NCBI RefSeq assembly: GCF_019968905.1
Contig: NZ_CP079946.1
Span: forward strand, 7,909,356 to 7,973,355
Direction: 5' to 3'
Length of the DNA: 64,000 bases
Origin: Corallococcus sp. EGB
GTDB taxonomy: Bacteria; Myxococcota; Myxococcia; Myxococcales; Myxococcaceae
Positions 1 to 64,000 of the stretch are shown here, piece by piece. The notes under the pieces were generated by a model, which did not search any database, was not told the origin of the DNA, and was given only the letters and a program-made list of their open reading frames with translations. A program made the position numbers and the translations under genes. Numbering within the stretch: position 1 is the stretch's first letter; every line of letters begins with the position of its first letter.

Positions 1-750
1 GACAGCTTCCTCCGGGGCGCGGACGGGCAGCTCACGCAGGGGGACAGCTACGGCATCGCCAGCGTCTACACCGAGGAGCACCTGCGCGGCCGGGGACACG
101 CCACGCGGATGATGGACGCCGTCGCCGAGGCGCTGGAGCGGATGGCGCCGCGGCCGCACTCGGTGGTGCTCTTCTCCGACGTCGGAGCGCCGCTGTATCG
201 CCGGTCGGGCTACGTGGAGGTGCCCGCGTGGGACTGGCACCTGGACGCGGCGGAGGCGCCGGGAGGACGGCCCGTGGACGGCGGGCTCCAGGAGACGGAC
301 GTGGCCGGGGCGCTCGCGCGGATGCGCCGGCCGGACGTGCCGTTCTTCCTGTGGCCCAGCGCCACGCAGGTGGACTGGCACCTGGAGCGGGAGCGCATCT
401 ACGCGGACCTGCTCGCGCGGCCCCGGCCGCGCTCGTGCGGCGCCGTGGTGGGCGAGTCCACCGCGCTGTGGGTGATGAACGCGCGCTATGGCGAGTTGGT
501 GGTGTTGATGCTGGACGCGCGGGATGCCTCCGCGGCGGAGGCGCTGCTCTCCGAGGCTCGCCGCGTGGCGCATCAGGCGGGGCTCAAGCGCGTGGTGTGG
601 TGGGAGGAGACCGCGACGGCCTCGCTGATCACCGGGGTGCCCGGCGCGGTGCGCGTGCAGCGGGATGGCTCGCTGCCCATGCTGCGCCCCCTGCGCCCGG
701 GGCTTCCTCCCGCACCGGAGGTCCCCTTCCCTCGCGCCCTGTGGGTTTGA
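1..750 (+). CDS. GNAT-family N-acetyltransferase (5' truncated)
   Basis: The frame is open from base 1, so the start lies upstream of the window and 249 C-terminal residues remain. The first 40 visible residues contain the acetyl-CoA-binding signature of GNAT enzymes (VYTEEHLRGRGHATRMM, matching the R/Q-x-x-G-x-G/A loop followed by a helix). A phenotype-like stretch about getting to a position typical of the fold's last strands (VVLFSDVGAPLYRRSGY) follows, the usual F-Y-x-x-x-G-F/Y ending of a GNAT domain. The remaining 170 residues are an extra C-terminal region seen in two-domain GNATs. It should transfer an acetyl group from acetyl-CoA to an amine; the acceptor cannot be told. It stands alone upstream of a zinc-ribbon gene on the same strand. 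Confidence 0.8.
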   Translation, partial: DSFLRGADGQLTQGDSYGIASVYTEEHLRGRGHATRMMDAVAEALERMAPRPHSVVLFSDVGAPLYRRSGYVEVPAWDWHLDAAEAPGGRPVDGGLQETDVAGALARMRRPDVPFFLWPSATQVDWHLERERIYADLLARPRPRSCGAVVGESTALWVMNARYGELVVLMLDARDASAAEALLSEARRVAHQAGLKRVVWWEETATASLITGVPGAVRVQRDGSLPMLRPLRPGLPPAPEVPFPRALWV

Positions 751-909
751 GCCTGGCGGCCGTCATGGCCCCATGCGGTCAGGGCTGCGAGCCCCTGGAA
801 CAGCCCCCTGGTGAGCGGTCTGGCTTCCCACCTCCGGCCCGGTGGGAGCAGGGGCGGCGCCCCCAACCCGGATGTGTCAGGCGGCGACAGGTCCCCTAGG
901 ATGCGCCCC

Positions 910-2049
910 ATGGCCGAGCGAAGGCGCATCATCGAGGGCACCTGGAACTGCACGTCCTGCGGCGCCAGGAACATCCCCGCCCGTCACAAGAACTGCCCCT
1001 CCTGCAACAACCCCCGGGAGCTCACCGGCAAGGAGTCCGAGTTCGACTTCGGTGACGTGGACGCGGCCTCCGGCAGGTCCACCCGCGAGGGCGTCACCGA
1101 CGAGCAGGCCCTGGACCTGGCTGGCGCCGGCGCGGACTGGTTCTGCGCCTACTGCGGCGCGGCCAACCGGGGCGACGGCAAGCGCTGCCGGCAGTGCTCG
1201 GCCGAGCGGGGTTCGGACGCGAAGGCCGCGCCGCTCGCGGACCTGTCCCCCAAGGCGCCTCCCCCGCCCGCGCCCAAGCCCCGCCGCTTCGGGAAGGTGG
1301 CGCTCATCGTGGTGGGCATCCTGAGCTCGTGCTGCCTGGGCACCTGCGCGGTGGGCATCTGGGGCAACATGAAACATGAGCTCAAGGGCGAGGTGGTGGC
1401 CACCACCTGGCGCCGCGCGCTGGTGCAGGAGCGCTTCGTGCCGGAGACGCGCACGGGCTGGCGGGACGAATTGAGCGCCACCTCGCCGCGCATGCCGGTG
1501 AACGGCGCGGGTGAGGTGGCGGGCGTGACGAACATCCGAGACTGCGTGTCCCGGCAGCGCGGCACCCGCCGGGTGGCGGACGGCACCGAGCGCGTGTGCC
1601 GGACGAAGACGCGCAAGGTGGCCTGCGGCACCGAGGAGAAGTGCACCCGCCGCGACAAGGGCAACGGCTTCGCGGAAGAGGTCTGCCACGACGTGACGAA
1701 GTACTGCAACGAGTCCTACGAGGACTGCAACACGGAGACGCGCTACCGCAACGAGCCCGTCTACGCGCAGCAGTGCTCCTATGACACGTACGTGTGGAAG
1801 CCGGTGGACACGCGCGAGCTCAAGGGCACGGAGGGGCCGCCGCGCTGGCCGGAGCTCACCGCCGGGACGAACGAGCGGGTGCGGCGTGAAGAGGACTACA
1901 CCGTGCTCGTGCGCTACGACGATGGCGGCGTGAAGCAGCACGAGGTGAAGCCCACGCGCGAGGAGGAGTTCGTCGCGTGGAAGAAGGGCCAGGGCGTCAC
2001 GCTCACCGTGACGAACCTGGGCAAGGTGGAGCAGGCCGTCCGCCGCTGA
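910..2049 (+). CDS. Membrane-anchored zinc-ribbon protein with Cys-rich C-terminal region
   Basis: A 379-residue protein. Two four-cysteine zinc knuckles of RanBP2/zinc-ribbon type lie in the N-terminus (C14-x2-C17...C29-x2-C32, and WFCAYC...CRQC near residues 78-97). A proline-rich linker leads to one hydrophobic segment near residues 127-150 (VALIVVGILSSCCLGTCAV), and then about 220 residues that would lie outside the membrane. That outer part has about ten cysteines, in phrases such as VCRTKTRKVACGTEEKC and VCHDVTKYC. ATG 910 is preferred over ATG 901 because an AGG lies nine bases before it. Function is unknown: the zinc knuckles suggest a protein or nucleic-acid contact on the cytoplasmic side, and the outer cysteines suggest disulfides or metal binding. 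Confidence 0.7.
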   Translation: MAERRRIIEGTWNCTSCGARNIPARHKNCPSCNNPRELTGKESEFDFGDVDAASGRSTREGVTDEQALDLAGAGADWFCAYCGAANRGDGKRCRQCSAERGSDAKAAPLADLSPKAPPPPAPKPRRFGKVALIVVGILSSCCLGTCAVGIWGNMKHELKGEVVATTWRRALVQERFVPETRTGWRDELSATSPRMPVNGAGEVAGVTNIRDCVSRQRGTRRVADGTERVCRTKTRKVACGTEEKCTRRDKGNGFAEEVCHDVTKYCNESYEDCNTETRYRNEPVYAQQCSYDTYVWKPVDTRELKGTEGPPRWPELTAGTNERVRREEDYTVLVRYDDGGVKQHEVKPTREEEFVAWKKGQGVTLTVTNLGKVEQAVRR

Positions 2050-2073
2050 GCGCGGCACCGCCCGAGGAGCCGC

Positions 2074-2376
2074 ATGGAGTGCACCTGCTGTGGCGCCTGC
2101 TGCGTGGCGCCGGACATCGCCGCGCTGGACAAGCCGCTGGGGCTGCGGTGCCCGCACCTGGGCGCGGACAACCTGTGCACCGTGTACGAGCGGCGCCCCC
2201 AGGTGTGCCGGGACTACGCGGCGGACGAGGTGTGCCGCCGCATCGAGGCCCCCACGCTGGAGGAGCGCGTGAACAACTACCTGGCGCTGTTCCAGCTCAC
2301 CGCGGAGGCGGAGGCCGTGCGCAAGTCCGGCTGCGCCTCCATGCGGATGGCGCGCGCCATCAGGGAGCGGAAGTGA
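2074..2376 (+). CDS. YkgJ-family cysteine-cluster protein
   Basis: A 100-residue protein with the CxxCGxCC start (CTCCGACC at residues 3-10) and later cysteines (LRCPHL, NLCTVYERRPQVCRDY, EVCRR) of the YkgJ/UPF0153 family, which is predicted to chelate zinc or iron. The substrate and partner are unknown for the family. It begins 24 bases after the zinc-ribbon gene, with GAGGAG about seven bases before ATG. Its TGA overlaps the GTG start of the next hydrolase gene, so the two are translationally coupled. Confidence 0.85.
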   Translation: MECTCCGACCVAPDIAALDKPLGLRCPHLGADNLCTVYERRPQVCRDYAADEVCRRIEAPTLEERVNNYLALFQLTAEAEAVRKSGCASMRMARAIRERK

Positions 2377-3347
2377 CGTTCCAACCCTCCGAGCCGTTCG
2401 TCCCCGCGGCGGGCCTTCGCGGCCCGCATGCGCAGACCATCTACGCGTCGCTCGTGCGCCCCACCCGCGTGCCGCCCCTGCGCCGGGAGCGGCGTGACCT
2501 GCCGGACGGGGACTTCGTCGACCTGGACACCTTCGACGGGCCGACGGGCGCGCCGCACGTGGTGGTGCTGCACGGCCTGGAGGGCTCGTCGCGGGCGGGC
2601 TACGTCACGGAGGTGCTGCGGGGCGCGGCGAAGCGCGGCTGGGGCGCGACGGCGATCAACTTCCGCTCGTGCAGCGGGGAGCCGAACCGGCTGGCGCGGG
2701 CGTACCACTCCGGGGACACGGCGGACACGCTGCTCTTGATGGCGGACGTGCGCTCGCGCATCACCGGGCCCATGCTCGCGGTGGGTTTCTCTCTGGGCGC
2801 CAACGTGCTGTGCCGGCTCCTGGAGGAGACGGGAGACCGGGCGCCGGTGGCGGCCGCCGCGTCCATCAGCGCGCCGTACGACCTGGATGCATGCTGCCGC
2901 AAGCTGGATGGCGGCGGTGGCTTCCACTGGCTCTACCGCGAGCGGTTCCTGCGCACGCTCAAGAGCAAGGCCCGCGCGAAGCTGCGGCGGTTTCCGGGCG
3001 CGTTCGACGGGACGCGCATGGAGGCGGCGCGCACCATCCGGGGCTATGACGACGTGGTCACCGCGCCCCTGCATGGCTTCCGGGGCGCGGAGCACTACTA
3101 CCGGGAGGCGTCGGCGGGGCCCCGGCTCGCGGACATCCGCCGGCCCACGCTGCTCCTGAGCTCCGCGGATGATCCGATGCTGGAGGCGCCGGTGATTCCG
3201 CCCTCGGCGCGGGACAACCCGTTCCTCAGCGTGGTGCTGACCGAACAGGGCGGCCACGTGGGCTTCGTCGCGGGCCACGCGCTCCGTCCGTATTTCTGGG
3301 CGGAGACCCAGGCGCTCACGTTCTTCGAGCGGGTGCTCGCCCGCTGA
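2373..3347 (+). CDS. YheT-like alpha/beta hydrolase
   Basis: A 324-residue alpha/beta-hydrolase of the YheT/EMB8 (COG0429) type. The N-terminus has the family phrase FVPAAGLRGPHAQTIYASLVRP in two parts, followed by the oxyanion strand VVVLHGLEGSS. The nucleophile elbow is GFSLGAN with Ser near residue 140. The acid (SSADDPML) and His (GGHVGFV) complete the triad. Start is GTG 2373, whose bases overlap the TGA of the YkgJ-family gene (GTGA), giving full family length; longer upstream openings have no support. It probably hydrolyses a lipid or ester. Its stop touches the stop region of the convergent gene at 3348, so no terminator fits between them. Confidence 0.88.
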   Translation: MTFQPSEPFVPAAGLRGPHAQTIYASLVRPTRVPPLRRERRDLPDGDFVDLDTFDGPTGAPHVVVLHGLEGSSRAGYVTEVLRGAAKRGWGATAINFRSCSGEPNRLARAYHSGDTADTLLLMADVRSRITGPMLAVGFSLGANVLCRLLEETGDRAPVAAAASISAPYDLDACCRKLDGGGGFHWLYRERFLRTLKSKARAKLRRFPGAFDGTRMEAARTIRGYDDVVTAPLHGFRGAEHYYREASAGPRLADIRRPTLLLSSADDPMLEAPVIPPSARDNPFLSVVLTEQGGHVGFVAGHALRPYFWAETQALTFFERVLAR

Positions 3348-3995
3348 TCAGCCGAAGAAGAAGGTGAGGCCGAGCTTTCCGGACGGCTGCACCTTGCGCA
3401 TCATCCACGACTGTTTCTCCACGGGAGAAAGGGAGTCGCGGAAGGGCTCATCCAGCTTCTTCAGGCTGGGGACGTCCATCTCCATGAAGCTCACGCCGCC
3501 GCGCACGAAGAAGCTGAGGCGCCGGGTGGCGTTGAACTCCAGGCCCACGTGCGTGCTGATGTACGTATAGCCCACGCGCTCCATGGAGGAGGCGGGCAGC
3601 TGCGTGCGGTCCGCGAGCCGACGGTTGAGCGTCTTCGTGCTCGCGGCCTGCGCGTGCCCGAACTCCCACGAGAACGAGGGCGAGACCTTGCTCTTCAACG
3701 GGAGCAGCGTGAGCCCCGCGCGCAAGGCGCCTCGCAGCCCGTTGTGCGCCCCCCCGATGTGCAGCCGCAAGTACGGCGAAGGTCGGAGGACGCCTGAGAG
3801 CCCCGCGCCCTCGGGCATGCCCGCGTCGAGCATCAGACCGAAGGGCGCCAGCCGCTCCGGATCATTCATGCGTCGCCGGCCTTCTCCTTGCTGTGCCTGG
3901 ACCTGCGGTAATTGCATCTGGGGTTCTGTCTCGGCCATGGCCGAGTGAGCCGCCAGGACCGCTACCGCCGCGGTGACGATGGACACCGCTCCCAT
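3348..3995 (-). CDS. Secreted beta-barrel-like hypothetical protein
   Basis: A 215-residue protein starting at the ATG whose complement is at 3993-3995. The first 22 residues form a signal peptide (MGAVSIVTAAVAVLAAHSAMA). The rest has alternating hydrophobic strands with aromatic residues (SPYLRLHIGGAH, RAGLTLLPL, VGLEFNATRRLSFFVRGGVSF), as in small outer-membrane barrels, and ends KLGLTFFFG, with the terminal Phe usual for such proteins. The open frame continues upstream to 4397, but that extension is low-complexity and has no start signal. Outer-membrane location is inferred. It is convergent with the YheT-like gene. Confidence 0.6.
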   Translation of the reverse strand: MGAVSIVTAAVAVLAAHSAMAETEPQMQLPQVQAQQGEGRRRMNDPERLAPFGLMLDAGMPEGAGLSGVLRPSPYLRLHIGGAHNGLRGALRAGLTLLPLKSKVSPSFSWEFGHAQAASTKTLNRRLADRTQLPASSMERVGYTYISTHVGLEFNATRRLSFFVRGGVSFMEMDVPSLKKLDEPFRDSLSPVEKQSWMMRKVQPSGKLGLTFFFG

Positions 3996-4500
3996 GAGGC
4001 CTCTCCCCCGTTCCGGAAATCGCGGCCACGCGCGATGAGCTTTGCGAGGTACGCCGGATCCCGGGAGCACCTGCGCTCCGAGACCCGGCTGCGTGTTGCT
4101 CCCCCCGACCCGCCACTCCACTCCCGCCGCCACACGTCCGGTGCTGACTGCCGCGACACCTGGATGCCGTTGCCGGCTGGTTCGCGAAGCGCCCGCACCG
4201 CCATGTCTTGATTCACGGCCCCTCACGTCTCCCGTCCGGCGATTCCGTCTGCCTTTGCCGGACTCCCCCCAAGCTGCGCACTGCACCATCCCGCCGCCCA
4301 GCCCCATCAAACGTCCCGCCTGCTGCCTTGCTCGACCGCGCCGCCAACTGCCACTCGTGCCGCGAGCCGCGCGGTGTTGCGTGTTGCGCTGATCCACTGC
4401 TCCGCGGTGCCGGGCTGATCCACCGTGCTGCCCCGCGGATCCGTGCTGCTCGATGCGTCCCCCTCCCCCGTCCCGCTCGTGCTGCTGCTGCCCCGTCCTG
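3996..4500. other. Gene-free leader to the tandem repeat
   Basis: About 500 bases without a credible gene. It holds the upstream region of the leftward secreted-protein gene and then drifts into increasingly C-rich sequence. Open frames on both strands are low-complexity Pro/Arg/Ala reading of biased DNA. No promoter, terminator or RNA gene was recognised here. Confidence 0.5.
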
Positions 4501-4980
4501 CGTTGCTGCCCCAGTCCCGCCCGTCCTGCCCCGTGCCGCGTGCTGCCCCGACCTGCCCGCCCGACCCCGTGCTGCGTGCTGCCCCGTCCCGCCCGTCCTG
4601 CCCCGTGCCGCGTGCTGCCCCGACCCGCCCTACCCCGTCCTGCGTGCTGCCCCGTCCCGCCCGTCCGACCCCGTGCTGCGTGCTGCCCCGACCTACCCGC
4701 CCTACCCCGTCCTGCGTGCTGCCCCGTCCCGCCCTACCCCGTCCTGCGTGCTGCCCCGTCCCGCCCTACCCCGTCCTGCCTTGCTGCCCCGACCCGCCCG
4801 TCCTGCCTTTACCGCCCCAACCCCCGTTCCCGCCCTTGCTGCCCCGTCCCGCCCGGCCCCGTGCTGCGAGCTGCCCCAGTCCTGCCCGTCCTGCCTTTGC
4901 CGCCCCCAACCCCGTCCCGCCCTGCCCCGTCCTGCGTCCTGCCCCGTCCTGCCCTGTTCCCCCTGAAGCAGCGCGGCTTC
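4501..4980. repeat. C-rich tandem repeat with 32/36-bp units
   Basis: Successive units begin with CGTGCTGCCCCG at 4539, 4575, 4611, 4643, 4679, 4715 and 4747, giving spacings of 36, 36, 32, 36, 36 and 32 bases. More degenerate units lie on both sides, from about 4501 and on to about 4980. The longer form differs by one four-base step. The plus strand is almost free of A and is rich in C runs, so the minus strand carries regularly spaced G runs. Open frames across it encode only Pro/Cys/Arg repeats and are not credible proteins. Confidence 0.85.
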
Positions 4981-5214
4981 CCCCCCACCGACTCCGTCCC
5001 CCCGCCGTGCTGCCCGTCCCTGCTGCCGGGGTGCCTTAGCATTCGCCGTGCCGACGCCCCCTCGTGGATTATTCCCCTGGAATATCAATAAGTTGAGACA
5101 TTCAGCCCCGCAGGGCGACATGGGCTGTGGGTTCGGAGCCGGAAAAAACTCCTGACCCTTCGGGGCCCCGGCCTAACGTGTGACAGCTCTGTTGACGGGA
5201 TGATGGAGGAACCC
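4981..5214. other. Upstream region of the IPT lipoprotein gene
   Basis: After the repeat the base composition returns to normal, with a short A/T-rich patch (GGATTATTCCCCTGGAATATCAATAAG in two parts around 5067-5093) about 120 bases before the lipoprotein start. This may hold its promoter, but no clear -35/-10 pair was found. A GGAGGA Shine-Dalgarno lies at 5205-5210. Confidence 0.35.
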
Positions 5215-6303
5215 GTGCGCCTTCCTGTCGCCGCCGCACTGCTCAGCCTGGTCGCCTGCTCCGAATCGACCGAAGGCACCACTCCGAAGCTCGAGGGCCT
5301 CATCAATCCGCGGCAGCGGCTCGTCACCCCCGCGCGCGTCTGCAACGCCGGTGGCGGCCCCACGGGATGGCGATTGGAGCTCATCGGCAGCCGCTTCACG
5401 CCCGTGCCACGCGACGCGCTCACCGACACGCCCTCCGTGGAGCTGCCCCAGGTCTCACTGCGCGGCCCGAGCGACTACACGCTCCCCGCCGACCATGTCT
5501 TCTTCGCGCGCACCGAGCTCATGCGGATGGACCTGCCCACCCGCGACAGCACGCCGTCGACCACGCTCCCGCCGGGCACCTACTCCGTCTCCGTGACGAA
5601 CCCGCTGGGCGGCACCTCGGAGCTCGAGGACGCCCTGCACGTCGTGCCACCGCCGGCCGTCACGAACCTCACCGTGCCCGAGGGCTTCCGCTACAACGCC
5701 GCCAGCCCCCTCATCATCGAAGGCAGTGGCTTCCGTTCAGACGCGCTGCCGCTCATCGTCCTCCAGCGCGACGGCGACGAGGACCACCCCCTCTTCACGC
5801 TCACCGTCGTCTCCGACACGCGCATCGAAACCGAGGTGCCGCCCGCGACGCCGGAGGGCACCTACGCCCTCACCCTCACCAACCCGGAGGGATGCTCCGT
5901 CACGCGTCCCCAGGCGCTCACCGTCGCCTATCCGCGCCTGGGCACCCTCTCCGTGGCGCCTTCGAGCGGCCCCGCCACCCGCGACACGGTCATCACCCTC
6001 ACCAACTCCGCTTCCACCGGCCCGGCGTCCTTCACGCCCGGCGCCCACGACGTGTACCTCGTCGCGCCCGTGAAGACGGACCCCGGCCAGCCGGTGAACA
6101 TCCCGCTGTATGACGTGACCTACGTGTCCCCGACGCGGCTCCGCGCCACGGTGCCCACCTGCTCCGGCTTCGACGCGCGGCCCGTCACGGATCCGTCGTG
6201 CCCTGGCGGTGTCGTGCCTGGCACGTATGGGCTCATCGTCGCGGACCCCAACGGTGCCTACGGAGTCATCCCCGCGTCCTCTGGCTTCACGGTCTCCCCA
6301 TGA
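5215..6303 (+). CDS. IPT/TIG-like lipoprotein
   Basis: A 362-residue predicted lipoprotein. GTG 5215 is chosen because GGAGGA lies four bases upstream and because it gives a compact signal peptide ending in the lipobox LVAC. The mature part has repeated immunoglobulin-like IPT/TIG phrases: LPPGTYSVSVTNPLGGTSE, TPEGTYALTLTNPEGCSVT and VPGTYGLIVADPNGAYGV, each ending a roughly 85-100-residue domain. Such domains usually mediate surface contacts. It overlaps the next gene by ATGA, so the two products are probably made together at the cell envelope. Confidence 0.75.
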   Translation: MRLPVAAALLSLVACSESTEGTTPKLEGLINPRQRLVTPARVCNAGGGPTGWRLELIGSRFTPVPRDALTDTPSVELPQVSLRGPSDYTLPADHVFFARTELMRMDLPTRDSTPSTTLPPGTYSVSVTNPLGGTSELEDALHVVPPPAVTNLTVPEGFRYNAASPLIIEGSGFRSDALPLIVLQRDGDEDHPLFTLTVVSDTRIETEVPPATPEGTYALTLTNPEGCSVTRPQALTVAYPRLGTLSVAPSSGPATRDTVITLTNSASTGPASFTPGAHDVYLVAPVKTDPGQPVNIPLYDVTYVSPTRLRATVPTCSGFDARPVTDPSCPGGVVPGTYGLIVADPNGAYGVIPASSGFTVSP

Positions 6304-6905
6304 ACGCGCTCGCCCTGCTCGCGGCCGCGGCGCTGGCCGCCGCTCCCTCGCCCAAGAAGGACCGTGAAGGCCCCTTCTTCATCGCGCCCAAGGTGGGCTT
6401 CATCAAGCCCACCACGTCGCTCGGCGGCGACCTCTACCTGGGCGGCGAGGTGGGCTACATCACGCCCTGGCTCCAGCGGCGGCTCGCGCTGGTGCTGGAG
6501 GTGAACTACCAGCGGCCCTCCATGTCGGGGACGCTGCGTGGGCCCCAGCTGGACAACCTGGGCCAGCCCATCGAGTCCCCGTACACGCTCGCCGAGCGGC
6601 AGGTGGCCATCCAGTTGTCCGCCGTGTTCCGCTTCCCGCGCGCGTTCGGGCCGCTCACGCCCTACGTGGGCGCGGGCCCCGGCCTGTACCTGCACCGCAC
6701 GACGGTGGAGTCGTTCGACAGCACCACGTCGGAGAGCGGTGGCGGGCTGGGCTTCCAGGCGCTCGCGGGCGCGGAGCTGCCGCTGGGTCCGGGCGGCGTC
6801 TTCCTGGAGGCGAAGTACCAGTTCGCTCCGGTGGACTTCCTCACCACGGGCGACGTGAACGCGGGCGCGGTGCTCGCGGCCGTGGGCTACCGGCTGCGCC
6901 TGTAG
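6300..6905 (+). CDS. Outer-membrane beta-barrel protein
   Basis: A 201-residue protein with a short signal peptide (MNALALLAAAALAAAPS) and a mature part of amphipathic strands joined by turns, e.g. FIAPKVGFIKPTTSLGGDLY, GGEVGYITPWL, LTPYVGAGPGLYLHRTT and GGVFLEAKYQF. It ends AAVGYRLRL, as expected for an eight-strand OmpA/OmpW-like barrel. ATG 6300 overlaps the stop of the IPT lipoprotein, so the two form a coupled pair. The cargo or partner is unknown; the lipoprotein is the obvious candidate partner. Confidence 0.7.
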   Translation: MNALALLAAAALAAAPSPKKDREGPFFIAPKVGFIKPTTSLGGDLYLGGEVGYITPWLQRRLALVLEVNYQRPSMSGTLRGPQLDNLGQPIESPYTLAERQVAIQLSAVFRFPRAFGPLTPYVGAGPGLYLHRTTVESFDSTTSESGGGLGFQALAGAELPLGPGGVFLEAKYQFAPVDFLTTGDVNAGAVLAAVGYRLRL

Positions 6906-6917
6906 TCCCCGGGTGGC

Positions 6918-7325
6918 TCAGGCCCGTCCCACCGGCGGGCGCAACGTCCGCAACAGGTGCTGGGCCAGCAGGTCCCGCGTGGCCTGGAGCACCGACCCCA
7001 TCAGGTGGTGCAGCGCCTCCGCGGTGTCACCGTGGGCTTCGCGCACGCGCTCGCCGCGACCGTCGAAGATGCGCAGCCGGCCGGGCACCAGCGAGATGAC
7101 CGGCAACGACGGGTGCCGCTTGCGCAAGAGCCCCAGGAACAGCGGGTGGTCCTCGTCCGGACGGCGCAGGTCCACCACCACCAGCGCGGGCTTGTTCTCC
7201 GCGATGGAGGCGAAGGCATCATCGGGCTCGCCCGTGGCGGACACCTCCACGTCCGGCTCCGCGTGCAGGAAGCGGCTGAGCAGCGCCCGGGACGCCGCAT
7301 GCGGGCTGACGATGAGGACCCGCAT
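6918..7325 (-). CDS. Response-regulator receiver-like protein
   Basis: A 135-residue single-domain protein. It begins MRVLIVSPHAASRALLSRFL, which fits the first strand and helix of a CheY-like receiver, but the usual acidic pair after strand 1 is replaced by Ser-Pro-His. A possible phospho-acceptor Asp is present (ALVVVDLRRPDEDH). The conserved Lys near the end is not obvious (VISLVPGRLRIF). No output domain follows. The start is the ATG complementary to 7323-7325; the frame is open upstream without support. It may be a degenerate receiver that acts by protein contact. Confidence 0.6.
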   Translation of the reverse strand: MRVLIVSPHAASRALLSRFLHAEPDVEVSATGEPDDAFASIAENKPALVVVDLRRPDEDHPLFLGLLRKRHPSLPVISLVPGRLRIFDGRGERVREAHGDTAEALHHLMGSVLQATRDLLAQHLLRTLRPPVGRA

Positions 7326-7669
7326 CAGCGCGCCGACGCCTGGAAGAACACAGGCCTCCAGCTGGCGGGCGGCATGCGGCGGTCTACAGCAGGGCGGATC
7401 CAGGACATGGAAGGTCCACGTAACGTCCTCGCCCCCCTCACGGCAACCGTCCTCGCGTCCAGGAGGCACGCTGTGCCTCCAGGCAACCGGACGTCCGTGC
7501 CCGTGGCTTCTTCCCGCCGCGCGGGCCAGAGTGGCGGAGCGCCGCCCAACCCGCTACTTCCCATCCCCGCGAGCCTCCCCCCACGTCGGTTCCCCAAGCG
7601 CCCCGAGCGTCCGTCATCGAGCCCCTGCCCTCCCCCCTCATCGAGCTGCACTACGACAGCGGCACGCTG

Positions 7670-9028
7670 GTGGCTCCGACGCTGCCCGACGACGCGCGCC
7701 TGCACGCGCTCTTCCAGAAGGACGGGCGCACGGGCGTCTTCCGCGCGCCGGCGCTGCACTACCGCGACGTCGTCCTCCGCCTGCGCGAATGCGGGCTCCC
7801 CTACGAGGACCGCGCGAAGCGCTTCGAGCCGGTGGAGCTGCCCCTCGCGGTGCCCATCGAGCCGTTCCCGCATCAGCGCGCGGCGCTGGATGCCTGGACG
7901 CGCGCGGGAGGCAAGGGCCTGGTGGAGCTGCCCACCGGCGCGGGCAAGACGCTGCTGGCGGTGCTGGCCATCGCGTGGGTGAAGCGGCCCACGCTGGTGG
8001 TGGTGCCCACGTTGGACTTGATGGCGCAGTGGCAGGGCGTGCTCGCGAAGCACTTCGCCACCCCGGTGGGCATGGTGGGCGGCGGCGTCAACGACCGACA
8101 GACGCTGACGGTGACGACGTACGACTCCGCGGCGATGCAGATGGAGTTCACGGGCAACCGCTTCGGCCTGCTCATCTGCGACGAGTGCCACCACCTGCCC
8201 GCGCCCAGCTATCGGTTCATCGCGGAGGGGACGCTCGCGCCCTACCGGCTGGGTCTCACCGCGACGCTGGAGCGCGCGGACGGCGGCGAGCGCGTGTGCG
8301 AGGAGCTCCTGGGGCCGCTGGTGCACCGCACCGGCATCCAGGAGCTCCAGGGCCAGTACCTGGCGCCCTATGAAGTCCGCCGCATCGAGGTGCCGCTCAC
8401 GCCCGACGAGAAGGCGCGCTATGACGAGGCGCGGGGCAGGTACCTCACGTTCGTGCGGAGGCTGGGCGTTCCGCTCGCGTCGCCGGACGGCTGGGCGCGC
8501 TTCCTCGCGCAGAGCCAGCGCAGCGACGAGGGGCGCGCGGCGTACCGGGGCTACCGGGAGCAGCGCCGCATCGCGCTCACCTCCAGCGGCAAGCTGGACG
8601 CGCTCTGGAAGATATTGCTGGAGCACCGCGAGGACCGCGTCATCGTCTTCACGGACGACAACGAGACGGTCTACACGCTCGCGCGCAAGCTGCTGCTGCC
8701 CGCGCTCACGCACCACACGCCGCTGCCGGAGCGCAAGGCGCTGCTGGCCGCGTTCGCCAACGCGGAGCTGCCGGTGCTGCTCACCTCGCGGGTGCTCAAC
8801 GAGGGCGTGGACGTGCCCGACGCGCGCGTGGGCGTGGTGCTCAGCGGCAGCGGCAGCGTGCGCGAACACGTGCAGCGCCTGGGCCGCATCCTGCGAAAGC
8901 GCCCCGGCAAGCGCGCCCTGCTCTACGAGGTGTGCTCCGCGCAGACGGCGGAGAGCGGCATCAGCGAGAGGCGCAGGCAGCACAGCGCCTACCAGGGCCA
9001 GGAGCCGGAGGGTCTTCCCGAGTGCTGA
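7670..9028 (+). CDS. XPB-type superfamily 2 DNA helicase
   Basis: A 452-residue SF2 helicase counted from GTG 7670. Walker A is LPTGAGKT (87-94), the Walker B box is DECHH (171-175), motif III is LTATLER and motif VI is QRLGRILRKRPGKR, all typical of XPB/Ssl2-type 3'-5' helicases. Homology-like sequence (IELHYDSGTLVAP) extends about ten codons upstream of 7670, yet that frame has no ATG, GTG or TTG, so the true start is uncertain. Its end overlaps the Bax1/DUF790 gene by seven bases. Archaeal XPB works with Bax1 in unwinding and cutting damaged or bubble DNA, and the overlap suggests the same complex here. Confidence 0.88.
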   Translation: MAPTLPDDARLHALFQKDGRTGVFRAPALHYRDVVLRLRECGLPYEDRAKRFEPVELPLAVPIEPFPHQRAALDAWTRAGGKGLVELPTGAGKTLLAVLAIAWVKRPTLVVVPTLDLMAQWQGVLAKHFATPVGMVGGGVNDRQTLTVTTYDSAAMQMEFTGNRFGLLICDECHHLPAPSYRFIAEGTLAPYRLGLTATLERADGGERVCEELLGPLVHRTGIQELQGQYLAPYEVRRIEVPLTPDEKARYDEARGRYLTFVRRLGVPLASPDGWARFLAQSQRSDEGRAAYRGYREQRRIALTSSGKLDALWKILLEHREDRVIVFTDDNETVYTLARKLLLPALTHHTPLPERKALLAAFANAELPVLLTSRVLNEGVDVPDARVGVVLSGSGSVREHVQRLGRILRKRPGKRALLYEVCSAQTAESGISERRRQHSAYQGQEPEGLPEC

Positions 9029-10227
9029 CGCGTGAGCTGCTCGCCTCGCGCGTGCGCGAAGGCATCCTGCGCCCTTCCTTCGTGAAGACGCACGACCCGT
9101 CCCTCCAGGCGCTCGCGAAGGAGCTGCTCGCGGACGCCGAGTCCTTCCGGGGCCAGCGCCGCGACGACGTGGAGGAGGCCTTCGGCCTCAAGGCCGGCGC
9201 GTTCAGCCGCCCCAAGGTCGCGCGCGGGCTGGTGAAGCTGCTGCTCGACCGGCTCCTCTTCGACGAGGCCGGTGAGGGCGCCCAGGAGGCCCGCTGGCGC
9301 ACGCTGCTCGTGGGCGCGAAGGTGCTCAGGGCCCTGCCTCCGGACACGACCCTGGAGGCCTACGAAGCGCGCCTCGCGGAGGCCCTGGACGCGCCGCTCG
9401 GGGACACGCGCGAGGCGCTCTACTCGGACCTGCCCGGCCACCGGAAGCTGCTCGGGTGGGACGGCGAGGCGCTCACGCCCCAGGGGCTGCTGGACCGCTA
9501 CAACCTGGCGCTCGCGCAGGGGCCGCTGCTCAACGCCCGGCGCCTCACCCTTCGCGCGCGGTCGCCGGAGCTGCTGCGCGTGCGCAAGCTGTTGCGGTGG
9601 CTGAAGTTCTGCCGGCTGGTGGCGGAGGTGCGGCGCGACGGCGAGGACTGGTCCCTGGAGGTGGAGGGCCCCGGCGCCATGCTGTCCCTGCAGAAGAAGT
9701 ACGGCCTGCAGCTCGCGAGCTTCCTCTCCGTGGTCCCCATCCTGGAGCGCTGGGAGCTGTCCGCGGTGCTGGAGGACGCGCGCAAGCGCTCCACCCTCCA
9801 GCTCTCCCACGAGGATCCGCTGGTGTCCCCGCTGCCCGCCGCGTTGGGGCACGTGCCGCCGGAGGTGGCCGCGCTGGCGGAGGGGTTCGAGGACGCGGAC
9901 TGGGAGCTGGATTTGACGCCCCTGCCCCGCCACACCGGCGCCGCCGGCCTGTGCGTGCCCGACCTCACCTTCCGCCACCGGAAGACGGGCCGGCAGGTCG
10001 CGCTGGAGCTGTTCCACCCATGGCACGCGGCGCCGCTGTCACGCCGGCTGTCGGAGATGCGCGCGCGCCCCGACGCGGGGCTGCTCCTGGGCGTGGACCG
10101 GGCGCTGGCGAAGGAGGCGGCGGAGCGGCAGGCGCTGGAGGATCACCCGCAGGTGGTGCTCTTCAACGGCTTTCCCTCCGTCCGGAAGCTGCGGGAGCGG
10201 CTCTCGCGCTGGGACGACGCCGGGTGA
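9022..10227 (+). CDS. Bax1/DUF790-family nuclease, XPB partner
   Basis: A 401-residue DUF790 protein starting at GTG 9022 (VLTRELLASRVREG), which overlaps the end of the helicase gene. The family's archaeal member is Bax1, an endonuclease that binds XPB and cleaves near ss/dsDNA junctions. The middle part (YSDLPGHRKL, LLDRYNLALAQGPLLNARRL) is characteristic. A candidate PD-(D/E)xK nuclease core is seen near residues 312-335: VPDLTF, then an E in VALELFHPWH. Gene order helicase then DUF790 with overlapping frames is the arrangement known in archaea. The assignment of the catalytic residues is inferred from spacing only. Confidence 0.85.
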   Translation: MLTRELLASRVREGILRPSFVKTHDPSLQALAKELLADAESFRGQRRDDVEEAFGLKAGAFSRPKVARGLVKLLLDRLLFDEAGEGAQEARWRTLLVGAKVLRALPPDTTLEAYEARLAEALDAPLGDTREALYSDLPGHRKLLGWDGEALTPQGLLDRYNLALAQGPLLNARRLTLRARSPELLRVRKLLRWLKFCRLVAEVRRDGEDWSLEVEGPGAMLSLQKKYGLQLASFLSVVPILERWELSAVLEDARKRSTLQLSHEDPLVSPLPAALGHVPPEVAALAEGFEDADWELDLTPLPRHTGAAGLCVPDLTFRHRKTGRQVALELFHPWHAAPLSRRLSEMRARPDAGLLLGVDRALAKEAAERQALEDHPQVVLFNGFPSVRKLRERLSRWDDAG

Positions 10228-10242
10228 GCACCGCAGCGGCCT

Positions 10243-10608
10243 TCAGCTCCGGGGTTTGAACTGCGAGGCCAGCACGCTGAGGATGCGGATGGAGCCCCGG
10301 TCCAGCTGCTTCGCGCGGCGCAAGAGCCGGCGCAGCTCGGCGGATTCGCCGTAGTCGGACGGAGGCTCCGCGGCCCACTTCACGTCCTGCGACGGCTTCA
10401 ACCCCAGCGCCTCATCCGCGGAGATGGACAGCACCACGCACAACCGGCGGAAGGTCTGGATGCTGGGCAGCATGTGGCCGCGCTCCAGCCGCCCATAGAC
10501 CTCACTCGCGATACCGATGCGCTCCGCCACGTCCGCCTGGGTCAGGTTCAGGCGGGTGCGGGCGACGCGGGCCGCGCCTCCGAGCCGGGATGCGAGGGTC
10601 TTTTCCAT
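10243..10608 (-). CDS. XRE-family HTH transcriptional regulator
   Basis: A 121-residue protein. The N-terminal 75 residues form a Cro/CI-type helix-turn-helix: LGGAARVARTRLNLTQADVA, then ERIGIASEVYGRLERGHMLP with the usual recognition helix. The C-terminal part (ESAELRRLLRRAKQL) is a short helical tail, perhaps for dimerisation. It is divergent from the pseudo-receiver gene at 10738 with a 129-base shared region where it could act. It converges on the DUF790 gene, leaving only 15 bases. Confidence 0.88.
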   Translation of the reverse strand: MEKTLASRLGGAARVARTRLNLTQADVAERIGIASEVYGRLERGHMLPSIQTFRRLCVVLSISADEALGLKPSQDVKWAAEPPSDYGESAELRRLLRRAKQLDRGSIRILSVLASQFKPRS

Positions 10609-10737
10609 GGGGTCGTTAACCTACCGGGTTCGCCCATGTCGATATGACTTGAGAGGTTGGCTTCCAAGAACTTCCGGGGTAGGCTTTTCGCGACACAACC
10701 TCTTGCGTCTAGCCTCTCCGCACCACCCACCGCCTTC

Positions 10738-11100
10738 ATGCGAGAGCCCTCCCACGCCCCGCCCAGCTTCCTCTTCGTGGACGCGGATCCGCGCGCGCTC
10801 GCGGCGCTGCGGCGGCTCGTCCGGCACCTGCCCGGCGACAAGCGCTATGCCCTGGGCGTGCGCGAAGCGGAGCGGCTGATGGGGGAGGCCATGCCGTCCG
10901 TGGTGGTGTGCGGCTACGGCCTGCCGGATGGGGACGGGCTGTGCCTGCTGTCGTGCGTGCGCGCCCGGCATCCGCGCGCCGCGTGCGCGCTGCACACCAC
11001 GCACCCGCCCTCGCGCGGGCTGCGGGAGCAGGGCATCACCTGGATGGACCGCGCCGCGCCGCCGCAGCAGGTGCTGGCGCTCCTGGCCTCGTTGAGCTGA
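10738..11100 (+). CDS. Pseudo-receiver domain protein
   Basis: A 120-residue CheY-like domain. The strand-1 acidic residues are present (FLFVDADPRALAALRRL), but the phospho-acceptor position that should read D-Y/D-x-M-P is VVVCGYGLPDGDG, with Gly in place of Asp. No output domain follows. It is therefore likely unable to take a phosphoryl group at the normal site and may act as a contact domain. ATG 10738 is chosen over the upstream TTG at 10657 because the receiver fold starts just after it. It is divergent from the XRE regulator. Confidence 0.65.
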   Translation: MREPSHAPPSFLFVDADPRALAALRRLVRHLPGDKRYALGVREAERLMGEAMPSVVVCGYGLPDGDGLCLLSCVRARHPRAACALHTTHPPSRGLREQGITWMDRAAPPQQVLALLASLS

Positions 11101-11164
11101 CGGCCGGGCGTTCCCGTGGCGCGCGCGGCGGTGCGCGTTAAGGTAGGGCGCTCCCACGCACGCC

Positions 11165-12007
11165 ATGAAGCTCTACGCCATCAGCGACCTGCACCTGCGG
11201 CACAAGGAGAACCACGAAGCGCTGGCGGCGCTCACGCCACGTCCGGACGACTGGCTCATCGTCGCCGGCGACGTGGGCGAAACGCTCGCGGACATGGAGC
11301 TGATGCTGCGCACCCTCACCGCGCGCTTCCGCCAGGTCGTCTGGGTGCCGGGCAACCACGAGCTGTGGACCCTGCCCTCCGAACAGCCCCCGCTGAAGGG
11401 CGAGGCGCGCTACCTGCGCATGGTGGACCTGTGCCACCGCTACGGCGCGCTCACGCCGGAGGACCCGTATCCGCGCTGGCCCGGGGAGGGCCCGCACCGC
11501 GTCGTCGTCCCCATGTTCCTGGGCTACGACTACACCTTCCGCCCGGACTCCGTGCCCGCGGAGAAGGCGCTGGAGTGGGCCTGGGAGGACGACCTGATGT
11601 GCACGGACGAGGTGCTGCTGCATCCGGAGCCCTACCCCACCCGTCAGGCCTGGTGCCACGCGCGCGTGGAGCGCACCCGCGCGCGGCTGGAGCGGCTGCC
11701 CGAGGGGTGCTCCACCATCCTCATCAACCACTACCCGCTGCGCTACGAGCACGTGCGGCTGCCGCGCATCCCGCGCTTCTCCATCTGGTGCGGTACGCGG
11801 CTCACCGAGGACTGGCACACGCGCTACCGCGCGGAGGTGGTGGTGACAGGGCACCTGCACATGCCCGCCACCCTGTGGCGCGACGGCGTGCGCTTCGAGG
11901 AGGTGTCCCTGGGCTACCCCAACCAGTGGCGCCACCGCGGCGGGGGCCTGGACCGCGGCCTGCGCGAGGTTCTGCCCGGTCCGCAGAAATCCGCCCCCCT
12001 TCCGTGA
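11165..12007 (+). CDS. Calcineurin-like metallophosphoesterase
   Basis: A 280-residue metallophosphoesterase with all five metal-binding blocks in order: SDLHL (D8, H10), VAGDVGE, PGNHELW, INHYPLR and TGHLHMP. The di-metal centre should hydrolyse a phosphodiester or phosphomonoester. The insert between the third and fourth blocks (residues 75-175) is long and Trp/Tyr-rich, as in several bacterial cytoplasmic enzymes of this superfamily. No signal peptide is seen. It starts 64 bases after the pseudo-receiver and is followed by two DUF418 membrane-protein genes on the same strand. Confidence 0.9.
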   Translation: MKLYAISDLHLRHKENHEALAALTPRPDDWLIVAGDVGETLADMELMLRTLTARFRQVVWVPGNHELWTLPSEQPPLKGEARYLRMVDLCHRYGALTPEDPYPRWPGEGPHRVVVPMFLGYDYTFRPDSVPAEKALEWAWEDDLMCTDEVLLHPEPYPTRQAWCHARVERTRARLERLPEGCSTILINHYPLRYEHVRLPRIPRFSIWCGTRLTEDWHTRYRAEVVVTGHLHMPATLWRDGVRFEEVSLGYPNQWRHRGGGLDRGLREVLPGPQKSAPLP

Positions 12008-12091
12008 CGTCGTGAGCCACATGCGCGCGCGGGCCGCGTCACACCGCATGCGTTTGACGGTGTGGTGCACGCAGGCGTGTAGTTCCGCGCC

Positions 12092-13393
12092 ATGCCCGAG
12101 CCCTCCTCCGTTGGTCCCGTCGAAGTCTCCGAGCGGGTGCACCTGCTGGACGCCCTGCGTGGCTTCGCGCTGCTGGGCGTCTTCCTGTCCAACAGCCTGA
12201 GCTGGTTCAGCGGCCGGTCGCTCCTGCCGCACGAACAGGCGCAGGCGCTGGTGGCAGCCCCGCTGGAGAAGTGGGTCGGCCAGCTCTACGCCTTCTTCGT
12301 GGACCAGAAGTTCATCACCCTCTTCTCGCTCCTCTTCGGGCTGGGCTTCGCGCTGCAGATGACGCGCGCGGAGGGGCGGGGCGCCTCCATCGTGCCGGTG
12401 TACCGGCGCCGGCTGGGGGTGCTGCTGGGGCTGGGCCTCGTCCACATGTTCGCCGTCTGGGTGGGCGACATCCTCAGCACCTACGCGCTGGTGGGCTTCG
12501 CGCTGCTGCTGTTCCGCCAGCGCTCCGACAGGACGGTGCTCACCTGGGTGGCGGTGCTCTTCGTCGTCCTGCCGCTCACGCTGTCCATCGCGCAGCGCTA
12601 CGGGCCGGAGCTCTTGCACGGCAAGGAGGCGGCGGAGCAGGCCGCCCGGGCCACGCGCGAGGTGGAGGCCGCGCACCGCACGGCGTTCTTCACCGGCCTG
12701 TCCAGCGACTCCGTGCTGACGTCGCAGAAGGCCAACGCCCTCTTCGCGTGGCAGAGTCTGCCCAACCCGGGCCGCCCCATCTGGCTGTGCATCATCCTGG
12801 GCCGCTTCCTCCTGGGCCTGTGGGCCGGACGTCAGCGACTGATGGAGGACGTGGAGCGCCACCGCAAGCTGTTCGTCCGGGTGGTGGCCTGGGGGCTGGG
12901 CGTGGGCGGCGCCATCGCGACCCTGTCCCTGGTGCTCTACCTGAAGAAGCAGGGCGTCCCCGGAGGCCCCGGGGCGCAGGCCAGCCCTCCGGCGTGGATG
13001 GTGGGGATGCGCACCCTGCGGGAGGTGGGTTACCTCTTCATGGGCTGCGGCTACGCGGCGGCCTTCGCGCTGCTCTTCCAGAAGGAGCGCTGGAGGAAGG
13101 CCCTGGGCGTGCTCACGCCCGTGGGCCGCATGGCCCTGACGCTCTACCTCATGCAGTCGCTGCTCAGCATCGGGCTGTATGACGGCTGGGGGCTGGGGCT
13201 CGTGGGCCACACGCCCCCGTCACGCACGGTGCTCCTGTGCCTGGGCGTCTTCGCGGCGCAGGTGGCCTTCAGCCACTGGTGGCTCAAGCGCTTCCACTTC
13301 GGCCCGGTGGAGTGGCTGTGGCGCTCGCTCACCTACGGCCGCGCCCAGCCCATGCGCCTTGCGCCCGCCCGCCAGGCGCGCCCGGCGCACTGA
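12092..13393 (+). CDS. DUF418/YeiB-like polytopic membrane protein, copy 1
   Basis: A 433-residue membrane protein of the DUF418 type, related to acyltransferase-3-like permeases. It opens with the family phrase LDALRGFALLGVFLSNSL and has about ten hydrophobic segments, among them FITLFSLLFGLGFALQM, LGVLLGLGLVHMFAVWVGDI and LIRLLLGLW-type helices after residue 230. It ends with the family's C-terminal HWWLKRFHFGPVEWLWRSLTYG motif (in two parts). Function is not established; the family is usually called a putative transporter. The adjacent gene is a close paralogue, with DNA blocks nearly identical between them. Confidence 0.85.
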   Translation: MPEPSSVGPVEVSERVHLLDALRGFALLGVFLSNSLSWFSGRSLLPHEQAQALVAAPLEKWVGQLYAFFVDQKFITLFSLLFGLGFALQMTRAEGRGASIVPVYRRRLGVLLGLGLVHMFAVWVGDILSTYALVGFALLLFRQRSDRTVLTWVAVLFVVLPLTLSIAQRYGPELLHGKEAAEQAARATREVEAAHRTAFFTGLSSDSVLTSQKANALFAWQSLPNPGRPIWLCIILGRFLLGLWAGRQRLMEDVERHRKLFVRVVAWGLGVGGAIATLSLVLYLKKQGVPGGPGAQASPPAWMVGMRTLREVGYLFMGCGYAAAFALLFQKERWRKALGVLTPVGRMALTLYLMQSLLSIGLYDGWGLGLVGHTPPSRTVLLCLGVFAAQVAFSHWWLKRFHFGPVEWLWRSLTYGRAQPMRLAPARQARPAH

Positions 13394-13448
13394 GCCGCCC
13401 CGGGCACCGGATTGACGCTGCCAAGTGCGGCAGCGTGTAGTCCCCGAC

Positions 13449-14726
13449 ATGTCAGAAATACCCACCCCAGGTCCCATTGACAATTCCGAGCGTGTCCACG
13501 CGCTCGACGCCCTGCGCGGCTTCGCGCTGTTGGGCGTCTTCGTCTCCAACAGCCTGAACTGGTTCAACGGCCGGGTCTTCCTCCCGCGTGAGCAGGCCCT
13601 GGCGCTCGCCGCGCCCCCGCTGGAGGTCGCGGTCAACGCGCTCTTCGGGCTGCTCATCGAGCAGAAGTTCGTCACCCTCTTCACCTTCCTCTTCGGGCTG
13701 GGCTTCGCGCTGCAGATGACGCGCGCGGAGGGGCGGGGCACCTCCATCGTGCCGGTGTACCGGCGCCGGCTGGGGGTGCTGCTGGGCATCGGGCTGGTCC
13801 ACATGTTCGCCCTCTGGCTGGGCGACATCCTCACCACCTACGCGCTGGTGGGCTTCGTGCTGCTGCTGTTCCGCCAGCGCTCCGACAAGGCGGTGCTCGT
13901 CTGCGCGGCGCTGTTCCTGTTCGTGGTGCCCACCGTCTTCTCCGTGGGGCAGCGGGTGCTCCCCATGGTGCTGGACGGCGCGGCGGAGACGGAGAGCGCC
14001 CAGAAGGCCGCGAAGGAGCTGGACGCGGAGCGCCGCGCGGCGTTCATCGCGGGCCTGTCCAGCGACTCGGTGGTGGCCAGCCAGCAGGCCAACGCGCGCT
14101 ACGGCTGGGAGAGCATCTCCAACCCCAACCGGCCCATCCTGCTGTCCATCATCCTGGGCCGCTTCCTCCTGGGCCTGTGGGCCGGGCGCCGGGGGCTCCT
14201 GCAGCAGGTGGAGCGCCACCGCCCGCTCCTGCGGAAGCTGGCGGCCTGGGGGCTGGGGGTGGGCGGCGTCATCGGGCTGTTCATCATGGGGCTCAACATC
14301 CAGTACCGGAGCATGACGAACCTGCCGGGCTGGCTGGTGTGGATGCGCATCCCCAAGGACGTGGGCGTCCTCTTTTTGGGCGTGGGCTACGCGGCGTCCT
14401 TCGCGCTGCTCTTCCAGCAGGAGCGCTGGCGCAAGGTGCTGGGCGTCTTCACCCCCGCGGGCCGCATGGCGCTGACGCTCTACCTCATGCAGTCCGTGGT
14501 GAGCCTGTGCCTCTATGACGGCTGGGGCCTGGGGCTCGTGGGCCGCACGCCCCCGTCGCTCTCGGTGCTGATGAGCCTCGTGGCCTTCGCGGGCCAGGTG
14601 GCCTTCAGCCACTGGTGGCTCAAGCGCTTCCGCTTCGGCCCGGTGGAGTGGCTGTGGCGCTCGCTCACCTACGGCCGCGTCCAGCCCATGCGCCCGGCCC
14701 CCGCCGTGGCGCCCGCGGTGGGCTGA
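13449..14726 (+). CDS. DUF418/YeiB-like polytopic membrane protein, copy 2
   Basis: A 425-residue paralogue of the preceding gene, 55 bases downstream, with the same N-terminal LDALRGFALLGVF and C-terminal HWWLKRFRFGPVEWLWRSLTYG (in two parts). ATG 13449 matches the start of copy 1 (MSEIP... against MPEPS...). The loop near residue 180-200 is diverged, while the segment around residues 75-125 is almost the same at DNA level as copy 1, differing by only a few bases in about 110. This suggests a tandem duplication with later gene conversion. No function is known. Confidence 0.85.
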   Translation: MSEIPTPGPIDNSERVHALDALRGFALLGVFVSNSLNWFNGRVFLPREQALALAAPPLEVAVNALFGLLIEQKFVTLFTFLFGLGFALQMTRAEGRGTSIVPVYRRRLGVLLGIGLVHMFALWLGDILTTYALVGFVLLLFRQRSDKAVLVCAALFLFVVPTVFSVGQRVLPMVLDGAAETESAQKAAKELDAERRAAFIAGLSSDSVVASQQANARYGWESISNPNRPILLSIILGRFLLGLWAGRRGLLQQVERHRPLLRKLAAWGLGVGGVIGLFIMGLNIQYRSMTNLPGWLVWMRIPKDVGVLFLGVGYAASFALLFQQERWRKVLGVFTPAGRMALTLYLMQSVVSLCLYDGWGLGLVGRTPPSLSVLMSLVAFAGQVAFSHWWLKRFRFGPVEWLWRSLTYGRVQPMRPAPAVAPAVG

Positions 14727-14743
14727 GCGCCCCAAAGAAGAAA

Positions 14744-14776
14744 CCCCGGGTCCCGCGAGGAGGCGGGAGCCCGGGG
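14744..14776 (-). terminator. Stem-loop terminator of the M4 peptidase gene
   Basis: CCCCGGGTCCCGC (14744-14756) pairs with GCGGGAGCCCGGGG (14763-14776) with one bulge and a short loop. Read on the minus strand the stem is followed by TTTCTTCTTT, a U-rich tail, so it fits an intrinsic terminator for the leftward peptidase gene ending at 14830. Confidence 0.7.
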
Positions 14777-14829
14777 CTTCATCAGGGCGGGGCGCGGCGA
14801 CCGCGCCACGCCCCGTCCTGCGTCAGGAA

Positions 14830-17103
14830 CTACTTCTTGCAGACGCGGGTGTACGAGGCCGCGAACACCGTGTTCACGTAGCCGTTCTCAGGCTGGCTCG
14901 ACAGGTCCGGCACGCCGACGATCTTGAAGTAGTACTTGCCGGCGGGGAGGTTCGTCTTGACGATGCTCTCCGTCGCCGTCTCCTTCACGCTGCGGCCGAT
15001 GTACGAGGTGAAGGTCGGGGCGGAGTTGGCCTGGAGGTACAGGTCCGCGTTGCCCGTGCCCTCGCCGAGGACCGCCGACAGGCGGAAGCTCGCGGTGCCC
15101 TTGCCCTCGTCGCACTGGGGCAGGTCGATGATGTAGACCTTCTCGTCACCCGGCACGCCGGAAAGGCCCTCGATGCGGGTCTCGTTCTCGATGTCCGTGA
15201 AGCCGCCCTTCCAGGTCACCGTCAGGGAGGTGTTGGCGTAGGACGTGAAGCCCTTGAGCATCACGTACCAGATGCCCTTCGGGCCGGAGCTGGCGAACGT
15301 GCAGACCTCGTTGTTGCCGGACTTGTACGGACGGCAGTCGTACAGGGAGTCCGTCGGGGCGTTGTTCTTGCGGACGTAGAGGTCCGCGTCACCCGTGCCG
15401 CCGGCCAGCGTGAAGGTCACGTCCGTGGCGCCCTCGGGGATGGTCACGGAGTAGTAGACCTTGCTGCCGGAGGTGCCGGAGATGCCGGTGACGACCTGGC
15501 CCTTCGTGATCGGAATGGTGACCGGGGGAGGCACGGGCACGCCCACGCCCACGGCCTTCCAGGCGTTGCCCACCGAGGCGATCTCCGCCGCGCTGAAGCC
15601 CAGCTGCGCCGCGGCCTGCTCGGAGGCCGTCTTCGCCGCCTCGAAGTTGGAGGACGCGGTCAGGATGTCGGCGTTGATCTTGTAGAAGACCCGGGCGGCC
15701 TTCTCGAACCCGATGCCGGTGACGACCTGGGTCGTCTTGCCGCGCACGTGCGTGCCACCCTCGGACATCAGGTAGAACGCGTAGTTGGAGATACCCGAGC
15801 TGTAGTGCACGTCCACGCCCGGGCCGTAGTCCGGGTAGTAGTCGAGCGAGTCCCCGTCCTTCGTGGGGTTGTCCATGTAGCGCAGGCCGTCGCCCGGGAT
15901 GTTCGGGGTCCAGACGTCGTCACCGACGATCCAGGTGTTGGCGTCGACGACCTTGCCCTTGCTGTACCACTCGCAGACCGCGCCGAAGATGTCCGAGAGG
16001 GACTCGTTCAGGCCGCCGGACTCACCGGAGTAGGTGAGGTTGGACTCGTTCTCCGTCACCGCGTGCGTCAGCTCGTGCGCCGTCACGTCCAGCGAGTTCG
16101 CCAGGTTGGAGGCGGTCACGCCGTCGCCATCGCCGTACACCATCTGGCTGCCGTCCCAGTAGGCGTTGACGTAGTTGTTGCTGTAGTGGACGAAGCTCTT
16201 CAGCGTCGCGCCCGCGTTGTTGATGGAGTCGCGGCCGAACAGCTGCTGGTAGCAGTCGTAGACCGTGCCCAGGTGGTTGTAGTTGTTGTTCACCACCGCG
16301 TCGGCGTGGGCCGGGTCGCCCTCCCAGCGAGCACGGACGCCGCCCGTGGGGACGTTCGTCTTGTGCTGCATGTCGTTGACCTGGCGGTTCTTCGCCGAGT
16401 GGATGTGCGGAACGCGCTCGAAGACGTCGCCCGTCTTGGCGTTCACGTACACGGAGTCATCCACCGGGGTGGTGTCCTTCAGCTCGCCCTGGACGCGAAC
16501 CTCGTAGGCCAGGATGAGCTCGTTGCCCGAGCGGCGGTAGACCAGCTGGGGCTCGCCGTTGGCGGCCGCGCGCTCCGGGGAGCCGCGATCACCGACGGCC
16601 GCCGCGATGGCCGCGTCGGACGCGATGGTGGCCTTCAGCTCGCCCTTCAGGTCGCCGCGGGCGTTGGTGTTCACCGCGAACACGGAGCCGTTGCGCGCGT
16701 GCAGGCGGACCTCGGCGTCCTGAACCAGGATGCCGTTCTGGGTCACGCCGTAGCGGTAGTGCGTGTCACCGTCGAAGCCGACATAGGCCTTCTTCAGGAA
16801 CAGGTCGTTCGGGTTGAGGCGGAACATCGGCGCCACGCCCGCGAGCACCGGCGCCAGCTGCTGCTGGGCCGCGATGCCCTGGATGGCCGACGGCGCGGGG
16901 ACCGTGCCGAAGGAACCGGTGACGAAGGTGGGGACCGCGTCGGAGTCCGCCGCGATGACCGTCTGGCCCGCCGTCAGATTGGCGGAAGCCTTCTGGATGT
17001 TCGTGTCCTCCGTGTTCGAGGCAGGAGCGTTCTCGGTGCAGGCGCCAACCAGCAGGGACAGGGCCGCGGCACCCAGGGCGCCGCGTACTCGCTTCTCGTA
17101 CAT
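14830..17103 (-). CDS. M4 (thermolysin-family) metallopeptidase lipoprotein with PPC domains
   Basis: A 757-residue secreted zinc endopeptidase. A signal peptide ends in the lipobox LVGAC. An FTP-type propeptide spans about residues 60-220. The catalytic domain has HELTH (H343, E344, H347), the third zinc ligand E367 in GGLNESLSD exactly 20 residues on, and the later His in VDVHYSSGISN. Two C-terminal pre-peptidase-type beta domains follow: VVTGISGTSGSKVYYSV... with DADLYVR near residue 580, and GNADLYLQ near 700. An AGGAGG Shine-Dalgarno lies five bases before ATG. It likely serves in extracellular protein breakdown; a lipid anchor is unusual for M4 enzymes but the lipobox is clear. Confidence 0.93.
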   Translation of the reverse strand: MYEKRVRGALGAAALSLLVGACTENAPASNTEDTNIQKASANLTAGQTVIAADSDAVPTFVTGSFGTVPAPSAIQGIAAQQQLAPVLAGVAPMFRLNPNDLFLKKAYVGFDGDTHYRYGVTQNGILVQDAEVRLHARNGSVFAVNTNARGDLKGELKATIASDAAIAAAVGDRGSPERAAANGEPQLVYRRSGNELILAYEVRVQGELKDTTPVDDSVYVNAKTGDVFERVPHIHSAKNRQVNDMQHKTNVPTGGVRARWEGDPAHADAVVNNNYNHLGTVYDCYQQLFGRDSINNAGATLKSFVHYSNNYVNAYWDGSQMVYGDGDGVTASNLANSLDVTAHELTHAVTENESNLTYSGESGGLNESLSDIFGAVCEWYSKGKVVDANTWIVGDDVWTPNIPGDGLRYMDNPTKDGDSLDYYPDYGPGVDVHYSSGISNYAFYLMSEGGTHVRGKTTQVVTGIGFEKAARVFYKINADILTASSNFEAAKTASEQAAAQLGFSAAEIASVGNAWKAVGVGVPVPPPVTIPITKGQVVTGISGTSGSKVYYSVTIPEGATDVTFTLAGGTGDADLYVRKNNAPTDSLYDCRPYKSGNNEVCTFASSGPKGIWYVMLKGFTSYANTSLTVTWKGGFTDIENETRIEGLSGVPGDEKVYIIDLPQCDEGKGTASFRLSAVLGEGTGNADLYLQANSAPTFTSYIGRSVKETATESIVKTNLPAGKYYFKIVGVPDLSSQPENGYVNTVFAASYTRVCKK

Positions 17104-17458
17104 GCAATCCTCCTAAAGGGAAAGATTAGAAACCACTGTGTCACAGGAGAGGCGCGTATTTCAAGTACAGGCGAGATTTCTATCTTTACATCGATTCTCA
17201 GACCTCGAGACTATCTCGCAACTGCTTGAAATGACGGAGGGACTCACGCAGCCCGGCGGGAACGGGGTGGGCGCCTCAAACCGGCAAGGCTGCTACTTCC
17301 GGTTTGAAGCATCTTTCGACGGATGCGTGCAAAGACTGAACGGCGGGGAGAAATTGCCGTCTCATTTATTCCAGACCCGGGTGGGTCCTGTGTCACCGCT
17401 GACATCAGCCCCGGGGGCGGGGCGAGCGGGCTAGCGTGTGGCCCGGGAGGCGACACGC
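17104..17458. other. Divergent promoter region, M4 peptidase / quinone oxidoreductase
   Basis: A 355-base region between divergent starts. It is distinctly A/T-richer than its surroundings between about 17115 and 17240 and holds the AGGAGG of the peptidase gene at 17109-17114 (minus). A small dyad, CGAGA-CTA-TCTCG, lies at 17206-17218. The right half returns to high G+C with GGGAGG before the oxidoreductase start. No promoter box could be fixed with confidence, and the open frames here are not coding. Confidence 0.45.
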
Positions 17459-18439
17459 ATGCGCGCATTACAGCTTCAGCGTCTGACGGGGCCGGAGGGC
17501 CTGGCGATGGTGGAGGTGCCGGAGCCGGAGGCCGGAGACGGGGTGCTCATCGACGTGGTGGCGGCCGGGGTGAGCTTTCCGGATCTGCTGCTCACCCATG
17601 GCCAGTACCAGATGAAGCCGGAGGTGCCCTTCGTGCCGGGCGTGGAGGTGGCGGGCGTGGTGCGCGCCGCGCCCGCGGGGGCGCGGGTGAAGGCCGGCGA
17701 CCGGGTGATGGGCTTCTCCTTCACGCTGGGCGGCTTCGCGGAGGCCTGCGTGGTGGCGCCCGAGCTGGCCTTCCCCATTCCCGCGGGGTGGAGCTTCGAG
17801 CAGGCGGCGGGCGTGGTGATGAACTACCACACGGCGCACTTCGCGCTGCACCGGCGCGGGCAGCTGCGCGCGGGGGAGACGGTGCTGGTGCACGGCGCGG
17901 CGGGAGGCGTGGGCACCGCGGCGGTGCAGGTGGCGAAGGGCGCCGGGGCGCGCGTGCTGGCGGTGGCGGGCGACGAGCGCAAGGCGGAGGTGGCGAAGCG
18001 CGCGGGCGCGGACGCCGTCTTCCTCCTGAAGGACTTCCAGGCCGGCGTGCGCGAGGCCACGGACGGCCGGGGCGTGGACGTGGTGGTGGACCCGGTGGGC
18101 GGCGACGTCTTCGACAAGAGCCTCAAGGCGCTGGCGCCGGAGGGGCGGCTCCTGGTGGTGGGCTTCGCCAGCGGCCAGATTCCGTCCGTGGCGGTGAACC
18201 GCCTGCTCTTGCGCAACGTCTCCGTGGTGGGCGTGGCGTGGGGCGCCTTCCTGATGCAGGCGCCGGAAGTGACGGACACCATCGCGAAGGATCTGGAGGC
18301 GCTCGCGGCGAAGGGCGTCATCCAGCCGCTGGTGGGCCGCGTCTTCCCCTTCGAGGACGGCGCCCGGGCGCTGCGCGAGCTGGAGTCGCGTCAGGCCGTG
18401 GGCAAGGTGGTCCTGAGGGTGAAGGCCGGCGGACCTTGA
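17459..18439 (+). CDS. NADPH:quinone oxidoreductase-like MDR protein
   Basis: A 326-residue medium-chain dehydrogenase/reductase of the zinc-free quinone-oxidoreductase type. The N-terminal GroES-like domain includes FPDLLLTHGQYQMKPEVPFV and PGVEVAGVV, and the Rossmann fold begins at VHGAAGGVGTAAVQVAK (near residues 143-159). The structural-zinc cysteines of alcohol dehydrogenases are absent. It should reduce quinones or other electrophilic carbonyls with NADPH. ATG 17459 has GGGAGG eight bases upstream. Confidence 0.88.
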   Translation: MRALQLQRLTGPEGLAMVEVPEPEAGDGVLIDVVAAGVSFPDLLLTHGQYQMKPEVPFVPGVEVAGVVRAAPAGARVKAGDRVMGFSFTLGGFAEACVVAPELAFPIPAGWSFEQAAGVVMNYHTAHFALHRRGQLRAGETVLVHGAAGGVGTAAVQVAKGAGARVLAVAGDERKAEVAKRAGADAVFLLKDFQAGVREATDGRGVDVVVDPVGGDVFDKSLKALAPEGRLLVVGFASGQIPSVAVNRLLLRNVSVVGVAWGAFLMQAPEVTDTIAKDLEALAAKGVIQPLVGRVFPFEDGARALRELESRQAVGKVVLRVKAGGP

Positions 18440-18454
18440 GGAGGCGCCGGAGGC

Positions 18455-18871
18455 TCACTCCTCCATCAATAATAGAGGCGTGGGCGCGCCCGCCTCGCGC
18501 TCCAGGACGTCCGCGGCGCGGGCGTCCCGGGGCAGGCCGAAGCGGACGCGCGAGCACGTGAGCAGCTGGCCCGCGTAGTGGCTGTCCGCCAGCGCGTCCG
18601 CGTAGCGGCCGTGGGCCTCGCACAGGCGCGCCCGCTCGTCCACCAGCCGGGCGAGGATGCGCGCCTGCTCCGGATGGGAGAAGAGCCCGACGACGGAGCG
18701 CGCGTCGAAGCGCGCGAGCGTGTCGTACTCCATGCCCAGCGTGGAGGCGCACGCCTCGCGGATGCGCTCCAGGCACACATCCCAGGAGGCGCGGGATTGG
18801 ACGATGTCCGGCACCGAGCGGCCAAGCTCGCGCACGGCGTTGAGCAGGAAGGCGTGTCGCAGCGAGGGCAT
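18455..18871 (-). CDS. Hypothetical protein
   Basis: A 138-residue protein, not recognised. It is mostly helical and soluble, with phrases LRHAFLLNAVRELGRSVPDI and FSHPEQARILARLVDERARL, and an acidic end (PLLLMEE). The start is uncertain: the frame is open to a GTG at 18934, but that would put the start inside a dyad at 18920-18937, so the ATG at 18871 is preferred. It converges on the oxidoreductase gene and is divergent from the A-T-R gene; a regulatory or assembly role beside that enzyme is only a guess. Confidence 0.5.
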   Translation of the reverse strand: MPSLRHAFLLNAVRELGRSVPDIVQSRASWDVCLERIREACASTLGMEYDTLARFDARSVVGLFSHPEQARILARLVDERARLCEAHGRYADALADSHYAGQLLTCSRVRFGLPRDARAADVLEREAGAPTPLLLMEE

Positions 18872-18919
18872 CCAGTTCCCCACTACACCCCAGCCCGCCT
18901 GAATCATCCAGCGTGACAG

Positions 18920-18937
18920 GGGGTGTGAACACACCCC
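18920..18937. promoter_or_regulatory. Dyad operator-like site upstream of the A-T-R gene
   Basis: GGGGTGTG-AA-CACACCCC is a perfect 18-base inverted repeat with 8-base arms and a 2-base spacer. It lies in the divergent region between the hypothetical gene and the A-T-R enzyme. Its size and form suit a dimeric regulator's operator. The binder is unknown. Confidence 0.5.
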
Positions 18938-19250
18938 GACGAATCAGGTTGCACCCACCTGCCACCCCTGCGCGCGCGGCGGCTGCGCACCTCCACGGGA
19001 AAAAGACAGACATCCCCATCCTCGCATGCCGCATTGTTTTAAAGATGTATCCAGACGAAAAAGACATACACCCCGTGCGGACATCCCCCGAGGGAGACGG
19101 GGGCGCGGATGACCCGAGCCTGTGTGTCACAACCAAGACTGCGCGTGTATCAACACGCGGTTCCTACTTATTGCGCGGACGCTGACAGTCTTTAGACTCT
19201 TCAGACGCGAAACATCCCCCGCGCGAGTCACCACATCCAAGGAATGCACC
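18938..19250. other. Leader region of the A-T-R gene
   Basis: A 313-base gene-free stretch with several A/T-richer patches (TTGTTTTAAAGATGTATCC near 19034-19052, and around 19160-19205), followed by AAGGA seven bases before the ATG at 19251. It probably holds the promoter of the A-T-R gene. No box could be fixed. Confidence 0.4.
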
Positions 19251-22200
19251 ATGGCCCTCCCGTCCACGCTGCGTCTTCCCCCGACCGCGGAAATCGCCTT
19301 CGGAGCCACGGTGCTGAAACAGCCGGAGCTGCTGCGCCGGGCGGCCCGGGTGGCTCGGCGGCTGCGCGCCGAGTGGGACGTGGGGCCGGGAGACCGCGTG
19401 GGCTTGATGGTGGTGCCCGGGCCGGAGGTCATCCCGGCCATCCTGGGCATCTGGATGGCGGGCGCGGCCTACGTGCCATTGGATCCGTTCCTCCCCGACG
19501 AGCGGCTCCTGCGCATCCTGCGCGACGCGGGCCTGCGCGGCGTCGTCACCCAGCGCATGCACCGCGTCTCCGTGGGGCTCCTGGAGACGTGGCTCGGCGC
19601 GCCCCTGCCCTTCCTGGAGGCGGATGCGGCGGCGGGGGCGGACGGCGTGGAGGACGGCGAGGTCCCGGACGTCATCGACGCGCCGGCGGACCGGCCCGCG
19701 TACCTCATCTACACCTCCGGCAGCACCGGCGAGCCCAAGGGCGTGGTGTGCACGTTCCGGGGCCTGGTGAACCTGGTGCACGGCGTGGCGCCGCTGTTGG
19801 GGCTGGGGCCGGACACGCGGCACCTGCAGTTCGCGAGCATCAACTTCGACGCGTCGGTGTGGGAGGTGTTCCCCACGCTGTTCGCGGGTGGCGCGGTGGT
19901 GCAGGGCACGCGCGAGGACCTGCTGCCCGGCCGGCGCATGGCGGAGTACCTGCGCAAGCAGCGCGTGACGCACCTGTGCCTGCCGCCGTCCGTATTGGGG
20001 CAGTTGGGGCCGCACGTGGACACGCTGCCGGACGTGGCGTGCGTGGTGATGGCGGGCGAGCGCTGCCCGGCGCCGCTGGCGGAGCGGTGGCATGCGTCCG
20101 GCCGCCGCGTCTTCAACGCCTACGGCCCCACGGAGGGGACCGTGTGCGCGACGGCGTACCGGGTGCAGGGCGGCGAGTCGCCCGTGCCCATCGGGCAGGC
20201 GCTGCCGGGCGTGCGCCTGCGCGTGGTGGGGCCGGAGGGCCAGGACGTGGCGGACGGTGTGACGGGTGAGGTGTGGATTGGCGGCGAGGGCGTGGCGGAG
20301 GGCTACCGCAACCAGCCCGAGCGCACGCGCGAGCGCTTCCCCACGGACGCGCGGGGAGACCGGTGGTACCGCACCGGCGACGAGGCCGTGCGCCGCGCGG
20401 ATGGGGCGCTCACGTTCCTGGGCCGGATGGACCAACAGGTGAAGCTGCGCGGCTTCCGCATCGAGCTGGAGGCCATCGAGCAGGCGCTCTACGCATACCC
20501 CGGCGTCGCGCAGGCGGCGGTGACGGTCTTCGAGCACACGGACGCGCAGGGCCAGACGACGGGCCTGCTGGTGGCCTACCACAGCGTGCAGGAGGGCCAC
20601 ACGGTGTCGCTGGACGCGCTGCGCGGGCACCTGGGCGTCGTGCTGCCGGACTACATGGTGCCGCACCGCTTCGTGGCGCTGCCGCGCCTGCCGCTCATGC
20701 CCCACCTGGGCAAGGTGGACCGCCAGGCCCTGCCGCCCCCCGCGGACTGGGCGGGCGCCACCGCGTCCGCCCCCCGCGCCCAGGCGGCCTCCACGCCCGC
20801 CGCTCCCGCGACGCCCATCGAAAAGCTGTGCCGCGCCTTCGAGCGGGGCCTGCGCGCCGCGCCGGGCACCGTCACGGCCACCACGCACTTCTTCCAGGCG
20901 GGCGGTGACTCGCTGGGCGTGGCGCACGTGCTGGCGCAGGTGGAGGAGGACTTCGGCGTGTCGCTGCCGTCGCGCCGCGTGTATTCACACCCCACGCCGC
21001 TGCTGCTCCTGCCCTTCTGCGAGGCCGGCGCGGCTCCGGCGGAGGCGGGCCCCCAGGCCGTGCGCGCCACGCTGCTGACGGACGCCCGGTCCGTGGCGCT
21101 GCCCCGGCTGACGGGCCCCGCGCCCGCCGCGCAGCCGCCGCGCACGCTGCTGCTCACGGGGGCCACGGGCTTCCTGGGCGTCCACCTGCTGGCCGCGCTG
21201 GCGCCCCGCGTGGAGCGCATCCACTGCCTGGTGCGGGCCCGCGATGACGCGGAGGCCGGCGCCCGGCTTCGCGCCACCGCTCGCAAGTACGGCGTGCACC
21301 TGCCCTGGCGCGACGGGCGCATCCAGGCGGTGGCGGGCGACATCACCCGGACGCGGCTGGGGCTGGAGGCGTCCGTGCACGACGCGCTGGCGCTCCAGTG
21401 CGACGCGGTGGTGCACTCGGCCGCGAGCATCAGCTACATCCTTCCGTACGCGGACGCGGGGCGGCCCAACGTCGTCGGGACGCAGCAGGTGCTGGCCTTC
21501 AGCGCGCACGGCCGCGTGAAGCCGCTGCACCACGTGTCCTCGCTCAGCGTGCACGGCGCGGTGGGCACGCTCCTGGGCGTGGAGGAGGTGGACGAGGACT
21601 TCGCGCTGGAGCGCTCGCTGGACCTGATGGCCTACGAGAACGGCTACACGCGGGCCAAGTGGGTGGCGGAGCGCATCGCCCGGGACGCGCGCGACAGCGG
21701 CCTGCCCGTCAGCATCTACCGGCCGGGCTTCATCCAGGGCCACAGCCGCACGGGCATTGGCAACGCGGACGACATGCTGTGCCGGCTGCTGGTGGGCTGC
21801 GCGCAGCTGGGCCTGTCGCCGGACCTGCCGGACAAGTACTGGCTGCCGGTGCCGGTGGACTACGTGGCCAGCGCCACCGCGCACCTGGTGCTCACCCAGG
21901 CGCCGGGCGGCACGTACAACCTGGCGCCGGAGCGCGAGCAGGAGCCCTCCCACAACGCCCTCTTCGACATGCTGGGCGCGCACGGGCACCCGGTGCGCCG
22001 GGTGGCGCCGGCGGTGTGGCTGCGGGAGCTGGGACGGGTGGGGCCGGACAACGCCCTCTTCCCGCTGGTCGCGTTCCTGCGGGAGAAGGTCTATCACGGC
22101 ACCCGCACGGTGCTGGAGCTGCACCACCGCACGCCGCGCCTGCGCACGGACCACACGCGCGCCGCGCTGGCGGGCACCGACCTCCAGTGCCTGGACTTCG

Positions 22201-22271
22201 ACGCGGCGCTCCTGGGCCGCTACGTGAAGGACCTGTTCGCGCGCCACCGCTGCGCGGCCCTCGCCGCGTGA
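19251..22271 (+). CDS. NRPS-like adenylation-thiolation-reductase (A-T-R) enzyme
   Basis: A 1006-residue three-domain enzyme. The adenylation domain (about 1-500) shows YLIYTSGSTGEPKGV, NAYGPTEGTVCAT, YRTGDEAV, GRMDQQVKLRGFRIELEAIE and GKVDRQALP. The carrier domain has FFQAGGDSLGV with the phosphopantetheine Ser554. The thioester-reductase domain starts at LLTGATGFLG (635-643) and has YTRAK (Y799, K803). There is no condensation domain. It should activate one acid, load it on the carrier and release it as an aldehyde or alcohol with NAD(P)H. Aligned to GrsA, the specificity residues read D-A-W-C-V-A-A-V-C-K, close to Phe-type codes, so an aromatic or hydrophobic acid is a fair guess. ATG 19251 has AAGGA seven bases upstream. 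Confidence 0.92.
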   Translation: MALPSTLRLPPTAEIAFGATVLKQPELLRRAARVARRLRAEWDVGPGDRVGLMVVPGPEVIPAILGIWMAGAAYVPLDPFLPDERLLRILRDAGLRGVVTQRMHRVSVGLLETWLGAPLPFLEADAAAGADGVEDGEVPDVIDAPADRPAYLIYTSGSTGEPKGVVCTFRGLVNLVHGVAPLLGLGPDTRHLQFASINFDASVWEVFPTLFAGGAVVQGTREDLLPGRRMAEYLRKQRVTHLCLPPSVLGQLGPHVDTLPDVACVVMAGERCPAPLAERWHASGRRVFNAYGPTEGTVCATAYRVQGGESPVPIGQALPGVRLRVVGPEGQDVADGVTGEVWIGGEGVAEGYRNQPERTRERFPTDARGDRWYRTGDEAVRRADGALTFLGRMDQQVKLRGFRIELEAIEQALYAYPGVAQAAVTVFEHTDAQGQTTGLLVAYHSVQEGHTVSLDALRGHLGVVLPDYMVPHRFVALPRLPLMPHLGKVDRQALPPPADWAGATASAPRAQAASTPAAPATPIEKLCRAFERGLRAAPGTVTATTHFFQAGGDSLGVAHVLAQVEEDFGVSLPSRRVYSHPTPLLLLPFCEAGAAPAEAGPQAVRATLLTDARSVALPRLTGPAPAAQPPRTLLLTGATGFLGVHLLAALAPRVERIHCLVRARDDAEAGARLRATARKYGVHLPWRDGRIQAVAGDITRTRLGLEASVHDALALQCDAVVHSAASISYILPYADAGRPNVVGTQQVLAFSAHGRVKPLHHVSSLSVHGAVGTLLGVEEVDEDFALERSLDLMAYENGYTRAKWVAERIARDARDSGLPVSIYRPGFIQGHSRTGIGNADDMLCRLLVGCAQLGLSPDLPDKYWLPVPVDYVASATAHLVLTQAPGGTYNLAPEREQEPSHNALFDMLGAHGHPVRRVAPAVWLRELGRVGPDNALFPLVAFLREKVYHGTRTVLELHHRTPRLRTDHTRAALAGTDLQCLDFDAALLGRYVKDLFARHRCAALAA

Positions 22272-22284
22272 GCGGTGGAGGGCC

Positions 22285-23556
22285 TCAGTGGGACGGCGGG
22301 ACCGGGGCGTGGCCTTCGCCGAAGCGGTAGTGCGCCACCACCGGCTGGTGGTCCGAGGACTCCGTGGAGCGGTCCACCTCGAAGAGGACCGGGGCCAGCG
22401 AGCGCGTCGCGTAGAAGTTGTCGAAGCGCTTGCCCGTGGCGTGCACCACGCCGTGGCTGTCCGGGTGCGAGGTGAGCGTGGCGCAGTCCGCGATGTCCTG
22501 CAGGCGCCACCACGCGGGGCTGCCCTTGGGAATCTGGCCGGAGCCCAGCTCCTGCCGGGCGTGCTGGGGCGTCGTCAGGGACTGGTCCGCCAGCCGCACG
22601 CGCACCGCCGTCGCGTGGCACACCGTCTCCGGCAGCTCCTGCTCCAGCACGTGCAGCTCGTGGCGCAGGCGCGGGTCCGCGATGTTGCCCACGCCGCGGT
22701 CGCCCACGGTGACGTTGTGCATGTCGTCGCCGTAGCGCTGGCGGAACTCCTCGATGGTGTCCGTGTCGTTGTCCTGCTTCGGGTGCAGCAGGTGCGCCAC
22801 CAGCCAGGAGCCGCCGCGCTTGATGGCGGTGTTGGCGTTGAAGTCGCCCAGCACGACGGCGGGCACGCCCTCGCGGCGGCGCAGCAGCGCGTTGAGCTGG
22901 CGCAGGTTGAGGGCGTTGATGCCCGAGTCCCCCAGCGCGTGGTGCAGGTTGTAGAGGTAGATGGGGCGGCCCTCGACCAGGAGCTTCACCCACAGCACGC
23001 CCCGGTCCTCCACCAGCTCGCCCGCGTAGCCCTGGCGCGCGATGGCGTCGTTGCGCTCGGCGTCGGTGAGGACGTAGGTGAAGTGCGCGGCGTCCGCGAT
23101 GGGGTGGCGGCTCAGCCAGGCCTTGCCGTTCACCAGCCGGGTGCCGTTGTCGCCGTCGCTGCCCTGGTAGACTAGGTGGAAGCCGAAGCGGGACGCGAGC
23201 AGCACCGACATGGGCACGCCCGCCTCCTGCATGCCGATGACGTCCGGCATGCGGTCCTGGGCCTCCAACTGGGTGAAGTACTCCAGCAGCGCCTCCTGAC
23301 GCTCGCCGCCCATGAGGATGTTGTAGCTCATCACCGTGAGGCCCGGTCCCCGGGGCGCGCGCGGCGCGGGGTGGTGCACGATGAGCGTGCGGCCGTCTCC
23401 CAGCCGGCGCTCGCTGTTGGGTAGCGGCACGGCATGGAAGTCCGGCAGGGTGAGAGTGGGGTCACGCTTCGGCAAGACGTCCTCCTGCCCGCCCGGTTTG
23501 CGTCCGAGCAGGGCTCCGACGGCGGGCAGGTGCTCCAGCACTTCGGGCATCTTCAT
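22285..23556 (-). CDS. Endonuclease/exonuclease/phosphatase-family protein
   Basis: A 423-residue protein with the metal-dependent EEP fold. Blocks seen are LTVMSYNILMGG (first strand and Asn), VIGMQEAG (metal Glu), LYNLHHALG, VVLGDFNANT (Asp/Asn pair) and the C-terminal SSDHQPVVAHYRF. The first 75 residues are an extra lead without a signal peptide. It cleaves phosphodiesters or phosphomonoesters; the substrate (DNA, lipid or small molecule) is not evident. ATG has GGGGAGGG about seven bases upstream. It converges on the A-T-R gene with 13 bases between stops. Confidence 0.87.
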   Translation of the reverse strand: MKMPEVLEHLPAVGALLGRKPGGQEDVLPKRDPTLTLPDFHAVPLPNSERRLGDGRTLIVHHPAPRAPRGPGLTVMSYNILMGGERQEALLEYFTQLEAQDRMPDVIGMQEAGVPMSVLLASRFGFHLVYQGSDGDNGTRLVNGKAWLSRHPIADAAHFTYVLTDAERNDAIARQGYAGELVEDRGVLWVKLLVEGRPIYLYNLHHALGDSGINALNLRQLNALLRRREGVPAVVLGDFNANTAIKRGGSWLVAHLLHPKQDNDTDTIEEFRQRYGDDMHNVTVGDRGVGNIADPRLRHELHVLEQELPETVCHATAVRVRLADQSLTTPQHARQELGSGQIPKGSPAWWRLQDIADCATLTSHPDSHGVVHATGKRFDNFYATRSLAPVLFEVDRSTESSDHQPVVAHYRFGEGHAPVPPSH

Positions 23557-23836
23557 GACGCCGCCCTCCCCTTGCTGGGGCGCCAGGCCCTCGAGGTGCC
23601 GCGAGCGAAGGGGAAGCGATGCCGGGCGTCATGCCGTCGCGCTGTGAATTCCACCGAGCCTCCATCAGAAGTCCTCCGCTCAAGTTCGTGGCGGAGGGCC
23701 TTGTCCGCCAGCGTCATGCGGATGGCGGGCGCACGGCCGGATGGCTGCCCTGCGTGCGCCGGGCGTCGGACGGTGCACACCCGCCCGGCGCGGAATCAGC
23801 CCGGGTGAGGAGCGCGGATGGTTAGATGGGAAGGCG

Positions 23837-24949
23837 ATGAAGGAACTCGAAGACCTGCTGCGGGCATGCGGGCGCGCCTCCGGCCCGGTGGTGCTGGCGA
23901 CGGTGGTGGCCGTGTCCGGCTCGTCGTATCGGCGCCCGGGCGCCCGCATGGTGATGGGCCCGGACGGATGGCTCGCGGGCGGGGTGAGCGGCGGGTGCCT
24001 CGAGGGCGACCTCGTGCGCAAGGCGTTCTTCTGGACGTCGGGAGGGCCGCGCGTGCTGCGCTACGACACCACCGGTGACGCCGCGGAGGACGAGGGCGGG
24101 CTGTCCTTCGCGCTCGGGTGCAACGGCGTGGTGGACATCCTGCTGGAGCGCTGGGAGCCGGGGCCGGGTGACGCGCTGGGCTTCGCGGCGGAGGCGCGCA
24201 AGCAGTCGCTGCGCGCGGTGGTGGCCACGGTGTACCGGGGCCCCGAGGACGCGGTGGGAACTCGGCTGATGCTGCGCGAGGACGGCGTGTCCGCGGGGAA
24301 CCTCACGGGCGCGCTGCGGGAGCCGGTGCGCGAGGCGGCGACGGAGGCGCTGGTGCGCGGCGTGTCTTGGAGCGGCGCGTGCGGTGGCGCGGAGGTGCTG
24401 GTGGAGGTGGTGGAGCCGGCGCCGCCGGTGGTGGTGTTCGGCAGCGGCTTCGACGTCGCGCCCGTGGTGGCTCGCGCGCAGGGACTGGGCTGGCACCTGA
24501 CGGTGGTGGCGGACCGGCCCGTGGAGCTCTTGCGCCGCAGGTTCCCGCTGGCCCACGCGCATGTCGCGTCGCGGGCCAGCGAGGTGTCGCAGAAGGTGCC
24601 GCTGTCCGCGCGCAGCCTGGTGCTGGTGATGACGCACAGCCTGCCGCAAGACCGGGAGCTGCTGGAGCGGCTGGTGCCGCTGCCGGTGCGATACCTGGGC
24701 GTGCTCGGGCCCCGCTCCCGGACGGAGCGCATCCTGCGGGAGCTGGCGCAGCCGCCCACCGCCTCGCAGCTGGAGAAGCTGCACGCGCCCATGGGGTTGG
24801 ACCTGGGCGCGGAGGGCGCGGAGGAGATTGCGCTGTCCATCATCGCGGAGGTGCAGTCGGTGCTCGCCGGCCGCGGCGGGGGACGGCTGCGGGAGCGGCA
24901 GGCGCCCATCCACGCGGACGCGGCCCCGCCGGAGCGCAGGTCGGCGTGA
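23837..24949 (+). CDS. xdhC: XdhC-family molybdenum-cofactor accessory protein
   Basis: A 370-residue XdhC/CoxI-type protein. The N-terminal domain has VLATVVAVSGSSYRRPGARM and GGVSGGCLEGDLV with the family's conserved Cys. A Rossmann-like C-terminal domain follows (VVVFGSGFDVAPVVARAQGL, YLGVLGPRSRTERIL). XdhC binds the molybdenum cofactor and promotes its sulfuration before insertion into xanthine-dehydrogenase-type enzymes. The gene overlaps the next (MocA-like) by one base in TGATG, so the two are coupled. No molybdenum hydroxylase gene is in the window. Confidence 0.9.
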   Translation: MKELEDLLRACGRASGPVVLATVVAVSGSSYRRPGARMVMGPDGWLAGGVSGGCLEGDLVRKAFFWTSGGPRVLRYDTTGDAAEDEGGLSFALGCNGVVDILLERWEPGPGDALGFAAEARKQSLRAVVATVYRGPEDAVGTRLMLREDGVSAGNLTGALREPVREAATEALVRGVSWSGACGGAEVLVEVVEPAPPVVVFGSGFDVAPVVARAQGLGWHLTVVADRPVELLRRRFPLAHAHVASRASEVSQKVPLSARSLVLVMTHSLPQDRELLERLVPLPVRYLGVLGPRSRTERILRELAQPPTASQLEKLHAPMGLDLGAEGAEEIALSIIAEVQSVLAGRGGGRLRERQAPIHADAAPPERRSA

Positions 24950-25536
24950 TGACCATCGCCGTCATCCTGCTCGCCGCGGGAGGCTCAACGCGGCTGGGCC
25001 AGCCCAAGCAACTGCTCCGGCATGAGGGCGCGTCGCTGGTGCGGCGCGCGGCGGAGCGGGCCCTGGCCGCGAGCCCGGCGGTGACCGTCGTGCTCGGTGC
25101 GCGGCGCGAGGAAGTCGCCTCGGAGCTGGACGGGCTGCCCGTGCGGCGCGTGGACAACCCGGACTGGGCGCTGGGCCAGGGCTCGTCGCTGCGCGCGGGC
25201 CTGCGGGCACTTCCTCCGGACGTGGACGGCGCCCTCCTGATGCTCTGCGACCAGGTCCGCGTGGACGCGGCCCACCTGCGCTCGCTCATCGCCACCTTCG
25301 AGCGCACGCGCGCGCCCATCGTCGCATCCGCCTACGCGGACACCCGGGGCGTCCCCGCCCTCTTCGCCCGCGCCCTCTTCCCCGAGTTGGAGTCCCTGCC
25401 TCCCACGGGCGGCGCGCGCGGGCTCATCGCTCGCGACCCTTCGCGCGTCGTGGAGGTTGCGCTGCCCGGCGGCGAGGAGGACGTGGACACCGTCGAGGAC
25501 ACCCTGCGCCTCACGGGCTCCGGACACGGTGGGTGA
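24949..25536 (+). CDS. MocA/MobA-like nucleotidyltransferase
   Basis: A 195-residue nucleotidyltransferase of the MobA-like NTP-transferase fold. It begins with the nucleotide-binding loop [19 protein letters not shown] and has the metal/nucleotide block [10 protein letters not shown] and the substrate loop [12 protein letters not shown]. Coupled to xdhC by TGATG, it is most likely the molybdopterin cytidylyltransferase that makes the MCD form of the cofactor for hydroxylases. Its last 26 bases overlap the convergent rpiA gene. Confidence 0.87.
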
Positions 25537-26218
25537 TGCCGTCGGGCCCGGCCACCACCAGGTCGGTGGTCAGGTTCAGGAACAGGCCGTGCGCCATCAC
25601 CCCGGCCCGGGCCTCCAGCTTCGCGGCCAGCCCCGCGGGGTCGCTGATGGGACCGAAGTCACAGTCCAGCACCACGTTGCCCTGATCCGTGTGGTACGGC
25701 GTCCCATCCAGCGCGAGCCGCGCCACCACGCGCGCGCCCAGCGACTCCAGGAACAGGGCCTGCGAGCGCCAGCCGAAGGGCAGCACCTCCACCGGCACCG
25801 GCCACTTCGTGCCCAGCCGGGGTGACAGCTTGGGCGCGTCCACCACGATGATTTCGCGGCGGCTGGCCTGCGCCACCACCTTCTCGCGCAAGAGCGCCCC
25901 GCCGCCGCCCTTGATGAGCGACAGGTCCGGCGCCACCTCGTCCGCGCCGTCGATGGTGAGGTCCACCACCGGGTGCACGTCCAGCGTGGTGAGCGGCACG
26001 CCCAGGGACGCGGCCAGGGCCTCGGTGGCGCGGGACGTGGGGATGCCCACCACGTCCTTCAACGTCCCCGCGGCGAGCAGCGCGCCCAGCCGCCGCACCG
26101 CGTACGCGGCCGTGCTGCCCGTGCCCAGCCCCACCACCATGCCCGGCTGGATGAAGTCCACCGCGCGCTCCGCCGCCGCGCGCTTGAAGGTAGCGGAAAC
26201 ACTTTCGTCGGAAGTCAT
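25511..26218 (-). CDS. rpiA: Ribose-5-phosphate isomerase A
   Basis: A 235-residue RpiA, the usual length. The phosphate loop is [13 protein letters not shown], the active-site acid block is [20 protein letters not shown] (with the catalytic Asp residues) and the next block is [13 protein letters not shown]. The enzyme interconverts ribose 5-phosphate and ribulose 5-phosphate in the pentose phosphate pathway. Its 3' end overlaps the convergent MocA-like gene by 26 bases. The AI-2E-type permease gene lies 24 bases upstream in the same direction and may be co-transcribed. Confidence 0.95.
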
Positions 26219-26242
26219 GGCGGGCTCTGGGAAGGGACGGCT

Positions 26243-27427
26243 TCAGTGCGGTGACCCAGGATGCCCGGAGTCGGCCGCGGGCGCACGCCGTGCTTCAGGT
26301 CCCGGCGGCTCCCGTGGACCCGCCAACAGTGCCTCGTCCGCGTTCCCCGCTCTGGCGGGTGGAACCGTCAGGTGCTTCTCACGCCTCCAGGCCTTGCGTC
26401 GCTCGCGCTGCACCTCCGTGAGCAGCACCTGCGCCGCCGCCGCTGTCGGCACCGCGAGGATGACGCCCAGGAGCCCCGCGACGGCGCCGCCCGCGAGCGC
26501 CACCATCGAGATGAGCAGCGGGTTCATCCGGATGGCGCGCCGCTGCACCAGGGGCCCGAGCAGGTGGGCCTCGAGTTGCTGATAGAGCACGAGCAGCACC
26601 AGCGCGAGGATGGCGCGCTTGGACCCCACCGACGCCAGCGTGGTGGCGGTCACCAGCACCACGGTGACGACGCTGCCGATGTACGGGATGAGCCCCAGCA
26701 CCATCGCCATCAGGCCGAGCGGCAGGAAGTACGGCACGCCCAGCGCCAGCGACAAGCCGGCCGTGCAGGCGCCGCCCACGGTGACGATGAGCAGCGTGCC
26801 GACGAGGTAGTTCCCCACCGCCTCGCGCATCCGGCTCACGATGCGGCGCACGCGGGGGCGGTTGCGGGGGCGCACCCAGCCCAGGATGCTCGCGTAGAGG
26901 TCCTGTCCGAAGAGCAGGCCAAACGCGGCCAGCGCCAGCCCCGTGACGCCCGCGCCCAACAGCTCCACCGTGGACGACAGCACGCTGATGAGCGGCTTCG
27001 CCAGCCCCCCCGGCTCCACGGTGAACGCGTTCTGCGGATGCGCCAGCACGCCGAAGCGGGCGTCCAGCCTGCGCACCCAGGGGGCCTGCGTCAGCTCATC
27101 CAGGAAGCCCGGCGCCGCCTCCACCAGGTGCTGGAGCTGATCCACGAGCATCGGAACCACGGTGAGGATGAGCAGGCCGATGATGCCCAGCAGCGCCAGC
27201 GCGACGAGCGCCACGCCCAGGCCCCGGCGCAGCCCCCAGGCCTGCAGCCGGCGCACGACGGGCTCCACCGCCAGCCCCACCAGCAGCGCCGCCGCCAGCA
27301 GCGTGAGCACGGGCCCCAGCCTTCGAAGGGCCGCGCCCAGCAGCACGAGCAGCACCACCTGGGCCCCGACCGACCACACCGTCCGGGGCGGCACGTAGAC
27401 GGGAACCCCCTTGCGCGCAGCCTTCAT
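26243..27427 (-). CDS. AI-2E family permease-like membrane protein
   Basis: A 394-residue polytopic membrane protein of the AI-2E transporter/PerM/YdiK type (UPF0118). About seven or eight hydrophobic segments are present, including QVVLLVLLGAALRRLGPVL, LGVALVALALLGIIGLLI, and the paired C-terminal helices LIPYIGSVVTVVLVTATTLA and MNPLLISMVALAGGAVAGLL. The family includes autoinducer-2 and Na+/H+ exporters, so the substrate cannot be set. The last 45 residues are a charged cytoplasmic tail. It lies just upstream of rpiA on the same strand. Confidence 0.88.
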   Translation of the reverse strand: MKAARKGVPVYVPPRTVWSVGAQVVLLVLLGAALRRLGPVLTLLAAALLVGLAVEPVVRRLQAWGLRRGLGVALVALALLGIIGLLILTVVPMLVDQLQHLVEAAPGFLDELTQAPWVRRLDARFGVLAHPQNAFTVEPGGLAKPLISVLSSTVELLGAGVTGLALAAFGLLFGQDLYASILGWVRPRNRPRVRRIVSRMREAVGNYLVGTLLIVTVGGACTAGLSLALGVPYFLPLGLMAMVLGLIPYIGSVVTVVLVTATTLASVGSKRAILALVLLVLYQQLEAHLLGPLVQRRAIRMNPLLISMVALAGGAVAGLLGVILAVPTAAAAQVLLTEVQRERRKAWRREKHLTVPPARAGNADEALLAGPREPPGPEARRAPAADSGHPGSPH

Positions 27428-27639
27428 GCCCCCAAGGTAGGGAGTCCGTGCATTCCGGGCAGGCGACAGGGCACCGCGCAGCAGGCAGACGGCCGAGCGC
27501 TACCCGGAGGAGTTGGCGCCACCGCCGCCAGAAGGGCCGCCCCGTCCCTTCCAACCGGGGAGGAGGATGCGCTCCGGACCCGAGAATGGCCCTCGTGTGC
27601 ATGGCGCCCGTGCATCGCTCCGGGCAGACTGCCGCGCCC

Positions 27640-28011
27640 ATGGACAAGCCCCAGACGATGCGGTCGTTCGTGAAGCTGCTGGTGACGGATGCGGAGGCCT
27701 CCGTGCGCTTCTATGAAGGCCTCGGCTTCGAACGCATCGCGGCGGAGCCGCCCATCCTCCGCCTCCAGTGGGGCGGCGAGTCGGATGTGTACCTCGTGAG
27801 CCCTCCTCCAGGGCTGAAGCTGGAGGGACGAAAGGGCATGGGCGTGCTGGTGGGCTTCCGCGCGGGCTCGGACGGCGTGGACGCGGTGGCCGCGAAGGCG
27901 GCGGCGCTGGGCGCGCACCTGGAGGGCCCCACCCTCCAGCCCTGGTACACCCGCGAAATCGTCGTCACGGATCCGGACGGCTACCGGCTCAACTTCATCG
28001 AGCCCGCCTGA
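27640..28011 (+). CDS. VOC/glyoxalase-fold protein
   Basis: A 123-residue vicinal-oxygen-chelate protein made of two beta-alpha-beta-beta-beta halves: FVKLLVTDAEASVRFYEGLG and then GMGVLVGFRAGSDGVDAVAA, ending IVVTDPDGYRLNFIEPA, the classic VOC close. Members are metal-dependent lyases, dioxygenases or antibiotic-binding proteins; no specific role is visible. ATG 27640 fits the fold. Another in-frame ATG at 27658 is possible, and neither has a strong ribosome site. Confidence 0.82.
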   Translation: MDKPQTMRSFVKLLVTDAEASVRFYEGLGFERIAAEPPILRLQWGGESDVYLVSPPPGLKLEGRKGMGVLVGFRAGSDGVDAVAAKAAALGAHLEGPTLQPWYTREIVVTDPDGYRLNFIEPA

Positions 28012-28068
28012 CGCACGGCCCCCATTTTCGCTCCACGCCCGCGCCCTTTAAGGGGGGTGGAGCGAACG

Positions 28069-29460
28069 ATGGAATCCACGCCGCCGCGCGGCCCCGGGGA
28101 CGCCGCCCCGACACTTGATTGCCCCAGCGGCTTGCGCCAGCCTGTCGCGGCCTCCGTGAGCCTGCCCCGCTACTTCGTTCCCCACGCCACCAGCCCGGTC
28201 GAGCCCGCGCCGTGCGATGCCTCGGAGGTCGTCCACGCCCTGGACGCGTTCCGGCTGGAGCCCGCGTACCTGGGCGAGTCCGAGTGGTTCGTCTGCACCG
28301 ACGTCGTGGGCCAGCTCCAGCTCATCCCGGGCAGCGAGCGCGCGCGGCTCCCCGCCTCCGTGCAGGCGCAGCTCGCGCACCACGAGGTCGCCTCCGGCCG
28401 TCCCCCGCGCCGCCTGGCCGCGACGGAGCTGTTCTTCTTCGCGCCGGAGGTGGTGGAGCACCCCAGCGACGTGGACGGCTTCAACGACCCCGTCTATCTC
28501 TACGGCACGCTCACGGGCCCGTGGCCGGGCAACGCCGTCATGCGCGTGAACGGGCAGCTCACCGTCACCCGGGGGGATGTGCTCGCGGGCTTCGCGCACG
28601 GCGCGCAGGACGCCTTCCACTACGTGAAGGACGCGGAGAGCCGCGATGCGCCCCGCGCGTACCACGCGCTGCTGCCGGGCGACCGCGCGGATCAGCTCGC
28701 GCAGGGGCGCGGGCTCGTCCTCGCCTATCCGGCGGTGCCCGCGGAGTTGCAGGCCCACCACTCGGCCAATGGCGCGCAGGTCGCCAGCGTGCTGCACGCG
28801 GTGCTCGGCCAGCTCCAGGACGACGCGCGCGCGCACCAGGGCCCGCGCGAGCTGGCCACGCTGGAGCTGCCCGTTCCCAGCCGCGCGATGGCCATCGCGG
28901 ACCTGGAGCTGCGTGGCTACGAGGTGAAGGGCGACCTCGCCACGCCGCGCCCCACGAAGGGGGGCCTGGTGGGGAAGCTCGCCGGCTGGCTCCAGGACGG
29001 GACCGTGCGCGTGCCCCGCGAGGCGCCGACGCCGGAGTTCCTGGAGCTCGCGCGCCGCGTGCTGCCGCTCCTGCCCGGCTGGCCCACGCAGACGGAGCGC
29101 GCGCTGCGCACGCACGTGCTCGCGGGCACGCTGTCGCCGGGCCCGCGCGTGGGGGTGCCCCGCGCGCCCACGCCTCCCGCGTCCCTTCCGCCGCGCCTGC
29201 CCACGCCGCCGGTGCGCTCCAGCGATTGGATGCAGGACTTCATCGACTCGCACGGCAAGCCGGGCGGCGCGAAGCCGCGCCTCACGCACCTGCAAGCGAA
29301 GCCCGCGCCACGGCCGCCTCCCGCGGCGCCTTCCTCCGCGGCCTCGTGGCAGTCGGACTTCGCCCCGGCCGCGCCCGCCCGTCCGGCCCCCAGGCAGCAG
29401 GAGAAGGCGCCCGCCCCGCATGGCAAGAAGCCGGACTGGATGAGCGACTTCGAGGACTGA
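28069..29460 (+). CDS. Uncharacterised protein with three C-terminal WxxDF motifs
   Basis: A 463-residue protein, not recognised. Residues 1-330 are a folded, soluble region (YFVPHATSPVEP, ESEWFVCTDVVGQLQLIPG, ELFFFAPEVVEHPSDVDGF, NDPVYLYGTLTGPWPGNAVM). The last 90 residues are Pro/Ala-rich linker holding three short repeats: SSDWMQDFID, SWQSDFAP and PDWMSDFED at the very end. Such W-x-x-D-F copies on a flexible tail look like docking motifs. ATG 28069 has GGAG six bases upstream. It leads a four-gene unit with two vWA proteins and a metal ATPase, which are the likely partners. Confidence 0.7.
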   Translation: MESTPPRGPGDAAPTLDCPSGLRQPVAASVSLPRYFVPHATSPVEPAPCDASEVVHALDAFRLEPAYLGESEWFVCTDVVGQLQLIPGSERARLPASVQAQLAHHEVASGRPPRRLAATELFFFAPEVVEHPSDVDGFNDPVYLYGTLTGPWPGNAVMRVNGQLTVTRGDVLAGFAHGAQDAFHYVKDAESRDAPRAYHALLPGDRADQLAQGRGLVLAYPAVPAELQAHHSANGAQVASVLHAVLGQLQDDARAHQGPRELATLELPVPSRAMAIADLELRGYEVKGDLATPRPTKGGLVGKLAGWLQDGTVRVPREAPTPEFLELARRVLPLLPGWPTQTERALRTHVLAGTLSPGPRVGVPRAPTPPASLPPRLPTPPVRSSDWMQDFIDSHGKPGGAKPRLTHLQAKPAPRPPPAAPSSAASWQSDFAPAAPARPAPRQQEKAPAPHGKKPDWMSDFED

Positions 29461-29523
29461 CCCCGCCCGTTTGCGGTGCTCGCGTACCGGGCGATAGCGT
29501 TTTCACCCCCAGAAAGGCAGACC

Positions 29524-30459
29524 ATGGGACACGAGAAGCCGATCGAGCCGTTTTCGGACCTGCACCGCGAAGGGGACCACGTGCGCGCGGTGCTGCTGCA
29601 CGACCCCACGGTGGAGGGCCTGGACATGGCCATCTACATGGACGCTTCCGGCAGCATGCGGGAGGAGTACGCCTACACGACGCCGCAGCGCTCCTTCCTG
29701 GAGTGGCTGCGCGGCGCCCCCATGAAGGAGTCCTCCAACCAGGTGGAGCCGCAGGTGCGGTGGATGCTGGAGTACCTGGCCACCAAGGACCGCAACGGAC
29801 TCCTGCGCGTGGCCTACTGGGCCTGTGGCAGCAACGGCCGCCAGGTGGAGCCCGTGGGCGAGCTCAAGGGCACCGACGTGAAGCAGTACCGGTTCCCCGG
29901 CGCGAAGCAGCTGGGCGGCTACACGTACCTGGAGCCCGCGCTGCGCGACTACGTGAAGTACCTGGAGGAGCAGGTGAAGGTGGGCGCGAAGCGGGGCTGC
30001 GCCATCATCGTCACCGATGGCCGTCTCCACGACGCCGAGGCGGTGGAGAGGTACTCCGAGGAGATCGCGAAGCGCATCGCCGCCGGCCGCCTGCCGCGCA
30101 TCAACTTCGTGCTGGTGGGCGTGGGGGACGACATCGACGAGGAGCAGCTGGAGCACATCGCCCACGCGGAGTACCCGGGCGTGGGCCACCTGTGGTGCCA
30201 CCGCATCGCGAAGGAGATCACCCAGGTCGCGGAGCTGGTCGCCGTGCTGGTGGACGAGACGATGACGGTCGCCGCCGGCGGCACCATCTACGACGACAAG
30301 GGCAAGGTGCTGAAGACGTACGAGGGCCGCCTGCCCGCGGTGCTGGAGTTCGACGTGCCGGAGGAGGCCCGGAGCTTCACGCTGGAGGTGAACGGTCAGC
30401 GCTACACCCAGCCGCTGCCGGACGAAGAGCACCACGATGAAGACGAGGACCACCGCTGA
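29524..30459 (+). CDS. von Willebrand factor A-domain protein, copy 1
   Basis: A 311-residue protein with a vWA fold. The MIDAS motif is YMDASGSM near residue 38, with the later Asp in CAIIVTDGRLHD. The fold is followed by a shared tail: VGHLWCHRIAKE, AELVAVLVDETMTVAAGG, then GRLPAVLEFDVPEEARSF. The last ten residues are acidic and His-rich (DEEHHDEDEDHR), which could bind a divalent metal. No signal or membrane segment is seen, so it is cytoplasmic. Its TGA overlaps the ATG of copy 2 by one base. The role is unknown; vWA domains bind partners through a metal ion. Confidence 0.82.
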   Translation: MGHEKPIEPFSDLHREGDHVRAVLLHDPTVEGLDMAIYMDASGSMREEYAYTTPQRSFLEWLRGAPMKESSNQVEPQVRWMLEYLATKDRNGLLRVAYWACGSNGRQVEPVGELKGTDVKQYRFPGAKQLGGYTYLEPALRDYVKYLEEQVKVGAKRGCAIIVTDGRLHDAEAVERYSEEIAKRIAAGRLPRINFVLVGVGDDIDEEQLEHIAHAEYPGVGHLWCHRIAKEITQVAELVAVLVDETMTVAAGGTIYDDKGKVLKTYEGRLPAVLEFDVPEEARSFTLEVNGQRYTQPLPDEEHHDEDEDHR

Positions 30460-31424
30460 TGGCCGGCCACGAAGTCATCAACCGCCCCTTCTCCGACGTC
30501 CACCGGATGGGCAACAAGGTCGTCGCGACGCTGTTGCACGACCCCACCGTGGAGGGCCTGGACGTGGCCCTCTACATGGACGGCTCCGCGAGCATGGAGA
30601 ACGCGTACGGGCCGCGCGGCATCCTGGCGAAGCTCGCCCCGGTGAAGAACCAGGTCGAGCCGCAGATGCAGTGGATGCTGGAGTACCTGGCCAACAAGGA
30701 CCGGGACGGCAAGGTGCGCGTCACCTACTGGGCCTGCGGCGACGGCACCCAGCTGGAGATGGTGGGCGACCTCACGGGCCCGCAGGCCAAGGGCTACCGC
30801 TTCCCCGGGCCGAAGTCCTACGGCAAGGCCACGGTGATGCTGCCGGTGCTGCGCGACTTCGTGGCGCACATCAAGCAGCAGGTGGGCGAAGGCGCCAGGC
30901 GGGGCCTGGCGGTCATCATCACGGACTCGCAGATCAACGACGCCCATGACGTGACGGCCTACGCCACGCAGGTGGCCAAGGAGATCGCCTCCGGCCGCCT
31001 GCCGCGCATCAACTTCGTCTTCATGGGCGTGGGCGAGCAGGTGGATGAGGAGCAGATGGAGGAGATCTCCCACACCACCTATCCGGGCGTGGGCCACCTG
31101 TGGTGCCACCGCATCGCGGACCGCATGGAGGAGATGGCGGAGCTGGTCGCCGTGCTGGTGGACGAGACCATGACGGTCGCCGCCGGCGGCACCGTCTACG
31201 ACGAGCAGGGCAAGGTCCTGAAGGTCTACGAGGGCCGCCTGCCCGCGGTGCTGGAGTTCGACATCCCGCCCGCGTGCAAGCGCTTCACGCTGGAGGTCGC
31301 GGGTCAGCGCTTCGACCAGCCCGTCCCCGAGGAGCACGAGGACGGCGACCACCACGACGGGGACGAGGACGAAGAGCCCCAGGCCGCCACGCCCCCGCCC
31401 ACTCGCCGCGGACACCGCCACTAG
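30459..31424 (+). CDS. von Willebrand factor A-domain protein, copy 2
   Basis: A 321-residue paralogue of copy 1, coupled to it by the overlap TGATG. The MIDAS motif reads YMDGSASM and the later strand AVIITDSQINDAHD. The C-terminal block is nearly the same as copy 1 (VGHLWCHRIADR, AELVAVLVDETMTVAAGG, GRLPAVLEFDIPP). The tail is long and rich in Asp/Glu/His (HEDGDHHDGDEDEEP... ending RRGHRH). It lies 21 bases before the metal ATPase gene. Together with copy 1 it points to a metal-responsive assembly, but no function has been shown for this pair as far as can be judged from sequence. Confidence 0.82.
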   Translation: MAGHEVINRPFSDVHRMGNKVVATLLHDPTVEGLDVALYMDGSASMENAYGPRGILAKLAPVKNQVEPQMQWMLEYLANKDRDGKVRVTYWACGDGTQLEMVGDLTGPQAKGYRFPGPKSYGKATVMLPVLRDFVAHIKQQVGEGARRGLAVIITDSQINDAHDVTAYATQVAKEIASGRLPRINFVFMGVGEQVDEEQMEEISHTTYPGVGHLWCHRIADRMEEMAELVAVLVDETMTVAAGGTVYDEQGKVLKVYEGRLPAVLEFDIPPACKRFTLEVAGQRFDQPVPEEHEDGDHHDGDEDEEPQAATPPPTRRGHRH

Positions 31425-31445
31425 GGCGGAAGGAAGACCCAAGCC

Positions 31446-34142
31446 ATGTCGGAGCAGAAGAAGAGCGGGGCGCGGTTCGGCACGTTGAACATCAAGGGCC
31501 TCAAGGAGGCGCAGGCCGGCGGCAACGCCGTGCAGCGCCACGTCCACGGCCCGGGCTGCGACCACGACCACGGTCATGACCATCAGGGCCATGACCACCA
31601 CGGGCGCGCGCATGCGCACGGCGAGCCCCACGCGCACGGCCCCTCCTGCTCCCATGGCCACGACCACGGGCATGACCACCACGGGCATGCCCACTCCCAG
31701 CGCGTCATCCGTCCGCCGGCCCACCGTCCGGCGGAAGGAGGCGGCGCGGCGCTCCAGTTGGATTTGGAGGGCACGCTGCCGGGAGAGACGGACGACCAGG
31801 GCCGCTTCGAGCGGCTGGAGGCGGCCCTGGAGGCGCAGCACGGCATCACCGACGTGCACCTGCGCCGCGACGCGGGCCACGCGGAGGTGTGCATCCACTA
31901 CCAGCCGTCGCTGGTGAGCGTCTCGAAGCTGGTGACGCTCGCGCAGAAGACGGGGGCGCAGGTGGCCGCGCGCTACCTGCAGCACACCTGGTTCGTGCGC
32001 GGCATGGACTCCGCGGACGCGGCCCAGGTCATCGAGCACGCGGTCTCCAAGATGAAGGGCGTGCTCACCGCCAGCGTCGCGTACGCCAGCGAGCGCCTGG
32101 TCCTCGAGTACGACAAGCAGGAGCTGAGGCTGTCGGACGTGGAGGCCCGGGTGAAGGCGCTCGGGTACGGGCTGGAGGTGCCCATGGCGGGCCACGCCTG
32201 TTCGCACCACGCGCACGGCGGCGGTCTGGCGCCGCTCCTGGAGCTGCCCCTGGTGGTCGCCTCCGGCGTGCTGCTGGCGGCGGGCTTCGCGGTGGAGCAC
32301 TTCGCGCTGGCGCCGCCCCTGGTGGCCACGGTGCTCTGGGCGCTGTCCATGGCGAGCGGCGGCTTCTTCGCCATCCGGGGCTCGGTGCGGTCCATCGCGC
32401 AGCTGAGGATCGACATCGAGACGATGATGGTGGTGGCGGCGCTGGGCGCGGCGGTGCTCGGCGCGTGGTTCGAGGGCGCGTTCCTGCTCTTCCTCTTCAG
32501 CGCGGGCCACGCGCTGGAGCACCGGGCCATGGACAAGGCGCGCCGCTCCATCGAGGCGCTGGGCCAGCTGCGCCCGGAGGTGGCGCGCGTGCGCCGGGGC
32601 GCGGAGGTGGTGGAGGTGCCGGTGGCGGGCGTGACGCGCGGCGAGCGCATCGTCGTGCGCCCGGGCGACCGCGTCCCGCTGGACGGCGTCATCCTCGAGG
32701 GCAAGAGCTCCCTGGACCAGGCGGCCATCACCGGCGAGTCCATGCCGGTGGCGCGCAAGCCGGGCGACGAGGTGTTCTCCGGCACCATCAACTGCGAGGC
32801 GGCGCTGGAGGTGCAGGTGACGCGCCTGTCGTCGGAGTCCGTGCTGGCGCGCGTGGTGGACATGGTGGCGCAGGCGGAGGCGCAGAAGGGCCGCCGGCAG
32901 CGCTTCGCCCAGCGGCTGGAGCGCACCGTGGCGCCGCTCGTGATGGCGGCGGCGGTGGTGTTCCCGGTGGTGCTGCTGATGATGGGCACGCCCGTGAAGG
33001 AGGCGGTGCTGCGCGCGGTGGGGCTGCTGGTGGCCGCGTCGCCGTGCGCGCTCGCCATCTCCACGCCGTCCGCCGTGCTGTCCGCGGTGGCGTCCGCCGC
33101 GCGAGGCGGTGTGCTCATCAAGGGCGGCATCTACCTGGAGCTCTTGAGCGGCATCCGCGCCGTCGCCTTCGACAAGACGGGCACGCTCACCGTGGGCCGG
33201 CCCCGGCTGCTCACCACGTGGGCCGCTCCGGGCGCGACGCGCGAGGAACTGCTGGGCACCGCCGCGGGCGTGGAGGCGCTGTCCGCGCACCCGCTGGCCA
33301 GGGCGGTGGTGGACGGCGCCGCCGAGGCGCGCATCGCCGTACCCGAGGGCCGTGACCTGGAGGCCATCCACGGCCAGGGCATCCGCGCGAAGGTGGGCGA
33401 CGACGCGGTGGAGGTGGGCAGCACGGCCCTCTTCGCGGGAGAGGCCCTTCCCCCGGAAGTCGCCGCCGAGGTGGCGCGGCTGGAGGAGGCGGGCCAGACG
33501 ACGATGGTGGTGCGCCGCGCGGGCCGCTACCTGGGCGTGCTGGGCGTGGCGGACACGCTGCGCGGCGGCGCCCGCCAGGTGGTGCAGGCGCTGAAGGCGG
33601 GCGGCATCGAGCGCACGGTGATGCTGTCCGGCGACAACGCGCTCGTGGCCCGCTCCATCGCGCGGCAGGTGGGCCTGGATGAAGCGAGGGCGCCGCTGAT
33701 GCCCGTGGACAAGGTGACGGCGGTGAAGGAGCTGGGCCGCACCCACGCGGTGGCCATGGTGGGCGACGGCGTCAACGACGCGCCCGCGCTCGCCGCCGCC
33801 GCGGTGGGCGTGGCCATGGGCGGCGCCGGCAGCGACGCGGCGCTGGAGACAGCGGACGTGGTGCTGATGAGCGACGACCTGGCGAAGCTGCCCTTCGCGC
33901 TGGAGCTGTCCAGGCGCGCCATGGCCGTGATGAAGCAGAACCTGGTCATCGCGCTGGGCGTGAGCGCGGTGCTCGTCGTGGCCGCCGTGCTGGGCCTCAC
34001 GCGCATCAGCCAGGCCGTGGTGCTGCATGAAGGCAGCACGCTGCTCGTCGTCTTCAACGGCCTGCGCCTGCTCGCCTTCCGGCCGAAGACGCCCGCCACC
34101 CCGCCCCAGCCCGCCACGGGCCCGCAGCCCGCCGCCGGTTAG
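31446..34142 (+). CDS. P1B-type heavy-metal ATPase with His-rich N-terminus
   Basis: An 898-residue cation-pumping ATPase. The first 90 residues hold a long His/Asp run (HDHGHDHQGHDHHGRAHAHG and a second one). Two ferredoxin-like HMA domains follow, about residues 95-245, but the second reads GMDSADA (S189, A192) where CxxC is expected. The membrane metal site is SPC (532-534), the actuator has ITGESMPV, the phosphorylated Asp is D576 in DKTGT, and HPLA and GDGVNDAPAL follow. SPC marks the P1B-4 group (Co, Fe or Zn), while the His-rich tail suits Zn/Co/Ni. It exports a metal across the inner membrane. It ends a four-gene unit. Confidence 0.93.
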   Translation: MSEQKKSGARFGTLNIKGLKEAQAGGNAVQRHVHGPGCDHDHGHDHQGHDHHGRAHAHGEPHAHGPSCSHGHDHGHDHHGHAHSQRVIRPPAHRPAEGGGAALQLDLEGTLPGETDDQGRFERLEAALEAQHGITDVHLRRDAGHAEVCIHYQPSLVSVSKLVTLAQKTGAQVAARYLQHTWFVRGMDSADAAQVIEHAVSKMKGVLTASVAYASERLVLEYDKQELRLSDVEARVKALGYGLEVPMAGHACSHHAHGGGLAPLLELPLVVASGVLLAAGFAVEHFALAPPLVATVLWALSMASGGFFAIRGSVRSIAQLRIDIETMMVVAALGAAVLGAWFEGAFLLFLFSAGHALEHRAMDKARRSIEALGQLRPEVARVRRGAEVVEVPVAGVTRGERIVVRPGDRVPLDGVILEGKSSLDQAAITGESMPVARKPGDEVFSGTINCEAALEVQVTRLSSESVLARVVDMVAQAEAQKGRRQRFAQRLERTVAPLVMAAAVVFPVVLLMMGTPVKEAVLRAVGLLVAASPCALAISTPSAVLSAVASAARGGVLIKGGIYLELLSGIRAVAFDKTGTLTVGRPRLLTTWAAPGATREELLGTAAGVEALSAHPLARAVVDGAAEARIAVPEGRDLEAIHGQGIRAKVGDDAVEVGSTALFAGEALPPEVAAEVARLEEAGQTTMVVRRAGRYLGVLGVADTLRGGARQVVQALKAGGIERTVMLSGDNALVARSIARQVGLDEARAPLMPVDKVTAVKELGRTHAVAMVGDGVNDAPALAAAAVGVAMGGAGSDAALETADVVLMSDDLAKLPFALELSRRAMAVMKQNLVIALGVSAVLVVAAVLGLTRISQAVVLHEGSTLLVVFNGLRLLAFRPKTPATPPQPATGPQPAAG

Positions 34143-34310
34143 CCCGTCCGCGTCATGCTTGGCATGACAACTTCCTCCACACCCGGAGGAGCGGGCGCAC
34201 GCGCGACGTGCTGTCTTTCAGGCGGCATGACTTGAAGTGGATGCATGCAGCGCGTCGTGAGCAGGGTGTCACAGGCGTCGCGCGTTGAACGTGGCATGGT
34301 GGGAATCGCC

Positions 34311-35723
<1,413 letters not shown>

Positions 35724-35726
35724 GGC

Positions 35727-38540
<2,814 letters not shown>

Positions 38541-38598
38541 GGGTCCAGTGTACCCCTCAATCCAGGATTCCATGGTTCTTCGGCCTGGACGTCTGCCT

Positions 38599-38651
38599 GG
38601 TTGCGTTGGAAATCAAGCGCTCCCGTCAAAAGCGGTGATCCAGACGCAACC
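38599..38651. promoter_or_regulatory. Inverted repeat in kinase/peptidase divergent region
   Basis: GGTTGCGTTGGA at 38599-38610 is matched by the inverted TCCAGACGCAACC at 38639-38651 with one extra base, 28 bases apart. It lies between the two divergent starts (38540 and 38712) and could be a pair of half-sites for a regulator of both genes. Confidence 0.35.
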
Positions 38652-38711
38652 TCCAAAGTCCTGTGCGGATAATGGGGAGGAAAAAGACCCAGACGCGACA
38701 GGAGACGCCTC

Positions 38712-39704
38712 ATGGCCCTCGGTATTGGCTCCAAGCTTGATTCGGTCATGGCCCGCATCCGCCAAGCCGCGGAGCAGGCCCGCGCGGAGAGGGCGGCGGC
38801 CGCCCAGTCCGTGAAGGAGCCCCTGCCGGACGCGCCGGACGCCAAGCCGCTCAACGCCGCGGAAGGCCGCTACCTGGACTCCTTCGAGGAGGAGCGCGCC
38901 CAGAAGATGGGCATGCCGTCCCTGGCCGCCCCTCCGCCCCCGGGCACGGCCCCGGCCGCCAGCGCCATCCCCACCAACGAGGCGACGCAGGCCCAGAAGG
39001 AGCAGGGCTGGAACGCGCCGCAGACCACCGTCGCGCAGACGAGCAAGAAGGGCTGCGCGGAAGCCGCTCTCACCTACCTGGAGCAATCCAGCGCCGAAGA
39101 GGCGGCCCCGCTGTCGCAGCAGGAGGCCCGCGAGAAGGTGCGCAACAAGGCGGACACGATGAGCACGTCCGTGAGGGAGCGCGTGGACGTGAACCTGGAT
39201 GACGGCGCGACCCCGGACGAGATGGGCGCGATGCTGGGCTCCATGGGCATCAAGGTCACCAACGGCTTCAACGAGTGCAACACGGACGCGCTGAGCGGCG
39301 CGCTGAAGCACGGGCAGATGGCCCTGGCGCTGGTGGACTCCAACGCCCTGCTCAACACGACGCTGGCGGAGAGCGAGCAGGGCCCGGACAGCGGCGAACT
39401 GCACTGGCTCACCATTGACGGCGTGAACCCCGGCAAGAGCGAGAGCACGGACGACGACCTCTACCGCGTGCGTGACCCTGTCAACGGCGCCTACTGGGTG
39501 AAGGCCAGCGACCTGAAGAAGAGCATCGCCCAGGCCCAGGAACAGCACGGCAGCGGCGGCGTGATGACGGTCCAGAAGGACGGCACCGCGAAGACGGACG
39601 AGCAGCGCGAGGCCCTGGCCCAAGCCAACCTGGAGCGCACCCAGCCCCTGGGCAACGGCAACGGAGGCGCCAGCCGGCGCCTCAGCGTGGGCGAGTCCAG
39701 CTAG
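38712..39704 (+). CDS. C39/papain-like cysteine peptidase candidate
   Basis: A 330-residue protein without signal peptide or membrane segment. A disordered Ala/Gln/Pro-rich first third is followed by a globular part with the order of a papain-like C39 fold: Cys115 in SKKGCAEAALTYLEQ at the head of a helix, a regular helical middle (EMGAMLGSMGIKVTN), ALALVDSN, His231 in GELHWLTIDGVN and an acidic/Asn site in YRVRDPVNGAYWVKASDL. The triad is inferred from order and spacing. ATG 38712 has GGAG about eight bases upstream. It is divergent from the TPR kinase. The free disordered N-terminus and absent signal would suit an effector delivered by a dedicated system. Confidence 0.6.
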   Translation: MALGIGSKLDSVMARIRQAAEQARAERAAAAQSVKEPLPDAPDAKPLNAAEGRYLDSFEEERAQKMGMPSLAAPPPPGTAPAASAIPTNEATQAQKEQGWNAPQTTVAQTSKKGCAEAALTYLEQSSAEEAAPLSQQEAREKVRNKADTMSTSVRERVDVNLDDGATPDEMGAMLGSMGIKVTNGFNECNTDALSGALKHGQMALALVDSNALLNTTLAESEQGPDSGELHWLTIDGVNPGKSESTDDDLYRVRDPVNGAYWVKASDLKKSIAQAQEQHGSGGVMTVQKDGTAKTDEQREALAQANLERTQPLGNGNGGASRRLSVGESS

Positions 39705-39733
39705 GCCCCCACACAAAGCCCCGCCGTCACATC

Positions 39734-39769
39734 AACGCCTTCCCCAGCCATGTGGCAGGGGAAGGCGTT
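39734..39769 (+). terminator. Intrinsic terminator-like hairpin after the C39-like gene
   Basis: AACGCCTTCCCC (39734-39745) pairs perfectly with GGGGAAGGCGTT (39758-39769) around a 12-base loop, 30 bases after the stop. The tail CGCATTTCC is only partly T-rich. Confidence 0.65.
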
Positions 39770-39943
39770 CGCATTTCCAACAGCCAAACAAGCCACCCGA
39801 AGTTCGGCGGCGGTCCCCACGACCCGAAGTCCCCAATGAAGACACGTGTCACGCCAGGAGCAGCAGTGGGCCAGGCCAACGAGCTTGCGCGGACGCCCGA
39901 AGGGGGAACCCCAGGAAGGGGCCACCCGCCGGGCACGTTTTCC

Positions 39944-40174
39944 GAAAACCTGTCCGACTGTCGGACAGGTTTTCTCCATGAGGCTCGATGCCGCGAACGA
40001 GTCCGACTGTCGGACAGCCTTTCGCAACCTGAGGTCAGGTCCGCGACCGAGTCCGACAGTCGGACAGGTTTTCGCCACGCCAGGCCAAGCCCCACGAACA
40101 AGTCCGACAGTCGGACAGGTTTTCGGTGCATGCGGCCCGAACCCACGAACAAGTCCGACAGTCGGACAGGTTTT
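39944..40174. repeat. Five-copy palindromic repeat array with 49-51-bp period
   Basis: The 15-base palindrome GTCCGAC-A/T-GTCGGAC occurs five times, starting at 39952, 40001, 40051, 40102 and 40153 (spacings 49, 50, 51, 51). Each copy is followed by AGGTTTTC or a near variant (AGCCTTTTC in copy 2) and preceded by a CGAAC-type tract. Copy 1 lies in a perfect 31-base inverted repeat at 39944-39974. The 25-28 bases between cores differ from copy to copy. The array lies 120 bases upstream of a GntR-type regulator. It is not coding, though all frames stay open through it. Confidence 0.9.
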
Positions 40175-40296
40175 CACAACCCGGGGCCCGGGGCCGCGCC
40201 AGCCACATGAGCGACGCGGACGGCGGACCTGCGCATCCATCCATGTCAGACCCCTGTGGTTGGATGGCAATGCTGGGACGAGGAAGGGAGACGGGG

Positions 40297-41562
40297 ATGG
40301 GATGGGGCGGGCTCGTGGCGTATGTGGAGGCGGAGTTGGAGCGCGATATCGCTCTGGGACGATTGCCGCCCTGCGGGCAGTTCCCCTCGGAAGCGGAGCT
40401 GGCGCGTCGCATGAAGGTGTGTCGGGGAACCATGCGCGAGGCGCTGCGGCGGCTGGCGGCGCGGGGCCTGGTGGTGCAGCGCTCCGGCCGCAAGACGCGC
40501 GCGGTGGCACTGGATGAGTCGCTGACACTGGAGAACCTGGGGCTGGCGCTGCATGACGCGCGCTCGCCGGAGGCCCGGTGGCTCCTGGAGGGCTACTTCA
40601 GCCTCCGGCGACAGGTGATGGTGGAACTGCTGGTCGACTGCTGTGCGAAGGCCCCCGAGCGCGACCTGGACGCGCTGGGGAGGCTCTGCTTCAGGCTCTG
40701 GGACGCGGCGAAGTGGGAATCGGGAGAACGCTGCGCCCAGGTGGAATTCGAGTTGCTGCGGCTGGCGGCCCGGGTGGCGGGGCGTCCCGGGTATGTGCTC
40801 CTCGTTCAATCCCTGCATCGGGCCTTCCTGGGGGGCGTGGCCCGACTGCTGCCCTTCCTGGAAGGGGAAGCACTGCGCCAGTGGGTCATTTGCGCGACGG
40901 ATGCCCTGAGGGAGCGTGACACGCGGGCGCTCCAGCACGAGTTGCCGGCGTTGATGAGGGCTTGCGATGAGCGCTTGCTGAATGCATTCGCTCCCGCGCC
41001 CCAGGCGCCTTCATCGCCTGATGCCAGTTGCGGCCAGGCTCCCTTCCTGAACACCAGCGCACCAGTCATCGTGCGGAACGATACGCTGACCCCATGCCCC
41101 CGTGTGGAGGAGCCAGGTTTCGGATGCCTTGCGCAAGCCGATGCCCCGACGGCATGCCCTCTGGCTGAGGGACCGGGACTCGGCTGCCCGGTGCCAGCTG
41201 CCGAGAACACCGAGGCGCTCGGGGTTGCCCCCCTCCTCCATTCAGAGGCCTTTCGCGTGAGTCCAGACAGCGGGGCGCGGTTGTCTTCAGTCGGCGGGGT
41301 CGCTCCCAACAAGCCTGGCTGTGAGCGCGCGGATATGGACGAGCAGGGTCCGGCCCTGGGAGACCTGCTCGACCGTCCAACGGGTTCGGGCCCTCCACCT
41401 CCGAAGGAGGCCTTCCCGCCTGTGCCTCCCTCAACCAGCCCTCGCGGACAAAACCGCATGACAGTGAATCCAGAGGGCGGTCCACCTCATGCCCTGCCAG
41501 TCCAGTGGGCCGTGCGCCTTTGGCGCCTCTTGGCCCATCGACTGGGACTTCCTGCTGCGTGA
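40297..41562 (+). CDS. GntR-type winged-helix regulator with long C-terminal tail
   Basis: A 421-residue protein. The winged helix starts at once: VEAELERDIALGRLPPCGQF, then PSEAELARRMKVCRGTMREA and LRRLAARGLVVQRSGRKTRA, as in GntR/FadR proteins. A helical effector domain follows (about residues 80-230: YFSLRRQVMVELLVDCCAKA, FELLRLAARVAGRPGYVLLV). The last 190 residues are low-complexity and Pro/Cys/Glu-rich with no fold visible. ATG 40297 is chosen from several in-frame starts because AAGGGAG lies six bases before it. The five-copy palindromic array just upstream could be its own operator set, which is an inference. Confidence 0.8.
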   Translation: MGWGGLVAYVEAELERDIALGRLPPCGQFPSEAELARRMKVCRGTMREALRRLAARGLVVQRSGRKTRAVALDESLTLENLGLALHDARSPEARWLLEGYFSLRRQVMVELLVDCCAKAPERDLDALGRLCFRLWDAAKWESGERCAQVEFELLRLAARVAGRPGYVLLVQSLHRAFLGGVARLLPFLEGEALRQWVICATDALRERDTRALQHELPALMRACDERLLNAFAPAPQAPSSPDASCGQAPFLNTSAPVIVRNDTLTPCPRVEEPGFGCLAQADAPTACPLAEGPGLGCPVPAAENTEALGVAPLLHSEAFRVSPDSGARLSSVGGVAPNKPGCERADMDEQGPALGDLLDRPTGSGPPPPKEAFPPVPPSTSPRGQNRMTVNPEGGPPHALPVQWAVRLWRLLAHRLGLPAA

Positions 41563-41948
41563 GCGGCGACAAGCAGTCGTGCCCGGCTCGCCCACGAAGC
41601 TCCGCGGGTACTCGTCCTGAAGAGCATGCGCCCTGTTCTTCCGCGCAGGATGTGCCGATGAGCACCTGGATTTCTGCCTGGCGAGGCTCGCCCACCACCA
41701 GCGTGGCGGGACCGATGCTCTGGACGATGTCTTGGTTGCGCGTGCCCACTGGAGGACGCTTTTCAGCCGCGCCTCTGGCCACTGCGTGAAGCCCAGCTCG
41801 TACAGCCAGCGGCAGTCCTTGGGCGGGCCCTCGGAGGCATGGGGTGAGGCGCGCTCGCCCAGGATGAAGGCCACGGAGAGCGCGTATGCCTTGTGGATGC
41901 TGCCGCCTCCCGCGCCCGCGGAGCCCCAGAAGCCCGGACGCGCGTCGT
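41563..41948 (-). pseudogene. Degraded coding remnant, unassigned
   Basis: Two leftward stretches in different frames look like pieces of one protein: KDCRWLYELGFTQWPEARLK (about 41745-41830) and, one frame away, DIVQSIGPATLVVGEPRQAE (about 41665-41730), continuing IQVLIGTSCAEEQG. The join would need a frameshift near 41735. No family is recognised. The remnant lies directly after the broken alginate-lyase-like gene, so this whole 1.5-kb stretch seems to be decaying. Confidence 0.35.
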
Positions 41949-43026
41949 TCACCCCGCGTTGCGCGCGACGAGCGACATGGCCCACAGATGGAACAGCGAG
42001 TTGCCGATGGGCGGGACGCAATGGACCTTCTCCGCGTAGCCCCAGCCCTCGTTGGCGGTGCCCATGCCGGACTCGATGGCGCGGTGGATGACGTCCTTGA
42101 TGAAGGACGGGTTCGCGTAGGCGTCGTTGCGCCGGTCCGTCCACGACGGACCGTTCAGCACGTAGCCCGCGAGCGCGCTGTCAGGCAGCCACGGGCGCGG
42201 CCATGAGGCCCGCCAGGCCCCAGGTGAGGTGGTTGTCGGAACAAGTAGCGAGCGAATGCGCTGGAGGTGGGGTGCGCGTCCGCCCAGCGCGTCCAGGCCT
42301 GGAAATTGGAGTTGACCGCCTCCGCCGACTTGCGGAGCCATTCGCGCACGGCGGCATCGTCCGCGCCCGGCAGCGCGTAGCCGTTGCGCTTGAGCAGCAC
42401 GTACGCCTCGCTGGCGTTGATGCGGCCGTATGCATGGAGCACGCCGTCCAGCGCGAAGTTCCACGGGCGGTCGGAGCAATAGCCCTACGTCTGGCCATCC
42501 AGTGTCGCCGCCGCGTAGTCCACGGGCAGGTCATGCAGGTTGACCGGCGTGAGCCGCGACGCCCACGTCGTCAGGAACAGCACTGCGTGCATCGCGTACT
42601 CCGTGTCCCCGCTGATGGCGTACAGGAGCGCCAGCGTGCGCATCCGGTCCCCGTCGTCCATGAACCTGCTCGTCGTGCCCGCCAGCGAGTGGTCCACGCC
42701 ATCGGTGTCCGGCGAGCACCCGTGGTAGGTGACGGTGGAGACATTCGTCATCCGGAACGGCCTGTGCATCGCCGTCAGCGCCGAGTCCGCGCGGCCCATC
42801 AGGATGCGCGCGTTCTCCGCGCAGGGCTCCGTCGTGGCGGTGGACCACATCCGCACGCGGGCGAGTTCAGCGGCCGTGATGAAGATGCCTCCGCCCGCGG
42901 TGGCCTCCGACTCCGCCCGGGCCAGCAGCACCGGCGCCACCGCGTCCTCCGATCCGTAGGCCGCCGTGCCACCCGCCACCATCACGCCCAGCACCACGGC
43001 CGCGACCGCCGGGCATTCCAAGTCAT
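41949..43026 (-). pseudogene. Alginate-lyase-like polysaccharide lyase, broken
   Basis: A leftward gene of about 360 codons with several lesions. Pieces in order are AVAPVLLARAESEATAG, YAISGDTEYAMHAVLFLTTW, then an in-frame TAG at 42485-42487, GYCSDRPWNFALDGVLHAYG, then a frameshift near 42240 before SDNHLTWGLAGLMAA, then another near 42190 before YVLNGPSWTDRRNDAYANP, ending at TGA 41949. The signal peptide also seems frame-shifted: ATG 43026 with AAAGGG eight bases upstream reads MTWNARRS and then leaves the main frame. The layout resembles alginate-lyase-fold enzymes. It follows the GH6 cellulase by 30 bases, so both once formed a polysaccharide-degrading unit. Confidence 0.7.
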
Positions 43027-43056
43027 GTCGTCGGCCCTTTCGTGGGGACGCCAGGC

Positions 43057-44499
43057 TCAGATGCCGTCGATGAGGCGGTTCGCCAGGTCCGGGCTGAACT
43101 GTCCGGCGGGCGTGCTCGGGGCGATGCCGCATTGGCCATCCGAGTCCCCCGGCGTCTTCACCCACAGGAGCATCTCCGCGCCGCCTCCCGTCTGCGACGG
43201 GACGCCCAGCTTGCGGCCAGCGGGGTTGCACCACTCGCCGTTGGAGCCGTTGCCGTTGCGGCTGGTGTCCACGACGAACTGCCGCGTGTAACCGTAACGG
43301 CTGCTCAGCGCGGCGTTCACCGCGTTGCCGTATGTGTTCGTTTCTGCCGTGGGGTAGAAGTTGGAGACGTTGAGGGCGAAGCCGCGCACGTTGCGCACGC
43401 CCGCGGACTCCAGGCGCTGCGCCATGGTGTCCGCGCCAATCCAACGCGCGTTGCCACCGTCCAGGTACGTCCAGGTGTTGGGGGCACGGTCGCGCAGCTG
43501 CTCGGAGGCGTAGCGGATCAGCCCCAGGCGCGTGGTGCGCTCCGCGTCGCTGGGGAGGCAGTCCAACTGCGCGACGGCGTCCGGCTCCACGATGACCACC
43601 GCCGGCCGGTTGCCGATGGCCGCAGCGAAGGCGGCAATCCATGCTCGGTAGGCCTCCGCGCTGCCCGCGCCACCGCCGGAGTGGCTGCCGCAGTCGCGGC
43701 CGGGGATGTTGTAGGCCACCAGCACGGGCAGCTTGTCCGCCGCGTCCGCCGCGGCCACGAAGCTGGACACCGCCTGGGCGATGTCGCCGTTCCAGTTGCC
43801 GAACCAGCGCGCCATCGGCTTCGACGCGATGGACGCGTTGACGCGCGACGCCCGGCCGTCACCGCTGTTGTTGCGCGCCCACACCGCCGGGTTGGAGTTG
43901 GGGTCCACGTAGAAGCCGCTCGTCATCGCCACCGGGCCGGAGCCGGTGCCGCTCTCCGTGGTGAGCGAGATGTCATCCAACCGCACGGTGACGGCGTTGG
44001 CGCGGCCGCCCAGCTGGAACGTCACCTGCCCCTGCCCCGACGAGAACGAGGACGTGAAGGGGAAGGAGAACCGGCGCGACGTGCCGTCCAGCGTGAAGGA
44101 CTGCGTAAGCGTGGCCGTGTACGGCGCCACCTCCTGCTGCACGGTGGCGCGCGCGGTGATGGCTGCCGTGGCGGTGGCGGTGAACGCCAGCGTGTACGTC
44201 GTCCCGCCCGCGAGCGTCAGGCCGCTCTGTCCGACGATGGCGTCCCATGGGTTGGCCGTGTTCGCCGCCACGTCCACGCGCCACCGGCCGCCCTCCACGA
44301 ACGACTGCGTGCTGGCGTTGCCCCACCACGGCGCCACCGTGCCGGAGTCGAACGTGCCGTTGGTGAGCAACTCCGTGAGCGCGGCCTCCTGTGCCGTCAG
44401 GGCCAGAACATCCGGAGTGACGGGCGCGGCCGGGCCACAGGCCGCGAGCGCGAGCAGCGGAACGAACGACAACCGGCGCACGGAACGGGGAGTACGCAT
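43057..44499 (-). CDS. GH6 cellulase lipoprotein with N-terminal carbohydrate-binding-like domain
   Basis: A 480-residue secreted enzyme. The signal peptide ends in the lipobox LAAC. Residues about 40-185 form a CBM4/9-like beta-sandwich (LLTNGTFDSGTVAPWWG, YTLAFTATATAAITARATV). The GH6 catalytic domain follows (GFYVDPNSNPAVWA), with the catalytic acid in VIVEPDAVAQLDC, YLDGGNARWIG, VVDTSRNGNGS, EWCNPAGRKLG and LLWVKTPGDSDGQC. It should cut beta-1,4-glucan. ATG 44499 was preferred over GTG 44520. The alginate-lyase-like pseudogene lies 30 bases downstream. The family inverts the anomeric centre. Confidence 0.92.
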   Translation of the reverse strand: MRTPRSVRRLSFVPLLALAACGPAAPVTPDVLALTAQEAALTELLTNGTFDSGTVAPWWGNASTQSFVEGGRWRVDVAANTANPWDAIVGQSGLTLAGGTTYTLAFTATATAAITARATVQQEVAPYTATLTQSFTLDGTSRRFSFPFTSSFSSGQGQVTFQLGGRANAVTVRLDDISLTTESGTGSGPVAMTSGFYVDPNSNPAVWARNNSGDGRASRVNASIASKPMARWFGNWNGDIAQAVSSFVAAADAADKLPVLVAYNIPGRDCGSHSGGGAGSAEAYRAWIAAFAAAIGNRPAVVIVEPDAVAQLDCLPSDAERTTRLGLIRYASEQLRDRAPNTWTYLDGGNARWIGADTMAQRLESAGVRNVRGFALNVSNFYPTAETNTYGNAVNAALSSRYGYTRQFVVDTSRNGNGSNGEWCNPAGRKLGVPSQTGGGAEMLLWVKTPGDSDGQCGIAPSTPAGQFSPDLANRLIDGI

Positions 44500-44718
44500 G
44501 AAGGGAGAACTCCTCACCACGGGGAGCTCCCTTCTTGATGCGCGCCGCCCGGGAATACAAGACTAAGCAGTTATTTCGTCTATTGCTGGAATATTTCCGA
44601 ATCCCTCACGGCGAGGCTCCGGCCACGACAGGGGGCCTCGAGCAGGAGCGTGGGCAGGCATATACACCCTGGATCCAAGGCCCTAACCTGGCGCTCCCGC
44701 GACCTGGACAGGGAGCCC

Positions 44719-45606
44719 ATGACGAAGGCTGTCTTCACCACCTCGGAAGGCTCGGCGTATGACGATCAGCCCGAGGTGCGCTACCACTTCCCGCGCACCT
44801 ATCTGCGGCAGGTGGAGGCCGCCGTCGGGGAGTTGATCCTCTACTACGAGCCTCGCAGGGCCAGCGGCCCCGGGAGCTCGAACGGACGGCAGGCGTATTT
44901 CGCCGTCGCGAAGGTCCGCGCCGTGGAAGAGGACCGGATACAGCCCGGCCACTTCTACGCACTCATCGAAGACTTCCTTGAATTCGACCACCCCGTGCCC
45001 TTCCGGGAGGGGGACCGCTACTACGAGGAGGCCTTGCGCAAGGCGGATGGCAGCACGAACAAGGGCGCGTTCGGCCGGGCCGTCCGGCCCCTGGAGGACT
45101 CGGAGTTCGAGCTCATCACGCGCCTGGGCTTCCGCCGCGAGTATGCCCCGTGGGAGTTGCCCACCGCTGGCGTCGCGGAGCCGCCTCCCGTCTATCCGGA
45201 GCGGCCGCTGGAACAACTGGTCATCTCACGTCCCTTCCGGGACGACGCCTTCCGGCACAACGTGCGCCGCGCCTACTCACAGACCTGCGCCATCTCCGGC
45301 TTGCGGCTCATCAATGGCGGCGGGCGGCCCGAGGTCCAGGCGGCGCACATCCAGCCCGTGGCGTCCCACGGCCCCGACTCGGTTCGCAACGGACTGGCCC
45401 TGACAGGCACGGTGCACTGGATGTTCGACCGGGGCCTCGTCTCCGTCGACGACGAGCACCGCGTCCTGCTCGCGACCCGCGACGTGCCCGAGGAGCTGGG
45501 GCGGCTCGTCCAGCCCCACCGCCAGCTGCGGCTGCCGGACCGGCCCGAATGGCGGCCCCACCCCAGCTACCTGAGGTGGCACCGCGAACACGTCTTCAAG
45601 GGCTGA
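44719..45606 (+). CDS. HNH endonuclease with N-terminal PUA/EVE-like domain
   Basis: A 295-residue protein. The C-terminal half is an HNH_2-type nuclease: YSQTCAISGLRLINGGGRPE, VQAAHIQPVASHGPDSVRNG and LALTGTVHWMFDRGLVSVDD, with His in AAHIQP, Asn in VRNG and His in VHWMFD. The N-terminal half (PEVRYHFPRTYLRQVEAAVG, YEPRRASG, AYFAVAKVRAVEEDRIQPGH) has the beta pattern of PUA/EVE/YTH-like folds that read modified bases. That pairing is the build of type IV, modification-dependent endonucleases such as EVE-HNH enzymes. ATG 44719 has GGGAG three bases upstream. It is a lone gene, with no methylase nearby. Confidence 0.8.
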   Translation: MTKAVFTTSEGSAYDDQPEVRYHFPRTYLRQVEAAVGELILYYEPRRASGPGSSNGRQAYFAVAKVRAVEEDRIQPGHFYALIEDFLEFDHPVPFREGDRYYEEALRKADGSTNKGAFGRAVRPLEDSEFELITRLGFRREYAPWELPTAGVAEPPPVYPERPLEQLVISRPFRDDAFRHNVRRAYSQTCAISGLRLINGGGRPEVQAAHIQPVASHGPDSVRNGLALTGTVHWMFDRGLVSVDDEHRVLLATRDVPEELGRLVQPHRQLRLPDRPEWRPHPSYLRWHREHVFKG

Positions 45607-45615
45607 CCGCGAGCC

Positions 45616-46587
45616 TCACGGCCCCTGGGGACCGGGGCTGGAGTTGCCGCCGTCGGTGACGTAGCGCCACTGGCCGTCGGCCTGGCGGCGCCAGACGGTG
45701 AGGTACTTCACGTGGTCCACCTCCGGCTGGCCCTGGTCGTTCTTGCTCGTGGCGACGGCGCGCCCCACCGTGTACGCGAGGTCACCGGAGCCCGCCGCGT
45801 CCCCCAGCACCGGCTCCCAGCGGAGATCGATGGCCTCCAGCGTGAACGGCGCATATGCCTTCGCGATGGCCTCCCGGCCGAAGATGCCGGCGGACCCGAG
45901 CGGCAGCACCGCGTCCTCCGCGGCGTAAGCAGTGAAGGCCTTGCCCATGCCCTCCGTCGTGGACTGAGAGGAGAACGCCCGGTCCGCGGCCTTCGCCTCC
46001 TCCAGCACCTGCGCGGGGGCGAGCGCGCGAGGCTCCGCGGCTGGCAGCGTGGACGACGGCGTGAAGCCCGCGGGCGGCGTCATCGCCGTCTTGGCCGCGT
46101 TGCGCACCGCCACCGCCACGCGCCACTGCCCGTCCGGCTGGCGCTTCCACGCGGTGATGTAGCGCCCGCTGGGCCGCACCGCCGTGCCGCCTGACTCCAC
46201 GGACGCGTTGCCCAGCGAGTACCCCAGCGTCCCATCCGCGCTGACATCCCAGCGCACGGGCGTCCAGCGCACCTTGCCCTCCGCCTCCAGCGGATGCGCG
46301 GCCAGCCACGCGCGGATGGCCTCCTTGCCCTTCTGCGCGTACGCGCCATCCACCATCAGCACCGCGTCGTCCGCGGCGAAGTCCGCGAACGCCTGCGCCG
46401 AACCGGACTTCTCCGCCGCGTCCGACATGGCCTGGTCCGCAACCCTCAAGCCCGCGCGCAGGTCCTCCAACGACTGCCGCGTCGTGCCTGCACCCGCCTC
46501 CGCGCCCGGCCCTGCGTCCTTCGCCCCGCTGCACCCCATGGTCCCCAACGCCGCGACAACGAGCGCGCCCGCGAACATCCGTTTCAT
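45616..46587 (-). CDS. Lipoprotein with two NTF2-like (DUF4440-type) domains
   Basis: A 323-residue predicted lipoprotein (signal with lipobox TMGC). It holds two SnoaL/DUF4440-like alpha-beta cones in tandem: RVADQAMSDAAEKSGSAQAF then DAVLMVDGAYAQKGKEAIRA and ITAWKRQPDGQWRVAVAVRN; and again AADRAFSSQSTTEGMGKAFT, DAVLPLGSAGIFGREAIAKA and LTVWRRQADGQWRYVTDGGN. The repeated W-R/K-R-Q-x-D-G-Q-W end shows internal duplication. Some relatives are steroid isomerases or ligand binders; no catalytic residues can be named. It converges on the HNH gene and is divergent from the lanthipeptide operon. Confidence 0.8.
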   Translation of the reverse strand: MKRMFAGALVVAALGTMGCSGAKDAGPGAEAGAGTTRQSLEDLRAGLRVADQAMSDAAEKSGSAQAFADFAADDAVLMVDGAYAQKGKEAIRAWLAAHPLEAEGKVRWTPVRWDVSADGTLGYSLGNASVESGGTAVRPSGRYITAWKRQPDGQWRVAVAVRNAAKTAMTPPAGFTPSSTLPAAEPRALAPAQVLEEAKAADRAFSSQSTTEGMGKAFTAYAAEDAVLPLGSAGIFGREAIAKAYAPFTLEAIDLRWEPVLGDAAGSGDLAYTVGRAVATSKNDQGQPEVDHVKYLTVWRRQADGQWRYVTDGGNSSPGPQGP

Positions 46588-46761
46588 GTGCTGGTTTCCT
46601 TTCCTGGAACAGCTCCGGAGCATGCCAGACCTTGCCCGGATCCCGTGAGACGGAATGCCGCATCGCACAACCACCAATGACTCACATCGCCACCGCAGCG
46701 CGCAACAACACGCTGACCCACCCAGACAAACCCCAACAACAGATGAATATGGAATGACCCA

Positions 46762-46790
46762 TTGATTTCTCATTCTTCCAGATTTTATAT
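46762..46790 (+). promoter_or_regulatory. Candidate sigma-70-type promoter of the lanthipeptide operon
   Basis: TTGATT at 46762-46767 and TTATAT at 46785-46790, 17 bases apart, lie in a strongly A/T-rich island unlike the rest of the window, about 50 bases before the precursor gene. A GAAGGA ribosome site follows at 46827-46832. Confidence 0.5.
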
Positions 46791-46840
46791 TTCTTCTGCT
46801 TCAAGGCAGTGAATTCACCCCAACCCGAAGGATATACACC

Positions 46841-46966
46841 ATGAAGAAGATCCTCGACCTGCAGAAGCTGGCCGCTCCGGACACCACTGCGGTTGCCGAC
46901 AGCACCAGCAGCGTGATGTGTATCGCCATTGGCGGTGGCAACAGCGGCTGCAGCGTCGGCTGCTAG
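46841..46966 (+). CDS. Class III-like lanthipeptide precursor peptide
   Basis: A 41-residue peptide too short for routine gene finding. The leader is MKKILDLQKLAAPDTTAVAD and holds ILDLQ, matching the (I/L)xLQ element by which class III synthetases know their precursors. The core, from S21, has two exact S-x-x-S-x-x-C motifs: STSSVMC (S21, S24, C27) and SGCSVGC (S35, S38, C41), plus a spare C37, joined by a Gly-rich stretch. These motifs are the usual sites of labionin or lanthionine rings. ATG 46841 has GAAGGA eight bases upstream. A terminator-like hairpin and then the lyase-kinase gene follow. Ring type and leader cut site are unknown. Confidence 0.88.
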   Translation: MKKILDLQKLAAPDTTAVADSTSSVMCIAIGGGNSGCSVGC

Positions 46967-46991
46967 TCCTGTCTTCGCAGTGCTGAAGCCG

Positions 46992-47024
46992 GGAGGGGCC
47001 GGCGTTCCGGCCCCTCCTGTTTTC
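46992..47024 (+). terminator. Attenuator-like hairpin between precursor and synthetase genes
   Basis: GGAGGGGCCGG (46992-47002) pairs perfectly with CCGGCCCCTCC (47007-47017) over a CGTT loop and is followed by TGTTTTCC. It lies 25 bases after the precursor stop and 33 before the lyase-kinase start. As a leaky terminator it would give much more precursor than enzyme message. Confidence 0.75.
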
Positions 47025-47049
47025 CGGCCCCGGCGCGCAGGAGCCTCCC

Positions 47050-48537
47050 ATGGAAGAGATTTCCCCCTACACGCTGTCGGATCCGGACTATTTCGAGACA
47101 CTGGGCCGCTTTCCTGGCGGCGAGCAGTACTCCTCGCTCCTGAAGCAATTGCTACCTGCCGACTGGACGGTGAACCGGTTCGACGTCTTCCTTCAGGCGA
47201 AGTCGGAGCGCACGGTCCTCAAGCCCCAGGGCTTCAAGATTCACGTCTCGTCGCCGGTGGCTTCCGCCGAGACGACCTTGCGCCGCATCGTACCGGAGTG
47301 CGTCCGCCGGGGCGTCATGTTCAAGATCGTCGCGGCGCCCATGCTGCTGCGCTTCCAGAATTCCAAACGCTATTCACGTGGCGGGTCGGGCAAGTTCGTC
47401 ACCATTTATCCGCCGGACGAGGCCACCTTTCGGGACCTCATCGAAGCGCTTCACCAGAACACCCGGGACCTCGTTGGCCCGTATGTCCTTTCAGACAAGC
47501 GCTATCGCGACAGCAAGGTCATCTTCTACCGCTACGGTGGTTTCCAGCGCATGTACAACCTGCGCATCGACGGCATGCGAGACCTGATGGTGCGCAAGCC
47601 GGACGGCAGTTGGGTCAACGACCTCCGCCTGCCCTACTTCGAACTCCCGGACTGGGTCCAGGACCCCTTCGCGGACATGGAGGAGGCTGAAGCGAAAGGC
47701 GAGTCGGAACTGCTGAACAACCGCTACGCGGTCCAGGAGGCGCTCGCCTTCACCAACACGGGCGGCGTCTACAAGGCCGTAGATCAGCGCACCGGCAGCT
47801 TCGTGGCACTCAAGGAGGCGCGGCCCCACACGGAGACCTGGCTGGGCGCGGAGCGCACCGTGGACGCCACCATGGCGCTGCGGCAGGAACATGAAATCCT
47901 GCGCCGGCTCGAAGGCCTGCCCTGCGTCCCGCAGCCCATCGAACTGTTCGAGGAGTGGGAGCACACGTTCCTGGCGGTCAGCTTCTTCGAGGGCATCCCC
48001 CTGGCCAAGCTCCGGGCCCAGGACGACTTCATCATCATGACCTACATGGAGGACCCGGCCCGCGTGGTCCGCTTCTGCGTGGAGTGGAGGGACATCGCGC
48101 TGCGGCTCTTCGACGCGCTGGAGTCCATCCACGGCAGGGGCGTGCTCGTGGGAGACCTCTCCCCCGGCAACGTGCTCATTCATCGACCCACGGGGGCACT
48201 GGGCTTCATCGATTTCGAGGGGGCGTTGATCCGCGGCGGCCACTCGCCGTTCTCCGCCCAGTGGTTCAACCCCGGCTTCCGCCGGCCCGAACGGCGTGCG
48301 GCCCGCTCCCTGGAGCCGGAGGACGACTACTACGCGACGGGGATGCTGCTCTACAACCTTATCTGCCCCATCCAGAACCTGTTCGAGCTCGACAAGTCCC
48401 ACCCCCTCTTCCGGGTGCTGGACCACTTCATTGAGGCCGGCCTGCCTTCGCAGACCCGCGCAATCATCCAGTTGTTGCTGGAGGGACGCTTCGAAGATGC
48501 CCGCCAGTCCACCCGCGCGTGGAACCCGGCCGCGTAG
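47050..48537 (+). CDS. Lanthipeptide synthetase, lyase and kinase domains only
   Basis: A 495-residue protein matching the first two domains of class III LanKC. The N-terminal region of about 200 residues (GFKIHVSSPVASAETTLRRI, VPECVRRGVMFKIVAAPMLL, GKFVTIYPPDEATFRDLIEA) is the phospho-Ser/Thr lyase of the OspF-like group. The kinase (about 220-480) has VALKEARPH with the ATP-binding Lys, VLVGDLSPGNVLI for the catalytic loop and GFIDFEGA for the metal site. It should phosphorylate Ser/Thr in the precursor and eliminate phosphate to make dehydro-residues. It stops after the kinase, so the cyclase must be the next gene. AGGAG lies six bases before ATG 47050. Confidence 0.88.
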   Translation: MEEISPYTLSDPDYFETLGRFPGGEQYSSLLKQLLPADWTVNRFDVFLQAKSERTVLKPQGFKIHVSSPVASAETTLRRIVPECVRRGVMFKIVAAPMLLRFQNSKRYSRGGSGKFVTIYPPDEATFRDLIEALHQNTRDLVGPYVLSDKRYRDSKVIFYRYGGFQRMYNLRIDGMRDLMVRKPDGSWVNDLRLPYFELPDWVQDPFADMEEAEAKGESELLNNRYAVQEALAFTNTGGVYKAVDQRTGSFVALKEARPHTETWLGAERTVDATMALRQEHEILRRLEGLPCVPQPIELFEEWEHTFLAVSFFEGIPLAKLRAQDDFIIMTYMEDPARVVRFCVEWRDIALRLFDALESIHGRGVLVGDLSPGNVLIHRPTGALGFIDFEGALIRGGHSPFSAQWFNPGFRRPERRAARSLEPEDDYYATGMLLYNLICPIQNLFELDKSHPLFRVLDHFIEAGLPSQTRAIIQLLLEGRFEDARQSTRAWNPAA

Positions 48538-48575
48538 GCCACGCCCCCCGCCGCCCCCCTCCCAGGAACACCCTC

Positions 48576-49766
48576 ATGAACTCCCTCGCCGCTCGCGCTC
48601 CGCAGGACGAAGTCCCCCCGCGGGCCGCCCCTGAAACGGCCCCCTTGCACCGCGCGCTCCAGGACCTGGCGCGGGACATGCTCGCCACCTTGGATATGAC
48701 GCGCTCGGACAGGCTCTTCGCCCAGGACGCCATGGGGTTCCAGACGAACCCGCTCAACCTGGCGTACGGCGCCAGCGGTCCCGCGCTCTTCCTGCGCTCG
48801 GTGCTGGGCGAACTACCGCCCCAGGTGCGCGACTGGTTGGCGGCCCAGCCCGTGGACCTCGCGAACTACCCGCCAGGCCTCTACTCGGGCCTCGCTGGCA
48901 TCGCCTGGAGTTTCGCCGAGGTCGGCCTGCTGGAGCGCGGACGGGAACTCTTCGCCCTGGCCATGAAGTCCCCACTGGCCCTTCGCGCCGTGGACATGTT
49001 CGACGGGGCCTCCGGCTGGGGCATGGCCGCGCTGGCGTTCCACCTGCGCACCCGGGACCCGGGCTACCTGGAGCACGCCGTCCGCGCGGGGCAATACCTG
49101 CTGACCCGGGCGGAGCGCTCCTCCCATGGGGTGTCCTGGCGCAACGACTTCGACGGCGCCGTCCGGCTGGGGTTCGGCCTGGGCAACAGCGGCGCGGCCT
49201 ACTTCCTGCTCTGCCTCTGGCGCGCGACCAGTGAGCGGAAGTACCTGGATGCCGCCCGGGACGGACTCGATTTCGATGTCGCCCACGCCCAGGCCCAGGG
49301 GGAGAACCTCGTCTGGGGGACCACTGCTGGGGCGGAGGGACACCGCCCTTACTGGCTGCGCGGCGGCGCGGGGGTGACCTCCACCCTCATCCGCTTCTTC
49401 GAGGTCCTCCAGGACGAGCGCTACCTCCACCTGGCCCGCCGGGGCGCCCGTCCCTGTGGCGCCTTCTTCTCCGCCGCTCCCCACCTCTTCGAGGGCCTGG
49501 CCTCCATGGGGGAGACCCTGCTGGACATGCACCGGGTGACGGGGGAGCAGCACTACCTGGACCAGGCGCGGCAGAAGGCCCACCAGTGCCTGCTGTATCG
49601 CATCGAGCGCCCCCAGGGCCTGGCCTTCCCTGGCCGCTACCTCATGCGCATCAGCCATGACTTCGGCGTGGGCGGCGCGGGCATCGGGCTGTTCCTGGAC
49701 CGTGTGCTCAAGCTCCAGCCACGGAAGTTCCACGACCTCCCCCTGGACACGCCCCGCACGGGCTGA
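48576..49766 (+). CDS. Stand-alone LanC-like cyclase lacking zinc ligands
   Basis: A 396-residue alpha/alpha-toroid protein that corresponds to the missing third domain of LanKC. It starts with its own AGGA site eight bases before ATG, 38 bases after the lyase-kinase stop and in another frame. Toroid repeats include YPPGLYSGLAGIAWSFAEVG, LGFGLGNSGAAYFLLCLW and the end SHDFGVGGAGIGLFLDRVL. Where LanC enzymes have W-C-x-G and C-H-G for zinc, this has WLRGGAG and LFEGLAS, so all three ligands are lost, as in class III cyclase domains. It should close the thioether rings of the precursor. Confidence 0.85.
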   Translation: MNSLAARAPQDEVPPRAAPETAPLHRALQDLARDMLATLDMTRSDRLFAQDAMGFQTNPLNLAYGASGPALFLRSVLGELPPQVRDWLAAQPVDLANYPPGLYSGLAGIAWSFAEVGLLERGRELFALAMKSPLALRAVDMFDGASGWGMAALAFHLRTRDPGYLEHAVRAGQYLLTRAERSSHGVSWRNDFDGAVRLGFGLGNSGAAYFLLCLWRATSERKYLDAARDGLDFDVAHAQAQGENLVWGTTAGAEGHRPYWLRGGAGVTSTLIRFFEVLQDERYLHLARRGARPCGAFFSAAPHLFEGLASMGETLLDMHRVTGEQHYLDQARQKAHQCLLYRIERPQGLAFPGRYLMRISHDFGVGGAGIGLFLDRVLKLQPRKFHDLPLDTPRTG

Positions 49767-49795
49767 CCCGCCCCGCGCTGGCCACCGCGACCGTG

Positions 49796-49828
49796 CACCG
49801 GGGGCCCCCAGGCCCCTCCGGGTGTTTC
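49796..49828 (+). terminator. Possible terminator after the cyclase gene
   Basis: CACCGGGGGCC is followed by an inverted GGCCCCTCCGGGTG (ending 49824) with bulges, then TTTC. If real it would separate the lanthipeptide operon from the acylase gene. The pairing is imperfect. Confidence 0.35.
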
Positions 49829-49901
49829 AGCGCGATCCACGACCGGCCTGTTTCTACAATCATGAGGGATTTTCCTTTTCACCTTGAAAGGAATTCCCCG
49901 A

Positions 49902-52352
49902 ATGGATGGACGTAACGGAAGGACCGGCGGCGGACGGCTGCTGCCGCTGACGGCGCTGCTGCTGGCCACCGCCTGCGAGCCGCGCACCGCCACGCCCCCG
50001 GCGCCGGAAGGCGCCACCGCGTCGGTGAAGCAGGGCGAGGGCCGCCTCTCCGCCACCGTGCGCAGGACGGCGCACGGCATTCCCCACGTGCTGGCGGATG
50101 ACTTCGCCGGCGTGGGCTATGGCTACGGCTACGCGTTCGCGCAGGACAACTTCTGCGAGCTGATGGACGCGCTGGTGACGGTGAACGCCGAGCGCTCGCG
50201 CTACTTCGGGCCGGACGCCACGTACCTGGCCGCCCTGGGCAGCCAGTACAACAACCTGAAGAGCGACTTCTTCTACCAGTCCATCATCGACGAAGGCACG
50301 GTGGACGCGCTGCTGGCGAAGCCGCCGCCCCTGGGCCCCTCCCAGGACGCGCGCGAGCTGGTGCGCGGCTACGCGGCGGGCCTCAACCGGTACCTGGATG
50401 AAGTCGGCGTGAACGGGCTGACGGACCCGCGCTGCCGCGGCGCCGCCTGGGTGCGCCCCATCACCGAGCGCGACCTGTACCGGCGCTACTACCAGCTGAG
50501 CCTCTTCGCCAGCTCGCTCTACTTCCTGGACGCGCTGGTGGACGCGAAGCCCCCGTCGCTGCTGCCGGACGGCACGCTGCCCCTGCCGCTGCCCGTGCCC
50601 GCGTCGCTGGACCGCAAGGTCTTCCCCAGCTCCGAGACGCTGGGCCTGGGCAGCAACGCCTTCGGCCTGGGCGCCCAGGCCACGCGCAACGGCAGGGGCA
50701 TGCTGCTGGCCAACCCGCACTTCCCCTGGGAGGGCTCGGAGCGCTTCTACGAGGCCCACCTCACGGTGCCGGGCAAGCTGAACGTCTCCGGCGTGAGCCT
50801 CCTGGGCGTGCCCGCCATCCTGATTGGCCACAACGAGACGCTGGCCTGGAGCCACACCGTCTCCACCGCGTACCGCTTCACCCCGTTCGAGCTGAAGCTC
50901 GTCCCGGGCTTCCCCACGAAGTACCTGTACGACGGCCAGCTTCGCGACATGACGACCCGCACCGTCACGGTGCAGGCGAAGGAGGCGGACGGCTCGCTCA
51001 CGCCGCGCCAGCACACCTTCTACCGCTCGCACCTGGGCCCCATCATCGAGTACCCGTCCGGCCTGATGACGTGGAACGGCCTCACCGCCTACGCGTTCCA
51101 TGACGCCAACGCGTCCAACCTGCGCCTGCTGGACGCCTTCTTCGCCATGGACCGCGCGGCGAACGTGGACCAGCTGCGCACGGCGCAGAACACCTGGCAG
51201 GGCATCCCGTGGGTGAACACCATCGCCGCGGACGCGCAGGGCCGCGCGTACTACGCGGACATGAGCGTGGTGCCGCACGTCACCGACGCGAAGCTCGCGC
51301 GCTGCGTGCTGTCCCCCATCCCGCTGCTGGTGCTCCAGTCCGCGGGGCTGCCGGTGCTGGACGGCTCGCGCTCGGACTGCGCGCTGGGCAGCGACGCGGA
51401 CGCGGTGGAGCCGGGCATCTTCGGCCCGGGCAGCCTGCCGCACCTCACCCGCGCGGACTACGTCACCAACTCCAACGACAGCTACTGGCTGCCCAACCCC
51501 GCCCAGCCGCTCACCGGCTTCCCGCGCATCCTGGGCGGAGAGAAGAACGTGCGCAGCCTGCGCACCCGCCTGGGCCTGAAGATGGTGCAGGGCCGCATCG
51601 CCGGCACGGACGGCCTGGAGGGCCAGGGCTTCACGCTGGAGCAGCTGCAGACGGTGACGTTCAACAACCGCGTCTACTCCGGCGAGCTCTTGCGCGACGC
51701 CGCGGTGGCGCTGTGCCGCCGCACGCCCTTCGTGCTGATGCCGGACCTCACCGTCGAGGACCTGCGCCCCGCCTGCCCCGTGCTGGCCGCGTGGGACCTG
51801 AAGGGCGACCTGGACAGCCGGGGCGAGCTGCTCTGGCGCGTGTTCATCTTCAACGCGGTGGCCATCACGGGCGGCCCGTACCTGGTGCCCTTCAACGCGA
51901 ATGACCCCGTCAACACGCCGCGCACGCTCAACACCCTCAACCCGCAGGTGGCCCAGGCGCTGGGCACCGCCATCCGCACGCTGCGCACGCGCGGCATCGC
52001 CCTGGACGCGGCCACGGGCTCCGTGCAGGGCAAGCGCAAGAACGGCATCTTCTACCCGGTGCATGGCTGCAGCCACGACGAGGGCTGCTTCAACCAGATC
52101 GCCAACCAGCTCCTGCCGGACGGCACGTATGAGCCCATCCTGGGCTCCAGCTTCGTCATGGCCGTGTCCTTCACGGACGCAGGGCCCGTGGCGAAGTCCG
52201 TGCTCACCTACTCGCAGTCCTCGAACCCGGCCTCGCCCTGGTACGCGGACCAGACGGCCATGTTCTCCCAGAAGCAGTGGGTGGACCGGCGCTACACGGA
52301 GGCGGAGATCGCCGCCGACCCGGCGCTGACCGTCACGCAGCTCCAGCAGTAG
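49902..52352 (+). CDS. Penicillin-acylase-family (Ntn-hydrolase) lipoprotein
   Basis: An 816-residue self-cleaving acylase. A signal peptide ends near LLATAC, suggesting a lipid anchor. The alpha chain (about 40-250) has RTAHGIPHVLADDFAGVGYG and YAFAQDNFCELMDAL. The beta chain begins at Ser251 in LGLGSNAFGLG, the N-terminal nucleophile, followed by MLLANPHFPW and the His/Asn blocks LIGHNETLAWSHTVSTAYRF. Relatives cleave penicillins, acyl-homoserine lactones or other amides. GAAAGGA lies nine bases before ATG 49902. It follows the cyclase gene by 135 bases; a role in lanthipeptide maturation is possible but not shown. Confidence 0.9.
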   Translation: MDGRNGRTGGGRLLPLTALLLATACEPRTATPPAPEGATASVKQGEGRLSATVRRTAHGIPHVLADDFAGVGYGYGYAFAQDNFCELMDALVTVNAERSRYFGPDATYLAALGSQYNNLKSDFFYQSIIDEGTVDALLAKPPPLGPSQDARELVRGYAAGLNRYLDEVGVNGLTDPRCRGAAWVRPITERDLYRRYYQLSLFASSLYFLDALVDAKPPSLLPDGTLPLPLPVPASLDRKVFPSSETLGLGSNAFGLGAQATRNGRGMLLANPHFPWEGSERFYEAHLTVPGKLNVSGVSLLGVPAILIGHNETLAWSHTVSTAYRFTPFELKLVPGFPTKYLYDGQLRDMTTRTVTVQAKEADGSLTPRQHTFYRSHLGPIIEYPSGLMTWNGLTAYAFHDANASNLRLLDAFFAMDRAANVDQLRTAQNTWQGIPWVNTIAADAQGRAYYADMSVVPHVTDAKLARCVLSPIPLLVLQSAGLPVLDGSRSDCALGSDADAVEPGIFGPGSLPHLTRADYVTNSNDSYWLPNPAQPLTGFPRILGGEKNVRSLRTRLGLKMVQGRIAGTDGLEGQGFTLEQLQTVTFNNRVYSGELLRDAAVALCRRTPFVLMPDLTVEDLRPACPVLAAWDLKGDLDSRGELLWRVFIFNAVAITGGPYLVPFNANDPVNTPRTLNTLNPQVAQALGTAIRTLRTRGIALDAATGSVQGKRKNGIFYPVHGCSHDEGCFNQIANQLLPDGTYEPILGSSFVMAVSFTDAGPVAKSVLTYSQSSNPASPWYADQTAMFSQKQWVDRRYTEAEIAADPALTVTQLQQ

Positions 52353-52376
52353 GCACCGTCAGCACGTCAGGGCCTC

Positions 52377-52425
52377 GCGGCCCGGTGCCCGCTCCCCACC
52401 ACACGGGGGAACGGCGCCGGGCCGC
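52377..52425. terminator. Stem-loop between convergent acylase and YceI genes
   Basis: GCGGCCCGGTGCC (52377-52389) pairs with GGCGCCGGGCCGC (52413-52425) with one G-U pair, and the loop itself has TCCCC/GGGGA. It lies between convergent stops, so it may halt both transcripts. It has no clear T tract. Confidence 0.5.
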
Positions 52426-52449
52426 GGTGTCTTCAACGCGGCAGGGACG

Positions 52450-52986
52450 TCAGGCCTTCGAGGGCGAGGCCTGGATGTCCAGCTCCACCTCCACCTTCTC
52501 ACCAATGAGCCAGCCGCCGTTGTCGAGCGCCCGGTTCCACTTGATGCCGAATTCGGAGCGATTCAGCGACGTGCGCGCCGTGTAGAGCAGCCGCGGCTGG
52601 CCCGAGGGGTCCTTCGAGGTGGCCAGGTGGCGCACCTCCAGCAGCAGCGGGCGCGTCACCCGGCGCAGCGTCAGCTCGCCCTGGAGCTGGAAGGCGTTGG
52701 TCCCCACGGCGTGGGACTGGCTGGCGCGAAAGGTGAGGTGCGGGGCCGCCTCCACGTCCAGGAACTCCGGCGAGCGCAGGTGCGCGTCCCGCTCCGGCAG
52801 GCCCGTGTAGATGCTCGCGGCCTCCACCTGCACGTCCACCTCGCCCTGCGTGGGGGACTGGGGATCCACGCGCAGGGTGCCGGACACGCGTTCGAAACGG
52901 CCGTGCACGCGCGCGACGACCATGTGACGGGCAATGAAGAGCACGGCCGAATGGGCCGGATCGATGGTCCACGACGGAAGGGACAT
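52450..52986 (-). CDS. YceI-family protein
   Basis: A 178-residue YceI-like lipocalin-type protein: WTIDPAHSAVLFIARHMVVA, VHGRFERVSGTLRVD, ASIYTGLPERDAHLRSPEFL and LDVEAAPHLTFRAS, ending SEFGIKWNRALDNGGWLIGE. Family members bind polyisoprenoids. No signal peptide is seen, so this copy seems cytoplasmic, unlike E. coli YceI. It converges on the acylase gene across a stem-loop. Confidence 0.9.
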   Translation of the reverse strand: MSLPSWTIDPAHSAVLFIARHMVVARVHGRFERVSGTLRVDPQSPTQGEVDVQVEAASIYTGLPERDAHLRSPEFLDVEAAPHLTFRASQSHAVGTNAFQLQGELTLRRVTRPLLLEVRHLATSKDPSGQPRLLYTARTSLNRSEFGIKWNRALDNGGWLIGEKVEVELDIQASPSKA

Positions 52987-53268
52987 GTGAGGGGGCTCGC
53001 GGGGGACGAGGGGGAGGCTTGCTGGCGGAAAGTAGCAATGCCATCACCCATCCGCACCCCTCAATGCATGGCCAGACGCCCCGCGCGCCTCGGAAGACCC
53101 CTCGGCACTAAGGGGTTTCCGACATCCCGAATCTCACCGCTTGATAAACCTGATAGGGATTGTCAGAGCCATCCGCGAAAGGCAGACTTCACTCCAGGCA
53201 AAAGAGGACTTCCCTTCAAGCATTGCAATCCCGCGTCCTTGATGGGTTTCCCGCCTGGAGGACAAGTC

Positions 53269-54018
53269 ATGAGGAACCTTCTTTGGGGCGTGGCGGCGCT
53301 GTCGCTGTTCGCGGTGGCCTGCGGCCCCGTGGAGGAGCAGCAGCTGGCGCCCGCGCCCACGGCCCTGGAGACGCAGGAGGCGCCGCTGACGGGCCTGGCC
53401 TGTGCGAACAACCTGGGATGCCGGCCATCTTGTGAGTGCCTGAGTGGATTCTGCGTGCCGGACGGGTTCGGCCCGCCGCCTCCGCAGGACTACTGCGACC
53501 AGCCGCCCCAGCGCGCCTGTTCGACGGGGTCGGACTGCTTGTCCGGCTGTCTCTGCCAGGGCGGCGTCTGCGTCAATGATGGCTTCGGTCCGCCCGCCAA
53601 CTGCCTGCTGGCGCCTCCGGACTCGTACGAGAGCGACAACACGCACACCACCGCGTCCTCATACCTGGGCACCCCTCAGCTCAACCACTCGTTCCACCGT
53701 CAGAACGAAGTGGACTGGGTGCTGGTGGCCACGCCGGTGAACCAGGTGATGACGGTGGAGACCTACAACCTGCGCAACGGCCCCACGATGCGCATCGACA
53801 TCTACGCGTACAACTACGCCACCCGCACGCTGGGCGCGCTCCTGGGCAGCACGTCGACCACCATCTGCTCGCAGCCCATCTCCTCGTGCCTCATCTACCG
53901 CGCGACGGCGAACGTCGTGGCCAATGGCGTCTACGCGGTGAAGATCACCGACCGGCGAAACCAGCCCGCGGGGTACGACTACACGCCCACTCCGAAGTAC
54001 GACCTGAAGATGTACTGA
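53269..54018 (+). CDS. Cys-rich lipoprotein with a pre-peptidase-like beta domain
   Basis: A 249-residue predicted lipoprotein (signal with lipobox AVAC). Residues 45-110 hold two copies of a small cysteine module: CANNLGCRPSCECLSGFCVP followed by DGFGPPPPQDYC, and CSTGSDCLSGCLCQGGVCVN followed by DGFGPPANC. The C-terminal half (SYLGTPQLNHSFHRQNEVDW, MTVETYNLRNGPTMRIDIYA, YAVKITDRR) is a pre-peptidase-like beta-sandwich. It lacks any catalytic domain. GGAGGA lies six bases before ATG. A surface binding role is likely. Confidence 0.75.
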   Translation: MRNLLWGVAALSLFAVACGPVEEQQLAPAPTALETQEAPLTGLACANNLGCRPSCECLSGFCVPDGFGPPPPQDYCDQPPQRACSTGSDCLSGCLCQGGVCVNDGFGPPANCLLAPPDSYESDNTHTTASSYLGTPQLNHSFHRQNEVDWVLVATPVNQVMTVETYNLRNGPTMRIDIYAYNYATRTLGALLGSTSTTICSQPISSCLIYRATANVVANGVYAVKITDRRNQPAGYDYTPTPKYDLKMY

Positions 54019-54030
54019 GGCACCCAGCCT

Positions 54031-54618
54031 TCAGTCGCGGGACGGCAGCTCGTCCGCCGTCCCGTCGATGACGCGCTTCGCGATGGCGAAGGAGAAGCCC
54101 GCGCGAGCGAGCGCCGCCAGGTCCCTCTTGCGGTTCTCCTCGCGCGTGCTCGGGTCGCGCCGGTAGGGGCCCAGCCGCTTCTTGCGCGCCCAGATGCGGG
54201 CGGCGGCGTCCTCGGGGACGTCCTGGGTGGCCTCGGCCAGCTTCTCCTGCACCAGCTCCGGCGCCACGCCCTTCATGCGCAGCTTCTGGGTGATGACGCG
54301 CGCGCTGCGGCCGGACGCTCGCAGCGAGTGCACGCGCGTCTCCGCGTAGGCCCGGTCATTGATGAGGCCGTTGCGGATGAGCTTCTCCGCCAGCGCGTCC
54401 ACCCAGCCCACGGCCTCCGCGCGGTCTCCGCCGTGGAACTTCACGGACCGGTCCACCCGGCGCATCAGCACGCGCTTGAGCTGGCTCACCGTGGCCGAGT
54501 ACCGCTTGAGGTAGTGCAGCGCCGCGTTCTCCAGGTAGCGCGGAGACACCTTCCGGGGCGGCTTCGGCTTGCGGGGCTCCCGGCGGCGCTCCGGGTCCCT
54601 GTCGGTGGGGTCATCCAT
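54031..54618 (-). CDS. recX: RecX-family regulatory protein
   Basis: A 195-residue RecX-like protein made of three-helix repeats: YLENAALHYLKRYSATVSQL, LAEKLIRNGLINDRAYAETR and VITQKLRMKGVAPELVQEKL, closing LARAGFSFAIAKRVIDG. RecX caps RecA filaments and holds back recombination. recA is not nearby. Its start overlaps the end of the upstream AraC-type gene by eight bases, an unusual pairing that suggests shared expression. Confidence 0.88.
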   Translation of the reverse strand: MDDPTDRDPERRREPRKPKPPRKVSPRYLENAALHYLKRYSATVSQLKRVLMRRVDRSVKFHGGDRAEAVGWVDALAEKLIRNGLINDRAYAETRVHSLRASGRSARVITQKLRMKGVAPELVQEKLAEATQDVPEDAAARIWARKKRLGPYRRDPSTREENRKRDLAALARAGFSFAIAKRVIDGTADELPSRD

Positions 54619-55642
54619 TGCGGGACAGCTCTACCACCGGGGTCCGACCCGAGGGGACGCGTCCGGCGCCCCGGCGGGTGGCCGGCTCGGGGCCCGGCTG
54701 CCCGGTGGTTCCCCGTGACGGGTCCAGGTCCGCGGCGCCGGAGGCCTGCCGCTGCTCCCGCGCGAAATGCGTGGGCGGCAACCCGACGTGGCGGGTGAAG
54801 GCCACGCTGAAGGCGCTCGCGGAGCTGTAGCCCACCTTCGCCGCGACCTCGGCGACGGTGACGTCCTTGCGCAGGAGCAGGTCCTTCGCCAGGGCCATGC
54901 GCCAGCCGAGCAGGTACTCCATGGGGGCCACGCCCACCGCGCGGCTGAAGCGCTCGAAGAACGTCGAGCGGGACAGCGCGGCCTCCTTCGCCAGCTGCGC
55001 GACCGTCCACGCCCCGGCGGGGCGCTCGTGCATCCGGCGGATCGCGACGGACAGGCGCTCGTCGGAGAGCCCGCGCAAGAGGCCCGGCGACGCCGCGAGG
55101 CCCGCGGTGGAGCGGAGCGCTTCAATGAGCAGCACCTCCATGAGGCGGGCGAGGATGACCTCGCGCGCGGGCCGCCGTTCGCGCGACTCCTCCCTCAAGA
55201 GCTCCACGAGGGCGGCCAGCCGCGGCTCGCCGCGGACGTGCACGAACTGGGGGAGCAGCGAGACGAGCAGGCTGGCGTCCGGGGAGGCGAAGACGCAGTA
55301 CCCCACCAGCATCCGGACATCCGGCGGGCCGTGGTGGACGCCGTTGCGGATTTCACCATCGGGCAACACGATGCGCGGCGTCTCGTGCCTTCCCCTCGGC
55401 GGCTCGATGCTCGTCGTCGTGAAGTTGAACGCCGCCGGGACCAGGACGAAGTCACCCTTCTCGAGGATCACCGGCTCGCGTCCATCAATGGCGAGGCGGC
55501 TTCGCCCCATGAGGACCGCGCAATAGAAGGGCCGCCCGGCTTCCGCGCGCCTGACCCGCCACTGGCCCGCACCGCTGACGAGCTTCGAGAACGGGGCGCC
55601 CGGCTGGAGCAACGAGACCACTTCCGCGAGCGGATCCACCAA
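54611..55642 (-). CDS. AraC-family regulator with cupin-type sensor
   Basis: A 343-residue regulator. The first 190 residues are an AraC_binding_6-like cupin (WRVRRAEAGRPFYCAVLMGR, LEKGDFVLVPAAFNFTTTS, VRMLVGYCVFASPDASLLVS). The DNA-binding part has two helix-turn-helices: WTVAQLAKEAALSRSTFFER and VTVAEVAAKVGYSSASAFSV with AFTRHVGLPPTHFARE. Relatives of this form often control an adjacent oxidoreductase; here a divergent SDR gene starts 99 bases away. The gene's end overlaps recX by eight bases. Confidence 0.9.
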   Translation of the reverse strand: MVDPLAEVVSLLQPGAPFSKLVSGAGQWRVRRAEAGRPFYCAVLMGRSRLAIDGREPVILEKGDFVLVPAAFNFTTTSIEPPRGRHETPRIVLPDGEIRNGVHHGPPDVRMLVGYCVFASPDASLLVSLLPQFVHVRGEPRLAALVELLREESRERRPAREVILARLMEVLLIEALRSTAGLAASPGLLRGLSDERLSVAIRRMHERPAGAWTVAQLAKEAALSRSTFFERFSRAVGVAPMEYLLGWRMALAKDLLLRKDVTVAEVAAKVGYSSASAFSVAFTRHVGLPPTHFAREQRQASGAADLDPSRGTTGQPGPEPATRRGAGRVPSGRTPVVELSRNG

Positions 55643-55660
55643 GCTCGGACTCCTTCGAAT

Positions 55661-55695
55661 GAAGTCTGGACTTCCTGTTGTAGCAGGTCCGGACC
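55661..55695. promoter_or_regulatory. Two small dyads in the AraC/SDR divergent region
   Basis: GAAGTC-TG-GACTTC at 55661-55674 and the palindrome GGTCCGGACC at 55686-55695 lie between the two starts (55642 and 55742). Either could be an operator for the AraC regulator, though AraC proteins usually prefer direct repeats. Confidence 0.4.
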
Positions 55696-55741
55696 CGGCT
55701 CCCTATACCTGTCGCCGACCCTCTCACTGACAGGAACCGCC

Positions 55742-56503
55742 ATGAAGACCGTCTTGATCACCGGCTGCTCGTCCGGCTTCGGCCTCGACACCGCCCGCTC
55801 CTTCCTCGAGCGCGGATGGAGGGTCATCGCCACGATGCGCACGCCTCGCGAGGACGTGCTGCCCCGCTCCGAGCACCTGCGCGTGCTCCCGCTCGACGTC
55901 ACCGACCCGGCGAGCATCCGCGCGCTGGTGGAGGCCGCCGGCCCCATCGACGTGCTGGTCAACAACGCGGGGGTCGGCCTGATGAGCATCTTCGAAGGCA
56001 CGCCGATGGAGACGGTCCGCAACACCTTCGAGACGAACACCTTCGGCGCGATGGCCCTGACGCAGGCGTTCCTGCCCCGGTTCCGGGAGCAGAAGGCGGG
56101 GGTCATCGTGAACGTCTCGTCGGGCACGACGTTCAGGCCGCTCCCGCTGCTGTCCGTCTACACGGCGAGCAAGGCCGCCCTCAACGCGTTCACCGAGTCG
56201 CTCGCGCTGGAGCTCCAGCCCTTCGGCGTGAGGGTGAGCCTGGTGATTCCGGGGCGCTCCCCGGAGACGCCCTTCGCCCAGAACGCGCAGGCCCGGACGC
56301 AGGACCAGGGCGTCACCGTCCCCGAGGCGTACGCCGGCTTCGTGCGGAGCATCTTCGAGCAGAGGACGGCGCACGCCTCGGGACCGGTCACCCGGTCGCT
56401 CGACGTGGTGGAGGCCATCTGGCGCGCGGTGAACGACCCCTCGAGCCCGGTCCGGCTGCCCGCGGGCGCGGACGCCGTGGCGATGGCGGCCGGGGCGAAC
56501 TGA
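55742..56503 (+). CDS. Short-chain dehydrogenase/reductase
   Basis: A 253-residue classical SDR: TGCSSGFGLDTARSFLERGW for the cofactor loop, VLVNNAGVGLMS, VIVNVSSGTTF with the catalytic Ser and YTASKAALNAF with Tyr and Lys. It should be NADP-linked and reduce a carbonyl or oxidise an alcohol; the substrate is open. AGGA lies about seven bases before ATG. It is divergent from the AraC regulator, its probable controller. Confidence 0.92.
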   Translation: MKTVLITGCSSGFGLDTARSFLERGWRVIATMRTPREDVLPRSEHLRVLPLDVTDPASIRALVEAAGPIDVLVNNAGVGLMSIFEGTPMETVRNTFETNTFGAMALTQAFLPRFREQKAGVIVNVSSGTTFRPLPLLSVYTASKAALNAFTESLALELQPFGVRVSLVIPGRSPETPFAQNAQARTQDQGVTVPEAYAGFVRSIFEQRTAHASGPVTRSLDVVEAIWRAVNDPSSPVRLPAGADAVAMAAGAN

Positions 56504-56610
56504 GCCCGGGGGACGTGCTTCAAGCGCAATGATTCCTGGGATATCCGTGTCGATCCACCGCGCGGCCATTCGTCGTGCGGTGGGAGCACCCCACGCCAGG
56601 AGTCATCGCC

Positions 56611-57036
56611 ATGCGCTTCATGCTCATCCCCCGCCCCTCCACCCTCGAGCCCACGCACTCGGAAGCGCCCTTCGACGAGGCCGTCTTCATCGCGCAGATG
56701 AAGTACAACGAGGAGATGCACAAGGCCGGCGTGCTCATCGCCTCCGAGGGCCTCAGCCCCTCCCCGGGCGCGCACGTCATCTTCAAGGGCGGCAAGTCCA
56801 CGGTGAAGGATGGCCCCTACGCGGAGACCAAGGAGCTCATCGGCGGCTTCTACGTGCTGGAGGTGAAGTCGAAGGAAGAGGCCATCGAATGGGCCCGCCG
56901 CTATCCGGGCGGCATGGGCAACGACGACGTGATGGAGATCCGCCCCCTCACCGGCGCCAGCGACATCCCTCCGGAGCTGGTGGCGCTCATCGAAAAGGTG
57001 GCGCCCACCTGGAGCCAGACCTTCAAGGAGTCGTGA
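56611..57036 (+). CDS. YciI/DGPF-domain protein
   Basis: A 141-residue protein of the YCII-related (DGPF) family: MRFMLIPRPSTLEP, MKYNEEMHKAGVLIASEGLS and the signature VKDGPYAETKELIGGFYVLE, then EAIEWARRYPG. Such proteins are often next to ECF sigma factors, but none is here. Function is unknown; the fold is a ferredoxin-like dimer. AGGAG lies eight bases before ATG. Confidence 0.9.
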   Translation: MRFMLIPRPSTLEPTHSEAPFDEAVFIAQMKYNEEMHKAGVLIASEGLSPSPGAHVIFKGGKSTVKDGPYAETKELIGGFYVLEVKSKEEAIEWARRYPGGMGNDDVMEIRPLTGASDIPPELVALIEKVAPTWSQTFKES

Positions 57037-57219
57037 CCCGGCCGTGACGCCCCGCTGCGTGGTGAATGGCCTTGATGCGCCCAGGTACCGAGGCAGCGCG
57101 GACGTGGCGGCCACGTCGCTCAAATGCCATGAGTTCGACATGCGCGCCGTCCTCGACGCCCCGGCCTCGCGCAAGGTCATCGTGCTGAAGGGCTCCTCCG
57201 TCTACGACTCCCAGGAGTC

Positions 57220-58131
57220 ATGCCCTACCGCCTCCCGAAGCCCCTCACCGCCATCTGCCTCCTCTGCGCGAGCGTCACCGCGCAGGCGGCCTCCTCCTCG
57301 GAGATTGCTCCGGGGGTGAGGCCCCTGCTGGAGACCGCGCAGGCCATCAACAACGGGCTCACCCAGACGAGCTACGCGTACACGCAGGCGCCGGACGGCC
57401 AGCCGCTCGTCCAGAAGCAGGACGGCGGCTGGACGGCGTACACGGACTGCTCGGGATGGGTGAGCTACCTGATGGGCAAGGCGCTGCCCTCGCAGTACGC
57501 GGCGGTGATGAAGTTCAAGGCGGAGCAGTTCCCGCGCGAGACCCGACGGAGCTGGCCGCGCGCCTTCGTCTGGGAGGCCTGGTTCCACGCCCTGGGCGAA
57601 TCGCCGGCTCCGGGCGCGGCCTTCACGCAGGTGACGGACCTCCGGCGGACGCGGCCGGGAGACGTCATCGCGTGGTGTCTGGGGGACTGGTGTGACGCCG
57701 GTCGCCTCCAGGCGCTCAAGAGCGCCAGGGGCCTGCACAAGGACACCGGCCACGTCGTGCTGGTGATGGGGCCCGCGAAGCAGGTGTCCCCCGCGAGCGA
57801 CGGCACGCCCGCGGTCTACGCGGTGCCGGTGCTCGACGCGTCGGACCTGAAGCACCACGCGGCGGAGGGCACGTCCGTGCTGCCCCTGAAGGCCGTGCGC
57901 GGCTACGACGGCTGCGGAGCGGGCGCGAAGGACTACGACGCGCACGCGTACCAGCCCGGCCAGACGCCCACCTGCGGCGGCGTGGGCCCGGGCGCCATCT
58001 ACTTCCAGGTGGACGCGCGGGGCGCCCCGCTGCGCTTCCAGTTCGGGCCCCGGGACGACTTCCACCCGAAGCCGCCGAACCAGGGGCGCATCTCCATCGG
58101 CCGCCCGGTGGCGCAGGCGCCCGCGCGCTGA
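57220..58131 (+). CDS. Secreted NlpC/P60-like cysteine peptidase candidate
   Basis: A 303-residue protein with a signal peptide (MPYRLPKPLTAICLLCASVT, cut near AQA). The core looks like NlpC/P60: the nucleophile in YTDCSGWVSYLMG near residue 77, then RRTRPGDVIAWC, and the His in DTGHVVLVMG near residue 185. This order is the usual Cys-His arrangement of cell-wall endopeptidases. Extra paired cysteines (WCLGDWC, GCGAG, TCGG) could form disulfides. ATG 57220 has GGAG about three bases upstream. A role in peptidoglycan turnover is inferred. Confidence 0.7.
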   Translation: MPYRLPKPLTAICLLCASVTAQAASSSEIAPGVRPLLETAQAINNGLTQTSYAYTQAPDGQPLVQKQDGGWTAYTDCSGWVSYLMGKALPSQYAAVMKFKAEQFPRETRRSWPRAFVWEAWFHALGESPAPGAAFTQVTDLRRTRPGDVIAWCLGDWCDAGRLQALKSARGLHKDTGHVVLVMGPAKQVSPASDGTPAVYAVPVLDASDLKHHAAEGTSVLPLKAVRGYDGCGAGAKDYDAHAYQPGQTPTCGGVGPGAIYFQVDARGAPLRFQFGPRDDFHPKPPNQGRISIGRPVAQAPAR

Positions 58132-58170
58132 CGCCTCCCCGCCCCGGGCCGCGTCTATACTGTCGCGCGC

Positions 58171-59337
58171 ATGGCCACCCTGCCCGCCCCCGCGCTCGAA
58201 GCCTCCGAGGCCCCGGCCCCCCTGCGCTTCCAGGGGCTGTGGCTCTTCTCGCCCCGGGCGGACCTGAGCATCCTGCTCTTGCCCGCGCTGCTGCTCCTCG
58301 CCTGCGTGTGGCTCGCGGGCGTCACCGGCGAGGGCTCGCAGGGGTTCGCCCAGCTCCTCGGCCGGTGGACGTCGCAGTACGTCTTCCTCAACGGCACCCA
58401 CGTCATCCTGACCTTCCTGCTGGTGGGCACCCGGCGCGAATTGCTGCACACCACGCCCTCCCAGTTCCGGCTGCTCGTGGGCGGCTCGTCGGCGGTGTTC
58501 GCGCTCACCACCGGGCTGCTCTGGTACGCGGACGCCCACGCGCCGCTCCTCGCGCTGCTCTTGGGCGCGGGCATCCACGTCCTCGCCGCGCACCACACGC
58601 TGTCGCAGGTGAAGGGGCTGTGGGCGCTGCACGGCCTCCGGGCCCGCGCCGCGGGCGCCCCGCCCCTCTCCGAAGCCGAGCGCACGCTCCAGCGCCAGTT
58701 CGTCCCCGTCGCGCTGACGCTGATGATGATCCGCTCGCTGGGCCTGCCCGTCACCAGCGCCCTGGGCTCGCGGCCGATGATCAACATCGGGCAGGCGGAA
58801 GCCGGCTCCCTGCCGCACGGCCTCACCTGGGTGCTGCTCGCCGCCTGGGGCGTCTATGCCGCGAGGCTGGTGCTCGCGCTGCGCGGGCCCCCGGGACAGA
58901 GCGGCCCCCGGCGCGTGTACCTCCTGTCGCACGTGGCGGTGGTGGCGGTGTACCTCGTGTGGCCGCTGTGGGGCGCGGTCCTGAGCGCGGGCATCCACGG
59001 CCTGGAGTACTTCTTCCTCACCGGCCGGATGCTCCAGCCCACGCCCTCGGAAGCAACGGCCCGCCTGCGGGGCCCGCGCGTGTGGGCGGCGATGGTGGCC
59101 ATCATGACGCCCATCATCCTGGTGGGCGTGGCCAACAGCCCCTTCGTCACGCTGGTGGATGGCGTGACGCACGGCGCGGCCACGGCCTTCTTCCTGAGGC
59201 AGCAGCCCCTGTGGTCGCTGGGCGTCATCGCCACCAACGGGGTGGTGCTGGCGCACTACTTCGCGGACGCGTTCCTCTACCGCTTCCGCATCCCCCGCGT
59301 GCGCGAGGTGACGCTCCCCCGCCTGGGCCTGGGCTGA
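58171..59337 (+). CDS. Polytopic membrane protein, uncharacterised
   Basis: A 388-residue membrane protein with about nine hydrophobic segments, among them LSILLLPALLLLACVWLAGV, YVFLNGTHVILTFLLVG, LLALLLGAGIHVLAAHHTLS and VWAAMVAIMTPIILVGVANS. Conserved-looking His residues lie in or near the helices (NGTHVI, AAHHTLSQVKG, GIHGLEYFFL, VVLAHYFADAFLYR), which recalls metal- or haem-binding membrane enzymes of the desaturase-like kind, but no family can be named. It begins 39 bases after the NlpC-like gene. Confidence 0.7.
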   Translation: MATLPAPALEASEAPAPLRFQGLWLFSPRADLSILLLPALLLLACVWLAGVTGEGSQGFAQLLGRWTSQYVFLNGTHVILTFLLVGTRRELLHTTPSQFRLLVGGSSAVFALTTGLLWYADAHAPLLALLLGAGIHVLAAHHTLSQVKGLWALHGLRARAAGAPPLSEAERTLQRQFVPVALTLMMIRSLGLPVTSALGSRPMINIGQAEAGSLPHGLTWVLLAAWGVYAARLVLALRGPPGQSGPRRVYLLSHVAVVAVYLVWPLWGAVLSAGIHGLEYFFLTGRMLQPTPSEATARLRGPRVWAAMVAIMTPIILVGVANSPFVTLVDGVTHGAATAFFLRQQPLWSLGVIATNGVVLAHYFADAFLYRFRIPRVREVTLPRLGLG

Positions 59338-59367
59338 AAGCCTCCCCGCTCGCCCTCCAGGCTTCGC

Positions 59368-61002
59368 GTGAGCCCCGCCTTTTCCCGCGCCGCCCGGGAG
59401 GGTAAGCACCAGGGCGTGAAGACTCCGGCCGCCGAGAACCTCCCGCCCCCGTCCGACACCGACACGGCCTTGCCGCCCGACGTCTCCGTGGAGGACGTGC
59501 GCCGCGCCACGGCGCTCCTGAGCACGGTCGCCGAGCACCGCGTGCTCCTGCACCACCTCCCCCAGGAGGACCACCACGCGCTGATGGCCGCCGCGGGCCG
59601 GCTCATCCACCCGGACAAGGCCACGAAGTCGCGGATGGTGAACGCGCTCCGCAAGGAGAAGAAGGACGTCCTGCGCGCCAACGACCGCGCCGTGCGCTCC
59701 AGCACGGAGATCCGCGTGCTGCGCAAGGCGCCCGTGCTCACCCTGCCCGTGCTTCCCGCGCCGCCACCGGAGGCCGCGCCCGAGCGCCTGCTGGAGGTGC
59801 CGCGCAAGTGCTACGTGTGCAAGGAGGAGTTCCGCAAGGTCCACTTCTTCTACGACGCCATGTGCATCCCGTGCGGGGACCTGAACTACGCCCGGCGCAC
59901 GCAGCGCGCGGACCTCACCGGCCAGGTGGCGCTCATCACCGGCGCGCGGGTGAAGATTGGCTTCCAGGCGTCGCTGATGCTGCTGCGCTCGGGGGCGACG
60001 GTCATCGCCACCACGCGCTTCCCCCAGGACGCGGTGCACCGCTACGCGCGCGAGCCGGACTTCGCGGACTGGGCCCACCGGCTCCACGTGCACGGCCTGG
60101 ACCTGAGGCACGCGCCCAGCGTGGAGCTGTTCGCGCGCCACATCGAACAGACGCACGAGCGGCTGGACGTCCTCATCAACAACGCCGCGCAGACCGTGCG
60201 CCGGCCGCCGGGCTTCTACCAGCACCTCCTGGACGGCGAGCTGCGCGACGTGGGCACCCTGGCCCCCCGGCTGCGCCCGCTGCTCGCGGGACACGAGGCC
60301 TGCATCGCCGCGCTCCGTCCCGCGCTGGGCCCGGGGGACTCGGGCAACCCGGCGCTGCCCGTCGCGAGCTGGCGCAGCAACGATCCGGCGCTGGGCATCC
60401 ACTCATCCGCGGCGCTGTCGCTGGTGCCCTACGCCATGGAGCAGGAGGGGGACACGCGCGCCCTCTTCCCTGAAGGAAGGCTGGACGCGGACCTCCAGCA
60501 GGTGGACCTGCGGGCCACGAACTCCTGGCGCCTCAAGCTGTCCGAGGTGCGCACCGCGGAGATGCTGGAGGTGCACCTGGTGAACGCGGTGGCGCCCTTC
60601 ATCCTGTGCGGCAAGCTCAAGCCGCTGATGCTGAAGGACCGCTCGAAACCGGGCCACATCGTCAACGTGTCCGCCATGGAGGGCAGCTTCTCCCGCTGGA
60701 CGAAGACGGACCGGCACCCGCACACCAACATGGCCAAGGCCGCCCTGAACATGATGACGCTCACCTCCGCGCCGGACTACGCGAAGGGCCGCATCTTCAT
60801 GAACGCGGTGGACACCGGCTGGGTCACCGACGAAGACCCCGCCCGCTTCGCCGAGCGCAAGACGCAGGAGCTGGACTTCCAGCCCCCGCTGGACATCGTG
60901 GACGGGGCCGCGCGCGTCGTGGACCCGGTCATGACCGCCGTGAACACCGGCGAGTGCGTCTGGGGCAACTTCTTCAAGGACTACCGCCCCACGGACTGGT
61001 GA
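59368..61002 (+). CDS. SDR-like protein fused to an N-terminal zinc-knuckle region
   Basis: A 544-residue protein. The first 120 residues are helical and charged (DVRRATALLSTVAEHRVLLH, LIHPDKATKSRMVNALRKEK, recalling J-domain-like helices with HPD). A four-Cys knuckle follows (CYVCKEEFRK...CIPC). The rest is an SDR-type Rossmann fold: VALITGARVKIGFQASLMLL, VLINNAAQT and HIVNVSAMEGSFS. At the catalytic YxxxK site it reads TNMAKAALN, with Thr in place of Tyr. The start is taken as GTG 59368; GTG 59416 is possible. It may bind NAD(P) without normal SDR chemistry. Confidence 0.75.
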   Translation: MSPAFSRAAREGKHQGVKTPAAENLPPPSDTDTALPPDVSVEDVRRATALLSTVAEHRVLLHHLPQEDHHALMAAAGRLIHPDKATKSRMVNALRKEKKDVLRANDRAVRSSTEIRVLRKAPVLTLPVLPAPPPEAAPERLLEVPRKCYVCKEEFRKVHFFYDAMCIPCGDLNYARRTQRADLTGQVALITGARVKIGFQASLMLLRSGATVIATTRFPQDAVHRYAREPDFADWAHRLHVHGLDLRHAPSVELFARHIEQTHERLDVLINNAAQTVRRPPGFYQHLLDGELRDVGTLAPRLRPLLAGHEACIAALRPALGPGDSGNPALPVASWRSNDPALGIHSSAALSLVPYAMEQEGDTRALFPEGRLDADLQQVDLRATNSWRLKLSEVRTAEMLEVHLVNAVAPFILCGKLKPLMLKDRSKPGHIVNVSAMEGSFSRWTKTDRHPHTNMAKAALNMMTLTSAPDYAKGRIFMNAVDTGWVTDEDPARFAERKTQELDFQPPLDIVDGAARVVDPVMTAVNTGECVWGNFFKDYRPTDW

Positions 61003-61030
61003 CGCCCCGGGGCCGCCGCATGGGTTGATT

Positions 61031-61092
61031 GAATTCCAGGCTTTGCGAATCTGTCCACCGGCATGCGGGCAGGTTCGCAAGGCCCTGGATTC
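61031..61092 (+). promoter_or_regulatory. Long leader hairpin upstream of ileS
   Basis: Bases 61031-61056 pair with 61067-61092 around a 10-base loop in a stem of about 24 pairs with two single-base bulges and a few G-U pairs. It ends 40 bases before the ileS start and is not followed by a T tract, so it looks more like an RNA leader element than a terminator. Confidence 0.55.
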
Positions 61093-61111
61093 ACTGCCAA
61101 AAGCCCGGGCC

Positions 61112-61132
61112 GGTGGTATCAAGCACGCCACC
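61112..61132 (+). promoter_or_regulatory. Start-site hairpin of ileS
   Basis: GGTGG (61112-61116) can pair with CCACC (61128-61132), which directly abuts the ATG at 61133. No Shine-Dalgarno is seen in this leader, so the hairpin could hide the start and control initiation. Confidence 0.35.
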
Positions 61133-64000
61133 ATGCCTGAAACGCCTTCGCCCCTGTTCAACGCGGTCCCCGTGGAGATGGACTTCCCGGCCGAGGAGCG
61201 CCGCATCCTGGCCTTCTGGAAGGAGCGCCGCATCTTCGAAAAGTCGCTCCAGGCGAACGAAGGCAAGCCTCCCTTCGTCTTCTACGAGGGCCCGCCCACG
61301 GCGAACGGCCTGCCGCACAACGGCCACGTCCTCACGCGCGTCATCAAGGACCTGTTCCCCCGCTACCAGACCATGCGAGGCCACTACGTGCCGCGCAAGG
61401 CGGGCTGGGACACGCACGGCCTGCCGGTGGAGGTGGAGGTGGAGAAGGAGCTCCGCATCCACGGCAAGGCGGAGATTGAGAAGTACGGCGTGGAGCCCTT
61501 CACGGAGCGCTGCATCGAGTCCGTGTTCCGCTACACCTCCGAGTGGGAGAAGCTGACCGAGCGCATCGGCTTCTGGGTGGACCTCAACGAGGCCTACGTC
61601 ACCTACCACCGGGGCTTCGTGCAGAGCGTGTGGTGGGCGCTCTCCGAGCTCTACAAGAAGGGCCTGCTGTACCAGGGTCACAAGGTCGTGTGGTGGTGGC
61701 CGCGCGGCGGCACCGCGCTGTCCGCGGCCGAGGTGGGCCTGGGCTACAAGACGGTGGACGACCCCAGCGTCTACGTGGCCTTCCCGCTGCGCGACGCGCC
61801 GGACACGGCGCTGCTCATCTGGACGACGACGCCCTGGACGCTGCCGTCCAACATGTACGCGGCCGTCAACCCGTCCGTGGACTACGTCACCGTGGACGCG
61901 GGCGACCGCAAGCTCATCCTCGCCGCCGCGCTGCGCGAGGAGCTGGCCAAGAAGCTGAAGAAGGACCTGCCGGTGCTGGCCACGCAGAAGGGCAGCGACC
62001 TGGTGGGCAAGCGCTACACGCCCCCCTTCGACACGTACTTCGCGAAGGATGCGGACACCACGCTGCCGCTGAAGGACGGCGGCCAGGACACGGTGGGCTG
62101 GCGCGTGATTCCGGCGGACTTCGTCACGCTGGACAGCGGCACGGGCATCGTCCACACGGCGCCCGCCTTCGGCGAGGACGACTACCGGGCCTACCGCAAG
62201 GACGCCGCGCGCTTCCAGGATCCGGACGCGCTCGGCATGCGCTGCGCGGTGAAGCCGGACGGCACCTTCTCGGAGGAGGTGCCGCTCGTCGCCGGCCGCT
62301 TCGTGAAGGACGCGGACAAGGACCTGCAGCGCAACCTGAAGGAGCGCGGGCTGCTCATCCACACGGAGCAGTACCGCCACGAGTACCCCTTCTGCTGGCG
62401 CGCGGACGAGGACCCGCTCATCCAGTACGCCCGCCCCGCCTGGTACATCCGCACCACCTCCGTCATCGAGCAGGCCCAGGCGAACAACCAGCAGGTCAAC
62501 TGGATCCCGGAGAACATCAAGGACGGCCGCTTCGGCGACTTCCTCGCCAACAACGTGGACTGGGCCCTGTCGCGCGAGCGCTACTGGGGCACGCCGCTGC
62601 CCCTGTGGATCCACTCGGAGACGGGGGAGACGGAGGCCGTGGCCTCCATCGCGGAGCTGCGCCAGAAGCCGGGCAACAACGTGGCCGCCGTGGAGGCGGA
62701 GCTGAAGGCGTTCCTCGCCGGCAAGCCGCACGAGTCCAACGCGGAGCACCTGCTGGTCCACAAGCCGTGGATCGACAAGGTGACGTATGAGAAGCCCGGC
62801 TCCGGCGGGAAGTTCCAGCGCGTCCCGGAAGTGGTGGACGTGTGGTTCGACTCCGGCTGCATGCCCTTCGCGCAGTGGGGCTTCCCGCACGCGGAAGGCA
62901 GCCGTGAGACGTTCAACCGCGCGTTCCCCGCGGACTTCATCTCGGAGGCCATCGACCAGACGCGCGGCTGGTTCTACTCGCTGCTCATGGTCAGCACGCT
63001 CCTCTTCGACGAGGAGACCCAGAAGCGCATCGGCCTGACGCCGAAGCGGGACTGGCCCATGCCGTACAAGAGCTGCATCGTGCTGGGCCACGTCTCCGAC
63101 AAGGAGGGCAAGAAGGAGTCCAAGTCCAAGGGCAACTACACCCCGCCGGAGATCATCCTGGACGAGGTGCGCATGGACTTCGCGGTGCTCACCGCCGCGG
63201 AGGCCGGCGTCCCCGCGGAGCCCGGCGTGGCGCTCATCGCGCGCGAGGACCTGGAGGGCCTGGACACGCAGGAGGGCGCGAAGGTGCAGCTCTTCCGCCC
63301 GGACCGGCCGGGCGCGCCCGTCACGGTGACGCTGAAGGTGCACAAGAAGCTCAAGCGCCGCGTGGTGCTGCTCGCGCCGCAGGAGCTGCAGCAGCTGGAC
63401 GTGAAGGCCTCCGCGCGCGGCGTGGACGTGATGCCGGTGGAGGTGCCCCGGCTGCCTGCCACGGAGCGCGTGGTGCTCAAGGACCCCGCCACCAAGGCGC
63501 CCGGCGCGGACGCGTTCCGGTGGTTCTTCTACGCGGCCAGCCCCACCTGGTCCAACACGCGCCACTCGCTGGCGAACGTGCGGCTGTTGCAGAAGGACTT
63601 CCAGGTCAAGCTGCGCAACGTCTACTCGTTCTTCACCATCTACGCGAACATCGACGGCTTCAACCCGGCGAAGGGCAACGCGGGCTCCACGGAGGCCCCG
63701 TGGCTGGCCATCCGCAAGAGCCAGGGCTGGCGCGAGGTGAAGGCCCGGCCGGTGCTGGACCGGTGGATCCTCTCCGAGGTGCAGCTCACCCTGCGCGACG
63801 TGGCCAGGGCGCTGGACACGTATCAGGTGTACGACGCGGCCCAGCGGATGGTGGCGCTGGTGGACGCGCTGTCCAACTGGTACCTGCGCCGCAGCCGCGA
63901 GCGCTTCTGGGCGCCGGGCTTCGAGCAGGACAAGCAGGACGCGTACTTCACGCTCTACGAGGCGCTGACGACCATCACCGCGCTGTCCGCGCCCTTCATC
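61133..64000 (+). CDS. ileS: Isoleucyl-tRNA synthetase (3' truncated by window end)
   Basis: The first 956 residues of a class I tRNA synthetase; the frame runs past base 64000. The HIGH motif is HNGH (62-65, in GLPHNGHVLTRVIKDLFPRY). The editing domain has LIWTTTPWTLPSN and GTGIVHTAPAFGEDDY. WFDSGCMPFAQWG and ISEAIDQTRGWFYSLL precede the KMSKS equivalent KESKS (661-665). The eukaryote-like type 2 enzyme, often mupirocin-resistant, has this form. Between KSKGNYTPPEIILDE and GADAFRWFFYAASPTWSNTR lie about 120 residues where other enzymes have about 11. It loads isoleucine on tRNA-Ile. Confidence 0.96.
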   Translation, partial: MPETPSPLFNAVPVEMDFPAEERRILAFWKERRIFEKSLQANEGKPPFVFYEGPPTANGLPHNGHVLTRVIKDLFPRYQTMRGHYVPRKAGWDTHGLPVEVEVEKELRIHGKAEIEKYGVEPFTERCIESVFRYTSEWEKLTERIGFWVDLNEAYVTYHRGFVQSVWWALSELYKKGLLYQGHKVVWWWPRGGTALSAAEVGLGYKTVDDPSVYVAFPLRDAPDTALLIWTTTPWTLPSNMYAAVNPSVDYVTVDAGDRKLILAAALREELAKKLKKDLPVLATQKGSDLVGKRYTPPFDTYFAKDADTTLPLKDGGQDTVGWRVIPADFVTLDSGTGIVHTAPAFGEDDYRAYRKDAARFQDPDALGMRCAVKPDGTFSEEVPLVAGRFVKDADKDLQRNLKERGLLIHTEQYRHEYPFCWRADEDPLIQYARPAWYIRTTSVIEQAQANNQQVNWIPENIKDGRFGDFLANNVDWALSRERYWGTPLPLWIHSETGETEAVASIAELRQKPGNNVAAVEAELKAFLAGKPHESNAEHLLVHKPWIDKVTYEKPGSGGKFQRVPEVVDVWFDSGCMPFAQWGFPHAEGSRETFNRAFPADFISEAIDQTRGWFYSLLMVSTLLFDEETQKRIGLTPKRDWPMPYKSCIVLGHVSDKEGKKESKSKGNYTPPEIILDEVRMDFAVLTAAEAGVPAEPGVALIAREDLEGLDTQEGAKVQLFRPDRPGAPVTVTLKVHKKLKRRVVLLAPQELQQLDVKASARGVDVMPVEVPRLPATERVVLKDPATKAPGADAFRWFFYAASPTWSNTRHSLANVRLLQKDFQVKLRNVYSFFTIYANIDGFNPAKGNAGSTEAPWLAIRKSQGWREVKARPVLDRWILSEVQLTLRDVARALDTYQVYDAAQRMVALVDALSNWYLRRSRERFWAPGFEQDKQDAYFTLYEALTTITALSAPFI

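Follow-up and report, generated by a model that had tools for sequence, protein, structure and literature searches.

A candidate class III lanthipeptide cassette with LanK and LanC as separate proteins in Corallococcus sp. EGB

Introduction

Class III lanthipeptide synthetases (LanKC) carry their three domains, lyase, kinase and cyclase, on a single polypeptide. Among the systems closest to the locus described here is ThurKC, the andalusicin synthetase (PMC10604976, in excerpt; PDB 8sao, 8sap, 8sam), which also has a lyase, a kinase and a metal-free cyclase. ThurKC is one protein and, according to the excerpt, was split only in the laboratory, by a cut by hand after residue 486, between kinase and cyclase. 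The lyase-kinase alone was inactive, and the peptide was modified when lyase-kinase and cyclase were supplied as separate polypeptides. The two halves were active together without a stable complex, which the authors leave unexplained in the same excerpt (PMC10604976). How lyase, kinase and cyclase activate one another in class III enzymes is still an open question.

More distant systems share single features with the locus. The SapB/AmfS family has an L-x-LQ leader, as does the precursor described below, and the core spacing of SapB differs from that of this precursor. Class V systems use LanX as a separate cyclase. They resemble the present locus in placing dehydration and cyclization on separate proteins (LanK/LanY; PMC10604976, in excerpt), but combine an APH-like LanK with a separate HopA1-like lyase. 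The curvocidin synthetase CuvL (PDB 8car) is trifunctional by the title of its entry. Boletupeptin from Melittangium boletus (PMC12328550, compared by citation alone) is likewise a myxobacterial class III lanthipeptide. The nearest precedent for one lanthipeptide enzyme encoded in two genes is the split LanB of class I pinensin, which differs in class and chemistry (PMC7268733, in excerpt). A genome survey described in the same excerpt assigns classes III and IV only when kinase and LanC domains match in one protein (PMC7268733).

We analyzed a window of 64,000 nucleotides from Corallococcus sp. EGB, for which a preliminary description had proposed a compact class III-like operon with a short precursor gene. 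The locus is very probably a self-contained class III lanthipeptide cassette, in which the LanKC synthetase is split into LanK and LanC. For class III it is unusual to find LanC apart from the lyase-kinase, a point absent from the preliminary description, as is the nature of the unit as an insertion. Our literature search, carried out largely without subscription journals, found no natural class III split.

Gene structure and precursor

The features of the locus are as follows.

46612-49831, no strand: inserted cassette, approximate ends (BLAST of seven empty sites)
46762-46791, + strand: weakly supported promoter-like site, TTGATT-18-TATATT (one found against 0.3 expected)
46841-46966, + strand: precursor peptide gene, 41 aa (ORF, conservation, motif tests)
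46841-46870, + strand: leader helix M1-L10 (spacing as the ThurA1 leader contacts)
46901-46921, + strand: core motif 1, S21-T-S-S24-V-M-C27 (S21, S23, S24 and C27 invariant in 8/8 loci)
46943-46963, + strand: core motif 2, S35-G-C37-S38-V-G-C41 (S38 and C41 invariant in 8/8 loci)
46985-47024, + strand: strong hairpin between precursor and LanK (inverted repeat; fold z -3.48)
47050-48537, + strand: LanK, lyase-kinase, 495 aa (Pfam, NCBIfam, homology to solved structures, residue mapping)
48576-49766, + strand: LanC, stand-alone cyclase of class III type, lacking zinc ligands, 396 aa (Pfam, NCBIfam, homology, fold model)

The three genes for precursor, LanK and LanC lie in one direction, each with a purine-rich site upstream of its start (AAGGAT, AGGAG and AGGA, respectively). 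Read from the sequence, the best LanC start is the ATG at 48576, with AGGA upstream, rather than the GTG at 48519. The promoter-like spacing is not visibly kept in the related genomes G028, G021 and G015. The hairpin is likely an attenuator or partial terminator, and the terminator scan called no terminator at this position. The fold z drops below -3 in six of eight related loci, against -1.61 and -0.25 in the remaining pair, and the hairpin sequences vary among loci. A partial terminator keeping the precursor in excess would fit such differing sequences.

The 41-aa ORF translates to MKKILDLQKLAAPDTTAVADSTSSVMCIAIGGGNSGCSVGC, with SxxSxxC motifs starting at S21 and S35 and cysteines at 27, 37 and 41. 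A leader-like motif together with two SxxSxxC motifs occurs in one of 742 stop-to-stop frames of the window (25-120 aa), compared to a mean of 0.0 in order-1 Markov shuffles (n=40). The precursor ORF is thus no chance frame. A short gene occupies the same place in all eight related loci, with M1, K2, L5, L7, Q8, L10, S21, S23, S24, C27, S38 and C41 invariant and I or V at position 4. The observation of a short ORF followed by a lyase-kinase and a LanC-like gene is therefore real, and the predicted conservation of the short gene in related genomes was found. The comparison of the window with G029, which is the nearest relative carrying the locus, belongs to the same genus and forms the only pair used, with few sites, gives a precursor dN of 0.021 versus a dS of 0.157.

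The precursor combines an amphipathic LQ-type leader with a Ser/Ser/Cys core, both of which are class III features. M1, I4, L5, L7, Q8 and L10 are spaced as M-22, V-19, L-18, L-16, Q-15 and L-13 of ThurA1 (PMC10604976, in excerpt). The precursor at the fused locus L038 of genome G063 has one additional residue near the start, which shifts the first leader spacing by one. Known precursor models match only weakly. The window precursor scores 27.4 bits with NCBIfam lanthi_III_b, slightly below the cut-off of 30, 16.1 bits with RamS (cut-off 24.3) and 16.7 bits with SapB_AmfS (cut-off 25). None of the eight precursors reaches any NCBIfam cut-off, so they would probably escape automatic annotation. 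Scanning the 96 family genomes for the exact leader DNA pattern recovered nine places in eight genomes, seven at loci of the clade and two adjoining fused LanKC genes. The scan found no orphan precursors away from LanK or LanKC genes, and it misses the L038 precursor because of the extra leader residue, as an exact pattern would miss any divergent leader.

The precursors fall into two types. Type A has two SxxSxxC motifs and a Gly-rich linker (window, G029, G028, G021 and G015), and type B has one SxxSxxC followed by SxxC (the second copy in the window genome and two in G063). The two exact SxxSxxC motifs initially noted thus hold for the window and the five type A precursors, but not for the three of type B. 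All eight precursors have exactly three cysteines. The third, described before as an unpaired Cys37, is at that residue in the window but has no fixed place: it is C37-like in type A, and type B has it ahead of the first motif, at residue 17 or 19. All eight precursors retain S24-x-x-C27 and S38-x-x-C41. The conserved theme might hence be two rings, S24/C27 and S38/C41, with a third cysteine of no fixed place. A two-ring, Gly-bridged product as first proposed is plausible, with rings of either lanthionine or labionin. Given that S23 is invariant, the anticipated loss of four waters is just one option. A core beginning at S21 has a calculated unmodified monoisotopic mass of 1888.779, which falls by 18.011 for each water lost, to 1816.736 after four.

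Lyase-kinase and cyclase

LanK consists of RamC_N (202.8 bits) and Pkinase (58.2 bits) domains, where the protein ends, and LanC matches LANC_like (83.8 bits). On the 833 positions of the NCBIfam class III LanKC model, LanK spans 3-458 (439.2 bits) and LanC 478-832 (242.2 bits). Neither half passes the equivalog cut-off of NF038151 (575 bits), whereas the fused sister in G063 does, with 716.8 bits. The closest solved sequence to LanK is ThurKC 8sao (E 2.6e-54, or 3.8e-86 with a profile), and LanK matches CuvL as well. LanC is closest to 9wj0/9wop, whose deposited name is 'protein kinase domain-containing protein', followed by 8car and ThurKC. The earlier class III assignment is thus borne out by homology of both enzyme and precursor, and among solved structures the lyase-kinase is most closely related to class III LanKC enzymes.

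A class IV or class V system would be a most improbable reading of the locus. The model of class IV LanL is the second-best NCBIfam match of both halves (347.6 bits for LanK and 190.6 bits for LanC), separate kinase and cyclase proteins are reminiscent of class V, and LanK has a weak Pfam APH match of 25.9 bits. However, the class III model outscores class IV for both halves, and RamC_N and Pkinase reside in one RamC-type protein instead of the APH-type LanK and separate HopA1-type lyase of class V. LanC also lacks the zinc-binding cyclase feature of class IV. The three zinc ligand positions are occupied by L261, F305 and E306, making LanC zinc-free as in class III, whereas the cyclases of other classes keep the ligands (PMC7268733, in excerpt). 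The class III reading is retained below.

Functional residues were mapped as those called important in the excerpt of PMC10604976. The ThurKC lyase residues K65, H67, K94, K108, K117, D152, R163 and R191 (8/8) are identical in all eight clade members. Of the ThurKC kinase residues, K257, E279, D364 and the DFE motif are kept (in window numbering, the Ser/Thr kinase residues K255, E280, D369, D388, F389 and E390). R275 and T399 are not kept, with one clade row having Thr at 399. Asn366 of PMC10604976 cannot be placed, as the aligned ThurKC has Gln at that number. In the leader pocket, Y148, R112, Y243, E258, W302, F306 and F236 are kept, I230 is conservatively changed and L225 is lost. LanK thus shares with ThurKC the eight lyase residues and most of those in the kinase and the leader pocket.

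The cyclase differs more. ThurKC R519, R610, D657 and D667 correspond to M53, F142, N190 and L202 in LanC. These losses, together with those of R275 and T399, count against the split reading. The excerpted report states that the two ThurKC cyclase pairs lack sequence conservation among labionin makers, and that models of labionin makers usually place a basic residue near R610 (PMC10604976). ThurKC S608 corresponds to D140 in LanC, and the position of S608 is paired with NisC Asp141 in the same excerpt (PMC10604976). A LanC fold model, built from only four sequences and with a pLDDT of 65.3, best matches CuvL (Z 27.0, rmsd 3.8, 322 residues aligned, 25% identity) and ThurKC (Z 24.0). Many non-lanthipeptide toroids such as mannosidases and epimerases match at Z 20-24, hence the fold alone is no proof of function. 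For LanK, the quality of the fold model (mean pLDDT 44.6) was insufficient for further use.

A natural split in one clade

At a threshold of E <= 1e-30, scanning 96 family and 195 phylum genomes gave LanK matches at 22 places in 18/195 phylum genomes. Eight of the 22 places, in six of the 96 family genomes and including the window's own, share 61% identity or more with the LanK of the window. Seven of these loci are split and one, L038 in G063, is fused. The other 14 more distant phylum loci all read as fused, with the L046 locus ending within the cyclase. A scan of named genomes yielded four loci. The three from outside the phylum also read as fused, with the L041 and L042 matches being partial. 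Several fused LanKC loci of the family have LSLLLC- or LSLLAC-type cores.

In the window, the reading frame stops at 48537 and a new gene starts at 48576. The enzyme is therefore no single polypeptide and, with both halves below the equivalog cut-off, we refer to a split variant rather than to LanKC. By homology, it would perform class III chemistry without being a LanKC in the strict sense. The eight loci form one clade, with support of 100/99 in the LanK tree and 100/100 in the LanC tree. The fused L038 is nested within the clade in the LanK tree (supports 89/95 and 90/96, slightly under the mark of the tool), and its place inside the clade is not resolved in the LanC tree. Both trees need two changes, so that one fission followed by one re-fusion is the simplest history. 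Splitting is not essential, as one clade member is fused.

The split could in principle be the wreck of an ordinary LanKC gene through a frameshift or nonsense mutation, or a sequencing error, with the locus dead or misread. The type B loci L032 and L033 are compatible with such decay. Taking the first ATG as the LanC start, their LanK and LanC genes share 22 nt in different frames, and L038 reads through LanK-LanC in one frame, so a single indel can switch between split and fused states. The L038 fusion may be real or an assembly frame error. However, the seven split loci are found in six genomes with differing stops and spacings, and in the window and G029 a gap of 38-40 nt precedes a new start. 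Conservation extends along nearly the whole of LanK and LanC, and the precursor is conserved as well. LanK (dN 0.060 versus dS 0.410, window versus G029 only) and the precursor are under purifying selection in this comparison. Decay or misreading is thus very unlikely.

LanK might alternatively work alone and yield a dehydrated peptide that remains uncyclized or cyclizes spontaneously. LanC would then be accessory or serve another substrate, such as that of the second cassette, given that the window genome (9.43 Mb, single contig) holds two. The inactivity of the ThurKC lyase-kinase by itself (PMC10604976, in excerpt) argues against this, as do the LanC part following LanK in 8/8 loci (fused in one) and the invariant Cys 27 and 41. 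We consider a LanK working alone improbable and favor the split synthetase.

The LanK of the window ends at residue 495, also between kinase and cyclase domains, with the profile match to ThurKC stopping earlier. The natural split looks like nature's version of the ThurKC hand-cut experiment. This is why the split matters (MECHANISTICALLY): since the ThurKC halves work only together (PMC10604976, in excerpt), the natural LanK/LanC pair provides a direct test system. The interface enabling activity should be present in two partners that evolved as individual proteins, and the fused sister is an available control. The one-protein rule of the genome survey (PMC7268733, in excerpt) and the NCBIfam cut-off missing both halves hide such loci. 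More split loci may await among 'unclassified' LanC genes.

Proposed working

We infer a sequence of steps from the kept residues and the likeness to ThurKC. The N-terminal helix of the precursor would dock via M1, I4, L5, L7 and Q8 in the groove formed between lyase and kinase. The kinase would then phosphorylate core serines, and elimination of the phosphates by the lyase would leave dehydroalanines. Working in trans and without metal, LanC would join C27 to residue 24 and C41 to 38, and it is probably also required to switch LanK on. The enolate may continue to residue 21 or 35, creating labionin. The hairpin after the precursor gene probably keeps peptide output above that of the enzymes. 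Host proteins would have to remove the leader and export the product. The product would presumably differ from that of ThurKC, as ThurA1 has 11 dehydrations (PMC10604976, in excerpt). In-trans activation is proposed by analogy with the artificial split of a distant enzyme whose halves formed no stable complex, which counts against the proposal.

A bolder reading, which we put forward tentatively and regard as rather doubtful, is an obligate two-protein class III synthetase. LanC would both close the rings and activate LanK in trans, with the leader peptide holding the two together, and partners would swap between the two cassettes of a genome. The three genes would be a minimal traveling unit borrowing the protease and exporter of its host. 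If true, partner exchange between two cassettes could provide more products per host than operons. For the class generally, a secreted peptide with surface-active or antagonistic function is likely, and the locus favors neither.

Insertion and genomic context

The cassette is an insertion and is found at two different sites. Homology of the flanks to seven empty sites (BLAST) breaks off at 46603-46611 and picks up again at 49830-49850, and the flanking DUF4440 and penicillin amidase genes are 3,314 bp apart in the window genome. Among 16 genomes of the genus, two have the cassette between these genes (G000 and G029), and in seven the genes are adjacent, 147-273 bp apart. The distance is 8.0 and 19.4 kb in two genomes, the genes are on different contigs in three, and two lack a close match to one or both. 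The G028 cassette sits elsewhere, between flanks 3,399 bp apart. This second site is empty in all 15 other genus genomes, including the window's own, with flanks 85-230 bp apart. Such different locations among species suggest that the cassette was probably gained horizontally or moved. No repeats of at least 14 nt were found at the insertion ends, and no transposase among the neighbor genes scanned in the window.

The reported absence of a nearby transporter or leader protease was reproduced among the window neighbors scanned with Pfam, which rely on crude gene calls and include one set with 4/10 genes lacking a Pfam match. The sole hydrolase of a peptidase-like family nearby is the penicillin amidase (49884/49902-52352), in the old flank outside the insertion. 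It was ruled out as the leader peptidase of the cassette because copies of 91-94% identity are located beside DUF4440 in seven genomes lacking the cassette at this site. Across the eight loci, no conserved neighboring transporter, protease or regulator was found within about 9.5 kb or less per side, using crude codon-G+C gene calls. Setting aside the window and G029, neighbor families shared as cassette context amount to only one weak pair, within L033. At L032 and L033, two neighbor entries on the strand opposite LanC are shadow frames.

Fusion, fission and possible loss of the cyclase

The genome G063 carries both a fused class III synthetase gene (LanKC, locus L038, G063:C1:5343000-5362500), which groups with the split members of the clade, and a split cassette (L033) with separate lyase-kinase and cyclase genes. 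Fission and fusion of LanK and LanC may thus be easily reversible. Another genome, G046, encodes a protein of ~535 aa with RamC_N and kinase domains (L063, 9009-10625; the gene recorded at L020 is one and the same). No LanC-like gene was found within the surrounding 19.9 kb, where the sole LanC-like similarity was a 25-residue match (E 0.36) taken as chance. The protein is an orphan lyase-kinase and perhaps represents a second route to cyclase loss.

Further cassettes and neighboring genes

The window's own genome contains a second split cassette (L032, G000:C1:8240000-8256000). Its LanK is 64% identical to the window LanK, and its precursor is of type B, with one SxxSxxC motif followed by SxxC (MKKVLALQQLAAKENECLRDSTSSLQCSLTCAR). 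Cross-talk between the two cassettes is possible. Near the window cassette lies a gene without a counterpart in the syntenic locus of G029, the closest relative with this cassette:

Window 44719-45606, HNH_2 endonuclease gene (HNH_2 match, 41.4 bits)

The fused LanKC genes of G037 and G035 are followed, rather than preceded, by their precursor (MKKVLALQQLAPKSDFDPLSLSSLVSISCCKGTQPK):

L008 and L009, near 4200, downstream precursors
L052 and L053, downstream precursors
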